From assembly GCA_028819345.1 (NCBI GenBank), contig JAPPLW010000103.1, positions 34,424 through 98,423 of the forward strand: a DNA stretch of 64,000 bases, in the 5' to 3' direction. Source of the stretch: a bacterium (GTDB lineage: Bacteria > Actinomycetota > Acidimicrobiia > Spongiisociales > ZC4RG35). Below, piece by piece: positions 1 through 64,000 of this stretch. The notes under the pieces are model-generated. The model ran no database searches. It saw nothing but the letters and a program-made list of their open reading frames with translations, and was not told the DNA's origin. The translations under genes were made by a program, and so were the position numbers. How positions within the stretch are numbered: the stretch's first letter is position 1; each line of letters starts with the position of its first letter.

Positions 1-690
1 CAGCACGCTCATCTCCCCGGTCCCGAAGTCGATGGTGGCGGCGGTGTGCTCATCCACTCCGATCACTCCCATTCCCTCCGGCAGCATGGCCCGAAGCCGC
101 TGGAAACGGCGCCGCCCCATGTAGCAGCGGCTGGTGTCGAACCCCTGGCCCTCGGTGTTGTTCCAATGGGGTATGACCACCGTCTCCAGGCCCAGGTGAG
201 CGGTGAGGTTCAGGCCTTCCAACCACTCCAGCCCGGCGCCGACCTTGAATATCTCGTAGACCGGCAGGGTCTTGGCTCCGGCGGTGAGGGCGGCGGCCGA
301 GGCCAGGGTGACGGTGGCGCCGTCCGAGAGGACTTTCCGCAGGGCCGCCGCCAGTCCCGTCTCCCGCCAGGTTGCAAGGGCATAGCCGGGCGAACCGGGC
401 CCGGCGAAGACATAGCGGGCGCGGCGAACGGCGGCCAGCATTCGTTCGCGGGCGCCTTCTCCTTCTGCGTCGGAGCGATAGGAGGCAATTGCGGCCTCTA
501 TGGACAGGCTGGTCCGGAAGAACCCGGTGAGCCGTTCGGAGAGGAGAGGGGCGTTCTCCTGGAATCCGTAAGGAGTGTCCAAGACCACCGCCTCGCGGGC
601 CCCGGCCCGCTCGACTCCCAGCCGGTGGGCGGCCACCAGGCGATTGGAGACCTCTCCCGATCCCATCAGGATGAGCCGTCCGGCGCTCAT
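1..690 (-). CDS. Type-1 glutamine amidotransferase / peptidase S51 (cyanophycinase)-like protein, partial (runs off window start)
   Basis: Hand translation from ATG at 690: MSAGRLILMGSGEVSNRLVAAHRLGVERAGAREAVVLDTPYGFQENAPLL...YVFAGPGSPGYALATWRETGLAAALRKVLSDGATVTLASAAALTAGAKTLPVYEI. Open to the window edge, so absent from the ORF track. ATGA overlap with the upstream hydrolase. Confidence 0.6.
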   Translation of the reverse strand, partial: MSAGRLILMGSGEVSNRLVAAHRLGVERAGAREAVVLDTPYGFQENAPLLSERLTGFFRTSLSIEAAIASYRSDAEGEGARERMLAAVRRARYVFAGPGSPGYALATWRETGLAAALRKVLSDGATVTLASAAALTAGAKTLPVYEIFKVGAGLEWLEGLNLTAHLGLETVVIPHWNNTEGQGFDTSRCYMGRRRFQRLRAMLPEGMGVIGVDEHTAATIDFGTGEMSVL

Positions 691-1559
691 GGGGACACAT
701 CCCGCGCCAGTTCCTCCAGCCATCCGGCGGTCAGGCGAGGGTATTGAGCATGCAGGTCATGGTCCGCATCCAGCCATATCAACCGGCCCCGCGTAAGAAG
801 GTGGGCGAAACGGGACACGCTCTCTAGCTTGGCGGCTCTTCCGGCCGGCGTCTCGGTGGTGGCGATCACCAGGACCGGTTGTTGAATGAGGGGAGCGATC
901 TCGCACGGCTGGTGCTTCCACATCTCCGCCAGCAGCCGGAAGTGGTAGTCCCTCTTCAGGTGGGGCCGCGCTGTTCCGTCCGGCGCCACCGCGAAGTTGG
1001 CCAACTGGCCCAGGACGCCGTTCTCCGGCCAGGCGGAGTAGCGCTTCCGGAGCTTGTTCTCCAATTCGGTGAAGAGCACCTTGTCGAAGGACGGCGGGGC
1101 TAGTTCACGGGCCGCCGCCTCCCAGTCGGGGAAGGCCCTGCTCAACGTGATGAACCCCCCGTCGATGCAGGCCACGGCGGCGATTCGGCTCGGGTGGCGG
1201 CCGGCCAACTCCAATACCACATTGCCTCCCAGGGATTGTCCCGCCGCCACCACCGCCGTTCCGGGAGGAAAGAACCTGTCTATCACCGGCAGCAGATCGT
1301 CTGACAGGGTGGCGAAGTCGAAGGGTCCGTCCACCTTCTCGGACTGTCCGTGAGAGCGCTGGTCCACCGCCACGGACCGGTAGCCTCTCGACGCCAGATG
1401 GTCGGCGACTCCGTCCCAGAGGCGGGCGTTGGAGGCCAGCCCATGCACGAACAGGAAGGAAGCGGGCCGGGACCCGGTCCGGCTCACCGCGCTGATCCCC
1501 ACCCCCTGGGCGGTATTGATTCGTAGGCGTCGGGGTTCTCTCACTGCCCTCTTCCGCAT
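687..1559 (-). CDS. alpha/beta hydrolase
   Basis: FLFVHGLASNARLW, GQSLGG nucleophile elbow, DADHDLHAQYP near the C-terminus. Confidence 0.85.
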   Translation of the reverse strand: MRKRAVREPRRLRINTAQGVGISAVSRTGSRPASFLFVHGLASNARLWDGVADHLASRGYRSVAVDQRSHGQSEKVDGPFDFATLSDDLLPVIDRFFPPGTAVVAAGQSLGGNVVLELAGRHPSRIAAVACIDGGFITLSRAFPDWEAAARELAPPSFDKVLFTELENKLRKRYSAWPENGVLGQLANFAVAPDGTARPHLKRDYHFRLLAEMWKHQPCEIAPLIQQPVLVIATTETPAGRAAKLESVSRFAHLLTRGRLIWLDADHDLHAQYPRLTAGWLEELARDVSP

Positions 1560-1647
1560 TGCTCAATAGCGATTGCACCAAAAAGCATGGACCGCGAATA
1601 TGAGAGGAACATGAGATTTACCCTACCGGGAGGGCGGGCTAACATGA

Positions 1648-2925
1648 ATGGATGTGACAGCCACCATCGTGTTGGGCGCACAGTGGGGCGACGAGGGGAA
1701 GGGCCGGGTCACCGATTTCTTCGCGGAGTCCGCCGACTTCGTCGTCCGCTACCAGGGAGGGAACAACGCCGGGCACACCATCACCATTGGCGAACGAGTC
1801 TTTGCCCTCTCTGTCGTCCCGTCGGGGGTGATGTACGAGGAGTGCGTACCGGTGATCGCCTCGGGTTGTGTCCTGGATCCGGCGGTGCTCCTCGAAGAGA
1901 TCGAGATGCTCACCCGGGAGGGATTCAGCCCCGAACGCCTTCGGATCTCCTCCAACGCCCACCTGATCATGCCCTATCACCGGGTGCTGGACGGGGTGAT
2001 GGAACTGTATCTGGGCCGCAACCGGATCGGGACCACCAAACGGGGGATCGGCCCCGCCTACACCGACAAGTATCAGCGGGTGGGCATCAGGGTCCAGGAC
2101 CTGTTCGACCCCCGGATCTTCCGGGAGAAGGTGGAGGCGGCCCTCGAAGACAAGAACAAGATAATCAGCAGGGTCTACAACCGCCTCCCCATGGATCCCG
2201 AGGAGGTGACATCCCGGTACCTGGAGATGGCGGACCGTCTCCTTCCCTACGTGACCGATACCTCTCTTCTTCTTTGGAACGCAATTGCCGAAGGGCGCTC
2301 CGTGCTGTTCGAAGGTGCGCAGGGAACGCTCCTCGACATCGACCACGGCACGTATCCCTTCGTCACCTCCTCCAATCCCACCGCGGGCGGGGCGTTGATC
2401 GGGGCGGGGTTGGGGCCCACCGCTATCGACGCGGTGGTCGGGGTGGCCAAGGCCTACATCTCCCGGGTGGGCAGCGGGCCCTTCCCCACGGAGCTGTTCG
2501 ACGAGGTGGGGGATTGGATGGTGGAAAAGGGCCGGGAGTTCGGCACCGTAACCGGTCGACGGCGGCGCTGCGGGTGGCTGGACCTGGTGGCTCTTCGCTA
2601 CGCGGCGAGGATCAACGGGTTGACGCACCTGTTCATCACCAAGTTGGACATCCTGTCGGGGCTCGACACCCTACGGGTGGCGGTTGGCTACGACGGCGCC
2701 GGAGACAGCTACCGGGAGTTCCCCCGTCAGCAGCGGGTGCTGTACAAGTGCGCTCCGGTGTACGAAGAACTGGAGGGTTGGTCCGAGGACATCACGGAGG
2801 CCAGGAGGTTCGAGGACCTCCCGGCGGCGGCCCGCCGGTACATACGGTTCATCGAGGAGACGGTGGGAGTGCCGGTGGGATGGGTCTCGGTAGGCCCCGA
2901 GCGGAGCCAACTGGTGGTGAGATAG
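1648..2925 (+). CDS. purA: adenylosuccinate synthetase
   Basis: GAQWGDEGKGRVTDFFA, NNAGHTI, GAQGTLLDIDHGTYPFVTSSNPTAGG, GRRRRCGWLDLVALRYA. Confidence 0.97.
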   Translation: MDVTATIVLGAQWGDEGKGRVTDFFAESADFVVRYQGGNNAGHTITIGERVFALSVVPSGVMYEECVPVIASGCVLDPAVLLEEIEMLTREGFSPERLRISSNAHLIMPYHRVLDGVMELYLGRNRIGTTKRGIGPAYTDKYQRVGIRVQDLFDPRIFREKVEAALEDKNKIISRVYNRLPMDPEEVTSRYLEMADRLLPYVTDTSLLLWNAIAEGRSVLFEGAQGTLLDIDHGTYPFVTSSNPTAGGALIGAGLGPTAIDAVVGVAKAYISRVGSGPFPTELFDEVGDWMVEKGREFGTVTGRRRRCGWLDLVALRYAARINGLTHLFITKLDILSGLDTLRVAVGYDGAGDSYREFPRQQRVLYKCAPVYEELEGWSEDITEARRFEDLPAAARRYIRFIEETVGVPVGWVSVGPERSQLVVR

Positions 2926-2940
2926 CTCCCCGCCGGGGGA

Positions 2941-4128
2941 TCAGATCGAATGGGCGAGAGGGGCCGCAAGATCGCCGTTGGGCGATACCGACACTTCCCT
3001 GGCGCCCAACCACCCGGCCATGTCCAGGAGTTCTGCGGCAAGCTCCCGGCAGACCCCTTCGGTGGCGATGTCGGGCTCGGCGTAGCTGCCCAGCACCAGC
3101 AGGCGTTTGGCGCGCCGGTCCAGCTTGAGGTCCACCCGGGCGACCATCTTGTCTCCGAGCAGGAAGGGCAGCACGTAGTAGCCGTGAATCCGCTTGGGGC
3201 GAGGAATGTAGATCTCAATCCGGTAACGGAAGTCGAAGATCCGCTCCAGCCGCGGCCGGTGCCACACCAGGGGATCGAAGGGCGAGAGGAGCGCCCGTCC
3301 CCCGACGCGGCGGGGAAGGGCGGCATCGGGATCCAGGTATGCCGGCTCCGACCAGCCTTCCACCTCCACTTCCCGGATGCTGCCTGAGGCGACCAGGTCG
3401 GAGAGCGCCTGGCGGGCCGGCCAGATGCCTATGCGGTAGTAGTCGGCGAGATCGGCCGCGGTCCCCACGCCGCAGCGCTCCACCGCCAGGAGCAGCAGCC
3501 GGCGGAGGGCTTCCGGCCCCTCGACCGGCGGCTCGGCCAGCGCCCAGGCGGGATGAACCCGCTCGGGAATGTCGAACCACCGGATGAAGTTCGGCCGGTC
3601 GGCCACGGTGACCGCGCCTTTCCAGAACAGCCACTCCAGGGCGCGTTTGCCCATCGAGTGTCCCCACCACGATCCGCCGGACTTCCCCGGTTCGCTCAGA
3701 TCGGAAGGGCGGAGCGGTCCCCTCTCAGCCACCTCCCGGCCCACCTGCTGCACGTATTCGGGGTTGTCGTAATTGACGGACTCGATCCATCCCCGAGGCG
3801 TCTCACGCATCCGGTGGACGAAGAGGGGGCGATGGCGGATCGGTATCAGGGACCGCTCGTGCCCCCAGTACTCGAAGAGTTCCTGCGATGTCCAGAGCCA
3901 TTGGTCCAGGAGATCGCCGGGATAGGCGCCCAGCCGGGAGAAGAAGGGGAGATAATGGGCTCTGGCCAGTACGTTCACAGAGTCGAGTTGCACGACGCCC
4001 ATCGTGTCGAGCGCCTCGCGGAAGTTGTCGGCGTCCACCGGCTCCGTGGGCCGGGACAGTCCTAGCCCCGTGGCGGCGATCGCAACACGGCGAGCCTGGG
4101 CCGGGGTGAGTCGCTTCACATCCGCCAT
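2941..4128 (-). CDS. winged-helix DNA glycosylase of the YcaQ/AlkX (HTH_42) family
   Basis: VVQLDSVNVLARAHYLPFFSRLG (QxD motif of YcaQ/AlkX-type proteins), LLSPFDPLVWHRPRLERIFDFRYRIEIYIPRPKRIHGYYVLPFLLGD. Start chosen at MADVKRLT. Confidence 0.85.
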   Translation of the reverse strand: MADVKRLTPAQARRVAIAATGLGLSRPTEPVDADNFREALDTMGVVQLDSVNVLARAHYLPFFSRLGAYPGDLLDQWLWTSQELFEYWGHERSLIPIRHRPLFVHRMRETPRGWIESVNYDNPEYVQQVGREVAERGPLRPSDLSEPGKSGGSWWGHSMGKRALEWLFWKGAVTVADRPNFIRWFDIPERVHPAWALAEPPVEGPEALRRLLLLAVERCGVGTAADLADYYRIGIWPARQALSDLVASGSIREVEVEGWSEPAYLDPDAALPRRVGGRALLSPFDPLVWHRPRLERIFDFRYRIEIYIPRPKRIHGYYVLPFLLGDKMVARVDLKLDRRAKRLLVLGSYAEPDIATEGVCRELAAELLDMAGWLGAREVSVSPNGDLAAPLAHSI

Positions 4129-4258
4129 GGGAGGTACCCGGGGAGTGCGGCGGCGTCGGTCGCAATGCACATCGGATAGGAGCCTATGGTCGTCTCCGCC
4201 GCCTTCAGCCTATTTGTGGCTGGGCCGCCGTGCATTGGCAGGTAGTCTCCCATAAGCG

Positions 4259-5599
4259 GTGGGACCCATGAGTCCCCCGGCCGATGAGATGATTGATCGC
4301 TACACGCTTCCGGAGATGGCCGAGTTGTGGTCGGCTGAACGGCGCCTGGCCACTTGGAAGAAAGTGGAGGAATTGGCGCTGGAAGCCTGGGTGGAGGCGG
4401 GAGTGGCGCCCGCCGCGGCCGTGAGGGCAATCCGGAACGCGCCGGTTCCCACACCGGAGCAGGTCGCTGAGCGGGAGGCGATCATCAATCATGATCTAGC
4501 CGCATTTGTCGACGTCCTGGCGGCTGGCATGGAGGAGGGAGGGGAGTGGGTCCACTACGGGCTGACCTCGTCGGATGTGGTCGACACCGCCTCCGGTGTG
4601 ATCATGGGGGAGGCGGCCGGTTTGTTGATCGGCCAAGTCGAACGGCTCTTTTCGGTGGTCAAGGAGGCGGCCCTGGCGCACCGGGACACCCTGATGCTGG
4701 GTCGCACCCACGGCATGTGGGCCGAGCCCACCTCCTGGGGCCTCAAATTGGCGAACTGGGCCTTTCAGCTGGCCAGGGACCATGAACGGCTCAGCGCTGC
4801 CCGCCAGGCGGTGGCGGTGGGCAAGGTGAGCGGCGCGGTGGGCACCTATGCGCAATGTCCCCCGGCTGTGGAAGAGTACGTTTGCCGGAGGCTTGGCATC
4901 GGTTCGGAACCGGCCTCCACCCAGGTGACCGCCCGGGATCGTCACGCCCAGTTGCTGGGAGCCATCGCTTTGGCCGGGGCTTCCCTGGAGCGTTTCGCCA
5001 CCGAGGTCCGCCTGCTGCAACGCAACGAGGTGGGAGAGGTGGCGGAGGGATTCCGGCCCGGCCAGAAGGGATCTTCGGCCATGCCCCACAAGAGGAACCC
5101 GATCACCTCGGAGAGAATGGTCGGCATGGCGCGGCTGCTACGGGGGTACTCCACCGCCGCACTCGAGAATGTGGCGCTGTGGCATGAGCGGGACATCAGC
5201 CATTCCTCGGTCGAGCGGGTGATCATACCCGACGCCTGCACCGTCCTCCATTACATGCTGGTGACCTTCACCCGGCTGATGGTGCGCCTGGAGGTGAACG
5301 CGGCGAGGATGAGATCCAATCTCGATTCAACCGGAGGCCTGGTGGTCAGCGGCGCGCTTCTGTCGGAGTTGATCCAGCAGTCCGGCCTCAGCCGGGACGA
5401 CGCCTACCGGATCGTGCAGCGAAACGCTGCGGCGGTGCTCGACGGCGGCGGCGTCCTGTGGGAGAAGTTGGCCGCCGACCCTGACGTGACGGTCCCGGCC
5501 GACCGGCTGAAAGAGGTCTCCGACCCGATGAGATTCCTGGCTGAGACCTCGGTGGTATTCGGACGGCTCCGCTCTGTGACCCTACGCCCCACGGATTGA
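4259..5599 (+). CDS. purB: adenylosuccinate lyase
   Basis: GSSAMPHKRNPI signature, HYGLTSSDVVDTA, GRTHGMWAEPTSWGLKL. Confidence 0.96.
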   Translation: MGPMSPPADEMIDRYTLPEMAELWSAERRLATWKKVEELALEAWVEAGVAPAAAVRAIRNAPVPTPEQVAEREAIINHDLAAFVDVLAAGMEEGGEWVHYGLTSSDVVDTASGVIMGEAAGLLIGQVERLFSVVKEAALAHRDTLMLGRTHGMWAEPTSWGLKLANWAFQLARDHERLSAARQAVAVGKVSGAVGTYAQCPPAVEEYVCRRLGIGSEPASTQVTARDRHAQLLGAIALAGASLERFATEVRLLQRNEVGEVAEGFRPGQKGSSAMPHKRNPITSERMVGMARLLRGYSTAALENVALWHERDISHSSVERVIIPDACTVLHYMLVTFTRLMVRLEVNAARMRSNLDSTGGLVVSGALLSELIQQSGLSRDDAYRIVQRNAAAVLDGGGVLWEKLAADPDVTVPADRLKEVSDPMRFLAETSVVFGRLRSVTLRPTD

Positions 5600-5641
5600 C
5601 CGCCGGTTGACGGGCTACCCCAGCCGGGGTCCTTAAAGAGG

Positions 5642-5675
5642 GTTTCGGCTGGCGGGAGGACCCACCAGCCGAAAC
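5642..5675. terminator. Bidirectional stem-loop between convergent purB and the proX-like gene
   Basis: Perfect 11-bp arms GTTTCGGCTGG (5642-5652) / CCAGCCGAAAC (5665-5675). Confidence 0.75.
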
Positions 5676-5702
5676 AGTCGATTACTTACAGATTGGGATC
5701 AG

Positions 5703-6641
5703 CTACCCGCGGGCGATCTCCAGCCAACTGTCGACCCGGTCGCGGTTGGATGCGATCCAGGCCTCGGCGTCGGCCTGCACATCGGCGTCGGAGTACTCGT
5801 CCGCGGCGGCCATCTTGGCATTCTGAGCGGCGATGTCGCTCAACGGAATCGCCACCACCTCCAGGAGACGGCGGATATCCGGGTTGTCATCCAAGAAGTT
5901 GGTGTTGGCCACGGCCCGGATGTCGTTTACGCCGTGCTCGTACACCCACACCGCGTTGTCGCCGTCCACCAGGGAGTCGGCGGTCCAGTTGGGCGTGTAG
6001 GCGTAGAACAGCACCGACTCACCGGCATTCACCCGGTCGATGACGCCTCGGACCAGGTCGTCGTAGTTACCCACGATCTGTTCCACGTTGGCGCCCCAAC
6101 TCTCGTCGGCGATCAGGTCGTTGATCCAGGTGTTGCATCCCCATCCGGCGTTGCATCCGATCAGGTCGGCCTTGCCGTTGCCGTTGGCGTCGAAGACACC
6201 GGCATTGGCGGCTACGTCAGCCATGGACGTGATCCCCAGCCGGTCGGCGGTGGCCTTGTCGACCATCCAGCCCTCGACGCCCCCCTTGGCTACTTCATAG
6301 CCGACGGGTTCGATCGGGAGATCCACCGCTTGGCCGGTGACGTTCTCTCCTTCCAGGAAGATGTCGTGGTTCGGGAACCATCCGTTGGCCCACAGGTCGT
6401 ACTGCCCGGCGGCCAGGGCCGGATAGAAGGAAAATGGCTGCAACTCTGCCAACGCGGGATCGGTGACCTCGTGTCCGAGTTCTGCGATCAACTGAGCGTA
6501 GATGGCGGCCTGCATGTGACCGGAGCCCCAATCGGCCCGAGCAATCGTCACGGGTCGATCTTGGCCGTCGGTGGCGCAGGCGGAGAGCACCAGCACGAAC
6601 GCCGCGAGGGCGGCGATCAGTACATTCGTTCTCTTGATCAT
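5703..6641 (-). CDS. Glycine betaine/proline-type (ProX/OpuAC) substrate-binding lipoprotein
   Basis: Lipobox LVLSACATDG; ARADWGSGHMQAAIYAQLI, YDLWANGWFPNHD, DANGNGKADLIGCNAGWGCN, FYAYTPNWTADSL, PLSDIAAQNAKM resemble E. coli ProX-type sequence blocks. Confidence 0.9.
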   Translation of the reverse strand: MIKRTNVLIAALAAFVLVLSACATDGQDRPVTIARADWGSGHMQAAIYAQLIAELGHEVTDPALAELQPFSFYPALAAGQYDLWANGWFPNHDIFLEGENVTGQAVDLPIEPVGYEVAKGGVEGWMVDKATADRLGITSMADVAANAGVFDANGNGKADLIGCNAGWGCNTWINDLIADESWGANVEQIVGNYDDLVRGVIDRVNAGESVLFYAYTPNWTADSLVDGDNAVWVYEHGVNDIRAVANTNFLDDNPDIRRLLEVVAIPLSDIAAQNAKMAAADEYSDADVQADAEAWIASNRDRVDSWLEIARG

Positions 6642-8407
6642 GACTGGTCACCTCCTCTTCCCAGCCTCTCAAGCAAGCCGCTGTGCTGGGCCTTGAAGAT
6701 GGCCTCGTCGTAGTGACTCTCCAAGAGGTCGAGTTCTTCGTCGAAGGCCTTCTTGAGGCTCCACAGCATGATGAGAAGCACGAACAGGAATGGCAGCCCG
6801 GTGGCCACGGCGGCCGTTTGGAGTGCCGATAGGCCACCTCCCAACAGCAACACGCATGCGACGAGGCCCTCCATGCACGCCCAGAAAACCCGCTGGGGCT
6901 TGGGCGAGTCGAGCTTTCCTCCAGAGGTGAGGTGATCCACGACCAGAGACCCGGAGTCCGACGAGGTAACGAAGAACGAAACCAACAGCAAGATGCCCAC
7001 TATCGAGACGAAGAAGGTCCATGGGAAGGCCTCCAACATCACGAACAGGGCGGTGGCCACGTTCTCGTTCACCGCGGTGGCAACGTCCAGTTCACCGGTC
7101 ATCTGCAGATTCATGGCCGCTCCGCCGAACACCGCGAACCACAGGAAGCACAGGAGGCAGGGGAGGACGATCACACCGATGATCATCTCCCTCACCGAGC
7201 GTCCCTTGGAGATTCGGGCGATAAACATGCCGACGAAGGGAGACCAGGAGATCCACCATCCCCAGTAGAAGATGGTCCACCACTGCTGCCACTGGGTGTC
7301 GATCAACGCTGCGTTCCAGAACGAGAACTCCGGCAGGATCTGGATGTAGACGCCGATGCTCTCAACGTACAGCGACAGGACCAACAGGGTCGGTCCCACC
7401 AACATCACGAACAGCAGGAACGCTGCGGCCAGATAGACGTTGAGCTGGCTGAGCCTCTTGACCCCTGCATCCAGACCTGCAACCACCGAGATGGTCGCCA
7501 GCCCGGTAATGAAGGCGATCAGGAGGATCTGGAACCCGGTGCCCTCCGGGAGGCCGAAGAGCTTGTGCAGTCCCGCAGCAGCCTGTCCGGCGCCGAATCC
7601 CAGTGAGGTGGCGAGCCCGAAGAGGGTGGCCACCACCGTCAGGATGTCGATGGCGTTGCCCCATCCGCCGTAGATCCTCGGACCGAGAATCGGATAGAAG
7701 ACCGAGCGGAAGGTCAGTGGCAGGCCGCGGTTGTAGGCGAAGAACCCCAGGGCCAGGGCTACCAGGCCGTACAGCGCCCATCCGTGGATCCCCCAGTGGA
7801 GGTAGGATGTCGCCAGCGCTCCTCGGGCCGCGCCCGCTGACAGGGGCTCGACGTCGAAGAGGGGAGGCGGCGCCGTCAGGTGATAGATCGGCTCTGCGAC
7901 GCCCCAGAACATCAACCCGATGCCGAGACCGGCGGAGATCAACATTGCGTACCAGGCGCCCGTGGAGAACTCGGGAAGGGCCCCTGGACCTCCTAGTCGG
8001 ATCTTGCCGTATCTCCCTAACGCAAAGTAGAGAGCGGCGCCGATAAAGATGTTGAACGCGATGATGTACAGCCAACCCACCTTCTCGTTGATGAAGGTGA
8101 GAATGGTGCCGAACACATCAGCGGCCGACTCCGGGAACAACAAGGTCCAAGCGATGAACAGCAGCAGGAAGCCTGCCGCGTAGAACGTCACCTGGGGGTG
8201 GATGTCGAATCCCCACTTGACAATGTTCTTGTCACCGGGTTCCCGGTCGGCCACCTCGGGATAGAAATCGATGTCGGGATCGACTTGGAGGCCTTCGAAC
8301 TGGGGTCGATTACGGATGGCCTCCGCGCGGCGGCGCTCCTCATCCTCTTCCCAGTCCTCGTAGGCCTCGGCGATCTGAGTGAGATCGAGATCTTCTTTCT
8401 CAGACAT
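6638..8407 (-). CDS. BCCT family (betaine/carnitine/choline) transporter
   Basis: YWGWWISWSPFVGMFIARISKGRSVREMIIGVI, MFWGVAEPIYHL, SDSGSLVVDHLTSGG; multiple hydrophobic TM segments; acidic N-terminal tail. Confidence 0.95.
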   Translation of the reverse strand: MSEKEDLDLTQIAEAYEDWEEDEERRRAEAIRNRPQFEGLQVDPDIDFYPEVADREPGDKNIVKWGFDIHPQVTFYAAGFLLLFIAWTLLFPESAADVFGTILTFINEKVGWLYIIAFNIFIGAALYFALGRYGKIRLGGPGALPEFSTGAWYAMLISAGLGIGLMFWGVAEPIYHLTAPPPLFDVEPLSAGAARGALATSYLHWGIHGWALYGLVALALGFFAYNRGLPLTFRSVFYPILGPRIYGGWGNAIDILTVVATLFGLATSLGFGAGQAAAGLHKLFGLPEGTGFQILLIAFITGLATISVVAGLDAGVKRLSQLNVYLAAAFLLFVMLVGPTLLVLSLYVESIGVYIQILPEFSFWNAALIDTQWQQWWTIFYWGWWISWSPFVGMFIARISKGRSVREMIIGVIVLPCLLCFLWFAVFGGAAMNLQMTGELDVATAVNENVATALFVMLEAFPWTFFVSIVGILLLVSFFVTSSDSGSLVVDHLTSGGKLDSPKPQRVFWACMEGLVACVLLLGGGLSALQTAAVATGLPFLFVLLIMLWSLKKAFDEELDLLESHYDEAIFKAQHSGLLERLGRGGDQS

Positions 8408-8689
8408 ACGAACTCCTTTCTACTCGTGGATCAACCATTCTCGCCTCCTTCCGTTGTCTTCTCTACTTCACTACCACCCGCAACGAACGATCTCCAGCAA
8501 ACCTCAGCCGTGACGGTGGGGATTGGTATTTCCCAGCAACCCTACTTATGAACCTTCGGGCGCGTCGCAAAAAGCGGCGAATCTTTTTTCTTGTTTCACC
8601 TGGTGGAATGACATTCATTTTCAGGACGCAGAAGGAGCATTTGCATATCGCCTTGCTACCCTTTGGCCCAGCCCACCCGGACACCTTTC

Positions 8690-10774
8690 ATGCGCAGAAT
8701 CTCCATAGTTGTCTTGGGAATACTTTCAGTAGTGCTTTTTTCTCCGCTGGCCGCGGCTATTGCCCAGGTCGAGTCGGAGGAGGACAGTGCTGAAAAACAA
8801 ACGGTGCGGATGGCTCGGGCCACCTGGGATACGGGCTGGTTCCAAGCCGAGGTTTATCGCCTCCTGATCCAGCGGCTCGGGTATCAGGTCGAGGGACCTG
8901 TCACCATGGACAATGACGAATTCTACGAAGCCGTGGCGGTGGGCAAGGTGGACCTGTGGGCCAACGGATGGTTCCCGACACAGGACGTCTTCATTCAAGA
9001 GGACCACGTGGAATTGGTGGGAACTCAAGTGGACGATGGGGCCCTGCAGGGATACTTCGTGGACAAGGCGACCGCAGAAGCTCACGGAATCACCAATCTG
9101 GGTGACTTGTCCTCTCCCGAGATTGCCGCGCTGTTCGATGAGGATGGGGACGGAATGGCCGACCTGACCGGGTGCGAGCCCTCGTGGGGTTGTGCGGCGA
9201 TCATTGATCACCACCTGGAGGCATACGGCTTGAGAGACACGATCGAGCAGGTTCAGGGCACCTATTCACCCTCGATCAGGGCGACCTTCGATCGGTATCG
9301 GTCCGGGCAACCGGTCCTCTTCTACACATGGACGCCCAACTGGACGGTTGGCAAGTTGCAGCCTGGCGTGGACGTGATCTGGCTCGAGACGCCCTTCCCC
9401 TCACTGCCCGCGGAACAGGCTGCCTACCTGGACCGGACCACGATCGCCGGGATCCCGGGATGCGCCAACGATCCCTGCCACGTCGGTTGGCCTCCCAATG
9501 ACATACGGGTGGTGGCCAACACCCGGTTCCTGGAAGCCAATCCCTCCATCCGGAGGTTGTTGGAGCAGGTGGTGATACCACTGGGAGACATCTCCGCTCA
9601 GAACGCCTTGATGGTGGCCGACGAAGGGGATCCCGAGGACATCCGCCGCCATGCTGAGGAATGGGTGGACGCCAATCAGGTAACCGTGGAGGGCTGGATA
9701 GAGGCCGCGGACCCGGAGGCGGTGGGACTGGAAGACACCGGCGGCGCCATCTCGGCGGCCGGGGGCAGGCTGGCGGTGGCCGCACGCATCCTCCCACCGT
9801 TCGTGATCTATGACGACCGCTCCTACAGCGGTTTCGAGGTGGAGTTGGCGCATCTCCTGGCCGCCCGGCTGGGGATGGAGGTCGACATCTACGCGGTGGA
9901 TACAGTGGCCAAGCAGATCGATGACATCGACCGCGGCGTTGCGCGAGTGGCCCTCGGGGGAGTGGCGATCACCGAATCCAGGGAGCGGCTGGTCGATTTC
10001 TCGTTGCCGGTGCTCAACGCCGGGCTAACCATCATGGCGCCCAGCGAAGCGAACCGGAACCTCGGCGATCGGATCCTGCTGTTCCTCAGGGCCATCATCT
10101 CCTCGGACCTTCCCTGGTTGTTGATGGTGTTCGGGGTGGCGGTGCTGGTCTCCGCCCATGTGATCTGGTGGTTGGAGCGCCATCACAACGCCGACTTCGC
10201 CGTGCCCTACCGCAAGGGAATCTGGGATTCGTTCTACTGGTCGGTGGTGACCATGAGTACCGTCGGTTATGGCGACAAGGTGGCCAGGGGCGACAAGGGG
10301 AGGGTGTTCGCCCTGATCTGGATAGCCCTGGGAACACTGGTGTTCGCCAGTTTCACCGCTTCCATCGCCTCTTCCCTGGCGGTAAGCGAACTGCGTGCGG
10401 AGATCGCCGGGCCCTCCGACCTGCCCGGTCAACGGGTTGCCACGGTCTCCCAAACGGCCGGGGCAGCCTACCTGTCCGCCATAGGGGTGGGGCCGGTGCT
10501 GGTGGAGGACATCGGGGAGGCATACTCGCTGCTACAGGCGGGTGACGTAGATGCGATTGTATTCGACGCTCCCGTGCTCCACTTCCATGCTTCCCGGGAG
10601 GGAGGCGGCGAGGTGGCGACAGTTGGGCCCGACTTCGAACAGGTCCAGTACGGGTTGGCGCTGAGCCAGGCCGATGCCGACTTCCGCGAACAGGTGAACC
10701 TGGCCCTGTTGGACCTCATCGAGAGCGGCGTCTACCGCCAACTCCACGATCGGTGGTTCGGTCCCTTGGGCTGA
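8690..10774 (+). CDS. Fusion protein: signal peptide + ProX-like betaine-binding domain + GluR0-like ligand-gated K+ channel (SBP_bac_3 S1 / M1-pore-M2 / S2)
   Basis: N-terminal half: ARATWDTGWFQAEVYRLLI, DLWANGWFPTQDVFI, DEDGDGMADLTGCEPSWGC, FYTWTPNWTVGKL, PLGDISAQNALM. C-terminal half: S1 LAVAARILPPFVIYDDRSYSGFEVELAHLLAARLG...GGVAITESRERLVDFSLPVLNAGLTIM; M1 PWLLMVFGVAVLVSAHVIWW; filter TMSTVGYGD (TVGYGD at 10259-10276); M2 FALIWIALGTLVFASFTASIASSLAV; S2 PGQRVATVSQTAGAAYL...DAIVFDAPVLHF...QYGLAL...LLDLIESGVYRQLHDRWFG. ATG at 8690 preferred over TTG 8663. Confidence 0.9.
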   Translation: MRRISIVVLGILSVVLFSPLAAAIAQVESEEDSAEKQTVRMARATWDTGWFQAEVYRLLIQRLGYQVEGPVTMDNDEFYEAVAVGKVDLWANGWFPTQDVFIQEDHVELVGTQVDDGALQGYFVDKATAEAHGITNLGDLSSPEIAALFDEDGDGMADLTGCEPSWGCAAIIDHHLEAYGLRDTIEQVQGTYSPSIRATFDRYRSGQPVLFYTWTPNWTVGKLQPGVDVIWLETPFPSLPAEQAAYLDRTTIAGIPGCANDPCHVGWPPNDIRVVANTRFLEANPSIRRLLEQVVIPLGDISAQNALMVADEGDPEDIRRHAEEWVDANQVTVEGWIEAADPEAVGLEDTGGAISAAGGRLAVAARILPPFVIYDDRSYSGFEVELAHLLAARLGMEVDIYAVDTVAKQIDDIDRGVARVALGGVAITESRERLVDFSLPVLNAGLTIMAPSEANRNLGDRILLFLRAIISSDLPWLLMVFGVAVLVSAHVIWWLERHHNADFAVPYRKGIWDSFYWSVVTMSTVGYGDKVARGDKGRVFALIWIALGTLVFASFTASIASSLAVSELRAEIAGPSDLPGQRVATVSQTAGAAYLSAIGVGPVLVEDIGEAYSLLQAGDVDAIVFDAPVLHFHASREGGGEVATVGPDFEQVQYGLALSQADADFREQVNLALLDLIESGVYRQLHDRWFGPLG

Positions 10775-10835
10775 GGGGACTGTCATCGGCGTATTCCGTT
10801 GCCCCTAGTCGCCGGTAACTGGTAGCCTCCTCCCT

Positions 10836-11498
10836 ATGTCATGGCGCAGGAAGCCCACCACTCTGCCCGATAGGGAAACGGCGCTAGCCGGCCGGGAGAC
10901 TCCCCTTTCAGTACCTGAATTCCACTTTGTCACCGGTGCTCGCATCACGCCGCCCTTCCCGGAAGGATCCGAGGTCATCTGGTTCGGAATGGGGTGCTTC
11001 TGGGGCGCCGAGCGGATGTTCTGGCAAACCGAAGGCGTGTACTCCACCGCAGTGGGGTACGGCGGCGGAGTCACCCCCAACCCCACTTATGAAGAGGTGT
11101 GCTCGGGAATGACCGGTCACACCGAGTTGGTGCAGGTTGTATACCTGCCGGGAGAGATCGATCTCGATGTGCTCATGGCCGTTTTCTGGGAGGGTCATGA
11201 TCCCACCCAGGGGATGAGACAGGGGAACGACTACGGGACCCAGTATCGCTCCGCGGTCTATGTCTCCCGCCCGGAGCAGTTGCCGGCGATCTGGGAGAGC
11301 CTCGAGGCCTATCAGACGGAATTGCACAAGAACGGATACGACCTGGTCACCACCGAGATCGGTGAAGGGAAGTCCTTCTACTACGCGGAGGACTACCACC
11401 AGCAGTATCTGGCCAAGAACCCCTGGGGGTACTGCGGCATCGGGGGCACGGGAGTCTCATACTGCACCCCTGCCCAGGCACAGTCCGCCACCGGTTAG
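10836..11498 (+). CDS. msrA: peptide-methionine (S)-S-oxide reductase
   Basis: [52 protein letters not shown]. Confidence 0.97.
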
Positions 11499-11511
11499 GC
11501 CGCGGAGCGCG

Positions 11512-12657
11512 GTGAAGGAGTCCCTTCGCTCCCAGGTCCCTCCGTTCTATGTGATGGAGGTGATGAAGGCGGCCGCCCTGCGGGAGGCGGGTGGCGGAGA
11601 CGTCCTTCACCTGGAGGTTGGTCAACCCATGACGCCGGCTCCCTCCCGGGTGTTGGAGGCCGCCCGGAAAGGCCTGATCGAGGACCGCCTGGGATACACG
11701 GCCGCGACCGGCCTGGGGACCCTGCGGGAGAGAATCGGTCGCTTCTATCAGGATCGGTACGGCCTGGACGTGTCGCCGGATCGGGTGGTGCTGACAATCG
11801 GGGCCTCCGCCGGGTTTGTCCTGGCCTGCCTGGCGCTCTTCGATCCCGGCGATCGGGTGGCGATGACGGTGCCAGGCTACTCGGCCTACCGCAACGTGCT
11901 CTCTGCTCTGGGCTTGGAGTTGGTGGAGGTGCGGGTGGACGCCGAGACCCGTTTCGTTCCCTCGACGGAACGTTTGGAGGTGGCCGGTCCGCTGGACGGG
12001 TTGGTGGTGGCGAGTCCGTCCAACCCGACCGGGGTCACCCTCACCCCCGAAGAGTTGAGCTCGGTGGTGGACTTCTGCGAGACCTCGGGGACTGTCCTGA
12101 TCAGCGACGAGATCTATCACGGGATTCACTACGGGGGGCGGGCCGCCAGCGCGCTCGAGTTCAGCGATGCGCCGGTGGTGGTGCAGAGCTTCTCCAAGTA
12201 TTTCTCGATGACCGGGTGGCGCCTGGGGTGGCTGGTGGTGCCCCCCGAGATATTCCGTCCTGTGGAACGACTCTCCCAAAACCTGTTCATCGCGCCGCCC
12301 ACCGTCTCTCAGTTGGGGGCCTTGGAGGCCTTCGACTGCACCGGGGAGCTGGACGCGATCGTCACAGCCTACGCCGAGAGCAGGGAGATACTGGTAGCCG
12401 GTTTGGCGGAGGCCGGGATTACCCGGATCGCTCCGCCCGACGGGGCGTTCTACGTCTACGCCGACATCTCCCATCTGGGCATGGACTCTCCCACCCTGTG
12501 CGCCCGTTGGTTGACCGAGATTGGAGTTGCGGTCACTCCCGGAATCGACTTCGATCCCGAGCAGGGAGATCGCTGGGTCCGTTTCTCGTACTCGGAGTCC
12601 ACTGGCGATATCGCCGAGGCGGTCCGCCGCCTCAAGAAGTGGTCCGGTCTGCGCTAG
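11512..12657 (+). CDS. pyridoxal-phosphate aminotransferase, class I/II
   Basis: VASPSNPTGVTL, DEIYHGIHYG, SFSKYFSMTGWRLGWLVVP; GTG start at 11512 preferred over the long ORF start. Confidence 0.9.
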   Translation: MKESLRSQVPPFYVMEVMKAAALREAGGGDVLHLEVGQPMTPAPSRVLEAARKGLIEDRLGYTAATGLGTLRERIGRFYQDRYGLDVSPDRVVLTIGASAGFVLACLALFDPGDRVAMTVPGYSAYRNVLSALGLELVEVRVDAETRFVPSTERLEVAGPLDGLVVASPSNPTGVTLTPEELSSVVDFCETSGTVLISDEIYHGIHYGGRAASALEFSDAPVVVQSFSKYFSMTGWRLGWLVVPPEIFRPVERLSQNLFIAPPTVSQLGALEAFDCTGELDAIVTAYAESREILVAGLAEAGITRIAPPDGAFYVYADISHLGMDSPTLCARWLTEIGVAVTPGIDFDPEQGDRWVRFSYSESTGDIAEAVRRLKKWSGLR

Positions 12658-12681
12658 CCGGAGATCTGTAGAGTTGCGGTC

Positions 12682-13092
12682 GTGAGCGACCGTTCCGTGC
12701 TGGGTGTTGGCGGGGGCTTTGCTGAGTTGGCGGGAATCGTTCTCGACGAGTCGTCGTCGTCAAGGGTGCGCGGGCACGTGGAAGCGGGGGAGGAGCACCA
12801 TCAACCGTTCGGCATGGTGAACGCGGGACTTCACACCACCATGGTGGAGACTCTCGCCTCGGTCGGCGCTTTCATCTGGGCACAAGAACAAGGAATGATG
12901 GCGGCGGTCGGCGTCCACAATGCCACCGATTTCTTCCGCTCGCATCGGCTCGGAAGGTTGAATGGGGAAGCCACCCCCATTCACCAGGGCCGTAGCCAAC
13001 AGGTCTGGCAGGTGACGATAACCCGCGCCTCGGACGGGAAGATGGTCGCCCAGGGTCGTTTGCGTCTCCAGAACCTGGATCAGATTCGTTGA
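12682..13092 (+). CDS. PaaI-like hotdog-fold thioesterase
   Basis: HHQPFGMVNAGLHTTMVETLASVGA, short ~136 aa hotdog pattern. Confidence 0.8.
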   Translation: MSDRSVLGVGGGFAELAGIVLDESSSSRVRGHVEAGEEHHQPFGMVNAGLHTTMVETLASVGAFIWAQEQGMMAAVGVHNATDFFRSHRLGRLNGEATPIHQGRSQQVWQVTITRASDGKMVAQGRLRLQNLDQIR

Positions 13093-13341
13093 GACCCCCC
13101 CTACGGGCTGGAGCAGAGGTTCGCGAATTAACTCTCCGTTTTCCGGACTTGACCGGGTTCGAATGATTATTGTCCGGATATCGGATAGAGATTCCGGTAA
13201 ACGGGCATTTCGATCAGAGGGTCCCGCCTGGCAGCGTCAGGTGGGGCAGTTCTTTCGAGATTGACTGAGAACGAATAGAGAAGCGTGACCCTATGTCCAT
13301 CCTCTTTAGGTGGCGAGGGTCCGGAAGGAGAAGGCAGGTAT

Positions 13342-14589
13342 ATGAGTAAACGTAGATCTTGGGTACGAGTAGCGGTTGTGCTGTCCGTCCTGGCTCTGGT
13401 CGCCACTGCCTGTGGTGACGGAGAGGAAGAGGCGGCCGAGACCACTGCAGCCCCAACCACTGCAGCCCCAACCACCACTGCCGCTCCCGAACCGGAGGAG
13501 CCCATCAAGCTGGGAACCGTCTGGTTCAACTCGGGAACGGCGGTCGGTTTGGGCGACATCATGCGCAACGGGTTCGAGTTGGCTGTTATGCAGCAGAACG
13601 AGGCCGGTGGCGTATTGGGACGCCAGGTCGAGGTTATCCATTATGACGAAGGCTATTCGGCCGACGAATCGGTGGCATCGGCTCGCAAGGCCATCGCCGA
13701 TGGAGTAGCCGGCGTGGCCGGCGGCAACGACGCCACAACCTGCGTGGCCATGAAGGATGTGTTCAAAGAGGAAAGTGTCCCGCTGGTGGTGACCGCCTGC
13801 GGCTCGGAGTTGATCACTACCGAGGGATATGACGGAGCGGTGCATATCCGCGCTCCGGTGAAGCAGACCCAATCGGACAGCAACGCCCTCTCGGTGTTGG
13901 CCCGTTGGATGATCCAGCAGGGCTACAAACGAGTCCAGGGCGTAGGAGTGGATTCGGACTGGGTATTGCTTACCAATGACGAATTCACCCGCATCTTCGC
14001 CGAAGAGGCGCCGGCCGACTTCGAGTACACCGGGATGATTTACTTCCCCTATGGAACTGCCGAAGCCCGGGTGGAGGTCACTAAGGGCGTCGGCAACGAT
14101 CCCGACCTCCTGTATCTCGGCCTGTGGGGTAAGGACGTGGTCGTGAACGCCGTGCAAGCCGCCCGTGAGATCGGCTATGAGGGTGACATCATGGTCAACG
14201 AGGTGGTGTACACGCCGCCGGAGGTGGAAGCCCTGGGTGATCTTTCTGAAGGCATTTACAGTTCCACCGGGTGGATTCTGGACGAGTCGATCCCCGAGGC
14301 AGCCGCCTTCTCCTCGGCATATGAAGCCGAGTTCGGCCATGCACCGGACTGGTGGTCCGAACTGGGCTACACCGCCGCCCTGCAGTTGATGGCAGCCATC
14401 GAGGCGGCTGGAACCACCGACTATGAAGCAGTTGCTCCCCTCATGAACGACGAGCACGGGTTTGTCACCCCTCGCGGTAAGCCCTTGCGCTTCAACGAGA
14501 ATGGACTCCGACTGGTTGACGACTGGATCATCATCCAGTCAAGCGGTGGTGAACTGCATCCCGTGGACGCCGTTCCGTTGGCCGGGTAG
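13342..14589 (+). CDS. ABC transporter substrate-binding lipoprotein, branched-chain amino acid/amide (LivK-like) type
   Basis: Lipobox LVATACGDG, TTAAPTT linker, IKLGTVWFNSGTAVGLGDIMRNGFELAVMQQNEAGGVLGRQVEVI; first gene of the livHMGF cluster. ATG 13342 preferred. Confidence 0.9.
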   Translation: MSKRRSWVRVAVVLSVLALVATACGDGEEEAAETTAAPTTAAPTTTAAPEPEEPIKLGTVWFNSGTAVGLGDIMRNGFELAVMQQNEAGGVLGRQVEVIHYDEGYSADESVASARKAIADGVAGVAGGNDATTCVAMKDVFKEESVPLVVTACGSELITTEGYDGAVHIRAPVKQTQSDSNALSVLARWMIQQGYKRVQGVGVDSDWVLLTNDEFTRIFAEEAPADFEYTGMIYFPYGTAEARVEVTKGVGNDPDLLYLGLWGKDVVVNAVQAAREIGYEGDIMVNEVVYTPPEVEALGDLSEGIYSSTGWILDESIPEAAAFSSAYEAEFGHAPDWWSELGYTAALQLMAAIEAAGTTDYEAVAPLMNDEHGFVTPRGKPLRFNENGLRLVDDWIIIQSSGGELHPVDAVPLAG

Positions 14590-14611
14590 AGGTAACTCTC
14601 CCATAACTTCT

Positions 14612-14656
14612 GATGTATCGGTCTGCGCCCTTTATCCAGGGCCAGACCGATACATC
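14612..14656 (+). other. Strong intercistronic stem-loop after the SBP gene
   Basis: Perfect 14-bp arms GATGTATCGGTCTG / CAGACCGATACATC. Confidence 0.75.
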
Positions 14657-14688
14657 CTGTTTGACCGAGGAAGGAGGCTCTGAAGAGA

Positions 14689-15090
14689 GTGGAGAGAGTA
14701 TTCGTACCGGTTGACGAGGAACTCTTCCGGGCCATCGGGTCGAAGAGCCGGTGGAATGATGTGGTGCGGGTGGGAAACACTCTCTGGGTGACTGGACAGT
14801 TGGGCTGGGACAAGACCACCGGAGTACTGGGGAAGACCCTGGAAGAGCAGGCAGAACTGGCTTTGGAGAACCTCAAGGTGGCCTTGGAACGGGCCGGCGC
14901 CAAGATGAGCGATGTGGTCCTTACCCGGGTTTACCTGGTCGATCACGACCACTATCACCGGTACGAGCCGATTTACGCCCGGTATTTTCCCGACCGCCAG
15001 CCCGCCCGGGTGTCGGTGGTGGTGGCGGAGTTGATCCACCACGCCCTGATCGACATAGAGGCGGTGGCAGTGGTGGACGACAACGGATGA
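14689..15090 (+). CDS. RidA/YjgF/Rid family protein
   Basis: GNTLWVTGQLGWDKTTGVLGKTLEEQAELALENLKVALERAGAKMSDVVLTRVYLVDHDHYHRYEPIYARYFPDRQPARVSVVV. Confidence 0.9.
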   Translation: MERVFVPVDEELFRAIGSKSRWNDVVRVGNTLWVTGQLGWDKTTGVLGKTLEEQAELALENLKVALERAGAKMSDVVLTRVYLVDHDHYHRYEPIYARYFPDRQPARVSVVVAELIHHALIDIEAVAVVDDNG

Positions 15091-15145
15091 CCCTTTCCCG
15101 GCAGCCGGCGTTCGGTAATACGCGCCCTGGTACGAGGAGTGGAAG

Positions 15146-15475
15146 ATGATCAAGACGGTAACCCTGCTGACCAGACGAGCCGATCTGACCAGCGAGCAAT
15201 TCCATGAACACTGGAAGACGGTCCATGCACCCCTGGTGTTGGCCATGCCCAGGGTTCGTCGGTACGTTCAATGTCGACCCCTGGAGGTTCCCGGGCGTGT
15301 TGCGCCTTGCGATGGGGTGGCCGAGGTGTGGTATGACACCGTTGAGGACTTTCTGGCCACCGCCGACTCTCCCGAGTACGCCGCGCTCCTGGCCGACGAG
15401 AAGAACTTCATGGGCGCCAAGACCCAGGACTCGGTGTTCGTGATCGTCGAGGAGGACGAGTTCGGTGTCGAGTAG
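15146..15475 (+). CDS. EthD-domain protein (dimeric alpha/beta barrel)
   Basis: IKTVTLLTRRADLTSEQFHEHWKTVHAPLVLAMPRVRRYVQ. Confidence 0.85.
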   Translation: MIKTVTLLTRRADLTSEQFHEHWKTVHAPLVLAMPRVRRYVQCRPLEVPGRVAPCDGVAEVWYDTVEDFLATADSPEYAALLADEKNFMGAKTQDSVFVIVEEDEFGVE

Positions 15476-15490
15476 GCCCGCCGGTTTCAG

Positions 15491-16291
15491 ATGACCGCCG
15501 TTCCCAGCCATCCGCCAGGGTCTCTCTCGAAGGGTCTGCAGATATTGGCTGTCTTCGATGAGAAGTCTCCGGCGCTTTCGGTGGCCGATATCGCGCGCCG
15601 CACCCAGATCAGCCGGGCCAGCGTCTATCGTCTCACCGGCGTTCTGGAAGACCTGGGATACATAAGGAGAACCGAGCGTCTCTACCGTCCTTCCAAGAAA
15701 GTCCTGAACCTGGGGGTGGCCGCGGTGGAGTCTCGGGAATTCGTGGAGCACATCCGCCCCTACCTGGATGAGATCAGTGTGGCATTGCCGGAGGCGACGG
15801 CGGTCAATTACGGTGTCCTGGAGGGCGCCGAAGTCATCTACATGGCGAGACGTCACCGCGATGACATAATCACCATCAATCTTCAGGTCGGCAGCCGGCT
15901 ACCTGCCCATCTGAGTTCTTTGGGCAAGGCCATTCTCTCGGCCATGCCAACCCGGGAAGCGGAGGGGGTGTTGAGGGAGATGGATTTCCAGCGCCGGACC
16001 ACCACTACGGTTACGGGCGTTGATGACTACCGGGCGCAACTGGAGGAGGCCCGGATCAAGGGGATCGCCCTGAACGACCAGGAACTGACTGCCGGTTTGC
16101 GGTCGGTGTCGGCGCCGGTGTTTCATGACACAGAGGTGATAGGAGCGGTGGGGGTGGCCACCCTGGCAACCCGAGCCGACATCGAGACCTTGGAAAACCA
16201 CTACGGCCCGATTCTCAAGTCCTTCGCGGAAACGATCACAGAGGAGATATCGGCCACACGATTCGACAACCGGGTCCCGATCTACGGCTAG
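15491..16291 (+). CDS. IclR family transcriptional regulator
   Basis: N-terminal wHTH SLSKGLQILAVFDEKSPALSVADIARRTQISRASVYRLTGVLEDLGYI; C-terminal LPAHLSSLGKAILSAMP, SVSAPVFHDTEVIGAVGVA. Confidence 0.95.
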   Translation: MTAVPSHPPGSLSKGLQILAVFDEKSPALSVADIARRTQISRASVYRLTGVLEDLGYIRRTERLYRPSKKVLNLGVAAVESREFVEHIRPYLDEISVALPEATAVNYGVLEGAEVIYMARRHRDDIITINLQVGSRLPAHLSSLGKAILSAMPTREAEGVLREMDFQRRTTTTVTGVDDYRAQLEEARIKGIALNDQELTAGLRSVSAPVFHDTEVIGAVGVATLATRADIETLENHYGPILKSFAETITEEISATRFDNRVPIYG

Positions 16292-16346
16292 CCATGAATC
16301 GGTTGTCTCAACCCGGGTTGGTCGGTCACCATGCGAGGTCCGGCGG

Positions 16347-17210
16347 ATGAGTTGGGACGTCATCGGCCAGCAACTCTGGAACGGTCTTCTCAACGGTTCG
16401 ATCTACGTGATATTCGCGGCCGGGTTGAGTCTGGTATTCGGAGTAATGAGGGTAATCAACATGGCGCATGGCGAGTTGACCATGTTGGGGGCCATGCTGT
16501 TGTTCACGGTCACCGATCTGGTCGGGTTGGGTTATTTCACTGGAGCTGCGCTGGTGGTGGTGGTGATGGCCCTGGCCGGCTTCCTGGTCAACCGGGTCAC
16601 GGTTCGCCCGTTCCTGGGACATTCGGAGTTGGTGGTGATCCTCTCGACCGTGGCGCTGAGCTTCATGCTGTTAAACGGCAGTCTGGTGGTGTGGGGGTCC
16701 GGGCCCAAGGGGGTGGACAAACCTTTCAACGAGATCGTCCAGGTCGGGGGGGTGTACGTAACCACCGCCAGCGTTCTTCTGGTGGGGGTGTGCTTTGCGG
16801 CGGTCCTGGGTTTGTACCTCATGCTCACTTTCACCAAGCTGGGCAAGAAGACCCGGGCAACCGGCCAGAACCTGCTCGGCGCCCGTTTGATAGGGATCAA
16901 CACCACCGCCGTCTATGATACCACCCTGATAGTTGCTTCCGGACTGGCGGCCCTGGCCGGAGTGTTGATCGTCCTGGTGTCGTCTGCATCTCCCAACCTG
17001 GGACAACCTCTGCTCATCACCGGCTTTGCGGTGGTGATCGTGGCGGGGATGGGAAATGTGGGGGGAGCGGTGGCGGTGGGCCTGTTCATGGGCGTGACCG
17101 AGGCGCTGTTCGGCCAGTTCGTCTCCACCTATTACCGACAGGGGTACCTGTACGTTGTGATGATCGTCGTCCTGCTGCTGCGCCCCCAGGGCCTGTTCGG
17201 GAGGAAATGA
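16347..17210 (+). CDS. livH: branched-chain amino acid ABC transporter permease LivH
   Basis: GLLNGSIYVIFAAGLSLVFGVMRVINMAHGELTMLGAM. Confidence 0.92.
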   Translation: MSWDVIGQQLWNGLLNGSIYVIFAAGLSLVFGVMRVINMAHGELTMLGAMLLFTVTDLVGLGYFTGAALVVVVMALAGFLVNRVTVRPFLGHSELVVILSTVALSFMLLNGSLVVWGSGPKGVDKPFNEIVQVGGVYVTTASVLLVGVCFAAVLGLYLMLTFTKLGKKTRATGQNLLGARLIGINTTAVYDTTLIVASGLAALAGVLIVLVSSASPNLGQPLLITGFAVVIVAGMGNVGGAVAVGLFMGVTEALFGQFVSTYYRQGYLYVVMIVVLLLRPQGLFGRK

Positions 17211-17211
17211 A

Positions 17212-18234
17212 GTGCGGTTGAGAATCCCACCGGGATGGTGGCTGGGAGGTTTGTTGCTCCTGTTGGTTGCGATGGTGCCGCTGTTTGTTTTCACCAACAC
17301 CTACAACCGCGGTCTGTTGGTCCTGATTGTGATATATGCGATCGCCGGGCTCAGTCTCGATTACATCATGGGCGAGATGGGGCAATTCTCTTTCGGACAC
17401 GCCGCTTTCTGGGGGTTCGGCGCCTATGTGTCGGCGAAATTGGCGCTCGATCTGGGGATATCTCCGTGGATCGGGTTCCTGGCTGCGCCGGCGGCGGCCG
17501 GCCTGGTGGGTCTTTTGATCGGCTACATCGCCCTGCGCCGCACACGGGGCCTCGAACTGGCGATCGTCACCCTCGGCTTCGGGGTGCTGGCCTGGACAGT
17601 GGCCCTAAGGTGGAGACCGGTCACCGGCGGTCCGTCAGGACTGCGCCAGGTCCCCCCGCCCAGTCTGTTCGGCTGGGAGATCCGCTCGGAGTTGGCTTAC
17701 TTCTACTTCGCACTGCTGTTGCTGCTGGGCATAGTGTTCCTGTTGTCGAGGCTGCGGACCTCCCGCTTCGGAAGAGGCGTGCGCAGCATTCACGAGAACG
17801 AAGACCTCGCCAAGTCCGTTGGTGTGGCGGCCACCAAATACTATGTGATGGCTTTTTCGTTCGCATGCGCGCTAGTGGGGTTCTCCGGAGCCCTGTACGC
17901 CCACCACTTCCGGTTCGTAAACCCGAATCTCTTGGGTCTCGACTACATGTTCATCTTCTTGATCGTTGTCCTGGTAGGAGGGAGGGGAACCCTGTGGGGT
18001 CCGGTATTGGGTTCGGCGATCTTCGTTCTGGTGAGTGAGTGGCTGCGGGCCCTGCAGGAATACCGCTTCGTGATATTCGGCGTGGTGTTGCTGCTGGTGG
18101 TGCTGTTCATGCCGATCGGAGTCTTCCCCGCTCTACAGAGGGCAGTTCGGAGCAGCAGGGAACGCAGGAAATCCGGAGATGAGGCGACCGCGGAGGGCGA
18201 AGACCGAGCCCGGGCCGGGGTGGGGATGGAGTAG
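17212..18234 (+). CDS. livM: branched-chain amino acid ABC transporter permease LivM
   Basis: LSLDYIMGEMGQFSFGHAAFWGFGAY, RSIHENEDLAKSVGVAATKYYVMAFSFACALVGFSGALYAH, GGRGTLWGPVLGSAIF. Confidence 0.93.
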   Translation: MRLRIPPGWWLGGLLLLLVAMVPLFVFTNTYNRGLLVLIVIYAIAGLSLDYIMGEMGQFSFGHAAFWGFGAYVSAKLALDLGISPWIGFLAAPAAAGLVGLLIGYIALRRTRGLELAIVTLGFGVLAWTVALRWRPVTGGPSGLRQVPPPSLFGWEIRSELAYFYFALLLLLGIVFLLSRLRTSRFGRGVRSIHENEDLAKSVGVAATKYYVMAFSFACALVGFSGALYAHHFRFVNPNLLGLDYMFIFLIVVLVGGRGTLWGPVLGSAIFVLVSEWLRALQEYRFVIFGVVLLLVVLFMPIGVFPALQRAVRSSRERRKSGDEATAEGEDRARAGVGME

Positions 18235-18236
18235 CG

Positions 18237-19004
18237 ATGCCGATCCTAGAGACCAGCGGCCTCACCAGGATGTTCGGCGGCCTTTCGGCGGTGGACCGCT
18301 TGGACCTGTCTGTGGAAGAGGGAGAAATCCGGGGTCTGATCGGGCCGAACGGCTCCGGCAAGACCACTGCCCTCAACCTGATCACGGGCTACATCAAGCC
18401 CACCAGGGGGGTGGTTAGGTACCAGAGTTCGGACGTCTCAGGCGAGCAACCTCACGAACTGGCCCGTCTGGGATTGGTTCGCACCTTCCAGATCACCACC
18501 CTGTTCGAGAACCTGACCGTCCGGGACAACGTACTCCACGGAAGCCACCTCAAGAATCCGACATCGCTGCTGGGAGCGCTGACGAGGTCCAGAAAATACC
18601 TGGAGCAGAGCAGGGAGATGGAGGAACGGGTGCGGGAGTTGCTCGCCTTCGTGGGCCTCGCCGAGCGGATCGACGCGGTGGCCCGGGACCTCTCGGCCGG
18701 AGAGCACCGGTATCTGGAGATCGCCATCGCCTTGGCGGCCAAGCCCAAGATGCTGCTCTTGGACGAACCAGCCACCGGCCTCAATCCCGAGGAAGCAGCC
18801 TATTTGATGAACCTGATCAGGACGCTGCGAAGCCAGGGGGTCACGGTTCTCCTGGTGGAGCACAACATGCGCTTGATAACCAACATCTGCACAAGGATCA
18901 CCGTGCTCAACTTTGGCGCGAAGATCGCCGAGGGGACCCCCGAGGAGATAGTGGGCAACCCCGATGTGATCACCGCCTACCTTGGGAAACGCCGCGGTGC
19001 TTGA
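18237..19004 (+). CDS. livG: branched-chain amino acid ABC transporter ATP-binding protein LivG
   Basis: GLIGPNGSGKTTALNLITG, DLSAGEHRYLEIAIALAAKPKMLLLDEPATGLNPEE. Confidence 0.94.
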   Translation: MPILETSGLTRMFGGLSAVDRLDLSVEEGEIRGLIGPNGSGKTTALNLITGYIKPTRGVVRYQSSDVSGEQPHELARLGLVRTFQITTLFENLTVRDNVLHGSHLKNPTSLLGALTRSRKYLEQSREMEERVRELLAFVGLAERIDAVARDLSAGEHRYLEIAIALAAKPKMLLLDEPATGLNPEEAAYLMNLIRTLRSQGVTVLLVEHNMRLITNICTRITVLNFGAKIAEGTPEEIVGNPDVITAYLGKRRGA

Positions 19005-19701
19005 GATCAACGCTCTCAACGTGGCCTACGGGCGGGTGCAGGTGCTCTTCGATGTCTCGATCAGCGTGCCGGAGGGGGAGTTGGTGACGGTGATCGGAGC
19101 CAACGGCGCGGGAAAGACCACTCTGCTGCTCACCGTCTCCGGAGTGCTCAGACCCCAGAGCGGCGAGATCTCCTTCGAGGGTGAGAGAATCGACAGCCTC
19201 AGACCTCACGAGATAGTCGGCATGGGCCTGGGCCACGTGCCGCAGGGCAAGGAACTCTTCCCGGCCATGACCGTCCTGGAAAACCTGGAGATGGGCGCTC
19301 ACATGGTAAGGGAAGAGGATGAATACCGTCGCCGGCTGGAACGGGCCTTCGAGTTCTTCCCGCGCCTCTCCGAACGGGCTCGCCAGCGCGCCGGGACCCT
19401 GAGCGGCGGGGAGCAGCAGATGCTCGCCATCGCCAGGGCCCTGATGGCCGAGCCCCGGCTGTTGCTGCTGGACGAGCCGTCGGCGGGCCTGGCCCCCATC
19501 ATCGTTGACCATCTGGCCGAGATCATCCTCGATCTCAACCGCCACGGGTTGACGGTGTTGCTGGTGGAGCAAAACGCCTTCCTGGCATTGGAGATCGCTC
19601 GGAGAGCCTATGTGATGGAGTCGGGCCTGGTGGTCGAGAGCGGCGACACCGAAGATGTGCTCGAGAGCGATCTCGTGCGACGGGCTTATCTGGGGATCTG
19701 A
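18982..19701 (+). CDS. livF: branched-chain amino acid ABC transporter ATP-binding protein LivF
   Basis: VIGANGAGKTTLLLTVSG, LSGGEQQMLAIARALMAEPRLLLLDEPSAGLAP; overlaps livG by 23 bp. Confidence 0.94.
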   Translation: MGNAAVLEINALNVAYGRVQVLFDVSISVPEGELVTVIGANGAGKTTLLLTVSGVLRPQSGEISFEGERIDSLRPHEIVGMGLGHVPQGKELFPAMTVLENLEMGAHMVREEDEYRRRLERAFEFFPRLSERARQRAGTLSGGEQQMLAIARALMAEPRLLLLDEPSAGLAPIIVDHLAEIILDLNRHGLTVLLVEQNAFLALEIARRAYVMESGLVVESGDTEDVLESDLVRRAYLGI

Positions 19702-21761
19702 TGACTGAGCTCAGGATCGGGGTTGACATTGGCGGCACCTTCACCGACTGGGTGATGGCCGATTCCGAGGGTGGGGTGCAGGTCGTCAAGACTCCAACCA
19801 CACCCGATGGGTTCGGGGGAGTCTTCAATGCCATGGATGAAGCAGAGGTCACAGGGGATAGGTTCCGCTCCTTCGCTCATGGGACCACCCTGGGCACCAA
19901 CGCCTTGATTGAGAGGCGGCTCCCTCGGGTGGCCATGGTGACCACCAGGGGAGTCACCGCCGTCCTGACCCAGGCTGCCCGCGGCTCGAAGGAGGACATC
20001 TGGGATATCTACCACGACTCCCCCCGTCCTTCCATCGTCAAGCCGCGAGACCGCCTGGAAGTCACGGAACGGACGCTCAGTTCCGGCGAGGTGCGCACCC
20101 CCCTCGACGAGAAGGAGGCACGCGAGGTGGCCCGAATCCTGCGGGGGCGGGGCATCCGCACCATCGCGGTGTGCTTCCTGCATTCCTACACCAACGGCCG
20201 CAACGAACGGAGGATGAAGGAGATCATCCTGGAGGAGTTTCCGGAGGCGCTGGTCCGCACCTCCCACGAGACCATTCCTCGCATTCTCGAGTACGAGCGT
20301 TTCACCACCACCATCCTGAACGTTGCCCTGATCCCGGTGATGATCGACTACCTGCAGGCGCTGGAGCAGGGTCTTAGGGGTCGGGACTACCCCGGTGACG
20401 TGCTGATCGTGCAGTCGGCGGGTGGCCTGATGGGGGTGGAGGCCACCACCAACATCCCGGTCCGCACCGCCAACTCGGGCCCCTCGGCAGGGGCGATCGC
20501 GGCCCGGGAGATAGGGGCCCTGGCCGGCTTCGAGAACATCATCGGCCTCGACATCGGCGGGACCAGCACCGACGTTTCGGTAACCCTCGACGGCCAGTTG
20601 AGGACCACCGAGACCTGGGAGGTGGAGTGGGGGCATCCGATCATGTTCCCGGCGGTGGACATAATCACCGTGGGGGCGGGGGGAGGGTCGGTGGCGTGGT
20701 TCGACCCGGGAGGCAAGCTCCGATCGGGACCTCACAGTATGGGAGCAGTGCCCGGACCGGCCTGTTACGGCAAGGGAGGGGACCAGCCCACCAACACCGA
20801 CGCCCACGTGGTGATGGGGAACCTCCGGCCGGGCGCCATGTTGGGCGGGGCGATGGAGATCTCACCGGAGCTTGCCCACAAGGTGATCCATGACGGGATC
20901 GGTCGAAGGCTGGGCGGCGACACCGTCTCCGCCGCGGCGGCGGTGATCGCGGTGGCCGAGGCGAACATGGCCAACGCCATCAGGCTGGCCACCATGAGGC
21001 GGGGGCTGGACCCCCGCGACTTCGCCCTGGTGGCATTCGGCGGCGCCGGGCCGTTCCATGGGGCGCGGGTGGCGGCCGAGTTGTCAATACCCACCGTGCT
21101 GGTGCCTCCCCGGCCCGGACTCACTTCGGCTCTGGGTTGTCTCATGGCCGACATCCGCCATGACCTGGGCGCCAGCATGTTCTATGGGGAGGCGGCGGCG
21201 GTTGACATCGACGAGATGAACGATCGTTTTGAGGAGTTCGACGCCCGGGTGCGGGCGGCCCTGGACCGGGAGGGCATTGCGCCGGAGAACCAGTTCGTGG
21301 AGAAGACCATCGACATGTGCTACGCGGGACAGTGGAGGGTGTTCGCCATCCCGGTCACCGGCAGAATGACCAGAGAGAGTCTTTCGGAGAGCGTGGAACT
21401 CTTCAGAAAGTTGTATCTGCAGAGGTTCACCTTCGACCTGGGGGAGCGGGAAGTGGAGATCCACGGGATAAACGTCACCGGGACCGGGATCTCCGACAAG
21501 TACCAGCCCCAGGCGGTCGAGCAGGATTCCGCCGCGCCCACCGCTTCGGGGTCACGTCCTGTCTACTGGCGAGAGGCGGGAGGGTGGGTGGAAACGCCGG
21601 TGTGGTCCCGGCCTTCCTTGCCGGTTGGGTTCCGGACTGTGGGGCCGGCCGTGGTGGAGCAGATGGACTCCACCACCCTCGCGCCACCCGGAATGAGTCT
21701 GTTTGTGGACCGTCATCTCAACCTGGTGCTCGACACCACCGGCGAGGGAGGTGGGGCATGA
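19701..21761 (+). CDS. hyuA: hydantoinase/oxoprolinase HyuA-type subunit (copy 1)
   Basis: GVDIGGTFTDWVMAD, GTTLGTNALIERR, GLDIGGTSTDVSV, TVGAGGGSVAWFD, DPRDFALVAFGGAGPFHGARVA. Confidence 0.94.
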   Translation: MTELRIGVDIGGTFTDWVMADSEGGVQVVKTPTTPDGFGGVFNAMDEAEVTGDRFRSFAHGTTLGTNALIERRLPRVAMVTTRGVTAVLTQAARGSKEDIWDIYHDSPRPSIVKPRDRLEVTERTLSSGEVRTPLDEKEAREVARILRGRGIRTIAVCFLHSYTNGRNERRMKEIILEEFPEALVRTSHETIPRILEYERFTTTILNVALIPVMIDYLQALEQGLRGRDYPGDVLIVQSAGGLMGVEATTNIPVRTANSGPSAGAIAAREIGALAGFENIIGLDIGGTSTDVSVTLDGQLRTTETWEVEWGHPIMFPAVDIITVGAGGGSVAWFDPGGKLRSGPHSMGAVPGPACYGKGGDQPTNTDAHVVMGNLRPGAMLGGAMEISPELAHKVIHDGIGRRLGGDTVSAAAAVIAVAEANMANAIRLATMRRGLDPRDFALVAFGGAGPFHGARVAAELSIPTVLVPPRPGLTSALGCLMADIRHDLGASMFYGEAAAVDIDEMNDRFEEFDARVRAALDREGIAPENQFVEKTIDMCYAGQWRVFAIPVTGRMTRESLSESVELFRKLYLQRFTFDLGEREVEIHGINVTGTGISDKYQPQAVEQDSAAPTASGSRPVYWREAGGWVETPVWSRPSLPVGFRTVGPAVVEQMDSTTLAPPGMSLFVDRHLNLVLDTTGEGGGA

Positions 21762-23605
21762 ACAGTGAGCGCCGAGGTCCAGAGTTGACGCATGGGGTCG
21801 ATCCGGTCACATTCTCCATTCTCTCCAGCGCCTTCGTCAGCCTGGTGGACGAGATGGTGGAGGCGCTGCGGGACGCCTGCCTGTCGTTCGTGATCTACTG
21901 CGGAGACGTCAGCGGAGGGATGCTCAACGCCAGGGGTGAACTGGTCGCCCAGGGCACCCGGGATGTGGCGGTCCATGTCGGGGCGCTCCAACCCAGCACG
22001 CAGTCGGTGATCGAGGACTTCGCCGAGGTGGAGGGAGGGATCGAGGAGGGGGACGTCTTTGCCTTCAACGAACCCTACCGGGGAGGGACGCACCTTCCCG
22101 ACATGACCTTCATCAGCCCGATCTTCTGGGAGGGCCAACTCATCGCCTTCACCGCCACCAAGGGACACTGGTCGGATGTGGGCGGCCCCACTCCGGGCTC
22201 CATGAATGCGCTGGCTTTGGACATCTATGCCGAGGGGTTGGTTATTCCCCCGCTCAAGGTGGTTTCCCGGCGTGTGATCCGCCATGACGTGAAGAACCTG
22301 ATAATGGCCAACATCCGCCTGCCGGTCAATTCGACCGGTGACCTGATCGCTCACATCGAGGCGGCCCGGGTGGGGGAGAGTCGTCTCCACACCCTCATAG
22401 AGAAGTACGGGTTGGAGACTGTGGTGGGCTCCATGGAGGGGACGCTCGACCATTCCGAGCGCGAACTGGCCGCCGAGATCCTCCGGTGCCCCGAGGGCAC
22501 CTGGGAGACCGATGACTTTATCGACTACGACCCCCAGGCGCCCGAGGATGGTCCGGTGAAGGTCTCTCTCAAGATGACCATCCAGCACGACCCCCCGCGG
22601 GTCATCTATGACATGACAGGGTCCGGGCCGCCCGTGCAGTCGGGCATGAACGGCACCCGCGGCTCCACCACCGGAGCGCTGGTGGCCGGCACCAAGTACA
22701 TCTTTCCCAAGCCCCTGATGAATGCCGGGTGGCTGCGCATCATCAAGGCGATATTTCCCGAGACCAGCGTGGTGAACGCGGTCCGGCCCTACGCAGTGTG
22801 CGGGGAGGTGTCGGGGGCCTACGAGAAGACCACCGCCTGCGTCCAGCGGGTGTGGGCGAAGGTGGCGCCCCGACGATCCTTCGCCGGGAATTTCAACCTC
22901 GAGTACGTGGTGGCCGGCGGGGTGGACGACCGTCCCGGCCGGCACAACAATTACTTCGTCTACTACCACTGGCACACCGGCGGCTGGGGGGGAAAGTTTG
23001 GAGCGGACGGACGCGACTGCGGCGCCGCCATCTTCGGACTTGGCATACTGAACCAGTCGAGCGAGGTGATCGAGAGGATGTGGCCGGTCACCTTCGACCG
23101 CCTGGCGCCGGTCACCGACTCCATGGGCGCCGGACAGTGGCGAGGAGGGGCGGGGCTGGAGTCGGTGCTCCGGGCCGAGAACGCCGGAGGCGTGCGGCTG
23201 TCATACATCGCCGACCGGGGAGAGGAAGGCCCCGGGGGACCCCGCGGGCTGTTCGGAGGGGAGGACGGGATCCCCATCCGGGTCGCCAAGCATGTGGGCA
23301 CCGACCAAGAGGAAAACCTTCCCATCTACTTCGCCGACGAGTTCGTGGGCCAGCACGGCAACTTCTATCACGTCTCGTCGGGAGGCGGCGGGTACGGCGA
23401 TCCACTGGAAAGGGAGCCGGAAGCCGTGCTGGAGGACGTGCTGGACAGGTACGTCTCGATCGAGTCGGCGCTCGGTGACTACGGAGTGGTGATCGAGGTT
23501 CGGGACGCCGATCTTCTTGACTACCTGATAGACGTCGAAGCAACCCAAGACTTGCGGGCCGAATTGCGCGCCGCCCGATTGAACACAGGAGAGAAACTGC
23601 CATGA
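21758..23605 (+). CDS. hyuB: hydantoinase/oxoprolinase HyuB-type subunit (copy 1)
   Basis: DPVTFSILSSAFVSLVDEMVEALRDACLS, FAFNEPYRGGTHLPDMTFISPIF, AGQWRGGAGLESVL, SSGGGGYGDPLEREPEAVLEDVLD; ATG at 21758 overlaps the hyuA stop (ATGA). Confidence 0.93.
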   Translation: MNSERRGPELTHGVDPVTFSILSSAFVSLVDEMVEALRDACLSFVIYCGDVSGGMLNARGELVAQGTRDVAVHVGALQPSTQSVIEDFAEVEGGIEEGDVFAFNEPYRGGTHLPDMTFISPIFWEGQLIAFTATKGHWSDVGGPTPGSMNALALDIYAEGLVIPPLKVVSRRVIRHDVKNLIMANIRLPVNSTGDLIAHIEAARVGESRLHTLIEKYGLETVVGSMEGTLDHSERELAAEILRCPEGTWETDDFIDYDPQAPEDGPVKVSLKMTIQHDPPRVIYDMTGSGPPVQSGMNGTRGSTTGALVAGTKYIFPKPLMNAGWLRIIKAIFPETSVVNAVRPYAVCGEVSGAYEKTTACVQRVWAKVAPRRSFAGNFNLEYVVAGGVDDRPGRHNNYFVYYHWHTGGWGGKFGADGRDCGAAIFGLGILNQSSEVIERMWPVTFDRLAPVTDSMGAGQWRGGAGLESVLRAENAGGVRLSYIADRGEEGPGGPRGLFGGEDGIPIRVAKHVGTDQEENLPIYFADEFVGQHGNFYHVSSGGGGYGDPLEREPEAVLEDVLDRYVSIESALGDYGVVIEVRDADLLDYLIDVEATQDLRAELRAARLNTGEKLP

Positions 23606-24957
23606 CAGACGCCCGATCAAAGTTCGTAGACCTGTACACGCAACGCACGCCAGGATCTCTGCGACTCTACGAGGAGGCTAGGAGACACCTTCCTGGCGGC
23701 GTCCCCGGAAACGCCGGATTCCGCCCCCCGTATCCCCTGTATGTGGAAGGGGCGCGGGGCCCCTTTCTGTGGGATGTGGACGGGAACCGATACATCGACT
23801 CGTTGATCGGGGGAGGCCCTCACATCCTGGGACATTCGCCGCCCGCGGTGATGGATGCGGTGGCGAAGCAACTCTCCTCCGGCACCAGCACCATCGCACC
23901 CTCTCCCAACAACCTGGTTCTGGCGGAGAAGATTCGAAAGCACATGCCGCACATGGAGATGATCCGCTTCGTCCACACCGGCTCGGAGGCGGTGCACATG
24001 TCGATGCGGGTCGCCCGCGCCTTCACCGGCCGCCAGAAGATCGGCAAATTCGAGGGTAATTTCCACGGCGGGTACGACAACCTACTGGTTAGCGGGACGT
24101 CCTTCGCCGGACCCGAGGAGCGCCCGGTCTCCCTTCCGGAGGGGGCCGGGATACCCCAGAGCGTTCTGGACGACACCGTGGTCCTCCCGTACAACAACAC
24201 GGACGCCGCGGTGGCCCTGATCGAGGAACACGCCTCGGAGTTGGCCGGTGTGGTGGTTGAAGCGGTGGGGGGGACGTGGATGGCGGGGATAGTGGCCGAC
24301 CAGAGGTTCCTGGAGGCGCTTCGGGAGGTTACCGCTCGCCACGGCATCCTGCTGATCTTCGATGAGGTGATCACGGGGTTCAGGGTCGCCTTGGGGGGAA
24401 GCACCGCGGTCACCGGAGTCACCCCGGACCTGGTGGCGCTGGCCAAGACCATCGGAGGAGGACTTCCGATGGGCGCCTTCGGAGGACGCCGGGACGTCAT
24501 GGACCAGGTCGTCACTCCTCCCCGGGACGCCGACGACAGGCGGGTCACCATCTTCCAGTCGGGGACCTTCCAGACCAACCTGGCCTCGCTGGCGGCGGGG
24601 ATTGCCATGTTGTCGGAACTGGAGAAACCCGGCGTCTACGAGAACCTCGAGGAGACCGGCGAGCAGGTGCGAAAGGGCATCGAGAAGATCGGCGCCAACC
24701 AGGGACTGCCGGTCCAGGCCACCGGCCAGGGCCCCATCTTCGGGGTTTACTTCGCTGAAGAACCGGTGCGCACCATCCGCGATGTGCTGGCCAGCGACCG
24801 GGAGATGGCGGGGACCTTCTACCTGGGGCTGGTGGCCCACGGGATATACATCACCCCCTATCACCTCGGCTTCACCAACGCTGCCCAGAGCCAGGCCGAG
24901 ATCGATCAGGTGCTGGAAGTCTGCCAGCGGGTGATGGAGACCATCAAGGAGGACTGA
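23602..24957 (+). CDS. class III aminotransferase, glutamate-1-semialdehyde aminomutase-like (copy 1)
   Basis: LPGGVPGNAGFRPPYPLYVEGARGPFLWDVDGNRYID, HTGSEAVHMSMRVARAFTGRQKIGKFEGNFHGGYD, LIFDEVITGFRV...LAKTIGGGLPMGAFGG. Confidence 0.93.
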   Translation: MTDARSKFVDLYTQRTPGSLRLYEEARRHLPGGVPGNAGFRPPYPLYVEGARGPFLWDVDGNRYIDSLIGGGPHILGHSPPAVMDAVAKQLSSGTSTIAPSPNNLVLAEKIRKHMPHMEMIRFVHTGSEAVHMSMRVARAFTGRQKIGKFEGNFHGGYDNLLVSGTSFAGPEERPVSLPEGAGIPQSVLDDTVVLPYNNTDAAVALIEEHASELAGVVVEAVGGTWMAGIVADQRFLEALREVTARHGILLIFDEVITGFRVALGGSTAVTGVTPDLVALAKTIGGGLPMGAFGGRRDVMDQVVTPPRDADDRRVTIFQSGTFQTNLASLAAGIAMLSELEKPGVYENLEETGEQVRKGIEKIGANQGLPVQATGQGPIFGVYFAEEPVRTIRDVLASDREMAGTFYLGLVAHGIYITPYHLGFTNAAQSQAEIDQVLEVCQRVMETIKED

Positions 24958-25002
24958 CGGCTTGATCTGCACGCAGACGCGACCAAAAAGGCCGGGACCG
25001 GA

Positions 25003-26235
25003 ATGAAGGGAATGCTCTCGGGTGTGACAGTCCTGGAACTGGGCCAGGTGATCGCCGGCACCTACGGTGGGATGATTCTTGCCGATCTGGGCGCCGAGGT
25101 GATCAAGATCGAGCCTTTCTGGGGCGATGCGGCCCGGAACCCGAAGATCACCCCGGTGGGATCCGAGAGCGCCATTCACCTGCAGATGAACCGCGGGAAG
25201 AAGAGCATGGTGCTGGACCTCAAGAGCGAGGCGGGGCGAGAGATCTTCTGCGACCTCGTGGCCACCTCGGACGTGGTGATCGACAACTTCCGTCCCGGGG
25301 TCATGGAACGGCTGCGGATCGATCCTGAGAGTCTTTCCCGGCACAACCCCCGGATCATCACCGTCTCGATCACCGGCTTCGGCGCCACCGGGCCTGCCCG
25401 CGACCGTCCGGCCTTCGATCTGGTGGTGCAGGCTTACAGCGGCCTGCTGGACATGACCGGCCCCGGAGACGGACCCCCGGCGCGGGTTGGGATCCCCATA
25501 GCCGACATTTGCGGCGGGATCTTCACCGCCCTGGCGGTACTGGGCGCCCTGGTGGGCCGGGAGCTTCATGGAGAGGGCCAGCACGCCGACATCTCGATGC
25601 TCGATGCTTTGGTTTCCATGCTCTCCTATGACGCCTTCGACCACCTGAACACCGGGGCGGTGATCGAGCGGCGGGGGACCGCCCATGCTCACATCGTGCC
25701 TTGGCAGGCCCTGGAGGTGAGGGATGGCTTCGTGGTGGTGGCAGCCCGGGGCGACAAGTTCTGGAGAAACCTGTGTGACGCCATTGGGCGTCCCGACCTC
25801 AAGGAAGACCCGCGCACAAGGGACAACGCCGCCCGCCTGGAGCACCGGTCCTTCGTGGAGGAGATCCTGACCACCGAGTTCGCTCGCCGGACCAAGGCCG
25901 AATGGATGGAGATGACGGAGACATACGATCTCCCGGTGGCTCCGGTCAATGACATCGCCGAGGTGTTCACAGACCCACAGGTCCTGGCGAGGGACATGGT
26001 GCGGCAGTACCGGCACCCCGTCCTGGGTGACCTCTCCTACCTGACCAGCCCCGTGAAGCTCAGCCGCTGGCGCCATCCGAACCAGTCCGCCCCCATGCTG
26101 GGTGAGCACACCGCCGAGGTACTGATGAAGAAGATGAACTACTCGCCCGAAGCGATCGAGGGGCTGGTCGACCAGGGCGTGGTGCACACGGCCGGGGACC
26201 ATGACGGGAGAGTGGCTGCAGGGGTGGGATCATGA
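25003..26235 (+). CDS. CaiB/BaiF family (class III) CoA-transferase
   Basis: VLELGQVIAGTYGGMILADLGAEVIKIEP, MVLDLKSEAGREIF, GIPIADICGGIFTALAVLGAL. Confidence 0.94.
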   Translation: MKGMLSGVTVLELGQVIAGTYGGMILADLGAEVIKIEPFWGDAARNPKITPVGSESAIHLQMNRGKKSMVLDLKSEAGREIFCDLVATSDVVIDNFRPGVMERLRIDPESLSRHNPRIITVSITGFGATGPARDRPAFDLVVQAYSGLLDMTGPGDGPPARVGIPIADICGGIFTALAVLGALVGRELHGEGQHADISMLDALVSMLSYDAFDHLNTGAVIERRGTAHAHIVPWQALEVRDGFVVVAARGDKFWRNLCDAIGRPDLKEDPRTRDNAARLEHRSFVEEILTTEFARRTKAEWMEMTETYDLPVAPVNDIAEVFTDPQVLARDMVRQYRHPVLGDLSYLTSPVKLSRWRHPNQSAPMLGEHTAEVLMKKMNYSPEAIEGLVDQGVVHTAGDHDGRVAAGVGS

Positions 26236-27275
26236 CCGAAGGCGCCGGCCTCATCTCCTCGGTCACCTCGCCTCCCGTAAGCGACCGGGGCGACGGCTCC
26301 CCAGAGAGAGATGACGATCTTCACGGCTTGAACGACGCCCAACTCCTCGACATCTTCAAGACCATGTACACCATCCGGCGTTTCGAGGTTACGATGGAAC
26401 GCGCCCATCTGGCCGGAGACCTGTATGGGCCTTTCCACTCCTCGATGGGACAGGAGGCGATCCCGGCAGGGGTGTGCGCCGCTCTCCGGACCGATGACGT
26501 GGTCACCTCCACTCATCGCGGCCACGGGCATGCGATTGCAAAGGGCGCCGAACTCGGACCGATCTGCGCTGAACTGTGGGGCAGGGCCACGGGGTACTGC
26601 GGGGGAAAGGGCGGATCGATGCACATCGTCAGCACCGAGCACGGGTTCATCGGTCAGAGTCCGATCATCGGAGGGAGCGGCCTGCTCGCCACCGGAGCGG
26701 CCCTGAGTTTCGACCTGACGGGGGATCCACGCGTGGCGGTGGCCTTCATGGGGGACGGGGCGGTCGGCCAGGGGGTCTTTCACGAGACGCTCAACCTGGC
26801 GGCCATCTGGCGCCTGCCTGCGGTGTTCGTGGTGGAGAACAACGGATACGCTCATTCCTTCCGGGCCGACCAGATGCAGCTGAACCCCGATATCGCGTCG
26901 CGGGCGGAAGGCTACGGGATGCCGGGGGTGGTGGTGGACGGGATCGACGTCTTCTCGGTGTATGCGGCGGCGGAGGCCGCGGTGGCCAGGGCGCGAGCCG
27001 GGGATGGCCCGACCCTGATCGAGGCCAAGTGCTACCGGTGGCGCGGGCACAATCTGGGCGACGCCGAGCATCTCTACCGGGAACGACAGGAGGTGGAGGA
27101 GGCCCGCGGGGACGATCCTCTCCAACGCTTCCGCCAGGCTGTGTCCCGCCGGCTGGAGCCCGCCGCCCTCGCCGGTGTGGAGGCCGCCGTGGACAAGGAG
27201 ATCGATGATGCGGCCAGGTTCGCCGCCGAGTCTCCGTCGGCTGATCCCCGAACCGCGCTGGAGGGGAGCTACTGA
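26232..27275 (+). CDS. thiamine-diphosphate-dependent 2-oxoacid (pyruvate/acetoin-type) dehydrogenase E1 alpha
   Basis: MYTIRRFEVTMERAHLAGDLYGPFHSSMGQEAIPAGV, GGKGGSMHI, FMGDGAVGQGVFHETLNLAAIWRLPAVFVVENNGYA. Confidence 0.95.
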   Translation: MTEGAGLISSVTSPPVSDRGDGSPERDDDLHGLNDAQLLDIFKTMYTIRRFEVTMERAHLAGDLYGPFHSSMGQEAIPAGVCAALRTDDVVTSTHRGHGHAIAKGAELGPICAELWGRATGYCGGKGGSMHIVSTEHGFIGQSPIIGGSGLLATGAALSFDLTGDPRVAVAFMGDGAVGQGVFHETLNLAAIWRLPAVFVVENNGYAHSFRADQMQLNPDIASRAEGYGMPGVVVDGIDVFSVYAAAEAAVARARAGDGPTLIEAKCYRWRGHNLGDAEHLYRERQEVEEARGDDPLQRFRQAVSRRLEPAALAGVEAAVDKEIDDAARFAAESPSADPRTALEGSY

Positions 27276-28267
27276 TGCGGGAGATCACCTTCATCGAGGC
27301 AGTGCGGGAGGCCCAGGCCGAGGCGCTGGTCTCCGACGACCGGGTGTTCATCATGGGCCAGGAGATCGGTTCCTACGGAGGGGTGTTCCGCGCCACCCAG
27401 GACTTCGTTCGCCGATTCGGCGATCACCGGGTACGCGACATGCCGATCGCCGAGCAGTCCATGCTGGGCGCTGGGGTGGGAGCGGCGGTGATGGGGATGC
27501 GGCCCATCGTCGAGGTCATGTTCATGGACTTCGTCGCCTGCGGGATGGACGCCATCGTGAATCACGCCGCCAAGATGCGCTACATGTCCGGTGACCAACT
27601 GCGGGCGCCGATGGTAATCCGGACCCAGGGGGGCTCCGGCACCCACCACGGCTCGCAGCACTCCCAGACCCTGGAGAGTTGGTTCCTGCACGTCCCCGGC
27701 CTGGCGGTGGTGGTGCCCTCCGTTCCCCAGGACGTCAAAGGGCTCTTCAAGACCTCGGTGGAACTGGAGCATCCGGTGCTGTTCGTCGAGCACCGGGCCC
27801 TTTACAGGACCACGGGACCGGTCACCGACCCGGTGGCGCCCATCCCGCTAGGAGAGGGAGTCGTCAGGCGTCGAGGGGAGGACGTCACCGTGGCTGCGGT
27901 GGGCAAGTCCGTCCATCAGGCCCTGGCGGCGGCCCTGGAGTTGGAGGAGGAGGGCGTGTCGGTGGAGGTGATCGACCTGAGGACCCTGGTGCCCATGGAC
28001 GTCGAAATCGTCTTGGAGTCGCTCTCCCGCACCCATCGGTTGGTGGTGGCCCACGAAGCCGTGGAGAGAGGCGGCTGGGCGGGGGAGTTGGTTGCCAGGG
28101 TGGTGGCCGAGGGGTTCGACGAACTGGACGCGCCGCCCCTTCGGGCCGGCAGCAAGGCGACTCCCATTCCCTTCGCCCGCGAACTGGAAGCGGCCATGAT
28201 CTCGGACGAGCGCCTGATCGCCAGGCGGATCCGGGAAAGTCTCGACCTGGCGGAGTACCCGGCATGA
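27275..28267 (+). CDS. 2-oxoacid dehydrogenase E1 beta
   Basis: FIMGQEIGSYGGVFRATQDFVRRFGDHRVRDMPIAEQSMLGAGVGAAVMGMRPIVEVMFMDF, GSQHSQTLESWFLHVPGL. Confidence 0.95.
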   Translation: MREITFIEAVREAQAEALVSDDRVFIMGQEIGSYGGVFRATQDFVRRFGDHRVRDMPIAEQSMLGAGVGAAVMGMRPIVEVMFMDFVACGMDAIVNHAAKMRYMSGDQLRAPMVIRTQGGSGTHHGSQHSQTLESWFLHVPGLAVVVPSVPQDVKGLFKTSVELEHPVLFVEHRALYRTTGPVTDPVAPIPLGEGVVRRRGEDVTVAAVGKSVHQALAAALELEEEGVSVEVIDLRTLVPMDVEIVLESLSRTHRLVVAHEAVERGGWAGELVARVVAEGFDELDAPPLRAGSKATPIPFARELEAAMISDERLIARRIRESLDLAEYPA

Positions 28268-30294
28268 CCAGGGCGGCGGTCGACATTGGGGGGACCTTCA
28301 CCGACGTGGTGACGATCGACGAGTCCACCGGCCGCCTGGTCCAGGCAAAGGCCCTGACCACCTACCCCGATCCGACTCCCGGGTTTCTGGCGGCCCTCGC
28401 CAAAGCCACCGACCGCGACCGGTTGGAGACCGTCGGGTACGGCACCACGTTGGCCACCAATGCGGTCCTCACCCGCTCCGGAGCCAAGACTGCGCTTCTG
28501 ACCACCCGGGGTTTCCGCGATGTGCTGGAAATACGTCGAACCCACCGCTCCACTCTCTTTGACATCTACGAGGAGATCCCCGCGCCGATCGTGCCCCGGC
28601 CCCTCCGGTTCGAGATCCCCGAGAGGACCGCAGCGGATGGCAGCGAGGTGACGCCCCTCGACGAGCAGGCGGTCCGGGCCGTAGCCCGGAAGATCCGTCG
28701 AGCAGGGGTGGAGTCGATCGCGGTCTCCTACCTCTTCTCCTTCATGAACCCGGCCCATGAGCTGCGTACCCGGCAAATCCTGGCCGAGGAACTGCCCGAC
28801 CTCTCCGCCGACATAACCATCTCCTCGGAGGCGCTTCCCCTCCATCGCGAGTACGAGCGCACCAGCACCACGGTGATGAACGCCTATCTGACTCCCCTGG
28901 TGAGGAGCTATTTCAGCCGGCTCCGCGCCGAGTTGGCGGAGAGCAAGCTGTATGTGTGGTTGCAGATGATGCAGTCCAACGGCGGTTTGGTGCGCCCCGA
29001 CCGGGCTGCCTCTTTTCCCATCCTGACCCTTCTGTCGGGACCGGCCGGGGGTGTGATGGCCTCCGCCTATCTCGGACGGTTGCTGGGGGAGACCCATCTG
29101 CTCACCCTGGACATGGGTGGGACGAGTTGTGATGTGGCCGGCATCACCGGCGGTGAGCCCGACACCCGCCTCGACTTCGAGATCGGCGGTTATTCGGTGT
29201 CGTACCCCACTCTGGACATCCACACCGTGGGCGCCGGCGGGGGGAGCATCGCCAAGGTGGATGGCTTCGGGAGGGTGTCGGTGGGCCCGGATTCGGCCGG
29301 ATCGGATCCCGGACCGGCCTGCTACGGCCGGGGAGGGGAGCTGCCCACCGTTACCGACGCCAACCTGGTGTTGGGCGTCTACGACCCGGACTTTCAAATG
29401 GGCGGTGAGATATACCCCGACATCGACCTGGCGGCGCGCGCTATTGAAGAGCATGTCGGGAAGCCCTTGGGGATCTCGGTGGTCGACGCGGCGGTGGGGA
29501 TCGTCAGGCTGGTCAATGCCAACATGATGCACGCCCTGCGCACCGTCTCCATCGAGCGGGGCCGGGACCCCCGCGACTTCGCGCTGGTGCCTTTCGGCGG
29601 CGCGGGACCCACCCACGGGGTGCACATCGCCGAGGAACTCGCCCTGCGCCGGGTGGTGATTCCCCCCATCCCGGGCTGCAACTCGGCACTGGGGATCCTC
29701 GCTTCCGACGTCCGGCACGACCTGGTGGCCACCCTCCGGGCCCGTGTGGCCCGTCTGGATCCCTCGGAACTGGGAGAGACGCTCTCGGAGCTGGCCTCCG
29801 AGGCGCGACGGGAACTGGAGGAAGACAGCATCCCGCAGGAGAACCGGACCCTCCGGGCCAGCCTCGACATGCGCTACGCCGGTCAGGCCTATGAACTGAA
29901 CGTGCCCCTCGCATCGCTTAGCCCCGATGTTTCCACCCTGAGCCGGGCGATCGCCGACTTTCACCTTGCTCACCGAACCCGATATGGCCACTCGCTGGGA
30001 GACGACCTGGTCGACCTGGTGAATGTGAGGCTCACCGGCCTCGGGGCAACGCCCAAACCGCTGTTGGGCGGGGACGCCGCTGCATCGGGTGAGGCCGAGC
30101 CCCGTAACCGTCGCCGGGTGGTCTCGGTCCAGGGTGAGGCGGAGATGGTGCCCGTCTATCAACGGGAGGACCTCGAGCCGGGGCAGCGGGTGGCCACCCC
30201 TTCGGTGATCCAGCAGTTGGATTCCACCACCTACCTGCCCTTCGGCGAGGTCCGGGTGCATGACACGGGCGCCATAGTGGTGGACCTGCCATGA
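28264..30294 (+). CDS. hyuA: hydantoinase/oxoprolinase HyuA-type subunit (copy 2)
   Basis: AAVDIGGTFTDVVTIDESTGRLVQAKALTT, GTTLATNAVLTRSGAKTALLTTRGFRDVLEI, LDMGGTSCDVAGI; start at 28264 inside the longer 27679 ORF. Confidence 0.94.
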   Translation: MTRAAVDIGGTFTDVVTIDESTGRLVQAKALTTYPDPTPGFLAALAKATDRDRLETVGYGTTLATNAVLTRSGAKTALLTTRGFRDVLEIRRTHRSTLFDIYEEIPAPIVPRPLRFEIPERTAADGSEVTPLDEQAVRAVARKIRRAGVESIAVSYLFSFMNPAHELRTRQILAEELPDLSADITISSEALPLHREYERTSTTVMNAYLTPLVRSYFSRLRAELAESKLYVWLQMMQSNGGLVRPDRAASFPILTLLSGPAGGVMASAYLGRLLGETHLLTLDMGGTSCDVAGITGGEPDTRLDFEIGGYSVSYPTLDIHTVGAGGGSIAKVDGFGRVSVGPDSAGSDPGPACYGRGGELPTVTDANLVLGVYDPDFQMGGEIYPDIDLAARAIEEHVGKPLGISVVDAAVGIVRLVNANMMHALRTVSIERGRDPRDFALVPFGGAGPTHGVHIAEELALRRVVIPPIPGCNSALGILASDVRHDLVATLRARVARLDPSELGETLSELASEARRELEEDSIPQENRTLRASLDMRYAGQAYELNVPLASLSPDVSTLSRAIADFHLAHRTRYGHSLGDDLVDLVNVRLTGLGATPKPLLGGDAAASGEAEPRNRRRVVSVQGEAEMVPVYQREDLEPGQRVATPSVIQQLDSTTYLPFGEVRVHDTGAIVVDLP

Positions 30295-32060
30295 GCCGTC
30301 ACCAGGTTGATCCGGTCACCGTAGAGGTGGTTACCAGCGGTTTGGCCGCCGGGGCCAGGGAGATGGGCATCACGATGCGACAGACGTCGAGTTCCACCAT
30401 CTTCAACGAAGGCAACGACTACTCCTGTGGGATCTTCAATGCCCAGACCGAGCTGGTCAGCCACGGGGAGTTCTTGCCCATCCATCTCGGCTCTCTTCCC
30501 TATTCGGTGAACTACTCCATCGACGAGGTGGGCGCCGACCAGTTCCGCCCGGGAGATTCCATCATCCTCAACGATCCCTTCCGGGGCGGGTCGCACCTGC
30601 CGGATGTGACGATGGTGACGCCGATCTTCTACGAGGGCAGGTTGATCGGCTGGGGGGCCAACCGGGCCCACCACCTGGACGTGGGGGGAACGGTGCCGGG
30701 CAGTTTCTACGCGCAGGCGCGGGAGAACTACCAGGAGGGTCTCCGCATCCCTCCGGTGAGGTTGATCAAGGAGGGGGAGATCGACGAGGAGATCATGCAG
30801 ATGATCCTGGCCAACGTGCGACTCCCCAAGAACATGCGGTCGGACCTCCTGAGCCAGGTGTCGGCCAACCTCACCGCCCGCCGCCGCCTGATCGAGTTGG
30901 TGGAGCGGTATGGACTGGAGACCGTGGAGCAATGCATGGCGATCGAGATGGACAACTCCGAGCGCCGGATCCGGGCGGCGATCGCCGGATGGCCGGACGG
31001 CGACTATTACGCCGAGGACTCCATGGACAACGACGGGATAACCGACGTTCCCCGCACGGTGAGGGTGACGGTGAAGGTGCGGGGTGACGGGGTGGTGGTG
31101 GACTTCACCGGGACCGATTCTCAGGTGGAGGGGCCCCTCAACAGCGTTCTGGGCTACACCGCCTCGGGTGTCTACATGACCATTCAGGCTGCAACCGATC
31201 CCACCATCCCGCCCAATGGGGGGTGTTACCGCCCGGTGGAGATCGTCGCTCCCAAGGGCACGATCGTCAACCCCGTCTTTCCCGCCGCCTGCACGGGTGG
31301 CAACGAGATCGTCTCGGTGATCCACAACGCCGTGTACCGGGCCCTGGCGGAGATCCCCCGCGACATCCCCAACCCGGTCCGGCTGATGGCCGCCGATCAG
31401 GGATCATCCAACAATCTGTTTCTGAGCGGGTTCGGTGAGGACGGAGAGCGATTCGTTCTCTACGAGTACCCCGAGGGTGGATGGGGAGGGGCCGAAGGCC
31501 GCGACGGCCAGAGCGCCATCTACTCGATTGTCGGCAACACCTGGAACCTCCCGGTGGAGGCGATCGAGATGAGGTACCCGCTCCGCATCGACCGCTACGA
31601 ACTGCGTCAGGACTCGGGGGGTCCCGGAGAGTGGAGGGGAGGGCTGTCGGTGAGACGCGACTACCGGCTGCTTGCCCCCACCGGGGAGTTGTCGGTGCTG
31701 GGCAACCGGGTGAGAGTCCCCCCTTACGGTCTGTTCGGCGGCCACCACGGGGCCCCTGCCCGGTACCGGATCGATGCCGGCACGCCCACCGAACGGCTGG
31801 CGGCACCCGAGTTCGGCGCCAAGAAGTCGATGGTTCCCCTGGAGCGAGACCAGGTGGTGAACCAGGAGACAGCAGGTGGCGGCGGATACGGCGATCCGTT
31901 GGACCGGGACCCGGAAGCGGTGGCCCGCGATGTCGAATACGAATACATCTCCCGCAGGAGCGCCTTCGAGGACTACGGGGTGGTGCTGGACGACGAGGGT
32001 GTGCTCGACCGGAAGGGAACTGACTCCCGCCGGGAAACTCTCAGGGCAAACCGAAGGTGA
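30291..32060 (+). CDS. hyuB: hydantoinase/oxoprolinase HyuB-type subunit (copy 2)
   Basis: DPVTVEVVTSGLAAGAREMGITMRQTSSSTIFNEGNDYSCGIF, ILNDPFRGGSHLPDVTMVTPIFYEGRLIGW, TAGGGGYGDPLDRDPEAVARDV. Confidence 0.94.
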   Translation: MSRHQVDPVTVEVVTSGLAAGAREMGITMRQTSSSTIFNEGNDYSCGIFNAQTELVSHGEFLPIHLGSLPYSVNYSIDEVGADQFRPGDSIILNDPFRGGSHLPDVTMVTPIFYEGRLIGWGANRAHHLDVGGTVPGSFYAQARENYQEGLRIPPVRLIKEGEIDEEIMQMILANVRLPKNMRSDLLSQVSANLTARRRLIELVERYGLETVEQCMAIEMDNSERRIRAAIAGWPDGDYYAEDSMDNDGITDVPRTVRVTVKVRGDGVVVDFTGTDSQVEGPLNSVLGYTASGVYMTIQAATDPTIPPNGGCYRPVEIVAPKGTIVNPVFPAACTGGNEIVSVIHNAVYRALAEIPRDIPNPVRLMAADQGSSNNLFLSGFGEDGERFVLYEYPEGGWGGAEGRDGQSAIYSIVGNTWNLPVEAIEMRYPLRIDRYELRQDSGGPGEWRGGLSVRRDYRLLAPTGELSVLGNRVRVPPYGLFGGHHGAPARYRIDAGTPTERLAAPEFGAKKSMVPLERDQVVNQETAGGGGYGDPLDRDPEAVARDVEYEYISRRSAFEDYGVVLDDEGVLDRKGTDSRRETLRANRR

Positions 32061-33412
32061 AAGGCGCCGGACACCTCGCTCGGAAGGTCGAAGCCCTGTA
32101 TCGTGACCGCACTCCCGGATCCCGGGCCCTGTGGGAGGAGAGCAGAGGGATCCTGCCCATGGGAGTCTCGGGGGCCGCCAAGTTCTACGAGCCGTACCCG
32201 GTGGCGCTGGCCGCCGGGTCGGGGGGGCATGTGACGGATGTGGACGGAAACGACTATGTGGATCTCCTGATGGGCGCCGGTTCCTCCCTGTTGGGCCATT
32301 CCCATCCCTCCGTGGTCGCGGCGGTACGGGACCAGGTCGGCCGGATGGCCACCGTCCTGGCGCCCGCTGCGCTCGAGCGGGAGTTTGCCGAGCGAATTCG
32401 GGGGCTGATGCCGTACCTGGAACGTCTGCGTTTTGCCAACACGGGTTCCGAGGCGGTACGGACCGCTCTGCGCGCCGCCCGGGCGGCCACCGGCCGGATG
32501 CGCTATGCCAAGTTCGAGGGCAACTACCACGGGTCTGATGATTACTTTCTCCTGTCTTCGGTCTCGAGGGAGGTGGCGGGTCCTCCCCATCGCCCGAAGC
32601 CGGTCCCCGACTCCGCCGGGATTCCCGACCGCATCCGGGAGGAGACCCTGTTGCTCCCCTACAACGATGTGGAGAACGCGGTGGCGCTCATCTCCGAGCA
32701 TGCCACCGACCTCGCCGCGGTGGTGATGGAGCCAGTGGCTTTCTCCAGCGGCGGAGCGGTGGCTGCCGATCGTCATTTCGCCCGGGCAGTCCGGGACGTC
32801 ACAACCCGGCATGGCATCGTGCTGATCTTCGACGAGGTGGTGACGGGACTGCGCCTGGGAACCGGCGGCGCCCCCGGATACCTGGGCGTGACGCCTGATC
32901 TGTCCTGCATCGGCAAGGCCATCGGCGGAGGCCTGCCGCTGTCGGCGGTGGGTGGGCGAGCCGACATAATGGAAGCCGTGCTGGGCGCCGCGGCCCACGC
33001 CCGCGGCACCCACATCTTCCACTCCGGGACTTTCACCGGTAATCCCGTCTCCCTGGCGGCGGGGATGGCCGTCCTCGACGTCCTGGAGGAGGAACCGGTG
33101 CTCGAGCATATCGACTGGATGGGCGGCAGGCTGCGCTCCACTCTCCAGCAGGTCCTCGACTCCCATGGACGGGGTCACGTGACCGGAGTCGGTTCCATCT
33201 TCCAACTGCACTTCACCGAAGCCCCACCCCGCAACCGACGGGAGATCCTGGCCGGGGACCTGGCCCTGCTGGGCGCGGTTTTGCTCGGCATGTGCGCACA
33301 GGGGATCCTGTGGCCGCCCGTCCACCCCGGGGTGGTCGCCTACCGCCACACCGAATCGGACATCGACCGGACCGCCTCTGGATTGGAGACGGTGCTGGAG
33401 ATGGCGTCATGA
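32057..33412 (+). CDS. class III aminotransferase, glutamate-1-semialdehyde aminomutase-like (copy 2)
   Basis: ILPMGVSGAAKFYEPYPVALAAGSGGHVTDVDGNDYVDLLMGAG, NTGSEAVRTALRAARAATGRMRYAKFEGNYHGSDD, LIFDEVVTGLRL...IGKAIGGGLPLSAVGG. Confidence 0.92.
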   Translation: MKGAGHLARKVEALYRDRTPGSRALWEESRGILPMGVSGAAKFYEPYPVALAAGSGGHVTDVDGNDYVDLLMGAGSSLLGHSHPSVVAAVRDQVGRMATVLAPAALEREFAERIRGLMPYLERLRFANTGSEAVRTALRAARAATGRMRYAKFEGNYHGSDDYFLLSSVSREVAGPPHRPKPVPDSAGIPDRIREETLLLPYNDVENAVALISEHATDLAAVVMEPVAFSSGGAVAADRHFARAVRDVTTRHGIVLIFDEVVTGLRLGTGGAPGYLGVTPDLSCIGKAIGGGLPLSAVGGRADIMEAVLGAAAHARGTHIFHSGTFTGNPVSLAAGMAVLDVLEEEPVLEHIDWMGGRLRSTLQQVLDSHGRGHVTGVGSIFQLHFTEAPPRNRREILAGDLALLGAVLLGMCAQGILWPPVHPGVVAYRHTESDIDRTASGLETVLEMAS

Positions 33413-34161
33413 CCGGCCCCGGGCAGTCAGGGGGCCGCAAGGCCGCCATCCTCACCGGAGCGGGGAGGGGCATCGGCAAGGGGATTGCAACCACCCTGGC
33501 CGAGCGGGGATACGACCTGGTCATCACTTCCCGTACCCGAGAGGACCTGGAGGTGACGGGACGGCTGGTGGAACAGTCCGGAGGCTCGGCGGCGATCGTT
33601 GTCGCGGACCTCAAGGATCCTGACACCCCATCGCTGCTCCTCGAGACGGCTCTCGAACGACACGGTCGCCTGGACGGGCTGGTCAACAACGCGGCCGTCA
33701 ATGTCTTCGCTCCCTTCTGGACCCAGTCCGAGAGCACCCTCGATGAGACCATCGCCACCAATCTCACCGCTCCCTACTTCCTGTGCCAGGCGGCGGCGAA
33801 CTATTGGGTCCAGAACAGCCGGGGAGGGGCAATTGTCAACATCAGTTCGGCGGAGGACACCATCGCCTATCCCGAGCAGGTCCCCTACGCGTGCTCGAAG
33901 GGAGGACTTCTCTCTCTGACCAAGGTTCTGGCCCTGGAATGGGGGCCGTTGGGGATCCGGGTGAACGCGGTCAGTCCCGGTTCGGTCGACACCGAGATGA
34001 CCCCCGACGTCTACCGGCAGGAGGCCCCGAAGCTGATGCCGATCGGTCGCCTCGGGAGACCGGAGGACATCGGCGCCTGTGTCTTCTTCCTGCTGAGCGA
34101 CGACGCCGCCTTCGTCACCGGCACAGCCCTGTATGCCGATGGGGGTTACATGCTGCAATGA
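33409..34161 (+). CDS. SDR family oxidoreductase (copy A)
   Basis: AAILTGAGRGIGKGIATTLAERGYD, VNNAAVN, VPYACSKGGLLSLTK, GTALYADGGYML; ATG 33409 overlaps the upstream stop. Confidence 0.93.
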   Translation: MTGPGQSGGRKAAILTGAGRGIGKGIATTLAERGYDLVITSRTREDLEVTGRLVEQSGGSAAIVVADLKDPDTPSLLLETALERHGRLDGLVNNAAVNVFAPFWTQSESTLDETIATNLTAPYFLCQAAANYWVQNSRGGAIVNISSAEDTIAYPEQVPYACSKGGLLSLTKVLALEWGPLGIRVNAVSPGSVDTEMTPDVYRQEAPKLMPIGRLGRPEDIGACVFFLLSDDAAFVTGTALYADGGYMLQ

Positions 34162-34910
34162 GCGGGAAGCTGTCGGGAAAGAACGCCATAGTCACCGGGG
34201 TCGCCTCGGGGATCGGGAGAGCCACCGCCATCAGGCTGGCGGCGGACGGCGCCAATCTCTTCTGCGTGGATCGGGATGAGGAGGGCTTGGCGGGAGTGGT
34301 GGGCGCGCTGGGCGAAGGCCATGTCGGGTTCCCAGCCGATCTGAGCCTCGCCTCGTCGTGCCAGGAGGTGGTGGCGGCTGCCCTGGCACACTGGGACAAC
34401 CGGATCCACATCCTGGTCAACGCGGCGGCGATCCTGATCCGGGAGCCCACCCTGTCTCACTCGAGAGCGGCATGGGACCTGACCTTCGACGTAAACCTGA
34501 AAGCGCCGTTCATCCTGTCCAGAGACGTGGTGGCGTCCATGATCGAGGCTGGAATCCAGGGAGCGATTGTGAACGTGGCCTCCATCGAAGCGGTGCTTCC
34601 CGGACGCGGGCATGTGGCCTACACCGCCTCCAAAGGGGCGATCACCATGCTCACCCGCTCGGTGGGATTCGAGACCGCGCCTTACGGGATCCGCGTCAAC
34701 GCCGTCTCTCCCGGGGTGATCGCCACCGGCATGAACGCCGACCTGCGGGAGGACCCGGAGAGTTGGTCGGAGATGCTGGCCGGCACCCCCATGGGCCGCC
34801 ACGGCGAGCCCGAGGAGATAGCCGCGGTGATAGCCTTCCTGGCCTCCGATGATCCCACCTTCGTCACGGGGGCGATAGTCACAGCCGACGGCGGTTGGAC
34901 ACTACATTGA
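34158..34910 (+). CDS. SDR family oxidoreductase (copy B)
   Basis: NAIVTGVASGIGRATAIRLAADGA, LVNAAAI, HVAYTASKGAITMLTRSVGFE, GAIVTADGGWTLH. Confidence 0.93.
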   Translation: MSGKLSGKNAIVTGVASGIGRATAIRLAADGANLFCVDRDEEGLAGVVGALGEGHVGFPADLSLASSCQEVVAAALAHWDNRIHILVNAAAILIREPTLSHSRAAWDLTFDVNLKAPFILSRDVVASMIEAGIQGAIVNVASIEAVLPGRGHVAYTASKGAITMLTRSVGFETAPYGIRVNAVSPGVIATGMNADLREDPESWSEMLAGTPMGRHGEPEEIAAVIAFLASDDPTFVTGAIVTADGGWTLH

Positions 34911-34944
34911 CCCCCGGCGGCGTGGAAGTGAGAGAAGGCAGGCC

Positions 34945-36090
34945 ATGCGACTGGTGAAGATGCCCCGACTGGGACAGGACATGGAGCAGGGGACTCTCGT
35001 GGAATGGTCCAAGGCGGTGGGTGACGAGGTCTCCGAGGGCGAGATCCTGGCGGTGATCGAGACCGACAAGGCAGAGGTGGCATTCGAGTCGCCCGCCGGC
35101 GGGTACTTGGTGGCGGTCCTGGCGGATGCGGGCTCGACGCTGGCCACTGGAGAGCCGATCGCATGGATCGCTGATGATCCCGGTGCGAAGCCTCCCTCCC
35201 CGGAGTCGGTCCCCGCCTCGAGTGAGGAGGCGCCGCAACCCAAGGAGACTCTCACTCCAGAGGCCGCCATCCAAAGAACCCGGCCCCGGCCGGGACGACG
35301 GAAGCCGGTCTCGCCCCTGGCCCGCCGCCGGGCAAGGGAACTGGGAGTGGATCTGGCCGGAGTGGAGGGTACGGGTCCGGGGGGAAGGGTCACCGAGGAT
35401 GACGTGGTTAAGGCCCACGAAGCTGACCAGGCTCCCGCCGGGGACTCCGATGGACTGTCTCGGATGCGGCTGGCGATCGCTGCCCGGATGTCCAAGTCGG
35501 CAGCGGTTCCCCAGTTCCAGTTGGTACGAGAGATCGTCCTCGAAAGGCCCGAGGATCCGGGAGACGGGCCGAAGGTGACGTATACCGATCTGTTACTTTG
35601 GGCCACGGCCGGGGCGCTGGCGGAGAGGCCGGCGGTCAACTCCAGTTGGGTCGAAGGCAATCCCCCCACGGTCCGATCCCATCCGAGCGTCAATCTCGGG
35701 TTCGCGGTGGCTGTTGACGACGGTTTGATCGTGCCGGTTATCCGGGATGCCGCGTCCCTGTCGCCAGGGCAAATCTCCGTCCAGCGGCGCCGGCTGGAGG
35801 GGGCGGCGCGAACCGGGCGCCTGCGTCCCGAAGACCTATCCGGCGGGACTTTCACCGTCTCGAATCTCGGCGGGGCCGGGGTGGACGAGTTCATCGCTTT
35901 ACTGAACCCACCGGAAGCGGGCATTCTGGCGGTGGGCGCGGTGAAGCCCAGGCCGGTGGTGGTGGACGGCGCCCTGGTGGCCGCCCCCACCGTGCGGCTT
36001 ACCCTCACCGGGGACCACCGGGTCTTCGACGGCATGGAGGGAGCGAGATTCCTCCAAGCCATCGCCGACCGACTGCAACCCCAGGTCTGA
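34945..36090 (+). CDS. 2-oxoacid dehydrogenase dihydrolipoamide acyltransferase (E2)
   Basis: Lipoyl domain VIETDKAEVAFESPAGG; E3-binding domain VSPLARRRARELGVDLAGVEGTGPGGRVTEDDV; catalytic TGDHRVFDGMEGARFL. Confidence 0.95.
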   Translation: MRLVKMPRLGQDMEQGTLVEWSKAVGDEVSEGEILAVIETDKAEVAFESPAGGYLVAVLADAGSTLATGEPIAWIADDPGAKPPSPESVPASSEEAPQPKETLTPEAAIQRTRPRPGRRKPVSPLARRRARELGVDLAGVEGTGPGGRVTEDDVVKAHEADQAPAGDSDGLSRMRLAIAARMSKSAAVPQFQLVREIVLERPEDPGDGPKVTYTDLLLWATAGALAERPAVNSSWVEGNPPTVRSHPSVNLGFAVAVDDGLIVPVIRDAASLSPGQISVQRRRLEGAARTGRLRPEDLSGGTFTVSNLGGAGVDEFIALLNPPEAGILAVGAVKPRPVVVDGALVAAPTVRLTLTGDHRVFDGMEGARFLQAIADRLQPQV

Positions 36091-36127
36091 ACATGAAATC
36101 TCTAGCATCTGCGACGAAGGGAGCACG

Positions 36128-37399
36128 ATGAGCCTTTACGAGCCGACATACATGGAGGGCACCCTGGGCACCATGGCCGTGGACTGGGAGGAGCGGATCA
36201 ACATGGCCCGGATGCGCGACGAGCGCAAGGCCCGGGCCCAGCACCAGATCGCCGAGGCCGGGCTGGGGTCGGTGCTCTTGCTGGACGATCCCAACATCCG
36301 CTACGTCACCGGGCTGGCCATGTTGGGCGGGTCGGGCGCGGACCACTACAGCTTCCTGACCGCCGGAGGCGACGTGGTGCATTGGGACACCGCCGATCAC
36401 GCCAGTAACGAGCGCGCCAACTGCCCCTGGCTTCCCGACATCCGCTACGCGGCGCCGGGACTGGGGAACGTTCCCCGCGCCAGCGGATCCCCCTCGGCCC
36501 GGGAATTCCTCCTCGACACCATGGCTGACCTGATCGTTGGGGCCGCCCATGACTACGACGTCCACCGCGACCCGGTCGGCATCGACTCCACGCAACCGGC
36601 CCTGGCCCGGAAGCTCTCGGAGCGGGGGTTGGATGTCCGGGAAGGCGCCGCCGACGCACTGCACACCGCCCGGCAGACCAAGACCAAGGACGAGATCGAA
36701 TGCTTCCGGGTCCTCTCCGCGATATGTGAGGCCGGGTTCATGGCCATCAAGAAGGCCGCCGAGCCGGGCATGCTCGAACAGGAGGTCTGGGGAGCGGCAG
36801 TGGAAGCGGTCCTCCGCAGAGGAGGGACCGTTGAGGGGGGTTACCTAACCAGCGGCCCCAACACCTGGCCCAAGCACCAGGCCAACACCACCGACCGGAT
36901 GCTGCGCCCCGGCGACATCATGTACGCCGACTTCTACAGCGCCACCTTCCAGGGCTACCGGTCGTGCGTCTACCGGACCTTCTCGATAGGCAAGCCCAGG
37001 CAGCGTTCCATCGACGCCTACAAGCGGGCCCGGGACTGGATGTATGACGTGATCGAGGCCATCCGGCCGGGTGTCACCACCGGCGAGGTGGCCATGCACT
37101 TTCCCGACCGTGAAGGCGAGCGCATGGACTGGTACGGCGCCAAGGACTACTGGGAGATGACCACCAACCAATGGGCGCACGGACTGGGGCTTCAGCTATA
37201 TGAGCGCCCGTTGATCTGGCGGGGAATCTCGGTCGACCACCCGATCGAGATCCAGGAAGGCATGGTCATGGCGGTCGAGACCCAGGAGCCGGACGGAGAC
37301 TCCGGCATGCGGGTCGAGGAGATGATCGTGGTCCGGGAGAACGGCGCCGAGGTCCTAACCCGCTGGCCGGTGGATGAGATAACGGTGATTGATTTCTGA
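36128..37399 (+). CDS. M24 family metallopeptidase / creatinase-prolidase-fold enzyme (copy 1)
   Basis: ARQTKTKDEIECFRVLSAICEAGFMAI, GDIMYADFYSATFQGYRSCVYRTFS, WAHGLGLQLYERP, EIQEGMVMAVETQEPD. Confidence 0.85.
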   Translation: MSLYEPTYMEGTLGTMAVDWEERINMARMRDERKARAQHQIAEAGLGSVLLLDDPNIRYVTGLAMLGGSGADHYSFLTAGGDVVHWDTADHASNERANCPWLPDIRYAAPGLGNVPRASGSPSAREFLLDTMADLIVGAAHDYDVHRDPVGIDSTQPALARKLSERGLDVREGAADALHTARQTKTKDEIECFRVLSAICEAGFMAIKKAAEPGMLEQEVWGAAVEAVLRRGGTVEGGYLTSGPNTWPKHQANTTDRMLRPGDIMYADFYSATFQGYRSCVYRTFSIGKPRQRSIDAYKRARDWMYDVIEAIRPGVTTGEVAMHFPDREGERMDWYGAKDYWEMTTNQWAHGLGLQLYERPLIWRGISVDHPIEIQEGMVMAVETQEPDGDSGMRVEEMIVVRENGAEVLTRWPVDEITVIDF

Positions 37400-37416
37400 T
37401 CATCTCGGGCCTAGTG

Positions 37417-37632
37417 TCACTTGGGTTCTAGCGCACGGCCCTCCATAAAAGCATCAACTAGACGGTAGCCTGCGAAGGCGCCCTTCAGAGAGTCGCCCGG
37501 ACCAACAGGAGTCACCGCCACCCCACGTTCCAACAACTCGAAACGCACTTCGGTTCCGGGATGCAGATCAAGCTTCTCTCGGATAGGTTGGGGGATTACT
37601 ACCTGTCCCTCGGTTCCAACCACGTGGGTCAT
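37417..37632 (-). CDS. AbrB/SpoVT (MazE/VapB-type) DNA-binding domain protein
   Basis: VVGTEGQVVIPQPIREKLDLHPGTEVRFELLERGVAVTPV, 71 aa. Confidence 0.88.
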   Translation of the reverse strand: MTHVVGTEGQVVIPQPIREKLDLHPGTEVRFELLERGVAVTPVGPGDSLKGAFAGYRLVDAFMEGRALEPK

Positions 37633-37639
37633 CTCGCAA

Positions 37640-38512
37640 TCAGGTGCGCTGTGCGATTCGGGCTCGGGCCAGGACGGACTTGGCGGTTCGCGCCACCGCG
37701 TAATCGATCATCTGCCCGTCGGCGCCGATCGAGGCTGTCCCCTTGGCTTCGGCCTTCTCGAACAGGTCCAGGATGGCTCGGTGGTGAGCCACCTCCTCGG
37801 GAGTGGGGGTGAAGACTTCGTTGATGACGCTCACCTGGGCGGGATGGATGGCGAGTTTGGCGACGTATCCCATGCGGCGACCCATCTTGCTCTCGATGCG
37901 GAGCGCCTCGGAGTCCCGGTAGTTCATGAACACGCCGTCGATGGGATGAGGCAGGCCTGCCGCGCGGGCCGCCAGCAGGACGCGGGAACGGGAGTAATTC
38001 AACCCGGTCCCGGTGGGGTCCCACTCCACGCCGAGGTCGGCGACCAGGTCTCCCCGCTCGGCGCTCCCGAACATCATCGCTTGCACCCTGGGGAGTCCGT
38101 CGAGTATCTCGAAGGAGTTCTCTACCGCCACCGCGCTCTCGATCATCGGGACCAGGGCAATTGAACCATCCGGTCTTCCCGTCGCGGTCTCCAGGGCGCT
38201 GAGGGCGCCGCACACCTCCAGCATCACCTCTCGCTGCTCTGCCTTGGGGAGGATCACCCCTGCCGCTCCGGCATGGGCAGCCGCCACCAGGTCTTCCCAC
38301 ATGAGCCCGGTCTGGAAACCGTTGAGACGAACGAAGTAGGGGATGGGACTGTCGGGAAGGGAATCGAGATTGGCCCGCGCCTCCTCCTTGACGTTGATGG
38401 CAACCGCGTCTTCGAGGTCTACGATCACGGCGTCCGCGGCCGACCGGACCGCTTTGGCGATCAGGTCGGGACGGTGGCCCGGGGTGAAGAGCATCGAGCG
38501 AACCGCATCCAT
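37640..38512 (-). CDS. HpcH/HpaI (CitE-like) CoA ester lyase
   Basis: MDAVRSMLFTPGHRPDLIAKAVRSAADAVIVDLEDAV, ALVPMIESAVAVENSFEI, KLAIHPAQVSVINEVFTPTPEE; start at 38512 rather than the 559-aa ORF start. Confidence 0.9.
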   Translation of the reverse strand: MDAVRSMLFTPGHRPDLIAKAVRSAADAVIVDLEDAVAINVKEEARANLDSLPDSPIPYFVRLNGFQTGLMWEDLVAAAHAGAAGVILPKAEQREVMLEVCGALSALETATGRPDGSIALVPMIESAVAVENSFEILDGLPRVQAMMFGSAERGDLVADLGVEWDPTGTGLNYSRSRVLLAARAAGLPHPIDGVFMNYRDSEALRIESKMGRRMGYVAKLAIHPAQVSVINEVFTPTPEEVAHHRAILDLFEKAEAKGTASIGADGQMIDYAVARTAKSVLARARIAQRT

Positions 38513-38569
38513 CCGGGGTTCCCTTCTCCTATTCTCTGAGGTCAGCCTGCCAGGGATCATATAGTACCC

Positions 38570-39493
38570 GTGATGGGCTTCATCACGACAGTGACGGGTG
38601 ACGTGCCGACCGAAGAAATCGGCGCCGTCCTGATGCATGAGCACATCCTGTGCGACTTCCACAGGATCACGAATGACCTTAACCAGTTGCTGGATGATCC
38701 CGACCTGGTAAGCGCAGAGCTCGGCCACCTGGAAGGAACCCCGGTGCGAACGGTGGTGGAGATGACCAGCGTCGGATTGGGCAGGGACCTGAAGAGCCTG
38801 CGCGACATCGCCACGCGAACCGGTCTCAACATAGTGGCCGGCTGTGGTTGGTACCGTGAGCCTTTCTTCCCACGAGAAGTCTTCGAGAACACCTCGGATC
38901 GCCTGGCGGAGATCCTGATCTCGGAGATCAATAAAGGGGCCGGTGACGGGGGAGTGCGGCCGGGGATCATCGGAGAGATCGGCGCCAAGCGGGTTCCGAT
39001 GTCTCCAGCCGAGGAAAGGGTGCTCCGCGCCGGTGGGTTCGCACAGCTCGAGACGGGAGTCTCGGTCTATACGCACGCTTCGCGGAGCACGGTGGGGATC
39101 GAGCAGGCAAAGATCCTGATCGGGATCGGCGTCCCTGCCGAGCGGATCGTCATCGGACATGCCGACACTGTGCCCTCGAACCGGAAGGAGTACTGGTCGG
39201 TGTTGTTGGACATGGGCGTCACTCTCGGCTTCGACACACTCAAACCGGACTTCCCGTACGAGTTGGGAGTTCGCATTGCAGGCCTGACCTGGCTGGCTGA
39301 ACGAGGATCGCTCGACCACGTGGTGGTCTCCAACGACATCTGCTACCGGTCACAGCTTCGCTCCTTCGGCGGCGGCGGTTACCCGTACTGTGTCACCGGC
39401 TTCATCGATTTGCTGCGAGAGGCCGGGTTCGGCGACCGGGAGTTTCAGACGATTTTCCGGGACACACCGACGAGGATTCTCCAGAGACCCTAA
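38570..39493 (+). CDS. phosphotriesterase-family amidohydrolase (copy 1)
   Basis: VLMHEHILCDFHRI, GLNIVAGCGWYREPF, GIIGEIGA, YTHASRSTVGIEQAKIL, IGHADTVPSNRKEYW, VVSNDICYRSQL. Confidence 0.88.
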   Translation: MMGFITTVTGDVPTEEIGAVLMHEHILCDFHRITNDLNQLLDDPDLVSAELGHLEGTPVRTVVEMTSVGLGRDLKSLRDIATRTGLNIVAGCGWYREPFFPREVFENTSDRLAEILISEINKGAGDGGVRPGIIGEIGAKRVPMSPAEERVLRAGGFAQLETGVSVYTHASRSTVGIEQAKILIGIGVPAERIVIGHADTVPSNRKEYWSVLLDMGVTLGFDTLKPDFPYELGVRIAGLTWLAERGSLDHVVVSNDICYRSQLRSFGGGGYPYCVTGFIDLLREAGFGDREFQTIFRDTPTRILQRP

Positions 39494-39559
39494 GGCAACA
39501 CCGCGCCCTCAGCCCTGATAGGCGTGCGCATGTCGCGAAATCAAGATGCCGCGTGTCGC

Positions 39560-39612
39560 TTGACATGCGGCTTTCCCAAGGGTATGGTCAGTGATCTGTG
39601 ATCACATATCAC
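39560..39612 (+). promoter_or_regulatory. Sigma70-type promoter with near-perfect 22-bp palindromic operator (candidate GntR site)
   Basis: TTGACA (39560-39565), 17-nt spacer, TATGGT (39583-39588), then GTGATCTGTGATCACATATCAC (39591-39612), palindromic apart from one mismatched pair. Confidence 0.75.
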
Positions 39613-39647
39613 AACACAAGGTTTTGGACCGACTAAAGGAGTTTGGT

Positions 39648-41267
39648 ATGAGGAGAGTTTTGAAACCTCACAGCCGCCCAGCCCCAGGCGGGTGGCGGCT
39701 AGGTCTGCAGGTTGCGATCGTTTTCTGTTTGGCGGCATCTCTGCTTGCCGGGTGCGCCGAAGATGAGCCCGAGGCGCCGGCTACGACAGCCGCACCGGCT
39801 ACGACAGCTGCGCCGGAGCCTGTCGATCCCGATGCGGAAAAGAGAGGCGGGACGTTGCAACTTGGGACGCCCCAGCCGATACAGACGCTTGATCCGCATC
39901 AGTTCGGGATCTACAACAACCGCAACGCCTGGCCGGGTCTCTTTAGCGGCCTGACACGCTACACGGAAGAACTGGAACCGGTGCCGGACCTGGCGGTGTC
40001 CTGGGATGTGGATGACTCGGGAACCGCGTGGACGTTCCACCTGCGAGAGGGTGTGCAGTTCCACAACGGCCAACCCTTCACGGCTGCCGACGTCAAGTAC
40101 TCCCTCGACAGACTGCTGCACCCCGACACGAATGCAGGCGTTTACGCCGAAGCGATCTCCACGATCGAAGAGGTCGAGGTGGTTGACGATCACACCGTGA
40201 TCCTGCACCTGTCGGCGCCTTCCGCGATCCTTTTGGCGGGTCTGGCAAGAGCCATGATCATTCCCGACGGATCGGGTGAAACCATTGCCCAAGAGGGCAT
40301 CGGAACAGGTCCCTTCATGATGGTCGATTACGTCGCCGACGAGCGCCTGATCATGACCCGCAACGAGAACTACTGGGAGGAAGGCCTGCCCTACCTCGAC
40401 GGAGTCGACGTGACGGTGAACCCCGACACCACCAGCCTGTTCACGGCTTTGAGTGCCGGCGACGTTGACATCTACTGGCAGTTGGAGCCGCGGTTCGTCC
40501 AGCAGATCGCCAAGGAAGGCGAATTGCGGACGCTCTTCGCCCCCAGTTCCTCGGTCGTCACGTATATGAGCATCTACAATGGCGCTCCGCCGTTTGACGA
40601 TGTGCGCGCCCGCCAGGCGCTGCTACACGCCCTGGATCTCGCCACCATCAACACCCTTGCGTTCTTCGACACGGGAATAGCGGTGCCGACCAACAACCTG
40701 CTTCCCCCCGGGCACTGGGCCGAGGCCCCCGGCCTGACCGAGTACCCGTACGATCTCGACCGCGCCAAGGCGCTGTTCGATGAAGTAGGCGTCACCGAGC
40801 TCAGCTATGTAGGACTCAATATCGTGCCGTGGACCCGGATCATCGGAGAGGTGATGGAACAGTCCCTCGGAAAGATCGGGATCAAGTTGAATGTCTCGAT
40901 GCCGGAACTCGGTGGGTGGTCTGAAGCCTTCACGCCGCACCCGGCTCCCGGCGCCATCGTGGCCAATGCCGCGCTGCCCGACTACGATCCGGCCTTCCTG
41001 TGGAATCTCTCCCACCCCGACGTCAACCCGTGGGGGTTCGGGGACGAGTCCTACGCTCAGCTTCTTGCGGATGCTGCGGCCGAGTTGGATCTGGACAAGC
41101 GCATAGCAGCCTACGGCGCCGTGCAGGAGGTGTGGAACGCGGAAGTTCCAACTCCGATCCTGTACTTTGACCGCTGGTTCCATGGTGTGCGAGACCGGGT
41201 CCAGGACTTGAAGCACCTCAACAGTGGTGACCTCGATTACAGGGAGACATGGCTCACCGATAAGTAA
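39648..41267 (+). CDS. ABC transporter substrate-binding lipoprotein, family 5 (dipeptide/oligopeptide type)
   Basis: Lipobox SLLAGCAED, TTAAP linker, GGTLQLGTPQPIQTLDPHQ, AWTFHLREGVQFHNGQPFTAADVKYSLDRLL. Confidence 0.93.
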   Translation: MRRVLKPHSRPAPGGWRLGLQVAIVFCLAASLLAGCAEDEPEAPATTAAPATTAAPEPVDPDAEKRGGTLQLGTPQPIQTLDPHQFGIYNNRNAWPGLFSGLTRYTEELEPVPDLAVSWDVDDSGTAWTFHLREGVQFHNGQPFTAADVKYSLDRLLHPDTNAGVYAEAISTIEEVEVVDDHTVILHLSAPSAILLAGLARAMIIPDGSGETIAQEGIGTGPFMMVDYVADERLIMTRNENYWEEGLPYLDGVDVTVNPDTTSLFTALSAGDVDIYWQLEPRFVQQIAKEGELRTLFAPSSSVVTYMSIYNGAPPFDDVRARQALLHALDLATINTLAFFDTGIAVPTNNLLPPGHWAEAPGLTEYPYDLDRAKALFDEVGVTELSYVGLNIVPWTRIIGEVMEQSLGKIGIKLNVSMPELGGWSEAFTPHPAPGAIVANAALPDYDPAFLWNLSHPDVNPWGFGDESYAQLLADAAAELDLDKRIAAYGAVQEVWNAEVPTPILYFDRWFHGVRDRVQDLKHLNSGDLDYRETWLTDK

Positions 41268-41286
41268 GCGGTAGTCTGTCCAATCC

Positions 41287-42990
41287 GTGGAATCGTTCAC
41301 GACCCCGCTTCCGATGGAAGACGGTATCCGGCTAGCAACCGATGTCTTCCTTCCATCCGGAAGCGGGGGTCCCCACCCCGCGTTGCTGATGCGGACGCCC
41401 TACGACAAGGCTCGAGTGGAGGATGGACGGATGATCTATTCCGAGATCGTTGCAGAGGCGGTCGAGGCCGGCTATGCCGTGGTTATTCAGGATCTTCGTG
41501 GACGTTTCGAATCCGAGGGCGAATTCGTGCCGTTTCACGAGAACCCCGACAGCGACGCACGGGACGGCGCCGCCACCGTGTCCTGGATCAGAGTCCAGGA
41601 CTGGTGCGACGGCTCCGTTGCGATGTGGGGTGATTCCTACGGCGCCTGGACACAGTGGAAAGTGGCCATTGACGGGAACATCAAACCCGACGCCATCTTT
41701 CCCTCCGGCCTTCCGATGAGCGCCCTCGATTCACCGGTGCTTAGGCCCGCCAGGCGGATCCTCTGGTATGTCGGCCGCATGGGGCCCGACTCACGTCGGC
41801 GCTCGGACCGGACCGGACGCTCCTTCGACGCGGAGTCCGCCTACCGGAACTGGCGAACGGTGGAAAGAAACCGCTGGCTGTGGTTCCTCCCATGGAAGGA
41901 ATTGCCCGAATACCTGCTTGGCGACCTGTCACGGCACTACCAAAGCCTGATCCGAAGCAGGCCAAGCGACTATCTGTCCTGGATCAGGCGTTGTGAGGAG
42001 TTCGAAGGACCGGTGCTACTTCTCACCGGTTGGTTCGACATAGATGTGGGCAGCGTGATCGAACTCCATGCCAGGCTGAGCAATCGACCGGGCGAGTCCG
42101 GCCCTGCGTATCTGATCGTCGGGCCTTGGAAGCACATGGATCCCAAGTACGATCTGAGCCGACATCGGGGAGCTATCGACTTCGGCGAGGCTGCTCAATG
42201 GTCGTATCCGGACGTTCTCGTCCAATGGTCGGACTTTGTTCTCAAGGGCAAGCCCGGACCTCTGTTTCCCGGACCACCGATCCGGTACTTCGCGATGGGA
42301 GATGGGTCCAACCAGTGGCGGGAGGCCGACCGCTGGTCCGAGATCGTTGCCCCTCCGCAGCGTCTCTTTCTCACATCCACCGCCGCATCCGGAGAGAATG
42401 GCGGCGCCCTCTCGGAAGCTCCGTCCTCGGAGACCGCAACCTGGCGCTACGTGTACGACCCGCGAGACCCGGTTCCTTCGGCCGTGGACGAGGACGCGTA
42501 CTATGGCCCCTTCGACATCGGCTATATGGACATGCGGCCGGATGTGTTGTCATTTGCCACGAGGCCGCTCGACCAACCGTTTGAAATCCGCGGGTCGGTG
42601 GATGTTGACCTGGTGGTGACCAGCACCGCCGTCGACACCGACTTCTGTGCCTGGGTCGCCGAAGAACGTCCTGACGGCGCGTCGATTCTTATTGCGAGCG
42701 GGTTTGTCCGGGCCAGGTACCGGAACGGGATCGATCAGGAACAGTTCCTGGAACCGGGCCAGCCCGAGACTATCCGGATCCGGTGTCGCCCGACCGTCTA
42801 CCGCTTGGAGGCAGGATCTCGCCTGGTGGTGAAGATCTCCAGCAGTGACTTCCCAGACTATGACAGGAGTCACAATCTCGGGACCGATCCCTACTCGGAT
42901 GCTCGACTCGTTTCGGCAGTGCAGACATTGACGAGTGGACCGGAGGAGCCGTGCAGCGTCCATCTACCGGTTTCAGGGCCCGTCCGATGA
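41287..42990 (+). CDS. CocE/NonD family hydrolase
   Basis: LPMEDGIRLATDVFLPSG, IQDLRGRFESEGEF, VAMWGDSYGAWTQW, LLTGWFDIDV, VGPWKHMD. Confidence 0.92.
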   Translation: MESFTTPLPMEDGIRLATDVFLPSGSGGPHPALLMRTPYDKARVEDGRMIYSEIVAEAVEAGYAVVIQDLRGRFESEGEFVPFHENPDSDARDGAATVSWIRVQDWCDGSVAMWGDSYGAWTQWKVAIDGNIKPDAIFPSGLPMSALDSPVLRPARRILWYVGRMGPDSRRRSDRTGRSFDAESAYRNWRTVERNRWLWFLPWKELPEYLLGDLSRHYQSLIRSRPSDYLSWIRRCEEFEGPVLLLTGWFDIDVGSVIELHARLSNRPGESGPAYLIVGPWKHMDPKYDLSRHRGAIDFGEAAQWSYPDVLVQWSDFVLKGKPGPLFPGPPIRYFAMGDGSNQWREADRWSEIVAPPQRLFLTSTAASGENGGALSEAPSSETATWRYVYDPRDPVPSAVDEDAYYGPFDIGYMDMRPDVLSFATRPLDQPFEIRGSVDVDLVVTSTAVDTDFCAWVAEERPDGASILIASGFVRARYRNGIDQEQFLEPGQPETIRIRCRPTVYRLEAGSRLVVKISSSDFPDYDRSHNLGTDPYSDARLVSAVQTLTSGPEEPCSVHLPVSGPVR

Positions 42991-44060
42991 CCTCTTCCGG
43001 GCAGTCAGGGGGACGATCCGACCGGTTCATCGACTTGCGTAGCGACACCTACAACCTACCTACGCAGGCAATGTTGGCTCGTTTGGGCTCTGCCATCGAC
43101 AATCCACCGGATGGAGGCGCGGAAGAGCACACCCGAGAACTGGAACGGGCGGTGTCGGCCTTGACTTCCAAGGAAGCGGCCCTGTTCCTTCCCACCTGCA
43201 GCGCCGCCAATCTCCTGGCACTGATGGCTCTGGCCAACCCGGCCGAGAACGTTGTTGTTGACGCCGACTCCCACATACGGTGGCTGGAGGCGAACAGCGC
43301 CTCGGTTACCGGAGGCGTCCAGTTGGTCCCCGTGCCGAGAGACGGCAGCGTCGTAGACCCGGTCGCGTTGGTGGAATTCGCCGAGAGATCGTCCCATTTC
43401 GGACTTCCTCCCCTGGGTTTGATCTGCGTTGAGAACTCTCACAACAACGCCGGAGGAACGGTGGCGACCCGGTCGGACATGAAACGCGTCTCCGGTATGG
43501 CGCTGGACTACGGCGCCCGCCTTCATGTCGATGGGGCCCGCATCTTCAACGCCGCCGCTCGGCTCGACGTCGAGGTCAGTGAACTATGCGCCTCGGCCAC
43601 CACGGTGGCATTGAGTCTCAACAAGAGCCTGGGAGCACCATACGGCGCCGTTCTGGCGGGTCCTGAAGACGTCATTGCCAAAGCGAGGAACCTCCGGGGC
43701 CAGCTGGGCATCGCGTCAATACACCAGGAAGGCCTGTTCGCAACGATGGCGCTGGAGGCTCTTGAAAACAACATGGAGGACCCACGCCTTGACAACTGCG
43801 AAGCCGGAAAGTTGGCGCGATCGCTCATCCGGCACTTCGAGTCCGAGTTGGCGGTGCAGACTCCCCAGACCAACATCATTCTTTTTGACGTTCTCGGGGA
43901 CCTGACCGCCGCCGAGTTCTGCAGGCAACTTGCGAACCGGGGAGTACTGGCAAAGCCGCGGTCTGCGACCCGGTCGGTTCGCCTGGTTGTTAATCGTGGG
44001 TCGCGACAGCACGATCTGGGACGGGTGATAGAAGCCTTCGCCAGGGCTTTAGGTCGTTAA
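42987..44060 (+). CDS. low-specificity L-threonine aldolase / beta-eliminating lyase family
   Basis: FIDLRSDTYNLPTQAM, EAALFLPTCSAANLLALMAL, ICVENSHNNAGGTV, LHVDGARIFNAAARLDV, VALSLNKSLGAPYGAVLAG; ATG 42987 overlaps the upstream stop. Confidence 0.9.
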   Translation: MTSSGQSGGRSDRFIDLRSDTYNLPTQAMLARLGSAIDNPPDGGAEEHTRELERAVSALTSKEAALFLPTCSAANLLALMALANPAENVVVDADSHIRWLEANSASVTGGVQLVPVPRDGSVVDPVALVEFAERSSHFGLPPLGLICVENSHNNAGGTVATRSDMKRVSGMALDYGARLHVDGARIFNAAARLDVEVSELCASATTVALSLNKSLGAPYGAVLAGPEDVIAKARNLRGQLGIASIHQEGLFATMALEALENNMEDPRLDNCEAGKLARSLIRHFESELAVQTPQTNIILFDVLGDLTAAEFCRQLANRGVLAKPRSATRSVRLVVNRGSRQHDLGRVIEAFARALGR

Positions 44061-44069
44061 AGGAGGTTT

Positions 44070-44984
44070 ATGGGTTCCATCGTGACCGTGACAGGTGAGG
44101 TGCCGAGTGCGGACATTGGCGCAGTCTTGATGCACGAGCACATCATGTGCAACCTCTACAGGATCTCCGGCAATTCGGACCATCTACTCGACGACGTCGA
44201 TCTGGCTGTCAGCGAGCTTCGTCACCTGGATGAGACTCCGGTGCGGACCGTGGTCGATGTGACGAGTGTCGGTCTGGGCAGAGATCTGGAGACTCTGCGA
44301 CAAATCGCTTTGACCACCGGCCTCAACATCGTTGCCGGCTGTGGTTGGTACCGCGACCCCTACCTGCCACAAGAAGTCTTCGACAAGACTTCTGATGATC
44401 TGGCCGACGTATTGGTCTCGGAGATCACCAGAGGATCTGACGACGGGGGGATACGACCGGGGATCATCGGGGAAATAGGGGCGTACACGGATCCGATGAC
44501 CCCTGCGGAGGAGCGGGTCCTACGTGCCGGCGCGTTTGCGCAGGTGGAGACGGGAGTCGCCATATACACGCACGCTGCCCGGAGCACGGTTGGGATCGAG
44601 CAGGCCAGAATCCTGCTCAGAATGGGCGTTCCGCCTGAGCGGGTAGTCATCGGCCACTCCGATACGGTCCCTCGGAAGGAGTACTGGTCAGAGTTGCTCG
44701 ACATGGGCGCCACCCTCGGCTTTGACACCGTGAGGCCTCACTTTCCATACGATGTCGAGGTTCGCATCGCCGGTCTGGTGTGGCTGGCGGAGCGAGGCTC
44801 TCTGGATCGTGTCGTCGTCTCCAACGACGTGTGCTTTCGATCACATCTCCGCGCGTTCGAAGGCGGTGGTTACCCGTACTGCGCCACGGACTTCTTCGAC
44901 TCTCTGCGAAGGGTCGGGTTCGGCGACCAGGAATTCCGCACGATCTTCCATGAGAACCCGGCCCGGCTTCTCGATGTTCCTTGA
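44070..44984 (+). CDS. phosphotriesterase-family amidohydrolase (copy 2)
   Basis: VLMHEHIMCNLYRI, GLNIVAGCGWYRDPY, GIIGEIGAYTDPMTPAEERVLRAGAFAQVETG, IGHSDTVPRKEYW; close paralogue of 38570-39493. Confidence 0.88.
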   Translation: MGSIVTVTGEVPSADIGAVLMHEHIMCNLYRISGNSDHLLDDVDLAVSELRHLDETPVRTVVDVTSVGLGRDLETLRQIALTTGLNIVAGCGWYRDPYLPQEVFDKTSDDLADVLVSEITRGSDDGGIRPGIIGEIGAYTDPMTPAEERVLRAGAFAQVETGVAIYTHAARSTVGIEQARILLRMGVPPERVVIGHSDTVPRKEYWSELLDMGATLGFDTVRPHFPYDVEVRIAGLVWLAERGSLDRVVVSNDVCFRSHLRAFEGGGYPYCATDFFDSLRRVGFGDQEFRTIFHENPARLLDVP

Positions 44985-44987
44985 GCC

Positions 44988-46931
44988 ATGACCGGTCCAG
45001 AGCAAGGATCCCAACACGGCGGTCGTTCACCGACGCTTGAGATCACCGATTTGACGTTGTCTCTCGAGGGAGTCGGCGCTGATCCCGTGGACTTGGTCAA
45101 GGGTGTCAGCCTGGATATCTCCCAGGGCCAGTGTCTCGGGCTGGTTGGAGAGTCCGGGGCAGGAAAGAGCCTGACAGCCAAAGCCATTGTGGGACTCCTG
45201 CCCAGGGGGATCGACGTGACGAGCGGTTCGATCATGGTCGGCGGGCAGCCGCTGACGTCCTCTCAAGTCAACTGGCGGGAAATTCGGGGAGTTCTGGTCG
45301 GGACCATTTTCCAGGACCCCATGTCCAGCCTCAACCCGGTGATGAGAATACGGACCCAGGTGGAGGAGGTGATCAAGGCACATTTGACCTTGAACAGGCA
45401 TGAACGGGATCAACGAGTGGTCGAGTTGATGGAAGCCGTGGACCTTCCCGGTCACAAGGGCTTCCTGTCCCGCTACCCGCATGAGTTGTCGGGCGGCCAG
45501 CAGCAGAGGGTGGCCATCGCCATGGCCATTGCCTGTGATCCGTTGCTATTGATCGCCGATGAGGCAACAACCGCCCTGGATGTACGGACCCAGGCCCAAA
45601 TCCTGAAGCTGCTCAGGTCCCTCGTGGATGATTTGGGACTGAGCATGCTGCTGGTTACCCACGATATGGGGGTTATCGCCGGGGTTTCGGATCGACTGGC
45701 GGTGCTCTATTCGGGACGTGTCGTCGAGAGGGGCAGGACTCCCGACGTCCTGTCCAATCCTCGCCATCCCTACACGAGTGGCCTCATCGAAAGCTGCCCA
45801 CTGGATCTCAAGGGCGGGTTCCGGACCGAGGTCCGGCCCATCATGGGGACGGCGCCGATCGACGCGGAGTCGATCTGGGACAAGTGCGTCTATGCTCCCC
45901 GCTGTTCCCGGGCCGAGAGCAAGTGTCGAGGTCACTCTCCCCCGCTGGAGGATTTTGGAGAGTTGCACAGCGCCGCATGCTTCTATCCATTGGGGGATAC
46001 ACCCGGCGCCGCCATGCCCGAGGGATCGGGAGAGGCGGACACAAGCCCGGTCCCGCCTTCCGAACCGGTCCTTCTCACAACGGCGGCTCGCCTGCCCGGC
46101 TCGCCGCCGCAGAATGGAAAGGAAGCCGAAGGCGTGAACGATGTCATCGTGCAAGCCACCGGGCTTTCCGTCTCCTACCGGGAAGGACGTACATTCTCCT
46201 ACAGCAGGAAGGCTGTCCCGGCCGTCCAGGAGTTCGACCTTGAATTGAGGAAGGCTGAGACCGTGGCGGTGGTGGGAGAGTCGGGGAGCGGTAAATCAAC
46301 CGTCGCCCGCGCCCTGATACGGCTGGAGCCAAACAACGCGGTCGTCGAGGGGCGTCGCCAGATCCTCGGAGCCGACCTGGATGAACTGGGTAGGGGCGCC
46401 CTGCGGGGTATGCGCCGGAGGGCACAGATCATCTTTCAGGATCCCTACGGTAGCCTCAACCCGCGGCGCAAGGTTGTCGACCTCCTGATGGAAGGGCCTC
46501 GCGCACACAACCTTGAATCTTCCAATTCGCCCTCGGATCGAGCCGGTCAGCTACTGGAGCGAGTGGGCTTGGACCCGTCGTTCGCCGATCGGTATCCACA
46601 TCAGATGTCGGGCGGCCAGCGCCAGAGGGTGGCGATCGCCCGGGCGCTTTCCCTGGAGCCTCAGGTCCTGATTTGCGACGAACCGGTTTCGGCGCTGGAC
46701 GTCAGCATCCAGGCACAGATATTGGAACTCCTTGCATCACTGGCCCACCAGGAGGGACTGGCCTTCGTCTTCATAACCCATGACTTGGGGGTGATGAACA
46801 TGCTCGCCGACAGGGTGGTCGTGATGAAGGAAGGTAGGACTGTTGAGACCGGCATGGTGGAGGAGGTACTCGCCCGGCCGAACACCCGGTACACGAGAGA
46901 ACTCATCCAAGCCAGTTTGGTGGCGATATGA
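44988..46931 (+). CDS. fused dipeptide/oligopeptide ABC transporter ATPase (DppD-DppF type, two ATPase domains)
   Basis: Walker A GESGAGKSLTAKAI and GESGSGKSTVARALI; LSGGQQQRVAIAMAIA and MSGGQRQRVAIARALS; central CVYAPRCSRAESKCRGHSPPL...AACFYP. Confidence 0.95.
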   Translation: MTGPEQGSQHGGRSPTLEITDLTLSLEGVGADPVDLVKGVSLDISQGQCLGLVGESGAGKSLTAKAIVGLLPRGIDVTSGSIMVGGQPLTSSQVNWREIRGVLVGTIFQDPMSSLNPVMRIRTQVEEVIKAHLTLNRHERDQRVVELMEAVDLPGHKGFLSRYPHELSGGQQQRVAIAMAIACDPLLLIADEATTALDVRTQAQILKLLRSLVDDLGLSMLLVTHDMGVIAGVSDRLAVLYSGRVVERGRTPDVLSNPRHPYTSGLIESCPLDLKGGFRTEVRPIMGTAPIDAESIWDKCVYAPRCSRAESKCRGHSPPLEDFGELHSAACFYPLGDTPGAAMPEGSGEADTSPVPPSEPVLLTTAARLPGSPPQNGKEAEGVNDVIVQATGLSVSYREGRTFSYSRKAVPAVQEFDLELRKAETVAVVGESGSGKSTVARALIRLEPNNAVVEGRRQILGADLDELGRGALRGMRRRAQIIFQDPYGSLNPRRKVVDLLMEGPRAHNLESSNSPSDRAGQLLERVGLDPSFADRYPHQMSGGQRQRVAIARALSLEPQVLICDEPVSALDVSIQAQILELLASLAHQEGLAFVFITHDLGVMNMLADRVVVMKEGRTVETGMVEEVLARPNTRYTRELIQASLVAI

Positions 46932-47629
46932 ATCGTCCCTCGACACAGATTTCCCAGTCCAACGATCCCATGTACCGGACGCTGGAAGACTATGCCTACA
47001 ACACCATCCGTGAGGCGATCCTGCATGGGGAACTGAAACCCGGGGAGCGGATCCTGCTCAAGGAACTGGAGGCCACCTACCGCATCAGCCGGACCCCGAT
47101 CCGCCAGGCTCTGCGGCGCCTGTCCGAGCGTGGATACGTTACTCTGCAGCCGCATTCCTCCATGCGGGTGCGACCTCTGAGTGCGGAGGAACTGAACGAG
47201 CTCTATGCCCTACGCAAGGCGATAGAACCGATAGCAATCGCCGAGGGCATCAAGGGAGCTGATGACTCTGTTGTGGCGCTCTTGGATTCCCTTCTGGGCG
47301 AAATGCATGTTGCCACGGAAAGGGAGGATCGCGTGAGTCTCATCGGGCTCAACAGCAAGTTCCACAGATCGATGTATGAGCCCTCCGGAATGCCTCACCT
47401 TCTCTCCATGTATGACAGGTTGGTGGGCATATGCGAACGATATCAATGGACCCAGGCGAACGCGCCCATCACTGAACTCAGAGGGGACCGCCGGCATCAC
47501 GAAGAGATCATGGATGCCTATCGCCGCAGGGACGAGGAGCGGGCCATTGGCCTCATTCAAATCCACCTGGAGCAGGCCCGCGAGGCAATCCTGAAACATC
47601 TGGGTTCACGAGGAGCCCTGGCGCCATGA
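46928..47629 (+). CDS. GntR family regulator (FCD/FadR subfamily)
   Basis: AYNTIREAILHGELKPGERILLKELEATYRISRTPIRQALRRLSERGYV; C-terminal FCD-like ALRKAIEPIAIAEGI...FHRSMYEPSGMPHL...HHEEIMDAYRRRDEERAI. Confidence 0.95.
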   Translation: MNRPSTQISQSNDPMYRTLEDYAYNTIREAILHGELKPGERILLKELEATYRISRTPIRQALRRLSERGYVTLQPHSSMRVRPLSAEELNELYALRKAIEPIAIAEGIKGADDSVVALLDSLLGEMHVATEREDRVSLIGLNSKFHRSMYEPSGMPHLLSMYDRLVGICERYQWTQANAPITELRGDRRHHEEIMDAYRRRDEERAIGLIQIHLEQAREAILKHLGSRGALAP

Positions 47630-49041
47630 TCGAAGAGAACCGACGCTATCCGACGGACTGTCAGGAGTTCGACGCCGCCAATCGCGAGCTGAACGCCTTC
47701 GTAGCGGTGCGTCACACCACCGAAGACCGACAGGACCCAACAGGCCCTGCCTCAGCCGGTGACTCGGAGGTCCGCTGCTCCTGCGGAGACTGTCGGGTGA
47801 GAACTCTGGGCGTGAAGGACAACATCGCCGTGGAGGGATTCCCCTTGGCGGCGGGTCTCGGCGTTCCGGTCCTTGAGCGGGACGAAACGGTCTCGGGGTC
47901 GTGGGTCAAGTGGCTGGTTGGCCGGGGGTTTGTGATCAAAGGCAAGGCCAACATGTACGAACTCGGTTACGGTGCGCCCGGCTGCGGGTTGCAGCCGGCC
48001 GTGAACCCGTGGGACCACTCCCTGATTCCCGGTGGCAGTTCGAGCGGCTCCGCCGTGGCCGTTGCGGCAGCGCTGTGCGCGGTGGCCCTCGGCACGGATG
48101 CAGCCGGGTCGGTCCGGATCCCCGCCGAGTATTGCGGGGTGCTCTCCTACAAGCCATCCGGGAAACAGGCCTGGCACAAAGATGGCATCTGGCCCGGTCC
48201 TTCCACCCTCGATGCCATCGGGGTCATCACCCGTGACCTGGACCTGCTGGCCCAAGCAATCCCATCGCAGAGCGCCCGCGGCGAAGGAGACGAGAGCCAC
48301 GGCGCCCATGAGCCTTCGGATTCCAGGCAGGACACCCTCTGCGTCGGGGTCCTGGACCTCAATGGTGAAGAAGTGGACGACGATCACGCTCTCATGCTGG
48401 ATGAGGTACGAACCTGGGCGGAGAATTGTGGATATTCCACAGTGAGTGTGCAACTGCCAGGTCTTGGTAGCCCCGTCCGGGATGCCATCTGGAAGATATT
48501 CGCCTACGAGTACTCCCGCGCACTCGAGTCGCATCTCACCGCAGAGGCCAGGACGGTGCTCTCCGCCCCTTCGCGCCAGTTGCTTGCCGATGGGCCGAAG
48601 ACCACCGCGGAGGAGTATTCGGGAGCGTTGGACGCCCGGCTCCGACTGCAGCAGCTATATGCGGAGGAACTGGGCGGCTGCCATGCGGTGGTGACCCCCG
48701 TCACGCCGGTGCGGCCCTATTCCCTGACCTGGTCTCGCGCGTTCGCCCGATGCGAGGAGGATGACGTCTCCGGGAGTCCGATCGATCTGTCGAATGTCGA
48801 AGCCCTACTGACAAAAAAGACCCGGTACACCGCTCCGATCAACCTGGTGGAGTACCCGACACTGACTCTTCCCATGCGCATTCATCGGGATGGACTACCG
48901 GTGGGAATCCAGATTGCCTCGGTTCCCGAACGCGAGCCTGGTATGTGGAGCATCGCTCGAAAGATGTGGCAGGACCTTGGTCCGCAAAGAGCACGCCAGG
49001 ACGGGAGCGGCAAGTTGTACGGAAGCTTCGGGGACACATAG
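47626..49041 (+). CDS. amidase (amidase signature family)
   Basis: GVKDNIAVEGFPLAAG, NPWDHSLIPGGSSSGSAVAVAAALCAVALGTDAAGSVRIPAEYCGVLSYKPS. Confidence 0.94.
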   Translation: MIEENRRYPTDCQEFDAANRELNAFVAVRHTTEDRQDPTGPASAGDSEVRCSCGDCRVRTLGVKDNIAVEGFPLAAGLGVPVLERDETVSGSWVKWLVGRGFVIKGKANMYELGYGAPGCGLQPAVNPWDHSLIPGGSSSGSAVAVAAALCAVALGTDAAGSVRIPAEYCGVLSYKPSGKQAWHKDGIWPGPSTLDAIGVITRDLDLLAQAIPSQSARGEGDESHGAHEPSDSRQDTLCVGVLDLNGEEVDDDHALMLDEVRTWAENCGYSTVSVQLPGLGSPVRDAIWKIFAYEYSRALESHLTAEARTVLSAPSRQLLADGPKTTAEEYSGALDARLRLQQLYAEELGGCHAVVTPVTPVRPYSLTWSRAFARCEEDDVSGSPIDLSNVEALLTKKTRYTAPINLVEYPTLTLPMRIHRDGLPVGIQIASVPEREPGMWSIARKMWQDLGPQRARQDGSGKLYGSFGDT

Positions 49042-49056
49042 AAAGGCGGCACAGAA

Positions 49057-50001
49057 ATTCTCAAGGCGTCGGCTCAAAGATTCCTGCAGGCGATCCCAGT
49101 TCTGCTTATAGCCTCGGCCGTTCTCTTCTTCGCCATGAGGTTGGCCCCGGGTGACCCGGTGCTGGCGATGTACGGTGGCCAAATTGGGGTGTCACTTGAA
49201 GAGTTGGAGGCGGCGCGAGAGAGACTGGGTTACAACGATCCGATGCTGGTGCAATACGGACGGTGGCTGTCTGACATAGTCAGGGGCGACTTGGGCAACT
49301 CGGTGGTGAATGGACTTCCTGTCGAGCAGGTCATCGCGGAGAAGATCTGGCCCTCGGCGCAACTGGCGATCGTCGCCCTGATCCTGTCGGTCTTCATCGC
49401 GGTTCCCGGCGGGGTTTTGGCGGCCCTTCGGCGTGGAAGCCTGATCGACCGGTTCCTGACCGGCTTTGTCAGCGCGGGAATAGCGATACCACAGTTCTGG
49501 CTGGGAATCATGCTGATTCTGGTTCTGGCCATCCAGTTTCAGATCTTCCCGGCCTCCGGCTACGTCTCACCAGTCGAGGGCCTGGGCGAGTGGGCCATGC
49601 ACATCGCGTTGCCTTCGCTGACGCTTGCGATAACACTGGCTGCGCCCACGGCGAGGTTCGTGAGGTCAAGCATGCTCGACGTCCTTTCAGAACAGTTCGT
49701 GGACGTGGCGAAGGCCAAGGGGCTTTCGGGTCGGCGCGTCATTTGGGTCCATGCCTTGCGAAACGCGCTGCTGCCGGCCTTGACGATCGTCGGCTTGCAG
49801 GCCGGCACCCTGATGGGGGGCGCCGTCCTGATCGAATGGGTTTTCGGGTTTCCGGGCTTGGGGTGGCTCTTGGTCAACGCCGTTACAGCAAGGGACTATC
49901 CGGTTTTGCAGGCATCCCTCCTTCTCTTCGTGACGGCGTTTCTGCTTGTCAATTTCCTGGTCGATCTCTTCTACCGAGTTCTTGATCCGAGGTTGAGATG
50001 A
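49057..50001 (+). CDS. dipeptide/oligopeptide ABC transporter permease (DppB type), probable non-canonical AUU start
   Basis: Hand-extended frame: (M)LKASAQRFLQAIPVLLIASAVLFFAMRLAPGDPVLAMYGG. No ATG/GTG/TTG in frame between the amidase stop (49041) and ATG 49135, which lies within TM1. Confidence 0.8.
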   Translation: MLKASAQRFLQAIPVLLIASAVLFFAMRLAPGDPVLAMYGGQIGVSLEELEAARERLGYNDPMLVQYGRWLSDIVRGDLGNSVVNGLPVEQVIAEKIWPSAQLAIVALILSVFIAVPGGVLAALRRGSLIDRFLTGFVSAGIAIPQFWLGIMLILVLAIQFQIFPASGYVSPVEGLGEWAMHIALPSLTLAITLAAPTARFVRSSMLDVLSEQFVDVAKAKGLSGRRVIWVHALRNALLPALTIVGLQAGTLMGGAVLIEWVFGFPGLGWLLVNAVTARDYPVLQASLLLFVTAFLLVNFLVDLFYRVLDPRLR

Positions 50002-50849
50002 ACTTCTGGAAAACCATGATCAATCGAGATCGGGTGGCGCTCGTGGCGGCTGTCATCCTCGGCTTGATCGCGGTTTTCGCTCTGATATGGCCGTTTGTCA
50101 GCCCCTACGGCCCTCGAGAAATCCATGCCGACGCCGCCTTGAGCGGCCCGTCAGCCCGGTTTTGGCTGGGCACGGACGACACCGGGCGTGACATGGTAAC
50201 CCTGCTGGCCCACGGGGCCCGGATCTCTTTGGGTATTGCCGTGGCGGCAGAGATACTGGCGGTGCTCTCCGGCGTCCCGCTGGCCATGATCGCCGGGTTG
50301 CTGGGAGGCATCGTCGACAGCATCATCATGCGCACGACGGACGCCCTGCTGGGATTTCCGGGCATCCTCATCGGGTTGATGGTGGTGACCCTGTTCGGAG
50401 CATCCCTGGCCACCCTGATGATTGCCATTGCGCTGATGACCGTGCCCTATCTGATAAGAGTCGTCAGGAACGCGGTCGTCGTCGAGAAGCAGAGGCTGTA
50501 TGTGGTCTCCTCGACTGCCCTTGGGGTGAAACCGGGGACATTGCTGCGCAGGACGATTCTGCCCAATATCGTTTCGCCGCTGATAGTCCAGGTGTCATTC
50601 GGTCTGGCGGTAGCCATCCTGACCGAAGCTTCATTGGGCTTTCTGGGCCTTAGCGTGCAGCCACCTGCCGCCTCATGGGGAACCCTCCTCCAGGTGGGCT
50701 ACAGCTACATCCGCATAACGCCGTGGCTGGTGTTATTTCCCGGCATTCTGATCTTCGTCAGCGTTTGGGCTTTGAACACGCTCGGCGACGCGGGGCGCGA
50801 TGTCTTGGACCCCCGCCTGCGAGACACTGTTGACCAGGCCGCCCGGTAG
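49998..50849 (+). CDS. dipeptide/oligopeptide ABC transporter permease (DppC type)
   Basis: HADAALSGPSARFWLGTDDTGRDMVTLLAHGARISLGIAV, EASLGFLGLSVQPPAASWGTLL, NTLGDAGRDVLDPRLR. Confidence 0.94.
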   Translation: MNFWKTMINRDRVALVAAVILGLIAVFALIWPFVSPYGPREIHADAALSGPSARFWLGTDDTGRDMVTLLAHGARISLGIAVAAEILAVLSGVPLAMIAGLLGGIVDSIIMRTTDALLGFPGILIGLMVVTLFGASLATLMIAIALMTVPYLIRVVRNAVVVEKQRLYVVSSTALGVKPGTLLRRTILPNIVSPLIVQVSFGLAVAILTEASLGFLGLSVQPPAASWGTLLQVGYSYIRITPWLVLFPGILIFVSVWALNTLGDAGRDVLDPRLRDTVDQAAR

Positions 50850-50858
50850 ACCGGAGGC

Positions 50859-50877
50859 TCACCCCGGTCAGGGGTGA
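50859..50877. terminator. Stem-loop between convergent dppC-like and Ldh2-like genes
   Basis: 7-bp arms TCACCCC / GGGGTGA with 5-nt loop. Confidence 0.5.
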
Positions 50878-50884
50878 CAAAGGA

Positions 50885-51910
50885 TCAAACCCCAGCCGCC
50901 ATCTCCTGCAGGGTCATATGGAAGGCGCTCGGCACCAGGATCCCGCTGCTGATGGACTCCCGGCGCGCCGCGTAGCGCCGTTCGGAAGGTAAGCGGGTTC
51001 CTTCCTGGGCGAGCACCCGGCCAAAGAGCTTCTCGGAGTGGCTGAACGGACTCTGTGGATCTGCGTGGAAGTGCGTCGGGTCGATCGCAATGATCAACTC
51101 TCCTCCCAGCGGCGGCATGTCCTCGCGGGGATCCGTCTCCGTGGCCTCGAAGCTGAATGGGGCCCCGATCAAGGCCCCGGCAAGCAGTTCCACCATCAGG
51201 GCGAGGGCGGCTCCTTTGTATCCACCGAACGGCAACTGGGCGCCTTCCAAGCCTTCCGCGGGATCGGTAGTCGGGTTGCCATCCGGGTCGATGGCCCATC
51301 CCGGGGGTATGGGTTTCCCATCGCGGTGATGGAGGAGAAGGTCTCCTCGGGAACTCGCGCTGGAAGCCTGGTCGAACACCAGAGGGGGAGCGTCGTCGCG
51401 GGGCCAACCGAAAGCCATGGGATTCGTGCCGTACACCCGCTTGGTTCCCCCGGCCGGTGCCACGAATGCCATGTACTGGGTGAATGCGAAGGAGACAAGG
51501 CCTCGTTCGGCCAGCCATTCCACTTCGGGCCAGAGTGCCGCTACGTGGTAGCAATTCACGATGGAGACGGCGGCAATCCCATTGGCCCTCGCCTTCTCCA
51601 CTAGCCCTTCGATGCCTACCCGGATCGCCAGGGGAGCATAACCCCGGTGCGCATCCACCCTTGCCAAACCGGGAGAGACTTCCTGAGTCTCGGGAACCGC
51701 TGTTCCGTTGACTTTGCCGTCATTGAGACCCTTCACATAGAAGGGTATCCGGAAGAGACCGTGAGCCTTACAGTCGTCTCGCTCGGCTGCGGTAATGGTT
51801 CGCGCCACGGCCTCTGCGTTCTCGTGGGATGCTCCATTGGCTTCCAACGCGGCCTTTGTGAGCCGATGGACTTCTTCGAGAGATATTCTTACTTGGTCGT
51901 TCTCAGGCAT
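50885..51910 (-). CDS. Ldh2/malate-L-lactate-ureidoglycolate dehydrogenase family oxidoreductase
   Basis: ISLEEVHRLTKAALEANGASHENAEAVARTITAAERDDCKAHGLFRI, YGTNPMAFGWPRDDAPPLVFDQASSASSRGDL, LPFGGYKGAALALMVELLAGAL. Confidence 0.88.
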   Translation of the reverse strand: MPENDQVRISLEEVHRLTKAALEANGASHENAEAVARTITAAERDDCKAHGLFRIPFYVKGLNDGKVNGTAVPETQEVSPGLARVDAHRGYAPLAIRVGIEGLVEKARANGIAAVSIVNCYHVAALWPEVEWLAERGLVSFAFTQYMAFVAPAGGTKRVYGTNPMAFGWPRDDAPPLVFDQASSASSRGDLLLHHRDGKPIPPGWAIDPDGNPTTDPAEGLEGAQLPFGGYKGAALALMVELLAGALIGAPFSFEATETDPREDMPPLGGELIIAIDPTHFHADPQSPFSHSEKLFGRVLAQEGTRLPSERRYAARRESISSGILVPSAFHMTLQEMAAGV

Positions 51911-52056
51911 TTTGATGATCCCTCCTCGGAAAAGCCCTCCGTTAGAGCCTACTCCTAGCGTTGTGTCGATGCTGGGCCCGCCCCTGTTTATTGGTGACAC
52001 CTTCCACTGAACGGGGTGATTCACCCACTCGTTTCTGAAGCCAGGGAGTTGTTTTT

Positions 52057-53733
52057 CTAGAGCAGGGCAATGCGACCCCGGTTGCCATCCACCGCCATTG
52101 TCGGATCCTCTCCCGGCGCCCAGTGCTCCCGGTCCCCACCGCGGATGTCCACCCCGCATACCGCGGGCACTCCCAGCCACCTTGCCACCTCGAAGAGATG
52201 CGCCCCGGGGCTTCCCTCCGCGGTGATGATCCCCGCCGCATCCCACAGGAGTGGAGCGAGATTCCCCAAGGGCTGATCTGCCACGATGACCTCTCTCGGG
52301 GCGAAGGAGACAGCCTCCTCGGCGGTGCTGATGTACCTGAGCCGGCCCACCCCCCATCCAGCAGCGGCCGGGTGCCCGGAAAGGGTGTGACCCAGTGATG
52401 CGACCACGCTATAGATGAGATGTTCCCAGCGCCCGGCTCCGACCCGCCGGCTGAAACTCTCTCTTCTGACTCTTGGCATGTCCAGGGAGTCGGGATCGAG
52501 ATACCACATCCAGCCGGAGTGAGGAATCTCTCCGGCCTGCACCAGGGCCGTCGCCAGTTCTCCCAGGCTATCCAAGTGTGTGTTCGCCAGGCCGAGGTCC
52601 ACCGTGGACGGGCGAGAGAGCCACTCCCGATTGGCGGAGGCGTCGCCCCTGAGCAGCTTCGCCCAGGCCCTGGCGGCGGCTTCGGGGACGTCGGCTCCCT
52701 GCCACCGCCGTGAGGTCAGCAGGGCGGCATTCCCTCTTATCTCGGGGATGAGAGTCGCCGGGCTCTTGGTGGTGGGTGCGCTTCGGACAGGGGGAAGGTC
52801 ATCCAAGCCGATGGCCCACGGCCAGACCAGCCTCTCGCCGACGGGACCCGGGTAACGGAGCATCGTGCGAACCATGTCGCTGAGTCCCGAGTCAGCCTTC
52901 CCGGCGACCCTTGGCGCCTCCTGGCGAAGATGGGTTGTTGGTGTGCCCGCGCCCCGCTGAGCTTGAAGCAGGTATACCTCCCCGTCCTCTCCCCAGGCCC
53001 ATTCGATGTGGGGGCACCCAACCTTCTGGTGGGTGCGCCTGGCCAGATGAGCCACCCTCCGGATGAGGTCCGTCGACAGTGGTGAGTCCTCGGGGGCCTG
53101 GACTGAACCATCCCCGCTCGCCACAGCCACGTGTCCGCTCTCCCAGCCGGCTACAAGAGGAGCGTGATGTCCCGTCATACCGGCGATCGTGACCTGGCCG
53201 TCCTCGCCGAGGGTGGCCACCCCCCCGCAGACGGTCGGCAACTCCGGCTGGATCAACACGGCCATCCCTATCTCGGTGGGTCGGATCCCCACAAATCGGG
53301 CCCGTCTCAGGGTATCGGGATTGAAAACGGACGCCCAGCAGCCGATGACTCCCACCGCAGCCTCTTCGGGGCTTGTGCCCAGATAGGACGAGAATGCTCC
53401 CGCCCAGACTCCTTCCGCTTCCGCCCGACTGGACGATCGGACCACCAGGGAGTCGCCCAAGGCTTGAGCCGCCCGAGGCAGTTGCGAAAGGAGGCGGGGA
53501 GGACGATGGTTGTAGACCACTGTGCGGGCCGCTCCCGAGTTGTCCGCGGCCCCGAGCGCCACAGCCCCCGCGCGAATGGCCGGGAGCGAGACCTCTGTCG
53601 GCACTACCAGGCCGTTCAGGACGGGCAAACCAAGGGCGCGGGCCTTCGCCAATCGACTGGCCTTGGCTCCCGCCAGCGCCGGGTTTTTCGCATCCGCCTC
53701 GTCCAGCCGGACCAGGCGGGCCGCCTCGGGCAT
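52057..53733 (-). CDS. PEP synthase / pyruvate phosphate dikinase-like or rifampicin-phosphotransferase-like protein (compact, ~558 aa)
   Basis: N-terminal ATP-grasp-like ALAGAKASRLAKARALGLPVLNGLVV, LVVRSSSRAEAEGVWAGAFSSYLG, HIEWAWGEDGEVYLLQAQR; C-terminal His-domain-like GIITAEGSPGAHLFEVARWLGVPAVCGV. Confidence 0.75.
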   Translation of the reverse strand: MPEAARLVRLDEADAKNPALAGAKASRLAKARALGLPVLNGLVVPTEVSLPAIRAGAVALGAADNSGAARTVVYNHRPPRLLSQLPRAAQALGDSLVVRSSSRAEAEGVWAGAFSSYLGTSPEEAAVGVIGCWASVFNPDTLRRARFVGIRPTEIGMAVLIQPELPTVCGGVATLGEDGQVTIAGMTGHHAPLVAGWESGHVAVASGDGSVQAPEDSPLSTDLIRRVAHLARRTHQKVGCPHIEWAWGEDGEVYLLQAQRGAGTPTTHLRQEAPRVAGKADSGLSDMVRTMLRYPGPVGERLVWPWAIGLDDLPPVRSAPTTKSPATLIPEIRGNAALLTSRRWQGADVPEAAARAWAKLLRGDASANREWLSRPSTVDLGLANTHLDSLGELATALVQAGEIPHSGWMWYLDPDSLDMPRVRRESFSRRVGAGRWEHLIYSVVASLGHTLSGHPAAAGWGVGRLRYISTAEEAVSFAPREVIVADQPLGNLAPLLWDAAGIITAEGSPGAHLFEVARWLGVPAVCGVDIRGGDREHWAPGEDPTMAVDGNRGRIALL

Positions 53734-53735
53734 GG

Positions 53736-54974
53736 TCAGTCCACGACGATTATCTCGTGAGACTTGTAGGTGGAGACCATCTCGATACCGGTCTCGGTGA
53801 CATACAGCATCTCCTCGAGCCGTACCCCGAAACGATGGAGCTTCCCGTGCTGGGTCTCCAGGGCGAAGGTCATCCCGGGTTCGATCTCCACGGGGTGGTC
53901 CAGAGACCAGATGCGGGAGATCACCGGCGGGTCGTATTGAGCCAGGCCCAGGCCGTGACCCCAGAGGTTGGCCGCTGCCTGGTCCTCCTCCGCGTACCCC
54001 CACGCCTCCTGGGCGCTCGGCCACTTGGAGGCGACGTCGGCGGTGGTGACGCCCGGCCCGGTGGCCTCGATGGAGTCCCAGAGCCAGGTGTGCGCCTCGT
54101 CGTAGACGCTCTGCATCTCGTCGGTGGGTTTCCCGCCCACGCAGTAGGTGCGGTACACGCAACTCTTGAACCCGTTCCAGGTGAGGGCGGCCAGGTCGAC
54201 TATCACCAACTCGCCGGGGCGGATCATCCGGTCGGAGAAGTTGCGCCAGTTGGGCCAGGCGTTGGGACCCGATGACACGATCACGTCCTCCACGTCCTCC
54301 ATGCCGGGAATCGAATAGAGCTTCTCGAACCCGAAGGCCGCCACCTGGTTCTCGGTCATCCCCGGCTTTATGAAGTTGGTGATCTCGTAGTGGACGTAGT
54401 CGCAGATCGACCCCACCATCGAGAAGGCCTTGACCTCGTCGGGGCTCTTGATGGCCCGGGCCTCCATCATGGGAGTCATGCCGTCGGTCCACTCGATCCC
54501 GTGCTGCTGGAATGCGCCGATCAGGTTGATGTCGATGAAGTCGACGCCCAGCGGTTTGTCCTTCACTCCGGCTGCCTCCAGGTCGCTGATCAGGGCCTTG
54601 GTGAACTTGTTCACCTGCTGCGTGGAGGCCGGACCCACCGCTCCCTTTATCCAGGCGTACGAGTACCGGATGTTCTCCTTGGGGATCCACGGGTTGTGGA
54701 CTTTCAGGTGGAACCCCAGGTCGCCCTGCTCATAGACGATCGGCGGCTGGTCCTCGATCAGCACCACATAGCGAAGCCCGGGCTTGAGACGGTTCCACCC
54801 TGGAGTGAGTGTGGAAGAGACATATCGCATGTTCTCGTCGTAGAAGAGCAGCAGGGCGCCCAAACCGTGGCGCCTCATCGCCTCGTGGGCTCTTTTCAAC
54901 CGCCACTGCCGGACAGCCTCCCAGTTGATGCCCTCTTTCCAGTCCGTGCTCAAGACCCCGAATGCTTCCCTCAT
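53736..54974 (-). CDS. M24 family metallopeptidase / creatinase-prolidase-fold enzyme (copy 2)
   Basis: GELVIVDLAALTWNGFKSCVYRTYCVG, LWGHGLGLAQYDPP, EIEPGMTFALETQHGKLHRFGVRLEEMLYVTETG. Confidence 0.87.
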   Translation of the reverse strand: MREAFGVLSTDWKEGINWEAVRQWRLKRAHEAMRRHGLGALLLFYDENMRYVSSTLTPGWNRLKPGLRYVVLIEDQPPIVYEQGDLGFHLKVHNPWIPKENIRYSYAWIKGAVGPASTQQVNKFTKALISDLEAAGVKDKPLGVDFIDINLIGAFQQHGIEWTDGMTPMMEARAIKSPDEVKAFSMVGSICDYVHYEITNFIKPGMTENQVAAFGFEKLYSIPGMEDVEDVIVSSGPNAWPNWRNFSDRMIRPGELVIVDLAALTWNGFKSCVYRTYCVGGKPTDEMQSVYDEAHTWLWDSIEATGPGVTTADVASKWPSAQEAWGYAEEDQAAANLWGHGLGLAQYDPPVISRIWSLDHPVEIEPGMTFALETQHGKLHRFGVRLEEMLYVTETGIEMVSTYKSHEIIVVD

Positions 54975-55042
54975 GTCCTTCCTTGCTCGACTGGGGGAAA
55001 TCATACCGCCGGCGCCCTCCTGCGAGCGCCGAGGGATGAGCC

Positions 55043-56044
55043 TCAGGGGACGAGAAGGACCTTGAGGTGGTCTCCGCTCCTGGCGGCGGCGAAAGCCGCG
55101 GCGGCCTCCTCCAGGGGGTAGCGGCCGGTGACCAGAGGCGCCAGGCGGATCCGGCCCTCGGCGGCGAGACGGATGGCTTCGTCGTAGTCCCCGGGCAGGG
55201 CGGCCCTCGGGTTGTGAAGAGTGAGTTCCTTGAAATACAACTGGTAATAAGGCATCTCGGCTCCCGCACCGGTCACGGTGCCGTAGATGATCACGTCGCC
55301 TCCCGGCCCGGCCAGGTCGATCGACTGCACCACTGTCTGCTCGGTACCCACCGACTCGACCACCAGGTCGGCGCCCCGTCCGGATGAGGCTTGGGCGACT
55401 GCCGCGGCTGCTTCGTCCGGGGTGGCGACCAGTTCGGCCCCCAGGGTCTTGGCCAACTCCAGCTTCCAGGGTGATCGGGTGATCCCGATCACGCACCCCG
55501 CGCCGCGCTCGGAGAGCAGTTGGGTATGGAGCATGCCGGACACGCCCAGGCCGATCACCACGGCCACCGTTTCGGAGGACACCGGCACCGGCCGCTGGGA
55601 GTGGACCACCGTGCCCAGGACCTGCAGGAGCCCGGCCTCGTCCGGCGGGATCTGGTCGGGGACCGGATGCAGGAAGCGTTCCTCCAGCCCGATGGCCTCG
55701 GCGAACACCCCGTCGAGGTCCCGTCCCAATAAGCCGCCGCGCCCACAGAGATGAGGCCGGTCTCGGTGGCACAGGTGACAGTCGCCGCAGCTGATACCGG
55801 GATTCACCAGCACCCTGGCTCCGGCCGAGAGTCTCTTCCCTTTGGGTTGGGCATTCACGGTTCCCACCATTTCGTGGCCCAGCACCCGGGGATAGCTGAC
55901 CGGTGTGGCCCCGTCCAGGATCTTGAGGTCCGTGCCGCATATCCCTGCCCGCTCCAGACGGACCGAAACCCCCGTCTCCTCACGTGGGCGAGGTTTGTTC
56001 ACCATTTCAAGGCGGCCCGGTCCCGTGGTGGCGGCTGCCCTCAA
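55043..56044 (-). CDS. zinc-binding MDR alcohol dehydrogenase family protein
   Basis: GICGTDLKILDG, LGHEMVGTV, NPGISCGDCHLCHRDRPHLCGRGGLLGRDLDGVFAE, GLGVSGMLHTQL. Confidence 0.92.
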   Translation of the reverse strand: MRAAATTGPGRLEMVNKPRPREETGVSVRLERAGICGTDLKILDGATPVSYPRVLGHEMVGTVNAQPKGKRLSAGARVLVNPGISCGDCHLCHRDRPHLCGRGGLLGRDLDGVFAEAIGLEERFLHPVPDQIPPDEAGLLQVLGTVVHSQRPVPVSSETVAVVIGLGVSGMLHTQLLSERGAGCVIGITRSPWKLELAKTLGAELVATPDEAAAAVAQASSGRGADLVVESVGTEQTVVQSIDLAGPGGDVIIYGTVTGAGAEMPYYQLYFKELTLHNPRAALPGDYDEAIRLAAEGRIRLAPLVTGRYPLEEAAAAFAAARSGDHLKVLLVP

Positions 56045-56172
56045 GTCCTGTCCTCCATGTGCATTGGCGGGGAGCCTACCGGGATGCCCTCTCGGGCTCC
56101 GGGGATCTCAACCGGCATCAGCCACCCGCCGGGATGCGGGACGTATATCTTTGACCAGATGAGAGCTTGCCG

Positions 56173-57105
56173 GTGACCGTTCCCTCAGTTTCCGCGCCGG
56201 CGTCTCGGGTCCTTCCCTACTTCTTCCTGGGCGCGATCGTGCTGGGCCTCGGTTTCAACTGGCCCTTGATCGCCATAGGCGTTGACAGCATGCCGCCCTT
56301 ATGGCTGATGACGTTCCGCATGCTGGGAGGGGCGCTCGTGGGCTTCGGGATGAACGCGGTGGCGGGCCAGCGGGCCTCCGTTCACCCCCGGGACCGGAAA
56401 ATCGTGACCATCCTGGGGATCTTCCGCCTGTTCGCCATTTTCATCTTCGTCTTCTACGCCCTCCAGATTCTCCCTCCCGGCCGTTCCGCCATCCTGGTGT
56501 GGACCAGCACGCTGTGGGCCGTTCCCCTGGCCGCCATCTTTCTGGGAGAGCGGATGTCCCACTTGCAGACCGCCGGTCTGGTGATCGGGATCATGGGAAT
56601 AGGAGTGGTTGTCGAGCCCTGGGCGCTGAGCTTCTCCGAGCCCAGGGTGATCTGGGGGTACCTGCTGTTGATGGGCGCGGCGCTCTCGGCGGCATGGACT
56701 TCGGTCTACATCCGGAGGCACTCCTGGACGGCCAGTCCCCTGGCCTCCACGCCGTGGCAGATGCTGTCCGGGGGCGTGCCGGCCCTGGCAGCGGCTCTGG
56801 CCGTGGACGGGATTCCCGACATCCAATGGACCTGGGTGGTGTGGGGTGTGGTGGTGTACCAGTCCACTTTTGCCGGTCCGTTCGTGGTCTGGGCGCACCT
56901 GTCGGTCCTCCGGCGCATCCCGGTGGTCCCGGTCAATCTGACCCTCATGGTCACTCCGGTGGTGGGATTGCTGGCATCGTGGTGGTGGGCCGATGAGGTG
57001 ATCACCCTGGCGCTGCTGGCCGGGTTGGCGATGATCACCCTGGGGGCGACGGCCAACATCTTCGGGGACGACCACCTGCGGCCACACCGATCCGGTATGA
57101 CGTGA
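56173..57105 (+). CDS. EamA/DMT family transporter
   Basis: GLGFNWPLIAIGVDSMPPLWLMTFRMLGGALVGF; about 10 hydrophobic segments in two repeats; start ambiguous (TTG 56167 / GTG 56173). Confidence 0.88.
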   Translation: MTVPSVSAPASRVLPYFFLGAIVLGLGFNWPLIAIGVDSMPPLWLMTFRMLGGALVGFGMNAVAGQRASVHPRDRKIVTILGIFRLFAIFIFVFYALQILPPGRSAILVWTSTLWAVPLAAIFLGERMSHLQTAGLVIGIMGIGVVVEPWALSFSEPRVIWGYLLLMGAALSAAWTSVYIRRHSWTASPLASTPWQMLSGGVPALAAALAVDGIPDIQWTWVVWGVVVYQSTFAGPFVVWAHLSVLRRIPVVPVNLTLMVTPVVGLLASWWWADEVITLALLAGLAMITLGATANIFGDDHLRPHRSGMT

Positions 57106-58295
57106 GCCCGAGATCCCGGCGGGAGCAACTGGCTCTCCTGATGACCGTCTGCTGTCTGGGCATGACCCACCTCTCCCTGGTTTCCCCTGCGCTCCCTGAG
57201 CTTGCTAAGGCCCTGGGGGTCTCTATTTCGGTGGTGGGCTGGGTGCAGGGTTCGGCGGCGTTTCCCGGGATATTCCTGGCGATCTTCGCGGGCTACCTGG
57301 CCGACCGCTTCGGGGGGAGACGGGTGATCCTGGCCTGTGTGACCATCTTCACCATCTTCGGGTCGGCGTGTTTCCTGGCCACATCCTTTCCGATGCTGCT
57401 CGGGTTGCGGATGTTGCAGGGAGTCGGCACTTCGGCAATCGTGGGGGTGGGCGTCACCCTGATCGGTGAGCTGTTCGAGGACGACCGGAAGCGGTTGAGG
57501 GTTCTGGGAACCAACCTAGCCCTGATGTACCTGACCCAGTTGGTGGTTCCCGTCCTATCGGGGATCGTGGCGACGGGCGGAGCCTTCCGCCCTTTCCTCC
57601 TGTATCTTGCCGGGGTGCCCATCGCGATCTGGGCCTGCCGCCTGGCGGTCGGTCAGCCGAGAGAGGCGGGATCCTCTCCGATACGGCATATCCGGGCGGC
57701 TCACCAGGACCTGCGCCGCCGAAAGACGGGGGTGGATTTCCTGGGCCTGGTGCTGGTGACGGTCATTGGGGTGTCGGTTTTTCAGGGAGCGACGCTAACC
57801 GCGGTCCCGCTGATGCTGGACGATGTCTTCGGGACCGCCAGCACCGGACGGGGCTTGGTGGTGTCCGCCTTTCTCCTGGGGGCGGTGGCAACCGCGCTGG
57901 GCGTGGTGCGGGTGATCTCGGGGAGGATTTCGGGACGGGTCTTGAGTGCGGGAATCTGGTTGATGTCCATAGGGATGTTCACGGTGCTGATGGCCGGGTT
58001 CCCATTCATGGTCTCTGGAGGTCTGGCGCTGGCCGGGGCGGGGTTCGGGCTGGTGATCACCCTGGTGCAGCGGGAGGCGATAGCCGCCTGTTCCGCGGCC
58101 TATCGGGGGGTGGTGATGCTCACCTGGGTGGCAGGCGTGCGGATCGCCCAGGTGATAGCGCCGCCGTTCGCCTCGTTCCTCACCGGCGTGGTGGGTCCCC
58201 GGTCCATGTTCCTGCTGACCACGGTCCTGACCGCTGTCGCGGCTTTGGCTTGGCGTCCTGTCCGACGCAGACTCAGGGGGGCCTTTTATTCCTAG
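57102..58295 (+). CDS. MFS transporter
   Basis: GWVQGSAAFPGIFLAIFAGYLADRFGGRRVILACVTIFTIFGSACFLATSF. Confidence 0.92.
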   Translation: MSPRSRREQLALLMTVCCLGMTHLSLVSPALPELAKALGVSISVVGWVQGSAAFPGIFLAIFAGYLADRFGGRRVILACVTIFTIFGSACFLATSFPMLLGLRMLQGVGTSAIVGVGVTLIGELFEDDRKRLRVLGTNLALMYLTQLVVPVLSGIVATGGAFRPFLLYLAGVPIAIWACRLAVGQPREAGSSPIRHIRAAHQDLRRRKTGVDFLGLVLVTVIGVSVFQGATLTAVPLMLDDVFGTASTGRGLVVSAFLLGAVATALGVVRVISGRISGRVLSAGIWLMSIGMFTVLMAGFPFMVSGGLALAGAGFGLVITLVQREAIAACSAAYRGVVMLTWVAGVRIAQVIAPPFASFLTGVVGPRSMFLLTTVLTAVAALAWRPVRRRLRGAFYS

Positions 58296-58337
58296 GTGAT
58301 CGGCACTTCACCGGGGGATGGCGGTAGGGTTACACCC

Positions 58338-59798
58338 ATGACAAGACTTCCTGAATTGAGTTCGGCCGCGGCGGTTTCTGACGGTGAGGGGCCGGTCTTG
58401 GTGGTGCCGATGGGCGCCAACCGGGAGCCCGGGCCGGGCGCCGAGTACGTGTTGGATCAGATGGGTTCGTGGGTGGGTGATCACCTGGAGGGAGTGGGTT
58501 TCTCGGGTAAGCCGGGGGAGGTGGCGGTGATCCCGACCGGGGGCGGATTCCGGTACAACTGGGTGGTGATGGCCGGCGTGGGCGGCGATCCCGATCATGA
58601 GACGGTGCGCAGAGCTTCGGCTATTGCCTACCGGGCCGCTCCCCGGACCGAGAGCCTGGTCACCACCCTCCACCAGGTATCCGCTCCCGGCGCCCTGGCC
58701 GCTACGGTGGAGGGTGCGCTCCTGGCCGGCTATCGGTACGAGAACTATCGGAGTGAGAAGTCGGACCGGCCTCTGGCGGAGGTGCTGCTGGCCTCCCCGC
58801 TGCCTTCGGATTGGGCGGATACGGCCGAGCGGGCCCGCATTGTGGCCGAGGCGGTCGCCCACGTCCGGGACTGGGTGAATCAGACCGGGCTCGACCAGGG
58901 GCCTGCGGACCTCGCGGCTTCGATGTCGGAGGTGGCGACCAAGGCGGGGATGACCGTCGAAGTGTGGGATGAGAAGAAGCTGGAGGAGGAGGGGATGGGC
59001 GGGATCCTGTCGGTCGGACGGGGATCGCACCGTCCGCCGCGCCTGGTGCGGTTGGTCGGTCCGGGGGAAGGTCCCAAACTGACCCTGGTGGGGAAAGGCA
59101 TCACCTTCGATACGGGCGGGTTATCCCTCAAGTCCCCCACCATGATGGAGAACATGAAGACGGACATGGCTGGTGCGGCGGCGGCCGCTGCGGCGGGGGC
59201 GGCCATAAGCCGGCTCGGCCTGGGAGTGAGGGTGGAGGTGCTCGCCGCCCTGGCCGAGAACATGCCGGGTGGGCGGGCCTCCCGCCCCGGGGATGTCTTC
59301 ACCGCCCGCAACGGAAAGACCGTGGAGGTGATGAACACCGACGCGGAGGGTCGGCTGGTCCTCTCGGACGCCCTGAGTCTCGGAGTGGAGGGATCGCCGG
59401 ACCTGATGGTCGACCTGGCCACCCTGACCGGGGCGTGCAAGATAGCCCTTGGTCTCGAGATCGCCGGGCTGTTCGGGACCGAGGACGCCAGGACAGCGGT
59501 GGCCGAGGCAGCCGAGGCGGCGGGGGAGAAGGTCTGGCCACTTCCCCTGCCTCCCGAATACCGGAAGTTGCTCGACTCGCCGGTGGCCGACATGAAGAAC
59601 ACCGGGGGGCAATGGGGCAGTGCGATCACAGCCGCCCTGGTGTTGAAGGAGTTCACCGGCGACGTCCCGTGGGCGCACCTGGACGTGGCGGGGCCCGCCA
59701 GGTCCGCCAAGAAGGAGCACTACATCTCAGAGGGCGGCACCGGTTTCGGAGTTCGCACCCTGGTCGAACTCGCCTCACGGATGGCGAGCGAGGGTTAG
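58338..59798 (+). CDS. pepA: leucyl aminopeptidase (M17), tandem copy 1
   Basis: GKGITFDTGGLSLKSPTMMENMKTDMAGAAAAAAA, NTDAEGRLVLSDALS; ATG 58338 preferred. Confidence 0.94.
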   Translation: MTRLPELSSAAAVSDGEGPVLVVPMGANREPGPGAEYVLDQMGSWVGDHLEGVGFSGKPGEVAVIPTGGGFRYNWVVMAGVGGDPDHETVRRASAIAYRAAPRTESLVTTLHQVSAPGALAATVEGALLAGYRYENYRSEKSDRPLAEVLLASPLPSDWADTAERARIVAEAVAHVRDWVNQTGLDQGPADLAASMSEVATKAGMTVEVWDEKKLEEEGMGGILSVGRGSHRPPRLVRLVGPGEGPKLTLVGKGITFDTGGLSLKSPTMMENMKTDMAGAAAAAAAGAAISRLGLGVRVEVLAALAENMPGGRASRPGDVFTARNGKTVEVMNTDAEGRLVLSDALSLGVEGSPDLMVDLATLTGACKIALGLEIAGLFGTEDARTAVAEAAEAAGEKVWPLPLPPEYRKLLDSPVADMKNTGGQWGSAITAALVLKEFTGDVPWAHLDVAGPARSAKKEHYISEGGTGFGVRTLVELASRMASEG

Positions 59799-59802
59799 AG
59801 GC

Positions 59803-61260
59803 GTGACGAGACTTCCTGATGTGAGTTCGGTCGCGCCCGTATCCGACGGGGAGGCGCCGGTGTTGGTGGTCCCCATCGGCGCCGACCGGGAGCCCGGGCC
59901 GGGAGCCGGGTACGTGTCGGACCGGCTGGGATCATGGCTTGGCGAGCACTTGGAGGGGGTGGGTTTCTCGGGCGAGCCGGGGGAGGTGGCGGTGGTGCCC
60001 ACTGCAGGGGGGATCGGCTACAACTGGGTTGTGCTGGTGGGGGTGGGTGACGATCCCGACCACGAGACCGTGCGCAGAGCCGCGGGCGCCGGTTTCAGGG
60101 CTGCTCCCCGGGCCGAAAGCCTGGTCACCACTCTTCATCAGTTGCCGGTGCCCGGCGCGCTGGCTGCAACGGTGGAGGGGTCGCTCCTGGCCGGGTATCG
60201 ATACGAGGACTACCGGAGCAAGCCGTCGGACCGACCGGTGCCGGACGTGGGATTGGCCGCTCCGGTGCCCTCCGACTGGATGGATGCCGTCGAGCGTTGC
60301 CGGGTGGTGGCCGAAGCGGTGAACGCCGCCCGGGACTGGGTGAACCAGCCTCCCCAGGACCAGGGTCCCGCCGATCTCGCCGCGTCGATGTCCGCCCTGG
60401 CGACCCAGGCGGGGATGACCGTGGAGGTCTGGGACGAGAAGAAACTCACCGAGGAAGGGATGGGCGGGATCATGTCGGTGGGTCGGGGATCGCATCGCCC
60501 TCCTCGTCTGGTGCGGATGTTCGGGCCGGGAGATGGTCCCAAGCTGACGCTGGCCGGGAAGGGCATCACCTTCGACTCGGGAGGGCTCTCCCTGAAGCCT
60601 GCCAAGAACCAGGAGCTGATGAAGTTCGACATGTCCGGGGCTGCGGCGGTGGCGGCTGCCGGGGTGGCGATCAGCCGGCTCGGTCTGGGGGTGAGGGTGG
60701 AGGTGCTGGCCGCTTTGGCCGAGAACATGCCGGGAGGCGGGGCAACCCGTCCGGGAGATGTGTTCACTGCCCGCAACGGGAAGACGGTGGAGGTGGTGAA
60801 CACCGATGCCGAGGGTCGGCTGGTCCTGGCGGACGCCCTGAGTCTCGGAGTGGAGGGATCGCCGGACCTGATGGTCGACGTGGCGACCCTGACCGGAGCC
60901 ACCGCGGTGGCGGTCGGTCTCAGGTACGCGGGACTGTACGGAACCGAGGACGCCAGAAGGATGGTGGCCGAGGCGGCGGAGGCTGCAGGGGAGAGGGTCT
61001 GGCCGCTTCCCCTGCCCCCCGAGTACCGCAAGTTGCTCGACTCGCCGGTGGCCGACATGAAGAACACCGGAGGCCGTTGGGCCGGCGGGATCACCGCCGC
61101 CCTGGTGCTTAAGGAGTTCACCGCCGACATACCCTGGGCGCATCTAGACATACCGGGACCGGCCAAGACCAAGGACGCCAAGCATTACCTGGCTGCCGGC
61201 GCCACCGGATTCGGGGTGCGAACCCTGGTGGAACTGGCCTCGCGGATGGCGGCCGGCTAG
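59803..61260 (+). CDS. pepA: leucyl aminopeptidase (M17), tandem copy 2
   Basis: GKGITFDSGGLSLKPAKNQELMKFDMSGAAAVAAA, NTDAEGRLVLADALS; closely similar to 58338-59798. Confidence 0.94.
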   Translation: MTRLPDVSSVAPVSDGEAPVLVVPIGADREPGPGAGYVSDRLGSWLGEHLEGVGFSGEPGEVAVVPTAGGIGYNWVVLVGVGDDPDHETVRRAAGAGFRAAPRAESLVTTLHQLPVPGALAATVEGSLLAGYRYEDYRSKPSDRPVPDVGLAAPVPSDWMDAVERCRVVAEAVNAARDWVNQPPQDQGPADLAASMSALATQAGMTVEVWDEKKLTEEGMGGIMSVGRGSHRPPRLVRMFGPGDGPKLTLAGKGITFDSGGLSLKPAKNQELMKFDMSGAAAVAAAGVAISRLGLGVRVEVLAALAENMPGGGATRPGDVFTARNGKTVEVVNTDAEGRLVLADALSLGVEGSPDLMVDVATLTGATAVAVGLRYAGLYGTEDARRMVAEAAEAAGERVWPLPLPPEYRKLLDSPVADMKNTGGRWAGGITAALVLKEFTADIPWAHLDIPGPAKTKDAKHYLAAGATGFGVRTLVELASRMAAG

Positions 61261-61272
61261 ACCCTCCTGACC

Positions 61273-61524
61273 GCCCGGGTCGCTGCCATTTCGTCGTCGC
61301 GATGAGTCTTGGAAGGTCGCCACACAACCCTCGCCGAATTCTTCTGCCCGACCCCGCGAGGTAGGTAACTTTCCTTCTCGCCACCAAGGCAGGGGTAGTG
61401 AAAAGGCAGGGGCAAGTTTGGCCGGCAGCAACGGCGAAACGGGGATTGCCGGCCCTGGTGGCGGGTGGATGCGGGTGACCGGATTCCTCGTCCCTTCGTC
61501 CGGAGTGGAAATCCGCCACCCCTG
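61273..61524 (+). repeat. Dispersed repeat copy 1 (~250 bp) with conserved hairpins
   Basis: Shares with 63263-63511 long blocks such as gtgaaaaggcaggggcaag, ggtggcgggtggatgcgggt, tcctcgtccctt, gtccggagtgga, cgccacccctg. Confidence 0.8.
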
Positions 61525-61590
61525 ATTGTGAGCTGATCCCTGTGGTGCGAGGACAGCGCTGCTTCTGGTTTTAGGTCAACTCCGCTGACT

Positions 61591-62772
61591 TCAGGATGAC
61601 GGATCGTCTTCGATAGAAAGGTCGCCGAAGCCGTATGCAATGTCAAGGACTTCTCTGGCCGCATAGAAGCGGTTGCGGCGCTTGCCCGTGATCTCCTCCA
61701 AGAGCCCGGCGTTGGTGAGGCTGTCTATGGCCCGCTGGGCCGTGGCATAGGAGACCCCCAGGGCTGTGGCTGCTGTGCCAACCTGTGTAAGGGGCTGGCC
61801 AAACAACTTTTCGGCCAGCCGAAGCGCCGTGGATGTTGCGCGAGCCTCGAGAAGTCGTTCACGGATGCGTTGCTGGAGTTCGACGAGGCTTACTGCCCTT
61901 CTTGTTGCGTCAGCTGCCACCGCGGCGAGCCCATTGAGAAAGAAATCAAGCCAGGGAAAAGGGTCTGAGGCTCGACTGGTGTGTCCGAGCAGTCGATAGT
62001 AATCCTCGCGATGTTGCTCAAAGAACACTGACGGGTAAAGCACTGGACGGCCAAGGATTCCCCGCTCCATAAGCATGAGAATGATCAGGAGTCTCCCAAT
62101 CCGACCGTTGCCGTCTGCGAAGGGGTGGATCGCTTCAAATTGGTAGTGGGCGAGACCTATTGCTATGAGGTCGGGCAACCGCCGGTCATGTAGGAACGTT
62201 TCGAGGTCGCCCATTGCTGCCTTGGCCTCGGTCGGCGGTGGCGGTACGAAACTCGCGGTTTCTAGCGTTGAGCCGGGGAAGCCTATCCAGTTCTGGGTCG
62301 TTCTGAAGTCGCCGGGGGCGGCATGGTGTCCTCGAACGTCCTCCATCAAGACTCGGTGGGTCTCTCGGATCAATCTGATGCTGATCGGCAGATCATTCAA
62401 GCGACCATCTGCGTAGTCGAGGGCGCGAAGATGGTTGTAGACCTCCCGGAGGTCGTCGGAAGCCTTAGATTGACTCGCCGCCTCGAACTCGAGCAGTTGG
62501 TTTACTGTGGTCACAGTTCCTTCAATCCTGGAACTCAGAACTGCTTCCAGGCGAATGTAGGGGGAGGTAAGCATCTCGATCGATCCGAGGCCCCGGACCA
62601 CGCCCTCCAGACGGTGTAGAGCGGCTGTCGCCCTTACCAGTTTCTTTACCGTCTCCTGCGGATAGTCGAGAGATACAGGCAGCGCCGCGGGGAAAAATGC
62701 CCTATACCCTTGTAGGGTCTTTCTGGTAATTCCAGATGTCCATTGTTGTCGTTTTGAACTGTCAACGACCAT
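61591..62772 (-). CDS. Fic family protein with C-terminal winged-helix domain
   Basis: Fic motif HPFADGNGRIGR; SSRIEGT inhibitory-helix-like motif; C-terminal TALGVSYATAQRAIDSLTNAGLLEEITGKRRNRFYAA. Confidence 0.94.
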   Translation of the reverse strand: MVVDSSKRQQWTSGITRKTLQGYRAFFPAALPVSLDYPQETVKKLVRATAALHRLEGVVRGLGSIEMLTSPYIRLEAVLSSRIEGTVTTVNQLLEFEAASQSKASDDLREVYNHLRALDYADGRLNDLPISIRLIRETHRVLMEDVRGHHAAPGDFRTTQNWIGFPGSTLETASFVPPPPTEAKAAMGDLETFLHDRRLPDLIAIGLAHYQFEAIHPFADGNGRIGRLLIILMLMERGILGRPVLYPSVFFEQHREDYYRLLGHTSRASDPFPWLDFFLNGLAAVAADATRRAVSLVELQQRIRERLLEARATSTALRLAEKLFGQPLTQVGTAATALGVSYATAQRAIDSLTNAGLLEEITGKRRNRFYAAREVLDIAYGFGDLSIEDDPSS

Positions 62773-62785
62773 TAGGCCCTCGCCT

Positions 62786-62837
62786 TATTATCGATTTCGA
62801 GATAGTTCGATAATACTTCCACTCACTGTTAGTGCAA
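62786..62837 (-). promoter_or_regulatory. Fic gene promoter with overlapping inverted-repeat operator
   Basis: On minus strand: TTGCAC (plus 62832-62837), 16-nt spacer, TATTAT (plus 62810-62815); 9-bp inverted repeat TATTATCGA (62786-62794) / TCGATAATA (62807-62815). Confidence 0.65.
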
Positions 62838-62901
62838 ATAACGATTAGGAACGCATAGACCTCGAGTTCCTGTCGCAGGGTTTGTTGGCCTGAGAGACCG
62901 G

Positions 62902-63265
62902 TTAGTCGCCGTCCTCGGCCTCTCCCGCCTCGGCCGCCTCCGGCGCCGGTGTCATTGCAGGGCGCCTGCGGCGGCGCCTCCACCAGAGAATTGCCACGAC
63001 GATGGCAATGAACGGCAGGAACGGGATCAAGACGCCGATCACCACCGCCAGCCCGCCCAGGACGGCAACCAGCGCTTCCACGCTGGAATCGAGGGCGTCG
63101 CCGAATCCGGTCGGGGAGCCATCGCCCCTCCGGTCCGCCTCCACCTGAACCATGACCTGCGTAGTGGCTAAGGTGTCGTCCAGGACGAGCCCCTCGGAGT
63201 CAATCGGCGTGGCGGTTACCGTGATCTCCGCCTCGATGCCGCGGACGGCGAGCCGGCCCGCCGGG
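62902..63265 (-). pseudogene. 5'-truncated DUF4349-like membrane protein remnant (C-terminal part only)
   Basis: VRGIEAEITVTATPIDSEGLVLDDTLATT...GFGDALDSSVEALVAVLGGLAVVIGVLIPFLPFIAIVVAILWWRRRRRRP. The ORF upstream of this is translated repeat and antisense of the next gene, so the native N-terminus is missing. Confidence 0.5.
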
Positions 63266-63511
63266 TAGGCGCCGTTTCTATCGTCGCGATTAGTTCTGGA
63301 AGGTCGCGATACAACACCCGCCGTTCTTACCTCCGGGGCGCCGCAACGTATGTAACTTTCGGTCTCGCCACCGAGAGGAGGGGAAGTGAAAAGGCAGGGG
63401 CAAGTTGGCCGGCTACAACGGTAAACCGGGGGAACGTCGGCCGTGGTGGCGGGTGGATGCGGGTATCCGGACTCCTCGTCCCTTGTCCGGAGTGGACATT
63501 CGCCACCCCTG
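63263..63511 (+). repeat. Dispersed repeat copy 2 (~250 bp) with conserved hairpins
   Basis: Direct-orientation relative of 61273-61524; see finding. Confidence 0.8.
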
Positions 63512-63547
63512 CCTCTTCCCCACGGGATCGAAGATTGGAGATCCCAC

Positions 63548-64000
63548 GTGGTGAGGTTGATTAAGGGAAGAGGAGCAGTGGGCTTCCCCAGGGTACTGAC
63601 GGCCTGGGGATGCGGGGCGTTGCTGGCCGCGGGACTGGCACAGGCGCTTCCCGTCTTGGCGGCGCCGGCCACCCATTCGGAGGGAGTATGCACGGTCGGC
63701 GCGGCGATCGACGAGGGTACGGGCGAGGTCTATCCCGTGACCTCCTGCATCCACACCGACCGCCGAGGCTCCCACTACAGTGTCTCCTTCGGCAGTCTTG
63801 ACCTGCAGATAAGCTCAAGCGGCTGTTTCTATATGGGGACCAAGTCCACGCAGTGGGTGTTTCTGGAACTCCACGAGGACGGTGATCTGACCTATGGCTG
63901 GTCTCCCGACGGGAGACGGGGTGGGCACCGGGTGGTGGGAACGGCCCACCGGTGTTCCTGGCCGGCGGTGGAGAGAGAAGAGATCGAGGGGTATGTGTGG
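63548..64000 (+). CDS. Secreted protein of unknown function, partial (runs off window end)
   Basis: Hand translation from GTG 63548 or 63551: VRLIKGRGAVGFPRVLTAWGCGALLAAGLAQALPVLAAPATHSEGVCTVGAAIDEGTGEVYPVTSCIHTDRRGSHYSVSFGSLDLQISSSGCFYMG... Signal-peptide-like N-terminus; open to the edge, so absent from the ORF track. Confidence 0.6.
   Translation, partial: MVRLIKGRGAVGFPRVLTAWGCGALLAAGLAQALPVLAAPATHSEGVCTVGAAIDEGTGEVYPVTSCIHTDRRGSHYSVSFGSLDLQISSSGCFYMGTKSTQWVFLELHEDGDLTYGWSPDGRRGGHRVVGTAHRCSWPAVEREEIEGYVW

Follow-up and report, generated by a model that had tools for sequence, protein, structure and literature searches.

What are the two hairpin-bearing repeats on either side of the Fic gene in the window (the whole 64,000-nt stretch of DNA analysed here)? 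The first-pass annotation proposed either a new family of structured RNA or cis-elements or a non-autonomous mobile repeat on the borders of a Fic island. The direct repeats themselves were readily confirmed: in the alignment, they lie at 61273-61524 and 63261-63511 in the same orientation and are 81% identical over approximately 250 nt. The 2.8-Mb genome (G000) contains only these two copies, and the next match (E = 0.027) falls within a transporter-like gene. We consider it probable that both repeats go back, as paralogues, to a single 5′ regulatory region, taking a history of tandem duplication and a structured leader as the mechanism together. The sequences compared were draft, multi-contig assemblies throughout.

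Genes around the two repeat copies

The locus comprises the following features.

58296-59798, forward strand: pepA1, tandem paralogue of pepA2 (79% identical at the DNA level)
59803-61260, forward strand: pepA2, leucyl aminopeptidase (M17), the 3′ end of which is part of the duplicated segment
61273-61524, forward strand: copy 1 (c1), putative orphaned leader copy behind pepA2, with no secreted gene after it
61591-62772, reverse strand: Fic protein gene (Fic_N and Fic), between both repeat copies
62902-63264, reverse strand: DUF4349 lipoprotein gene, a truncated remnant in which only ~120 aa survive at the C-terminal end (matching positions 141-213 of the 213 in the profile)
63261-63513, forward strand: copy 2 (c2), putative leader with its promoter-side region, placed immediately before the secreted-protein gene
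63551-64000, forward strand: secreted-protein gene, 304 aa, running past the window end

As the first-pass annotation had described, c1 is located between convergent genes (pepA ends at 61260 and Fic at 61591), and c2 stops shortly before the secreted-protein gene, approximately 40 nt from its probable GTG start. The position of c2 is the same in four other species (G003, G004, G005 and G006), and orthologues of c1 were found in G006 (89%) and G003 (92%; this copy is cut by the contig end). The best-supported assignment makes c2 the promoter-and-leader at work in the secreted-protein operon and c1 its orphaned paralogue; the promoter, transcription and function of the copies are what we infer from sequence.

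The secreted protein had no match in Pfam or NCBIfam, and its homologues were present in 51 of the 138 genomes of the order. Downstream of its gene, beyond the window (L064:8963-15004), are genes without a Pfam match and a gene for a TadA-like ATPase; together they may form a pilus or secretion operon whose leading proteins are uncharacterised. The tandem leucyl aminopeptidase pair (58296-61260) is found in five species of the genus, and there is one such gene in the stretch read of G002. The Fic gene shares 98% DNA identity with that of G003, whereas the adjoining pepA2 shares only 88%, and a recent exchange of the Fic gene is possible.

BLAST searches covering 34 genomes from the family and 138 from the order returned strong homologues of the repeats in the same genus only: two copies each in G003 and G006 and one each in G004 and G005. 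Additionally, G002 carries a diverged homologue (E = 0.009). Matches at E 3e-4 to 0.01 in the order's other genera were weak and were rejected: on inspection, G002 excepted, they resemble coding sequence with no relation to the element, such as the peptidase-like LHFQLHP segment that recurs in several f5 genomes. A family-wide search with a covariance model built from eight sequences gave strong matches in the same six species, the others having an E of 0.02 or worse. The repeats are thus confined to a single genus, in which six species carry them at one shared locus; a wide new RNA family is not supported.

Probable origin from a lost lipoprotein gene and a tandem duplication

The homologue in G002 is the 5′ end of a gene for a 296-aa lipoprotein (MEVGARRLATAIMAGGLSAMVVSGCGSSDS), which sits between pepA and the secreted-protein gene and overlaps the latter by four bases; DUF4349 lies convergent behind. 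In many further genera of the order, genes homologous to those of the lipoprotein and the secreted protein are neighbours. The element covers the promoter-side region, the Shine-Dalgarno/start region and the signal-peptide end of this lipoprotein gene, which is intact in G002 only: a lipoprotein signal peptide with a lipobox and an open frame beyond was found there, and the frame is broken in G000 and G003-G006, from which the gene body is absent. Copy 1 retains one such relic, aligned with the intact lipoprotein start of G002.

61398-61478, forward strand: lipoprotein 5′-end relic of copy 1, with a GTG start, 26 codons (VKRQGQVWPAATAKRGLPALVAGGCG) and a TGA directly after a lipobox-like GGCG

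In the surviving copies, the lipobox frame reads SALVAGGCGCPDSSLGPEWT or near variants and is out of frame with the start or interrupted by a stop, and the breaks differ among the copies. Taken together, the homology in G002, the absent gene body and the leftover lipobox frame identify the element, as far as sequence comparison goes, as the retained front of a lost lipoprotein gene. A fusion of the leader ORF to the secreted-protein gene was considered and rejected: the lipobox frame is open into that gene in G000 and G006 and meets stops in G003, G004 and G005.

The gene orders of the other species differ in what lies between the two halves. In G000, the order is pepA2, c1, Fic, truncated DUF4349, c2 and the secreted-protein gene. 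G006 has pepA1, pepA2, c1, a remnant of the secreted-protein gene (residues 132-162, 77%), DUF4349 in reverse, pepA2 fragments running into c2 (nt 945-997 and 1424-1455), c2 and the secreted-protein gene, followed by further operon genes, including a T2SSE/TadA-like ATPase. G005 carries pepA2, Fic, DUF4349, a pepA2 fragment, one element and the secreted-protein gene, and G004 only pepA2, one element and the secreted-protein gene. DUF4349 copies are long in G005, G006 and G002 and shortened in G000. The homology of both units therefore reaches past the repeat into the neighbouring genes, on both flanks in G006 and through the pepA2 fragment in G005. Nine informative sites are no more than suggestive of G004 being a recombinant of c1 and c2.

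The simplest history, supported by these remnants and by synteny, would make the repeats leader copies from an old tandem duplication followed by differing losses. The ancestral locus would have had the order that G002 preserves: pepA, the lipoprotein gene, the secreted-protein gene and a convergent DUF4349. The ancestor of the other five species would have lost the lipoprotein body, leaving before the secreted-protein gene a leader of ~250 nt with the promoter-side region, the Shine-Dalgarno/start region and the first ~40 codons of the lipoprotein gene. A tandem duplication of the segment from the pepA 3′ end through the leader and the secreted-protein gene to DUF4349 would then have produced two leaders; because c1 and c2 of G006 share the same junction to the upstream stretch of the secreted-protein gene, the lipoprotein loss would have preceded this duplication. 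Unit 1 would have retained pepA2 and lost the secreted-protein gene, making c1 an orphan, and unit 2 would have retained the secreted-protein gene and lost pepA, leaving c2 as the working leader. These steps are supported; Fic lies in the gap in G000, G003 and G005. The Fic island of the first-pass annotation is accordingly a by-product: G006 has both repeats without Fic between them and G005 has Fic with one copy, and the repeats bound an island only because Fic and DUF4349 sit between the duplication halves.

Nucleotide constraint and predicted hairpins

The element lies upstream of the secreted-protein gene in five species, and it is constrained there. Fourfold-degenerate sites in pepA2 and the secreted-protein gene served as the baseline (189/369 variable, 51%, in five species), against which the five leaders preceding the secreted-protein gene were compared. 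Three conserved parts stood out in copy 2.

63283-63317, forward strand: conserved promoter-side stretch (CGTCGCGATTAGTTCTGGAAGGTCGCGATACAACACC), 8/35 sites variable (0.23), p = 0.0013
63376-63424, forward strand: broken lipoprotein relic, with its Shine-Dalgarno-like GGAGGGG, its GTG start at 63386 and a 12-codon leader ORF (VKRQGQVGRLQR)
63443-63513, forward strand: most constrained block (P3), 7/67 sites variable (0.10) in 5 species, p = 7e-11 versus synonymous sites

The start region (63376-63424) had 3/27 variable sites (0.11; p = 3e-5), and the variable fraction was 0.33 in P2, 0.58 in the spacer and 0.51 just past the element. The promoter role of 63283-63317 is assigned from its position only; a sigma-70 scan gave no match in that stretch. 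A sense or antisense peptide was rejected as the cause of conservation because no frame survives the 1-nt indels that separate G005, G006c2 and G000c2 together with the stop in copy 1. Moreover, stem columns were less variable than loop columns (3/54 versus 17/65, p = 0.003). Strong selection at the nucleotide level on the hairpin block, without a conserved reading frame, is thus supported, and together with the difference between stems and loops this makes a cis-acting RNA or DNA element likely. Conservation of the hairpin-forming part to this degree is unusual for non-coding DNA.

In the orphan copy 1, the P3 block differed at 2/70 sites between G000c1 and G006c1 (p = 8e-7), and the promoter-side stretch differed at 7/35, drifting like synonymous sites. 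The hairpin block (61457-61524) is retained in this copy although no secreted-protein gene follows, and this conservation is the chief point for which none of the models accounts in full.

The stems that the first-pass annotation described were located in both copies, together with an outer helix in copy 2 (P1) that it had overlooked.

Copy 1, forward strand (stems spanning 61404-61524)
Outer stem: AGGCAGG 61404-61410 with CCTG 61521-61524 (truncated)
P2: GGCCGGC 61420-61426 / GCCGGCC 61448-61454
P3: GGTGGCG 61457-61463 / CGCCACC 61514-61520
P3b: ACCGGAT 61478-61484 / GTCCGGA 61498-61504
Copy 2, forward strand (proposed leader structure of P1, P2, P3 and P3b, 63392-63514)
P1: AGGCAGG 63392-63398 / CCTGCCT 63508-63514
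P2: GGCCGGC 63407-63413 / GTCGGCC 63436-63442
P3: GGTGGCG 63445-63451 / CGCCACC 63501-63507
P3b: TCCGGAC 63466-63472 / GTCCGGA 63485-63491

The pairing changes between the copies, which had been called wobble-compensated, are real, but they are one-sided wobbles rather than two-sided compensations. The loop TCCTCGTCCCTT, thought to be invariant, reads TCCTCCCTTGG in G003c2, G004, G005 and G006c2. Pairs were kept in 94% of cells, versus 31-50% with partners slid by 1-3 columns, a comparison biased towards structure since the structure was taken from one of the compared sequences. Against dinucleotide shuffles, folding energies were only slightly better (z from -0.7 to -2.0), and the copies do not share a predicted minimum-energy fold. 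Two-sided changes were found at four pairs, one per helix, all in G002, where the region codes for protein and P3b pairs poorly as aligned. The structure model scored G002 at 60.4 bits (E 2e-13) and the sequence-only model at 47.5 bits (E 6.5e-14); with an E no better than that from sequence only, structure adds no discrimination. Because of this, and because the two-sided changes come from G002 alone, an RNA structure of the leader is plausible, yet unproven. Of the proposed selection on RNA or hairpin-DNA structure, the constraint on the block and the lower variation of stems stand, whereas two-sided compensation is confined to one lineage.

The Rfam search, including the c-di-GMP and c-di-AMP riboswitches, gave no match at the gathering threshold; what appeared at E <= 10 were chance-level hits to unrelated families, the best being mir-935 (25.6 bits versus the 73 required).

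Alternative explanations and known systems

The pattern of constraint suggests that selection acts on a structured mRNA leader, which is our favoured mechanism, a DNA operator or a 3′-end hairpin being possible instead. The ribosome site and the P1/P2/P3 hairpins of c2 would form a structured 5′ leader tuning the translation or stability of the secreted-protein/TadA-like message. Several observations weigh against this mechanism: a pure cis-leader role leaves unexplained the P3 block that copy 1 retains without a secreted-protein gene, the two-sided changes come from G002 alone, folding energies are weak, and structure brings no E-value gain. The strongest of its competitors, though still unlikely, is a DNA operator in which the dyad TCCGGAC-N12-GTCCGGA binds a putative regulator and the hairpins are incidental. 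This would fit the perfect 7-bp dyad in 5/5 c2 copies and the conservation of loops as well as stems there, but the P1 and P2 arms outside the dyad are also conserved, the dyad sequence is lost in G002, and variation across the whole core is lower in stems than in loops.

A transcription terminator or 3′-end stabiliser, with copy 1 ending the pepA message and copy 2 acting as an attenuator, would account for the copy 1 hairpin being kept behind pepA2 while the promoter part drifts (7/35). However, the P3 hairpin is not followed by a U-tract and was absent from the terminator scan's output, and the G002 block lies inside coding sequence, which leaves this explanation improbable. To the same small degree, we credit a plain pseudogene relic, i.e., decaying 5′ ends of the lost lipoprotein gene with no function beyond a promoter. 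The frames are indeed broken in different ways, and the spacer and the downstream stretch vary like synonymous sites; the P3 block and the start region nevertheless lie far below synonymous variation, the former even in orphan copy 1. A mobile repeat bounding a Fic island has almost nothing left to commend it beyond the two direct copies that flank Fic in G000: there are at most two copies per genome at one locus in one genus, phages and plasmids gave no match to the repeats, remnants of pepA and the secreted-protein gene at the flanks point to tandem duplication, and in G006 both repeats stand without Fic, in G005 Fic with a single copy.

A more specific reading, which we offer tentatively, is that a cis-regulatory RNA arose from the front end of a gene that had died: the ribosome site and signal-peptide region of the lost lipoprotein gene would have persisted as a structured leader under stronger selection than the adjoining synonymous sites, would then have been duplicated, and would have been retained even with no gene behind it. 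If the RNA reading is true, the locus gives a dated case in which the start of a coding sequence became a regulatory leader, and a sister species still has the coding ancestor; if not, its value is in local annotation. In either case, hairpin-bearing direct repeats that resemble a mobile element can come from ordinary duplication and gene decay.

Compared with known systems, the element is similar to the structured 5′ leaders of bacterial operons in its place, after a promoter-side region and before the operon's first gene, and in that its hairpins and ribosome site are conserved while no reading frame is. Unlike known leaders of this type, it has no Rfam match, is limited to one genus and derives from the coding start of a lost gene. 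c-di-GMP or c-di-AMP riboswitches would suit a leader before a secreted-protein/TadA-like operon, but the element matches neither in Rfam, and no paper came up when the literature was searched for an actinobacterial tad pilus riboswitch. Direct repeats with hairpins around a Fic gene also recall repeat-bounded genomic islands and REP/MITE-type repeats; in contrast to the latter, the element occupies a single locus, its flanks are explained by duplication, and no terminal inverted repeats tested positive. The locus also resembles tandem segmental duplication with reciprocal gene decay, with paralogous flanks, a different gene missing from each unit and remnants in G006. Nothing essential differs from that pattern, and in this case a non-coding leader outlived the genes of its own unit.
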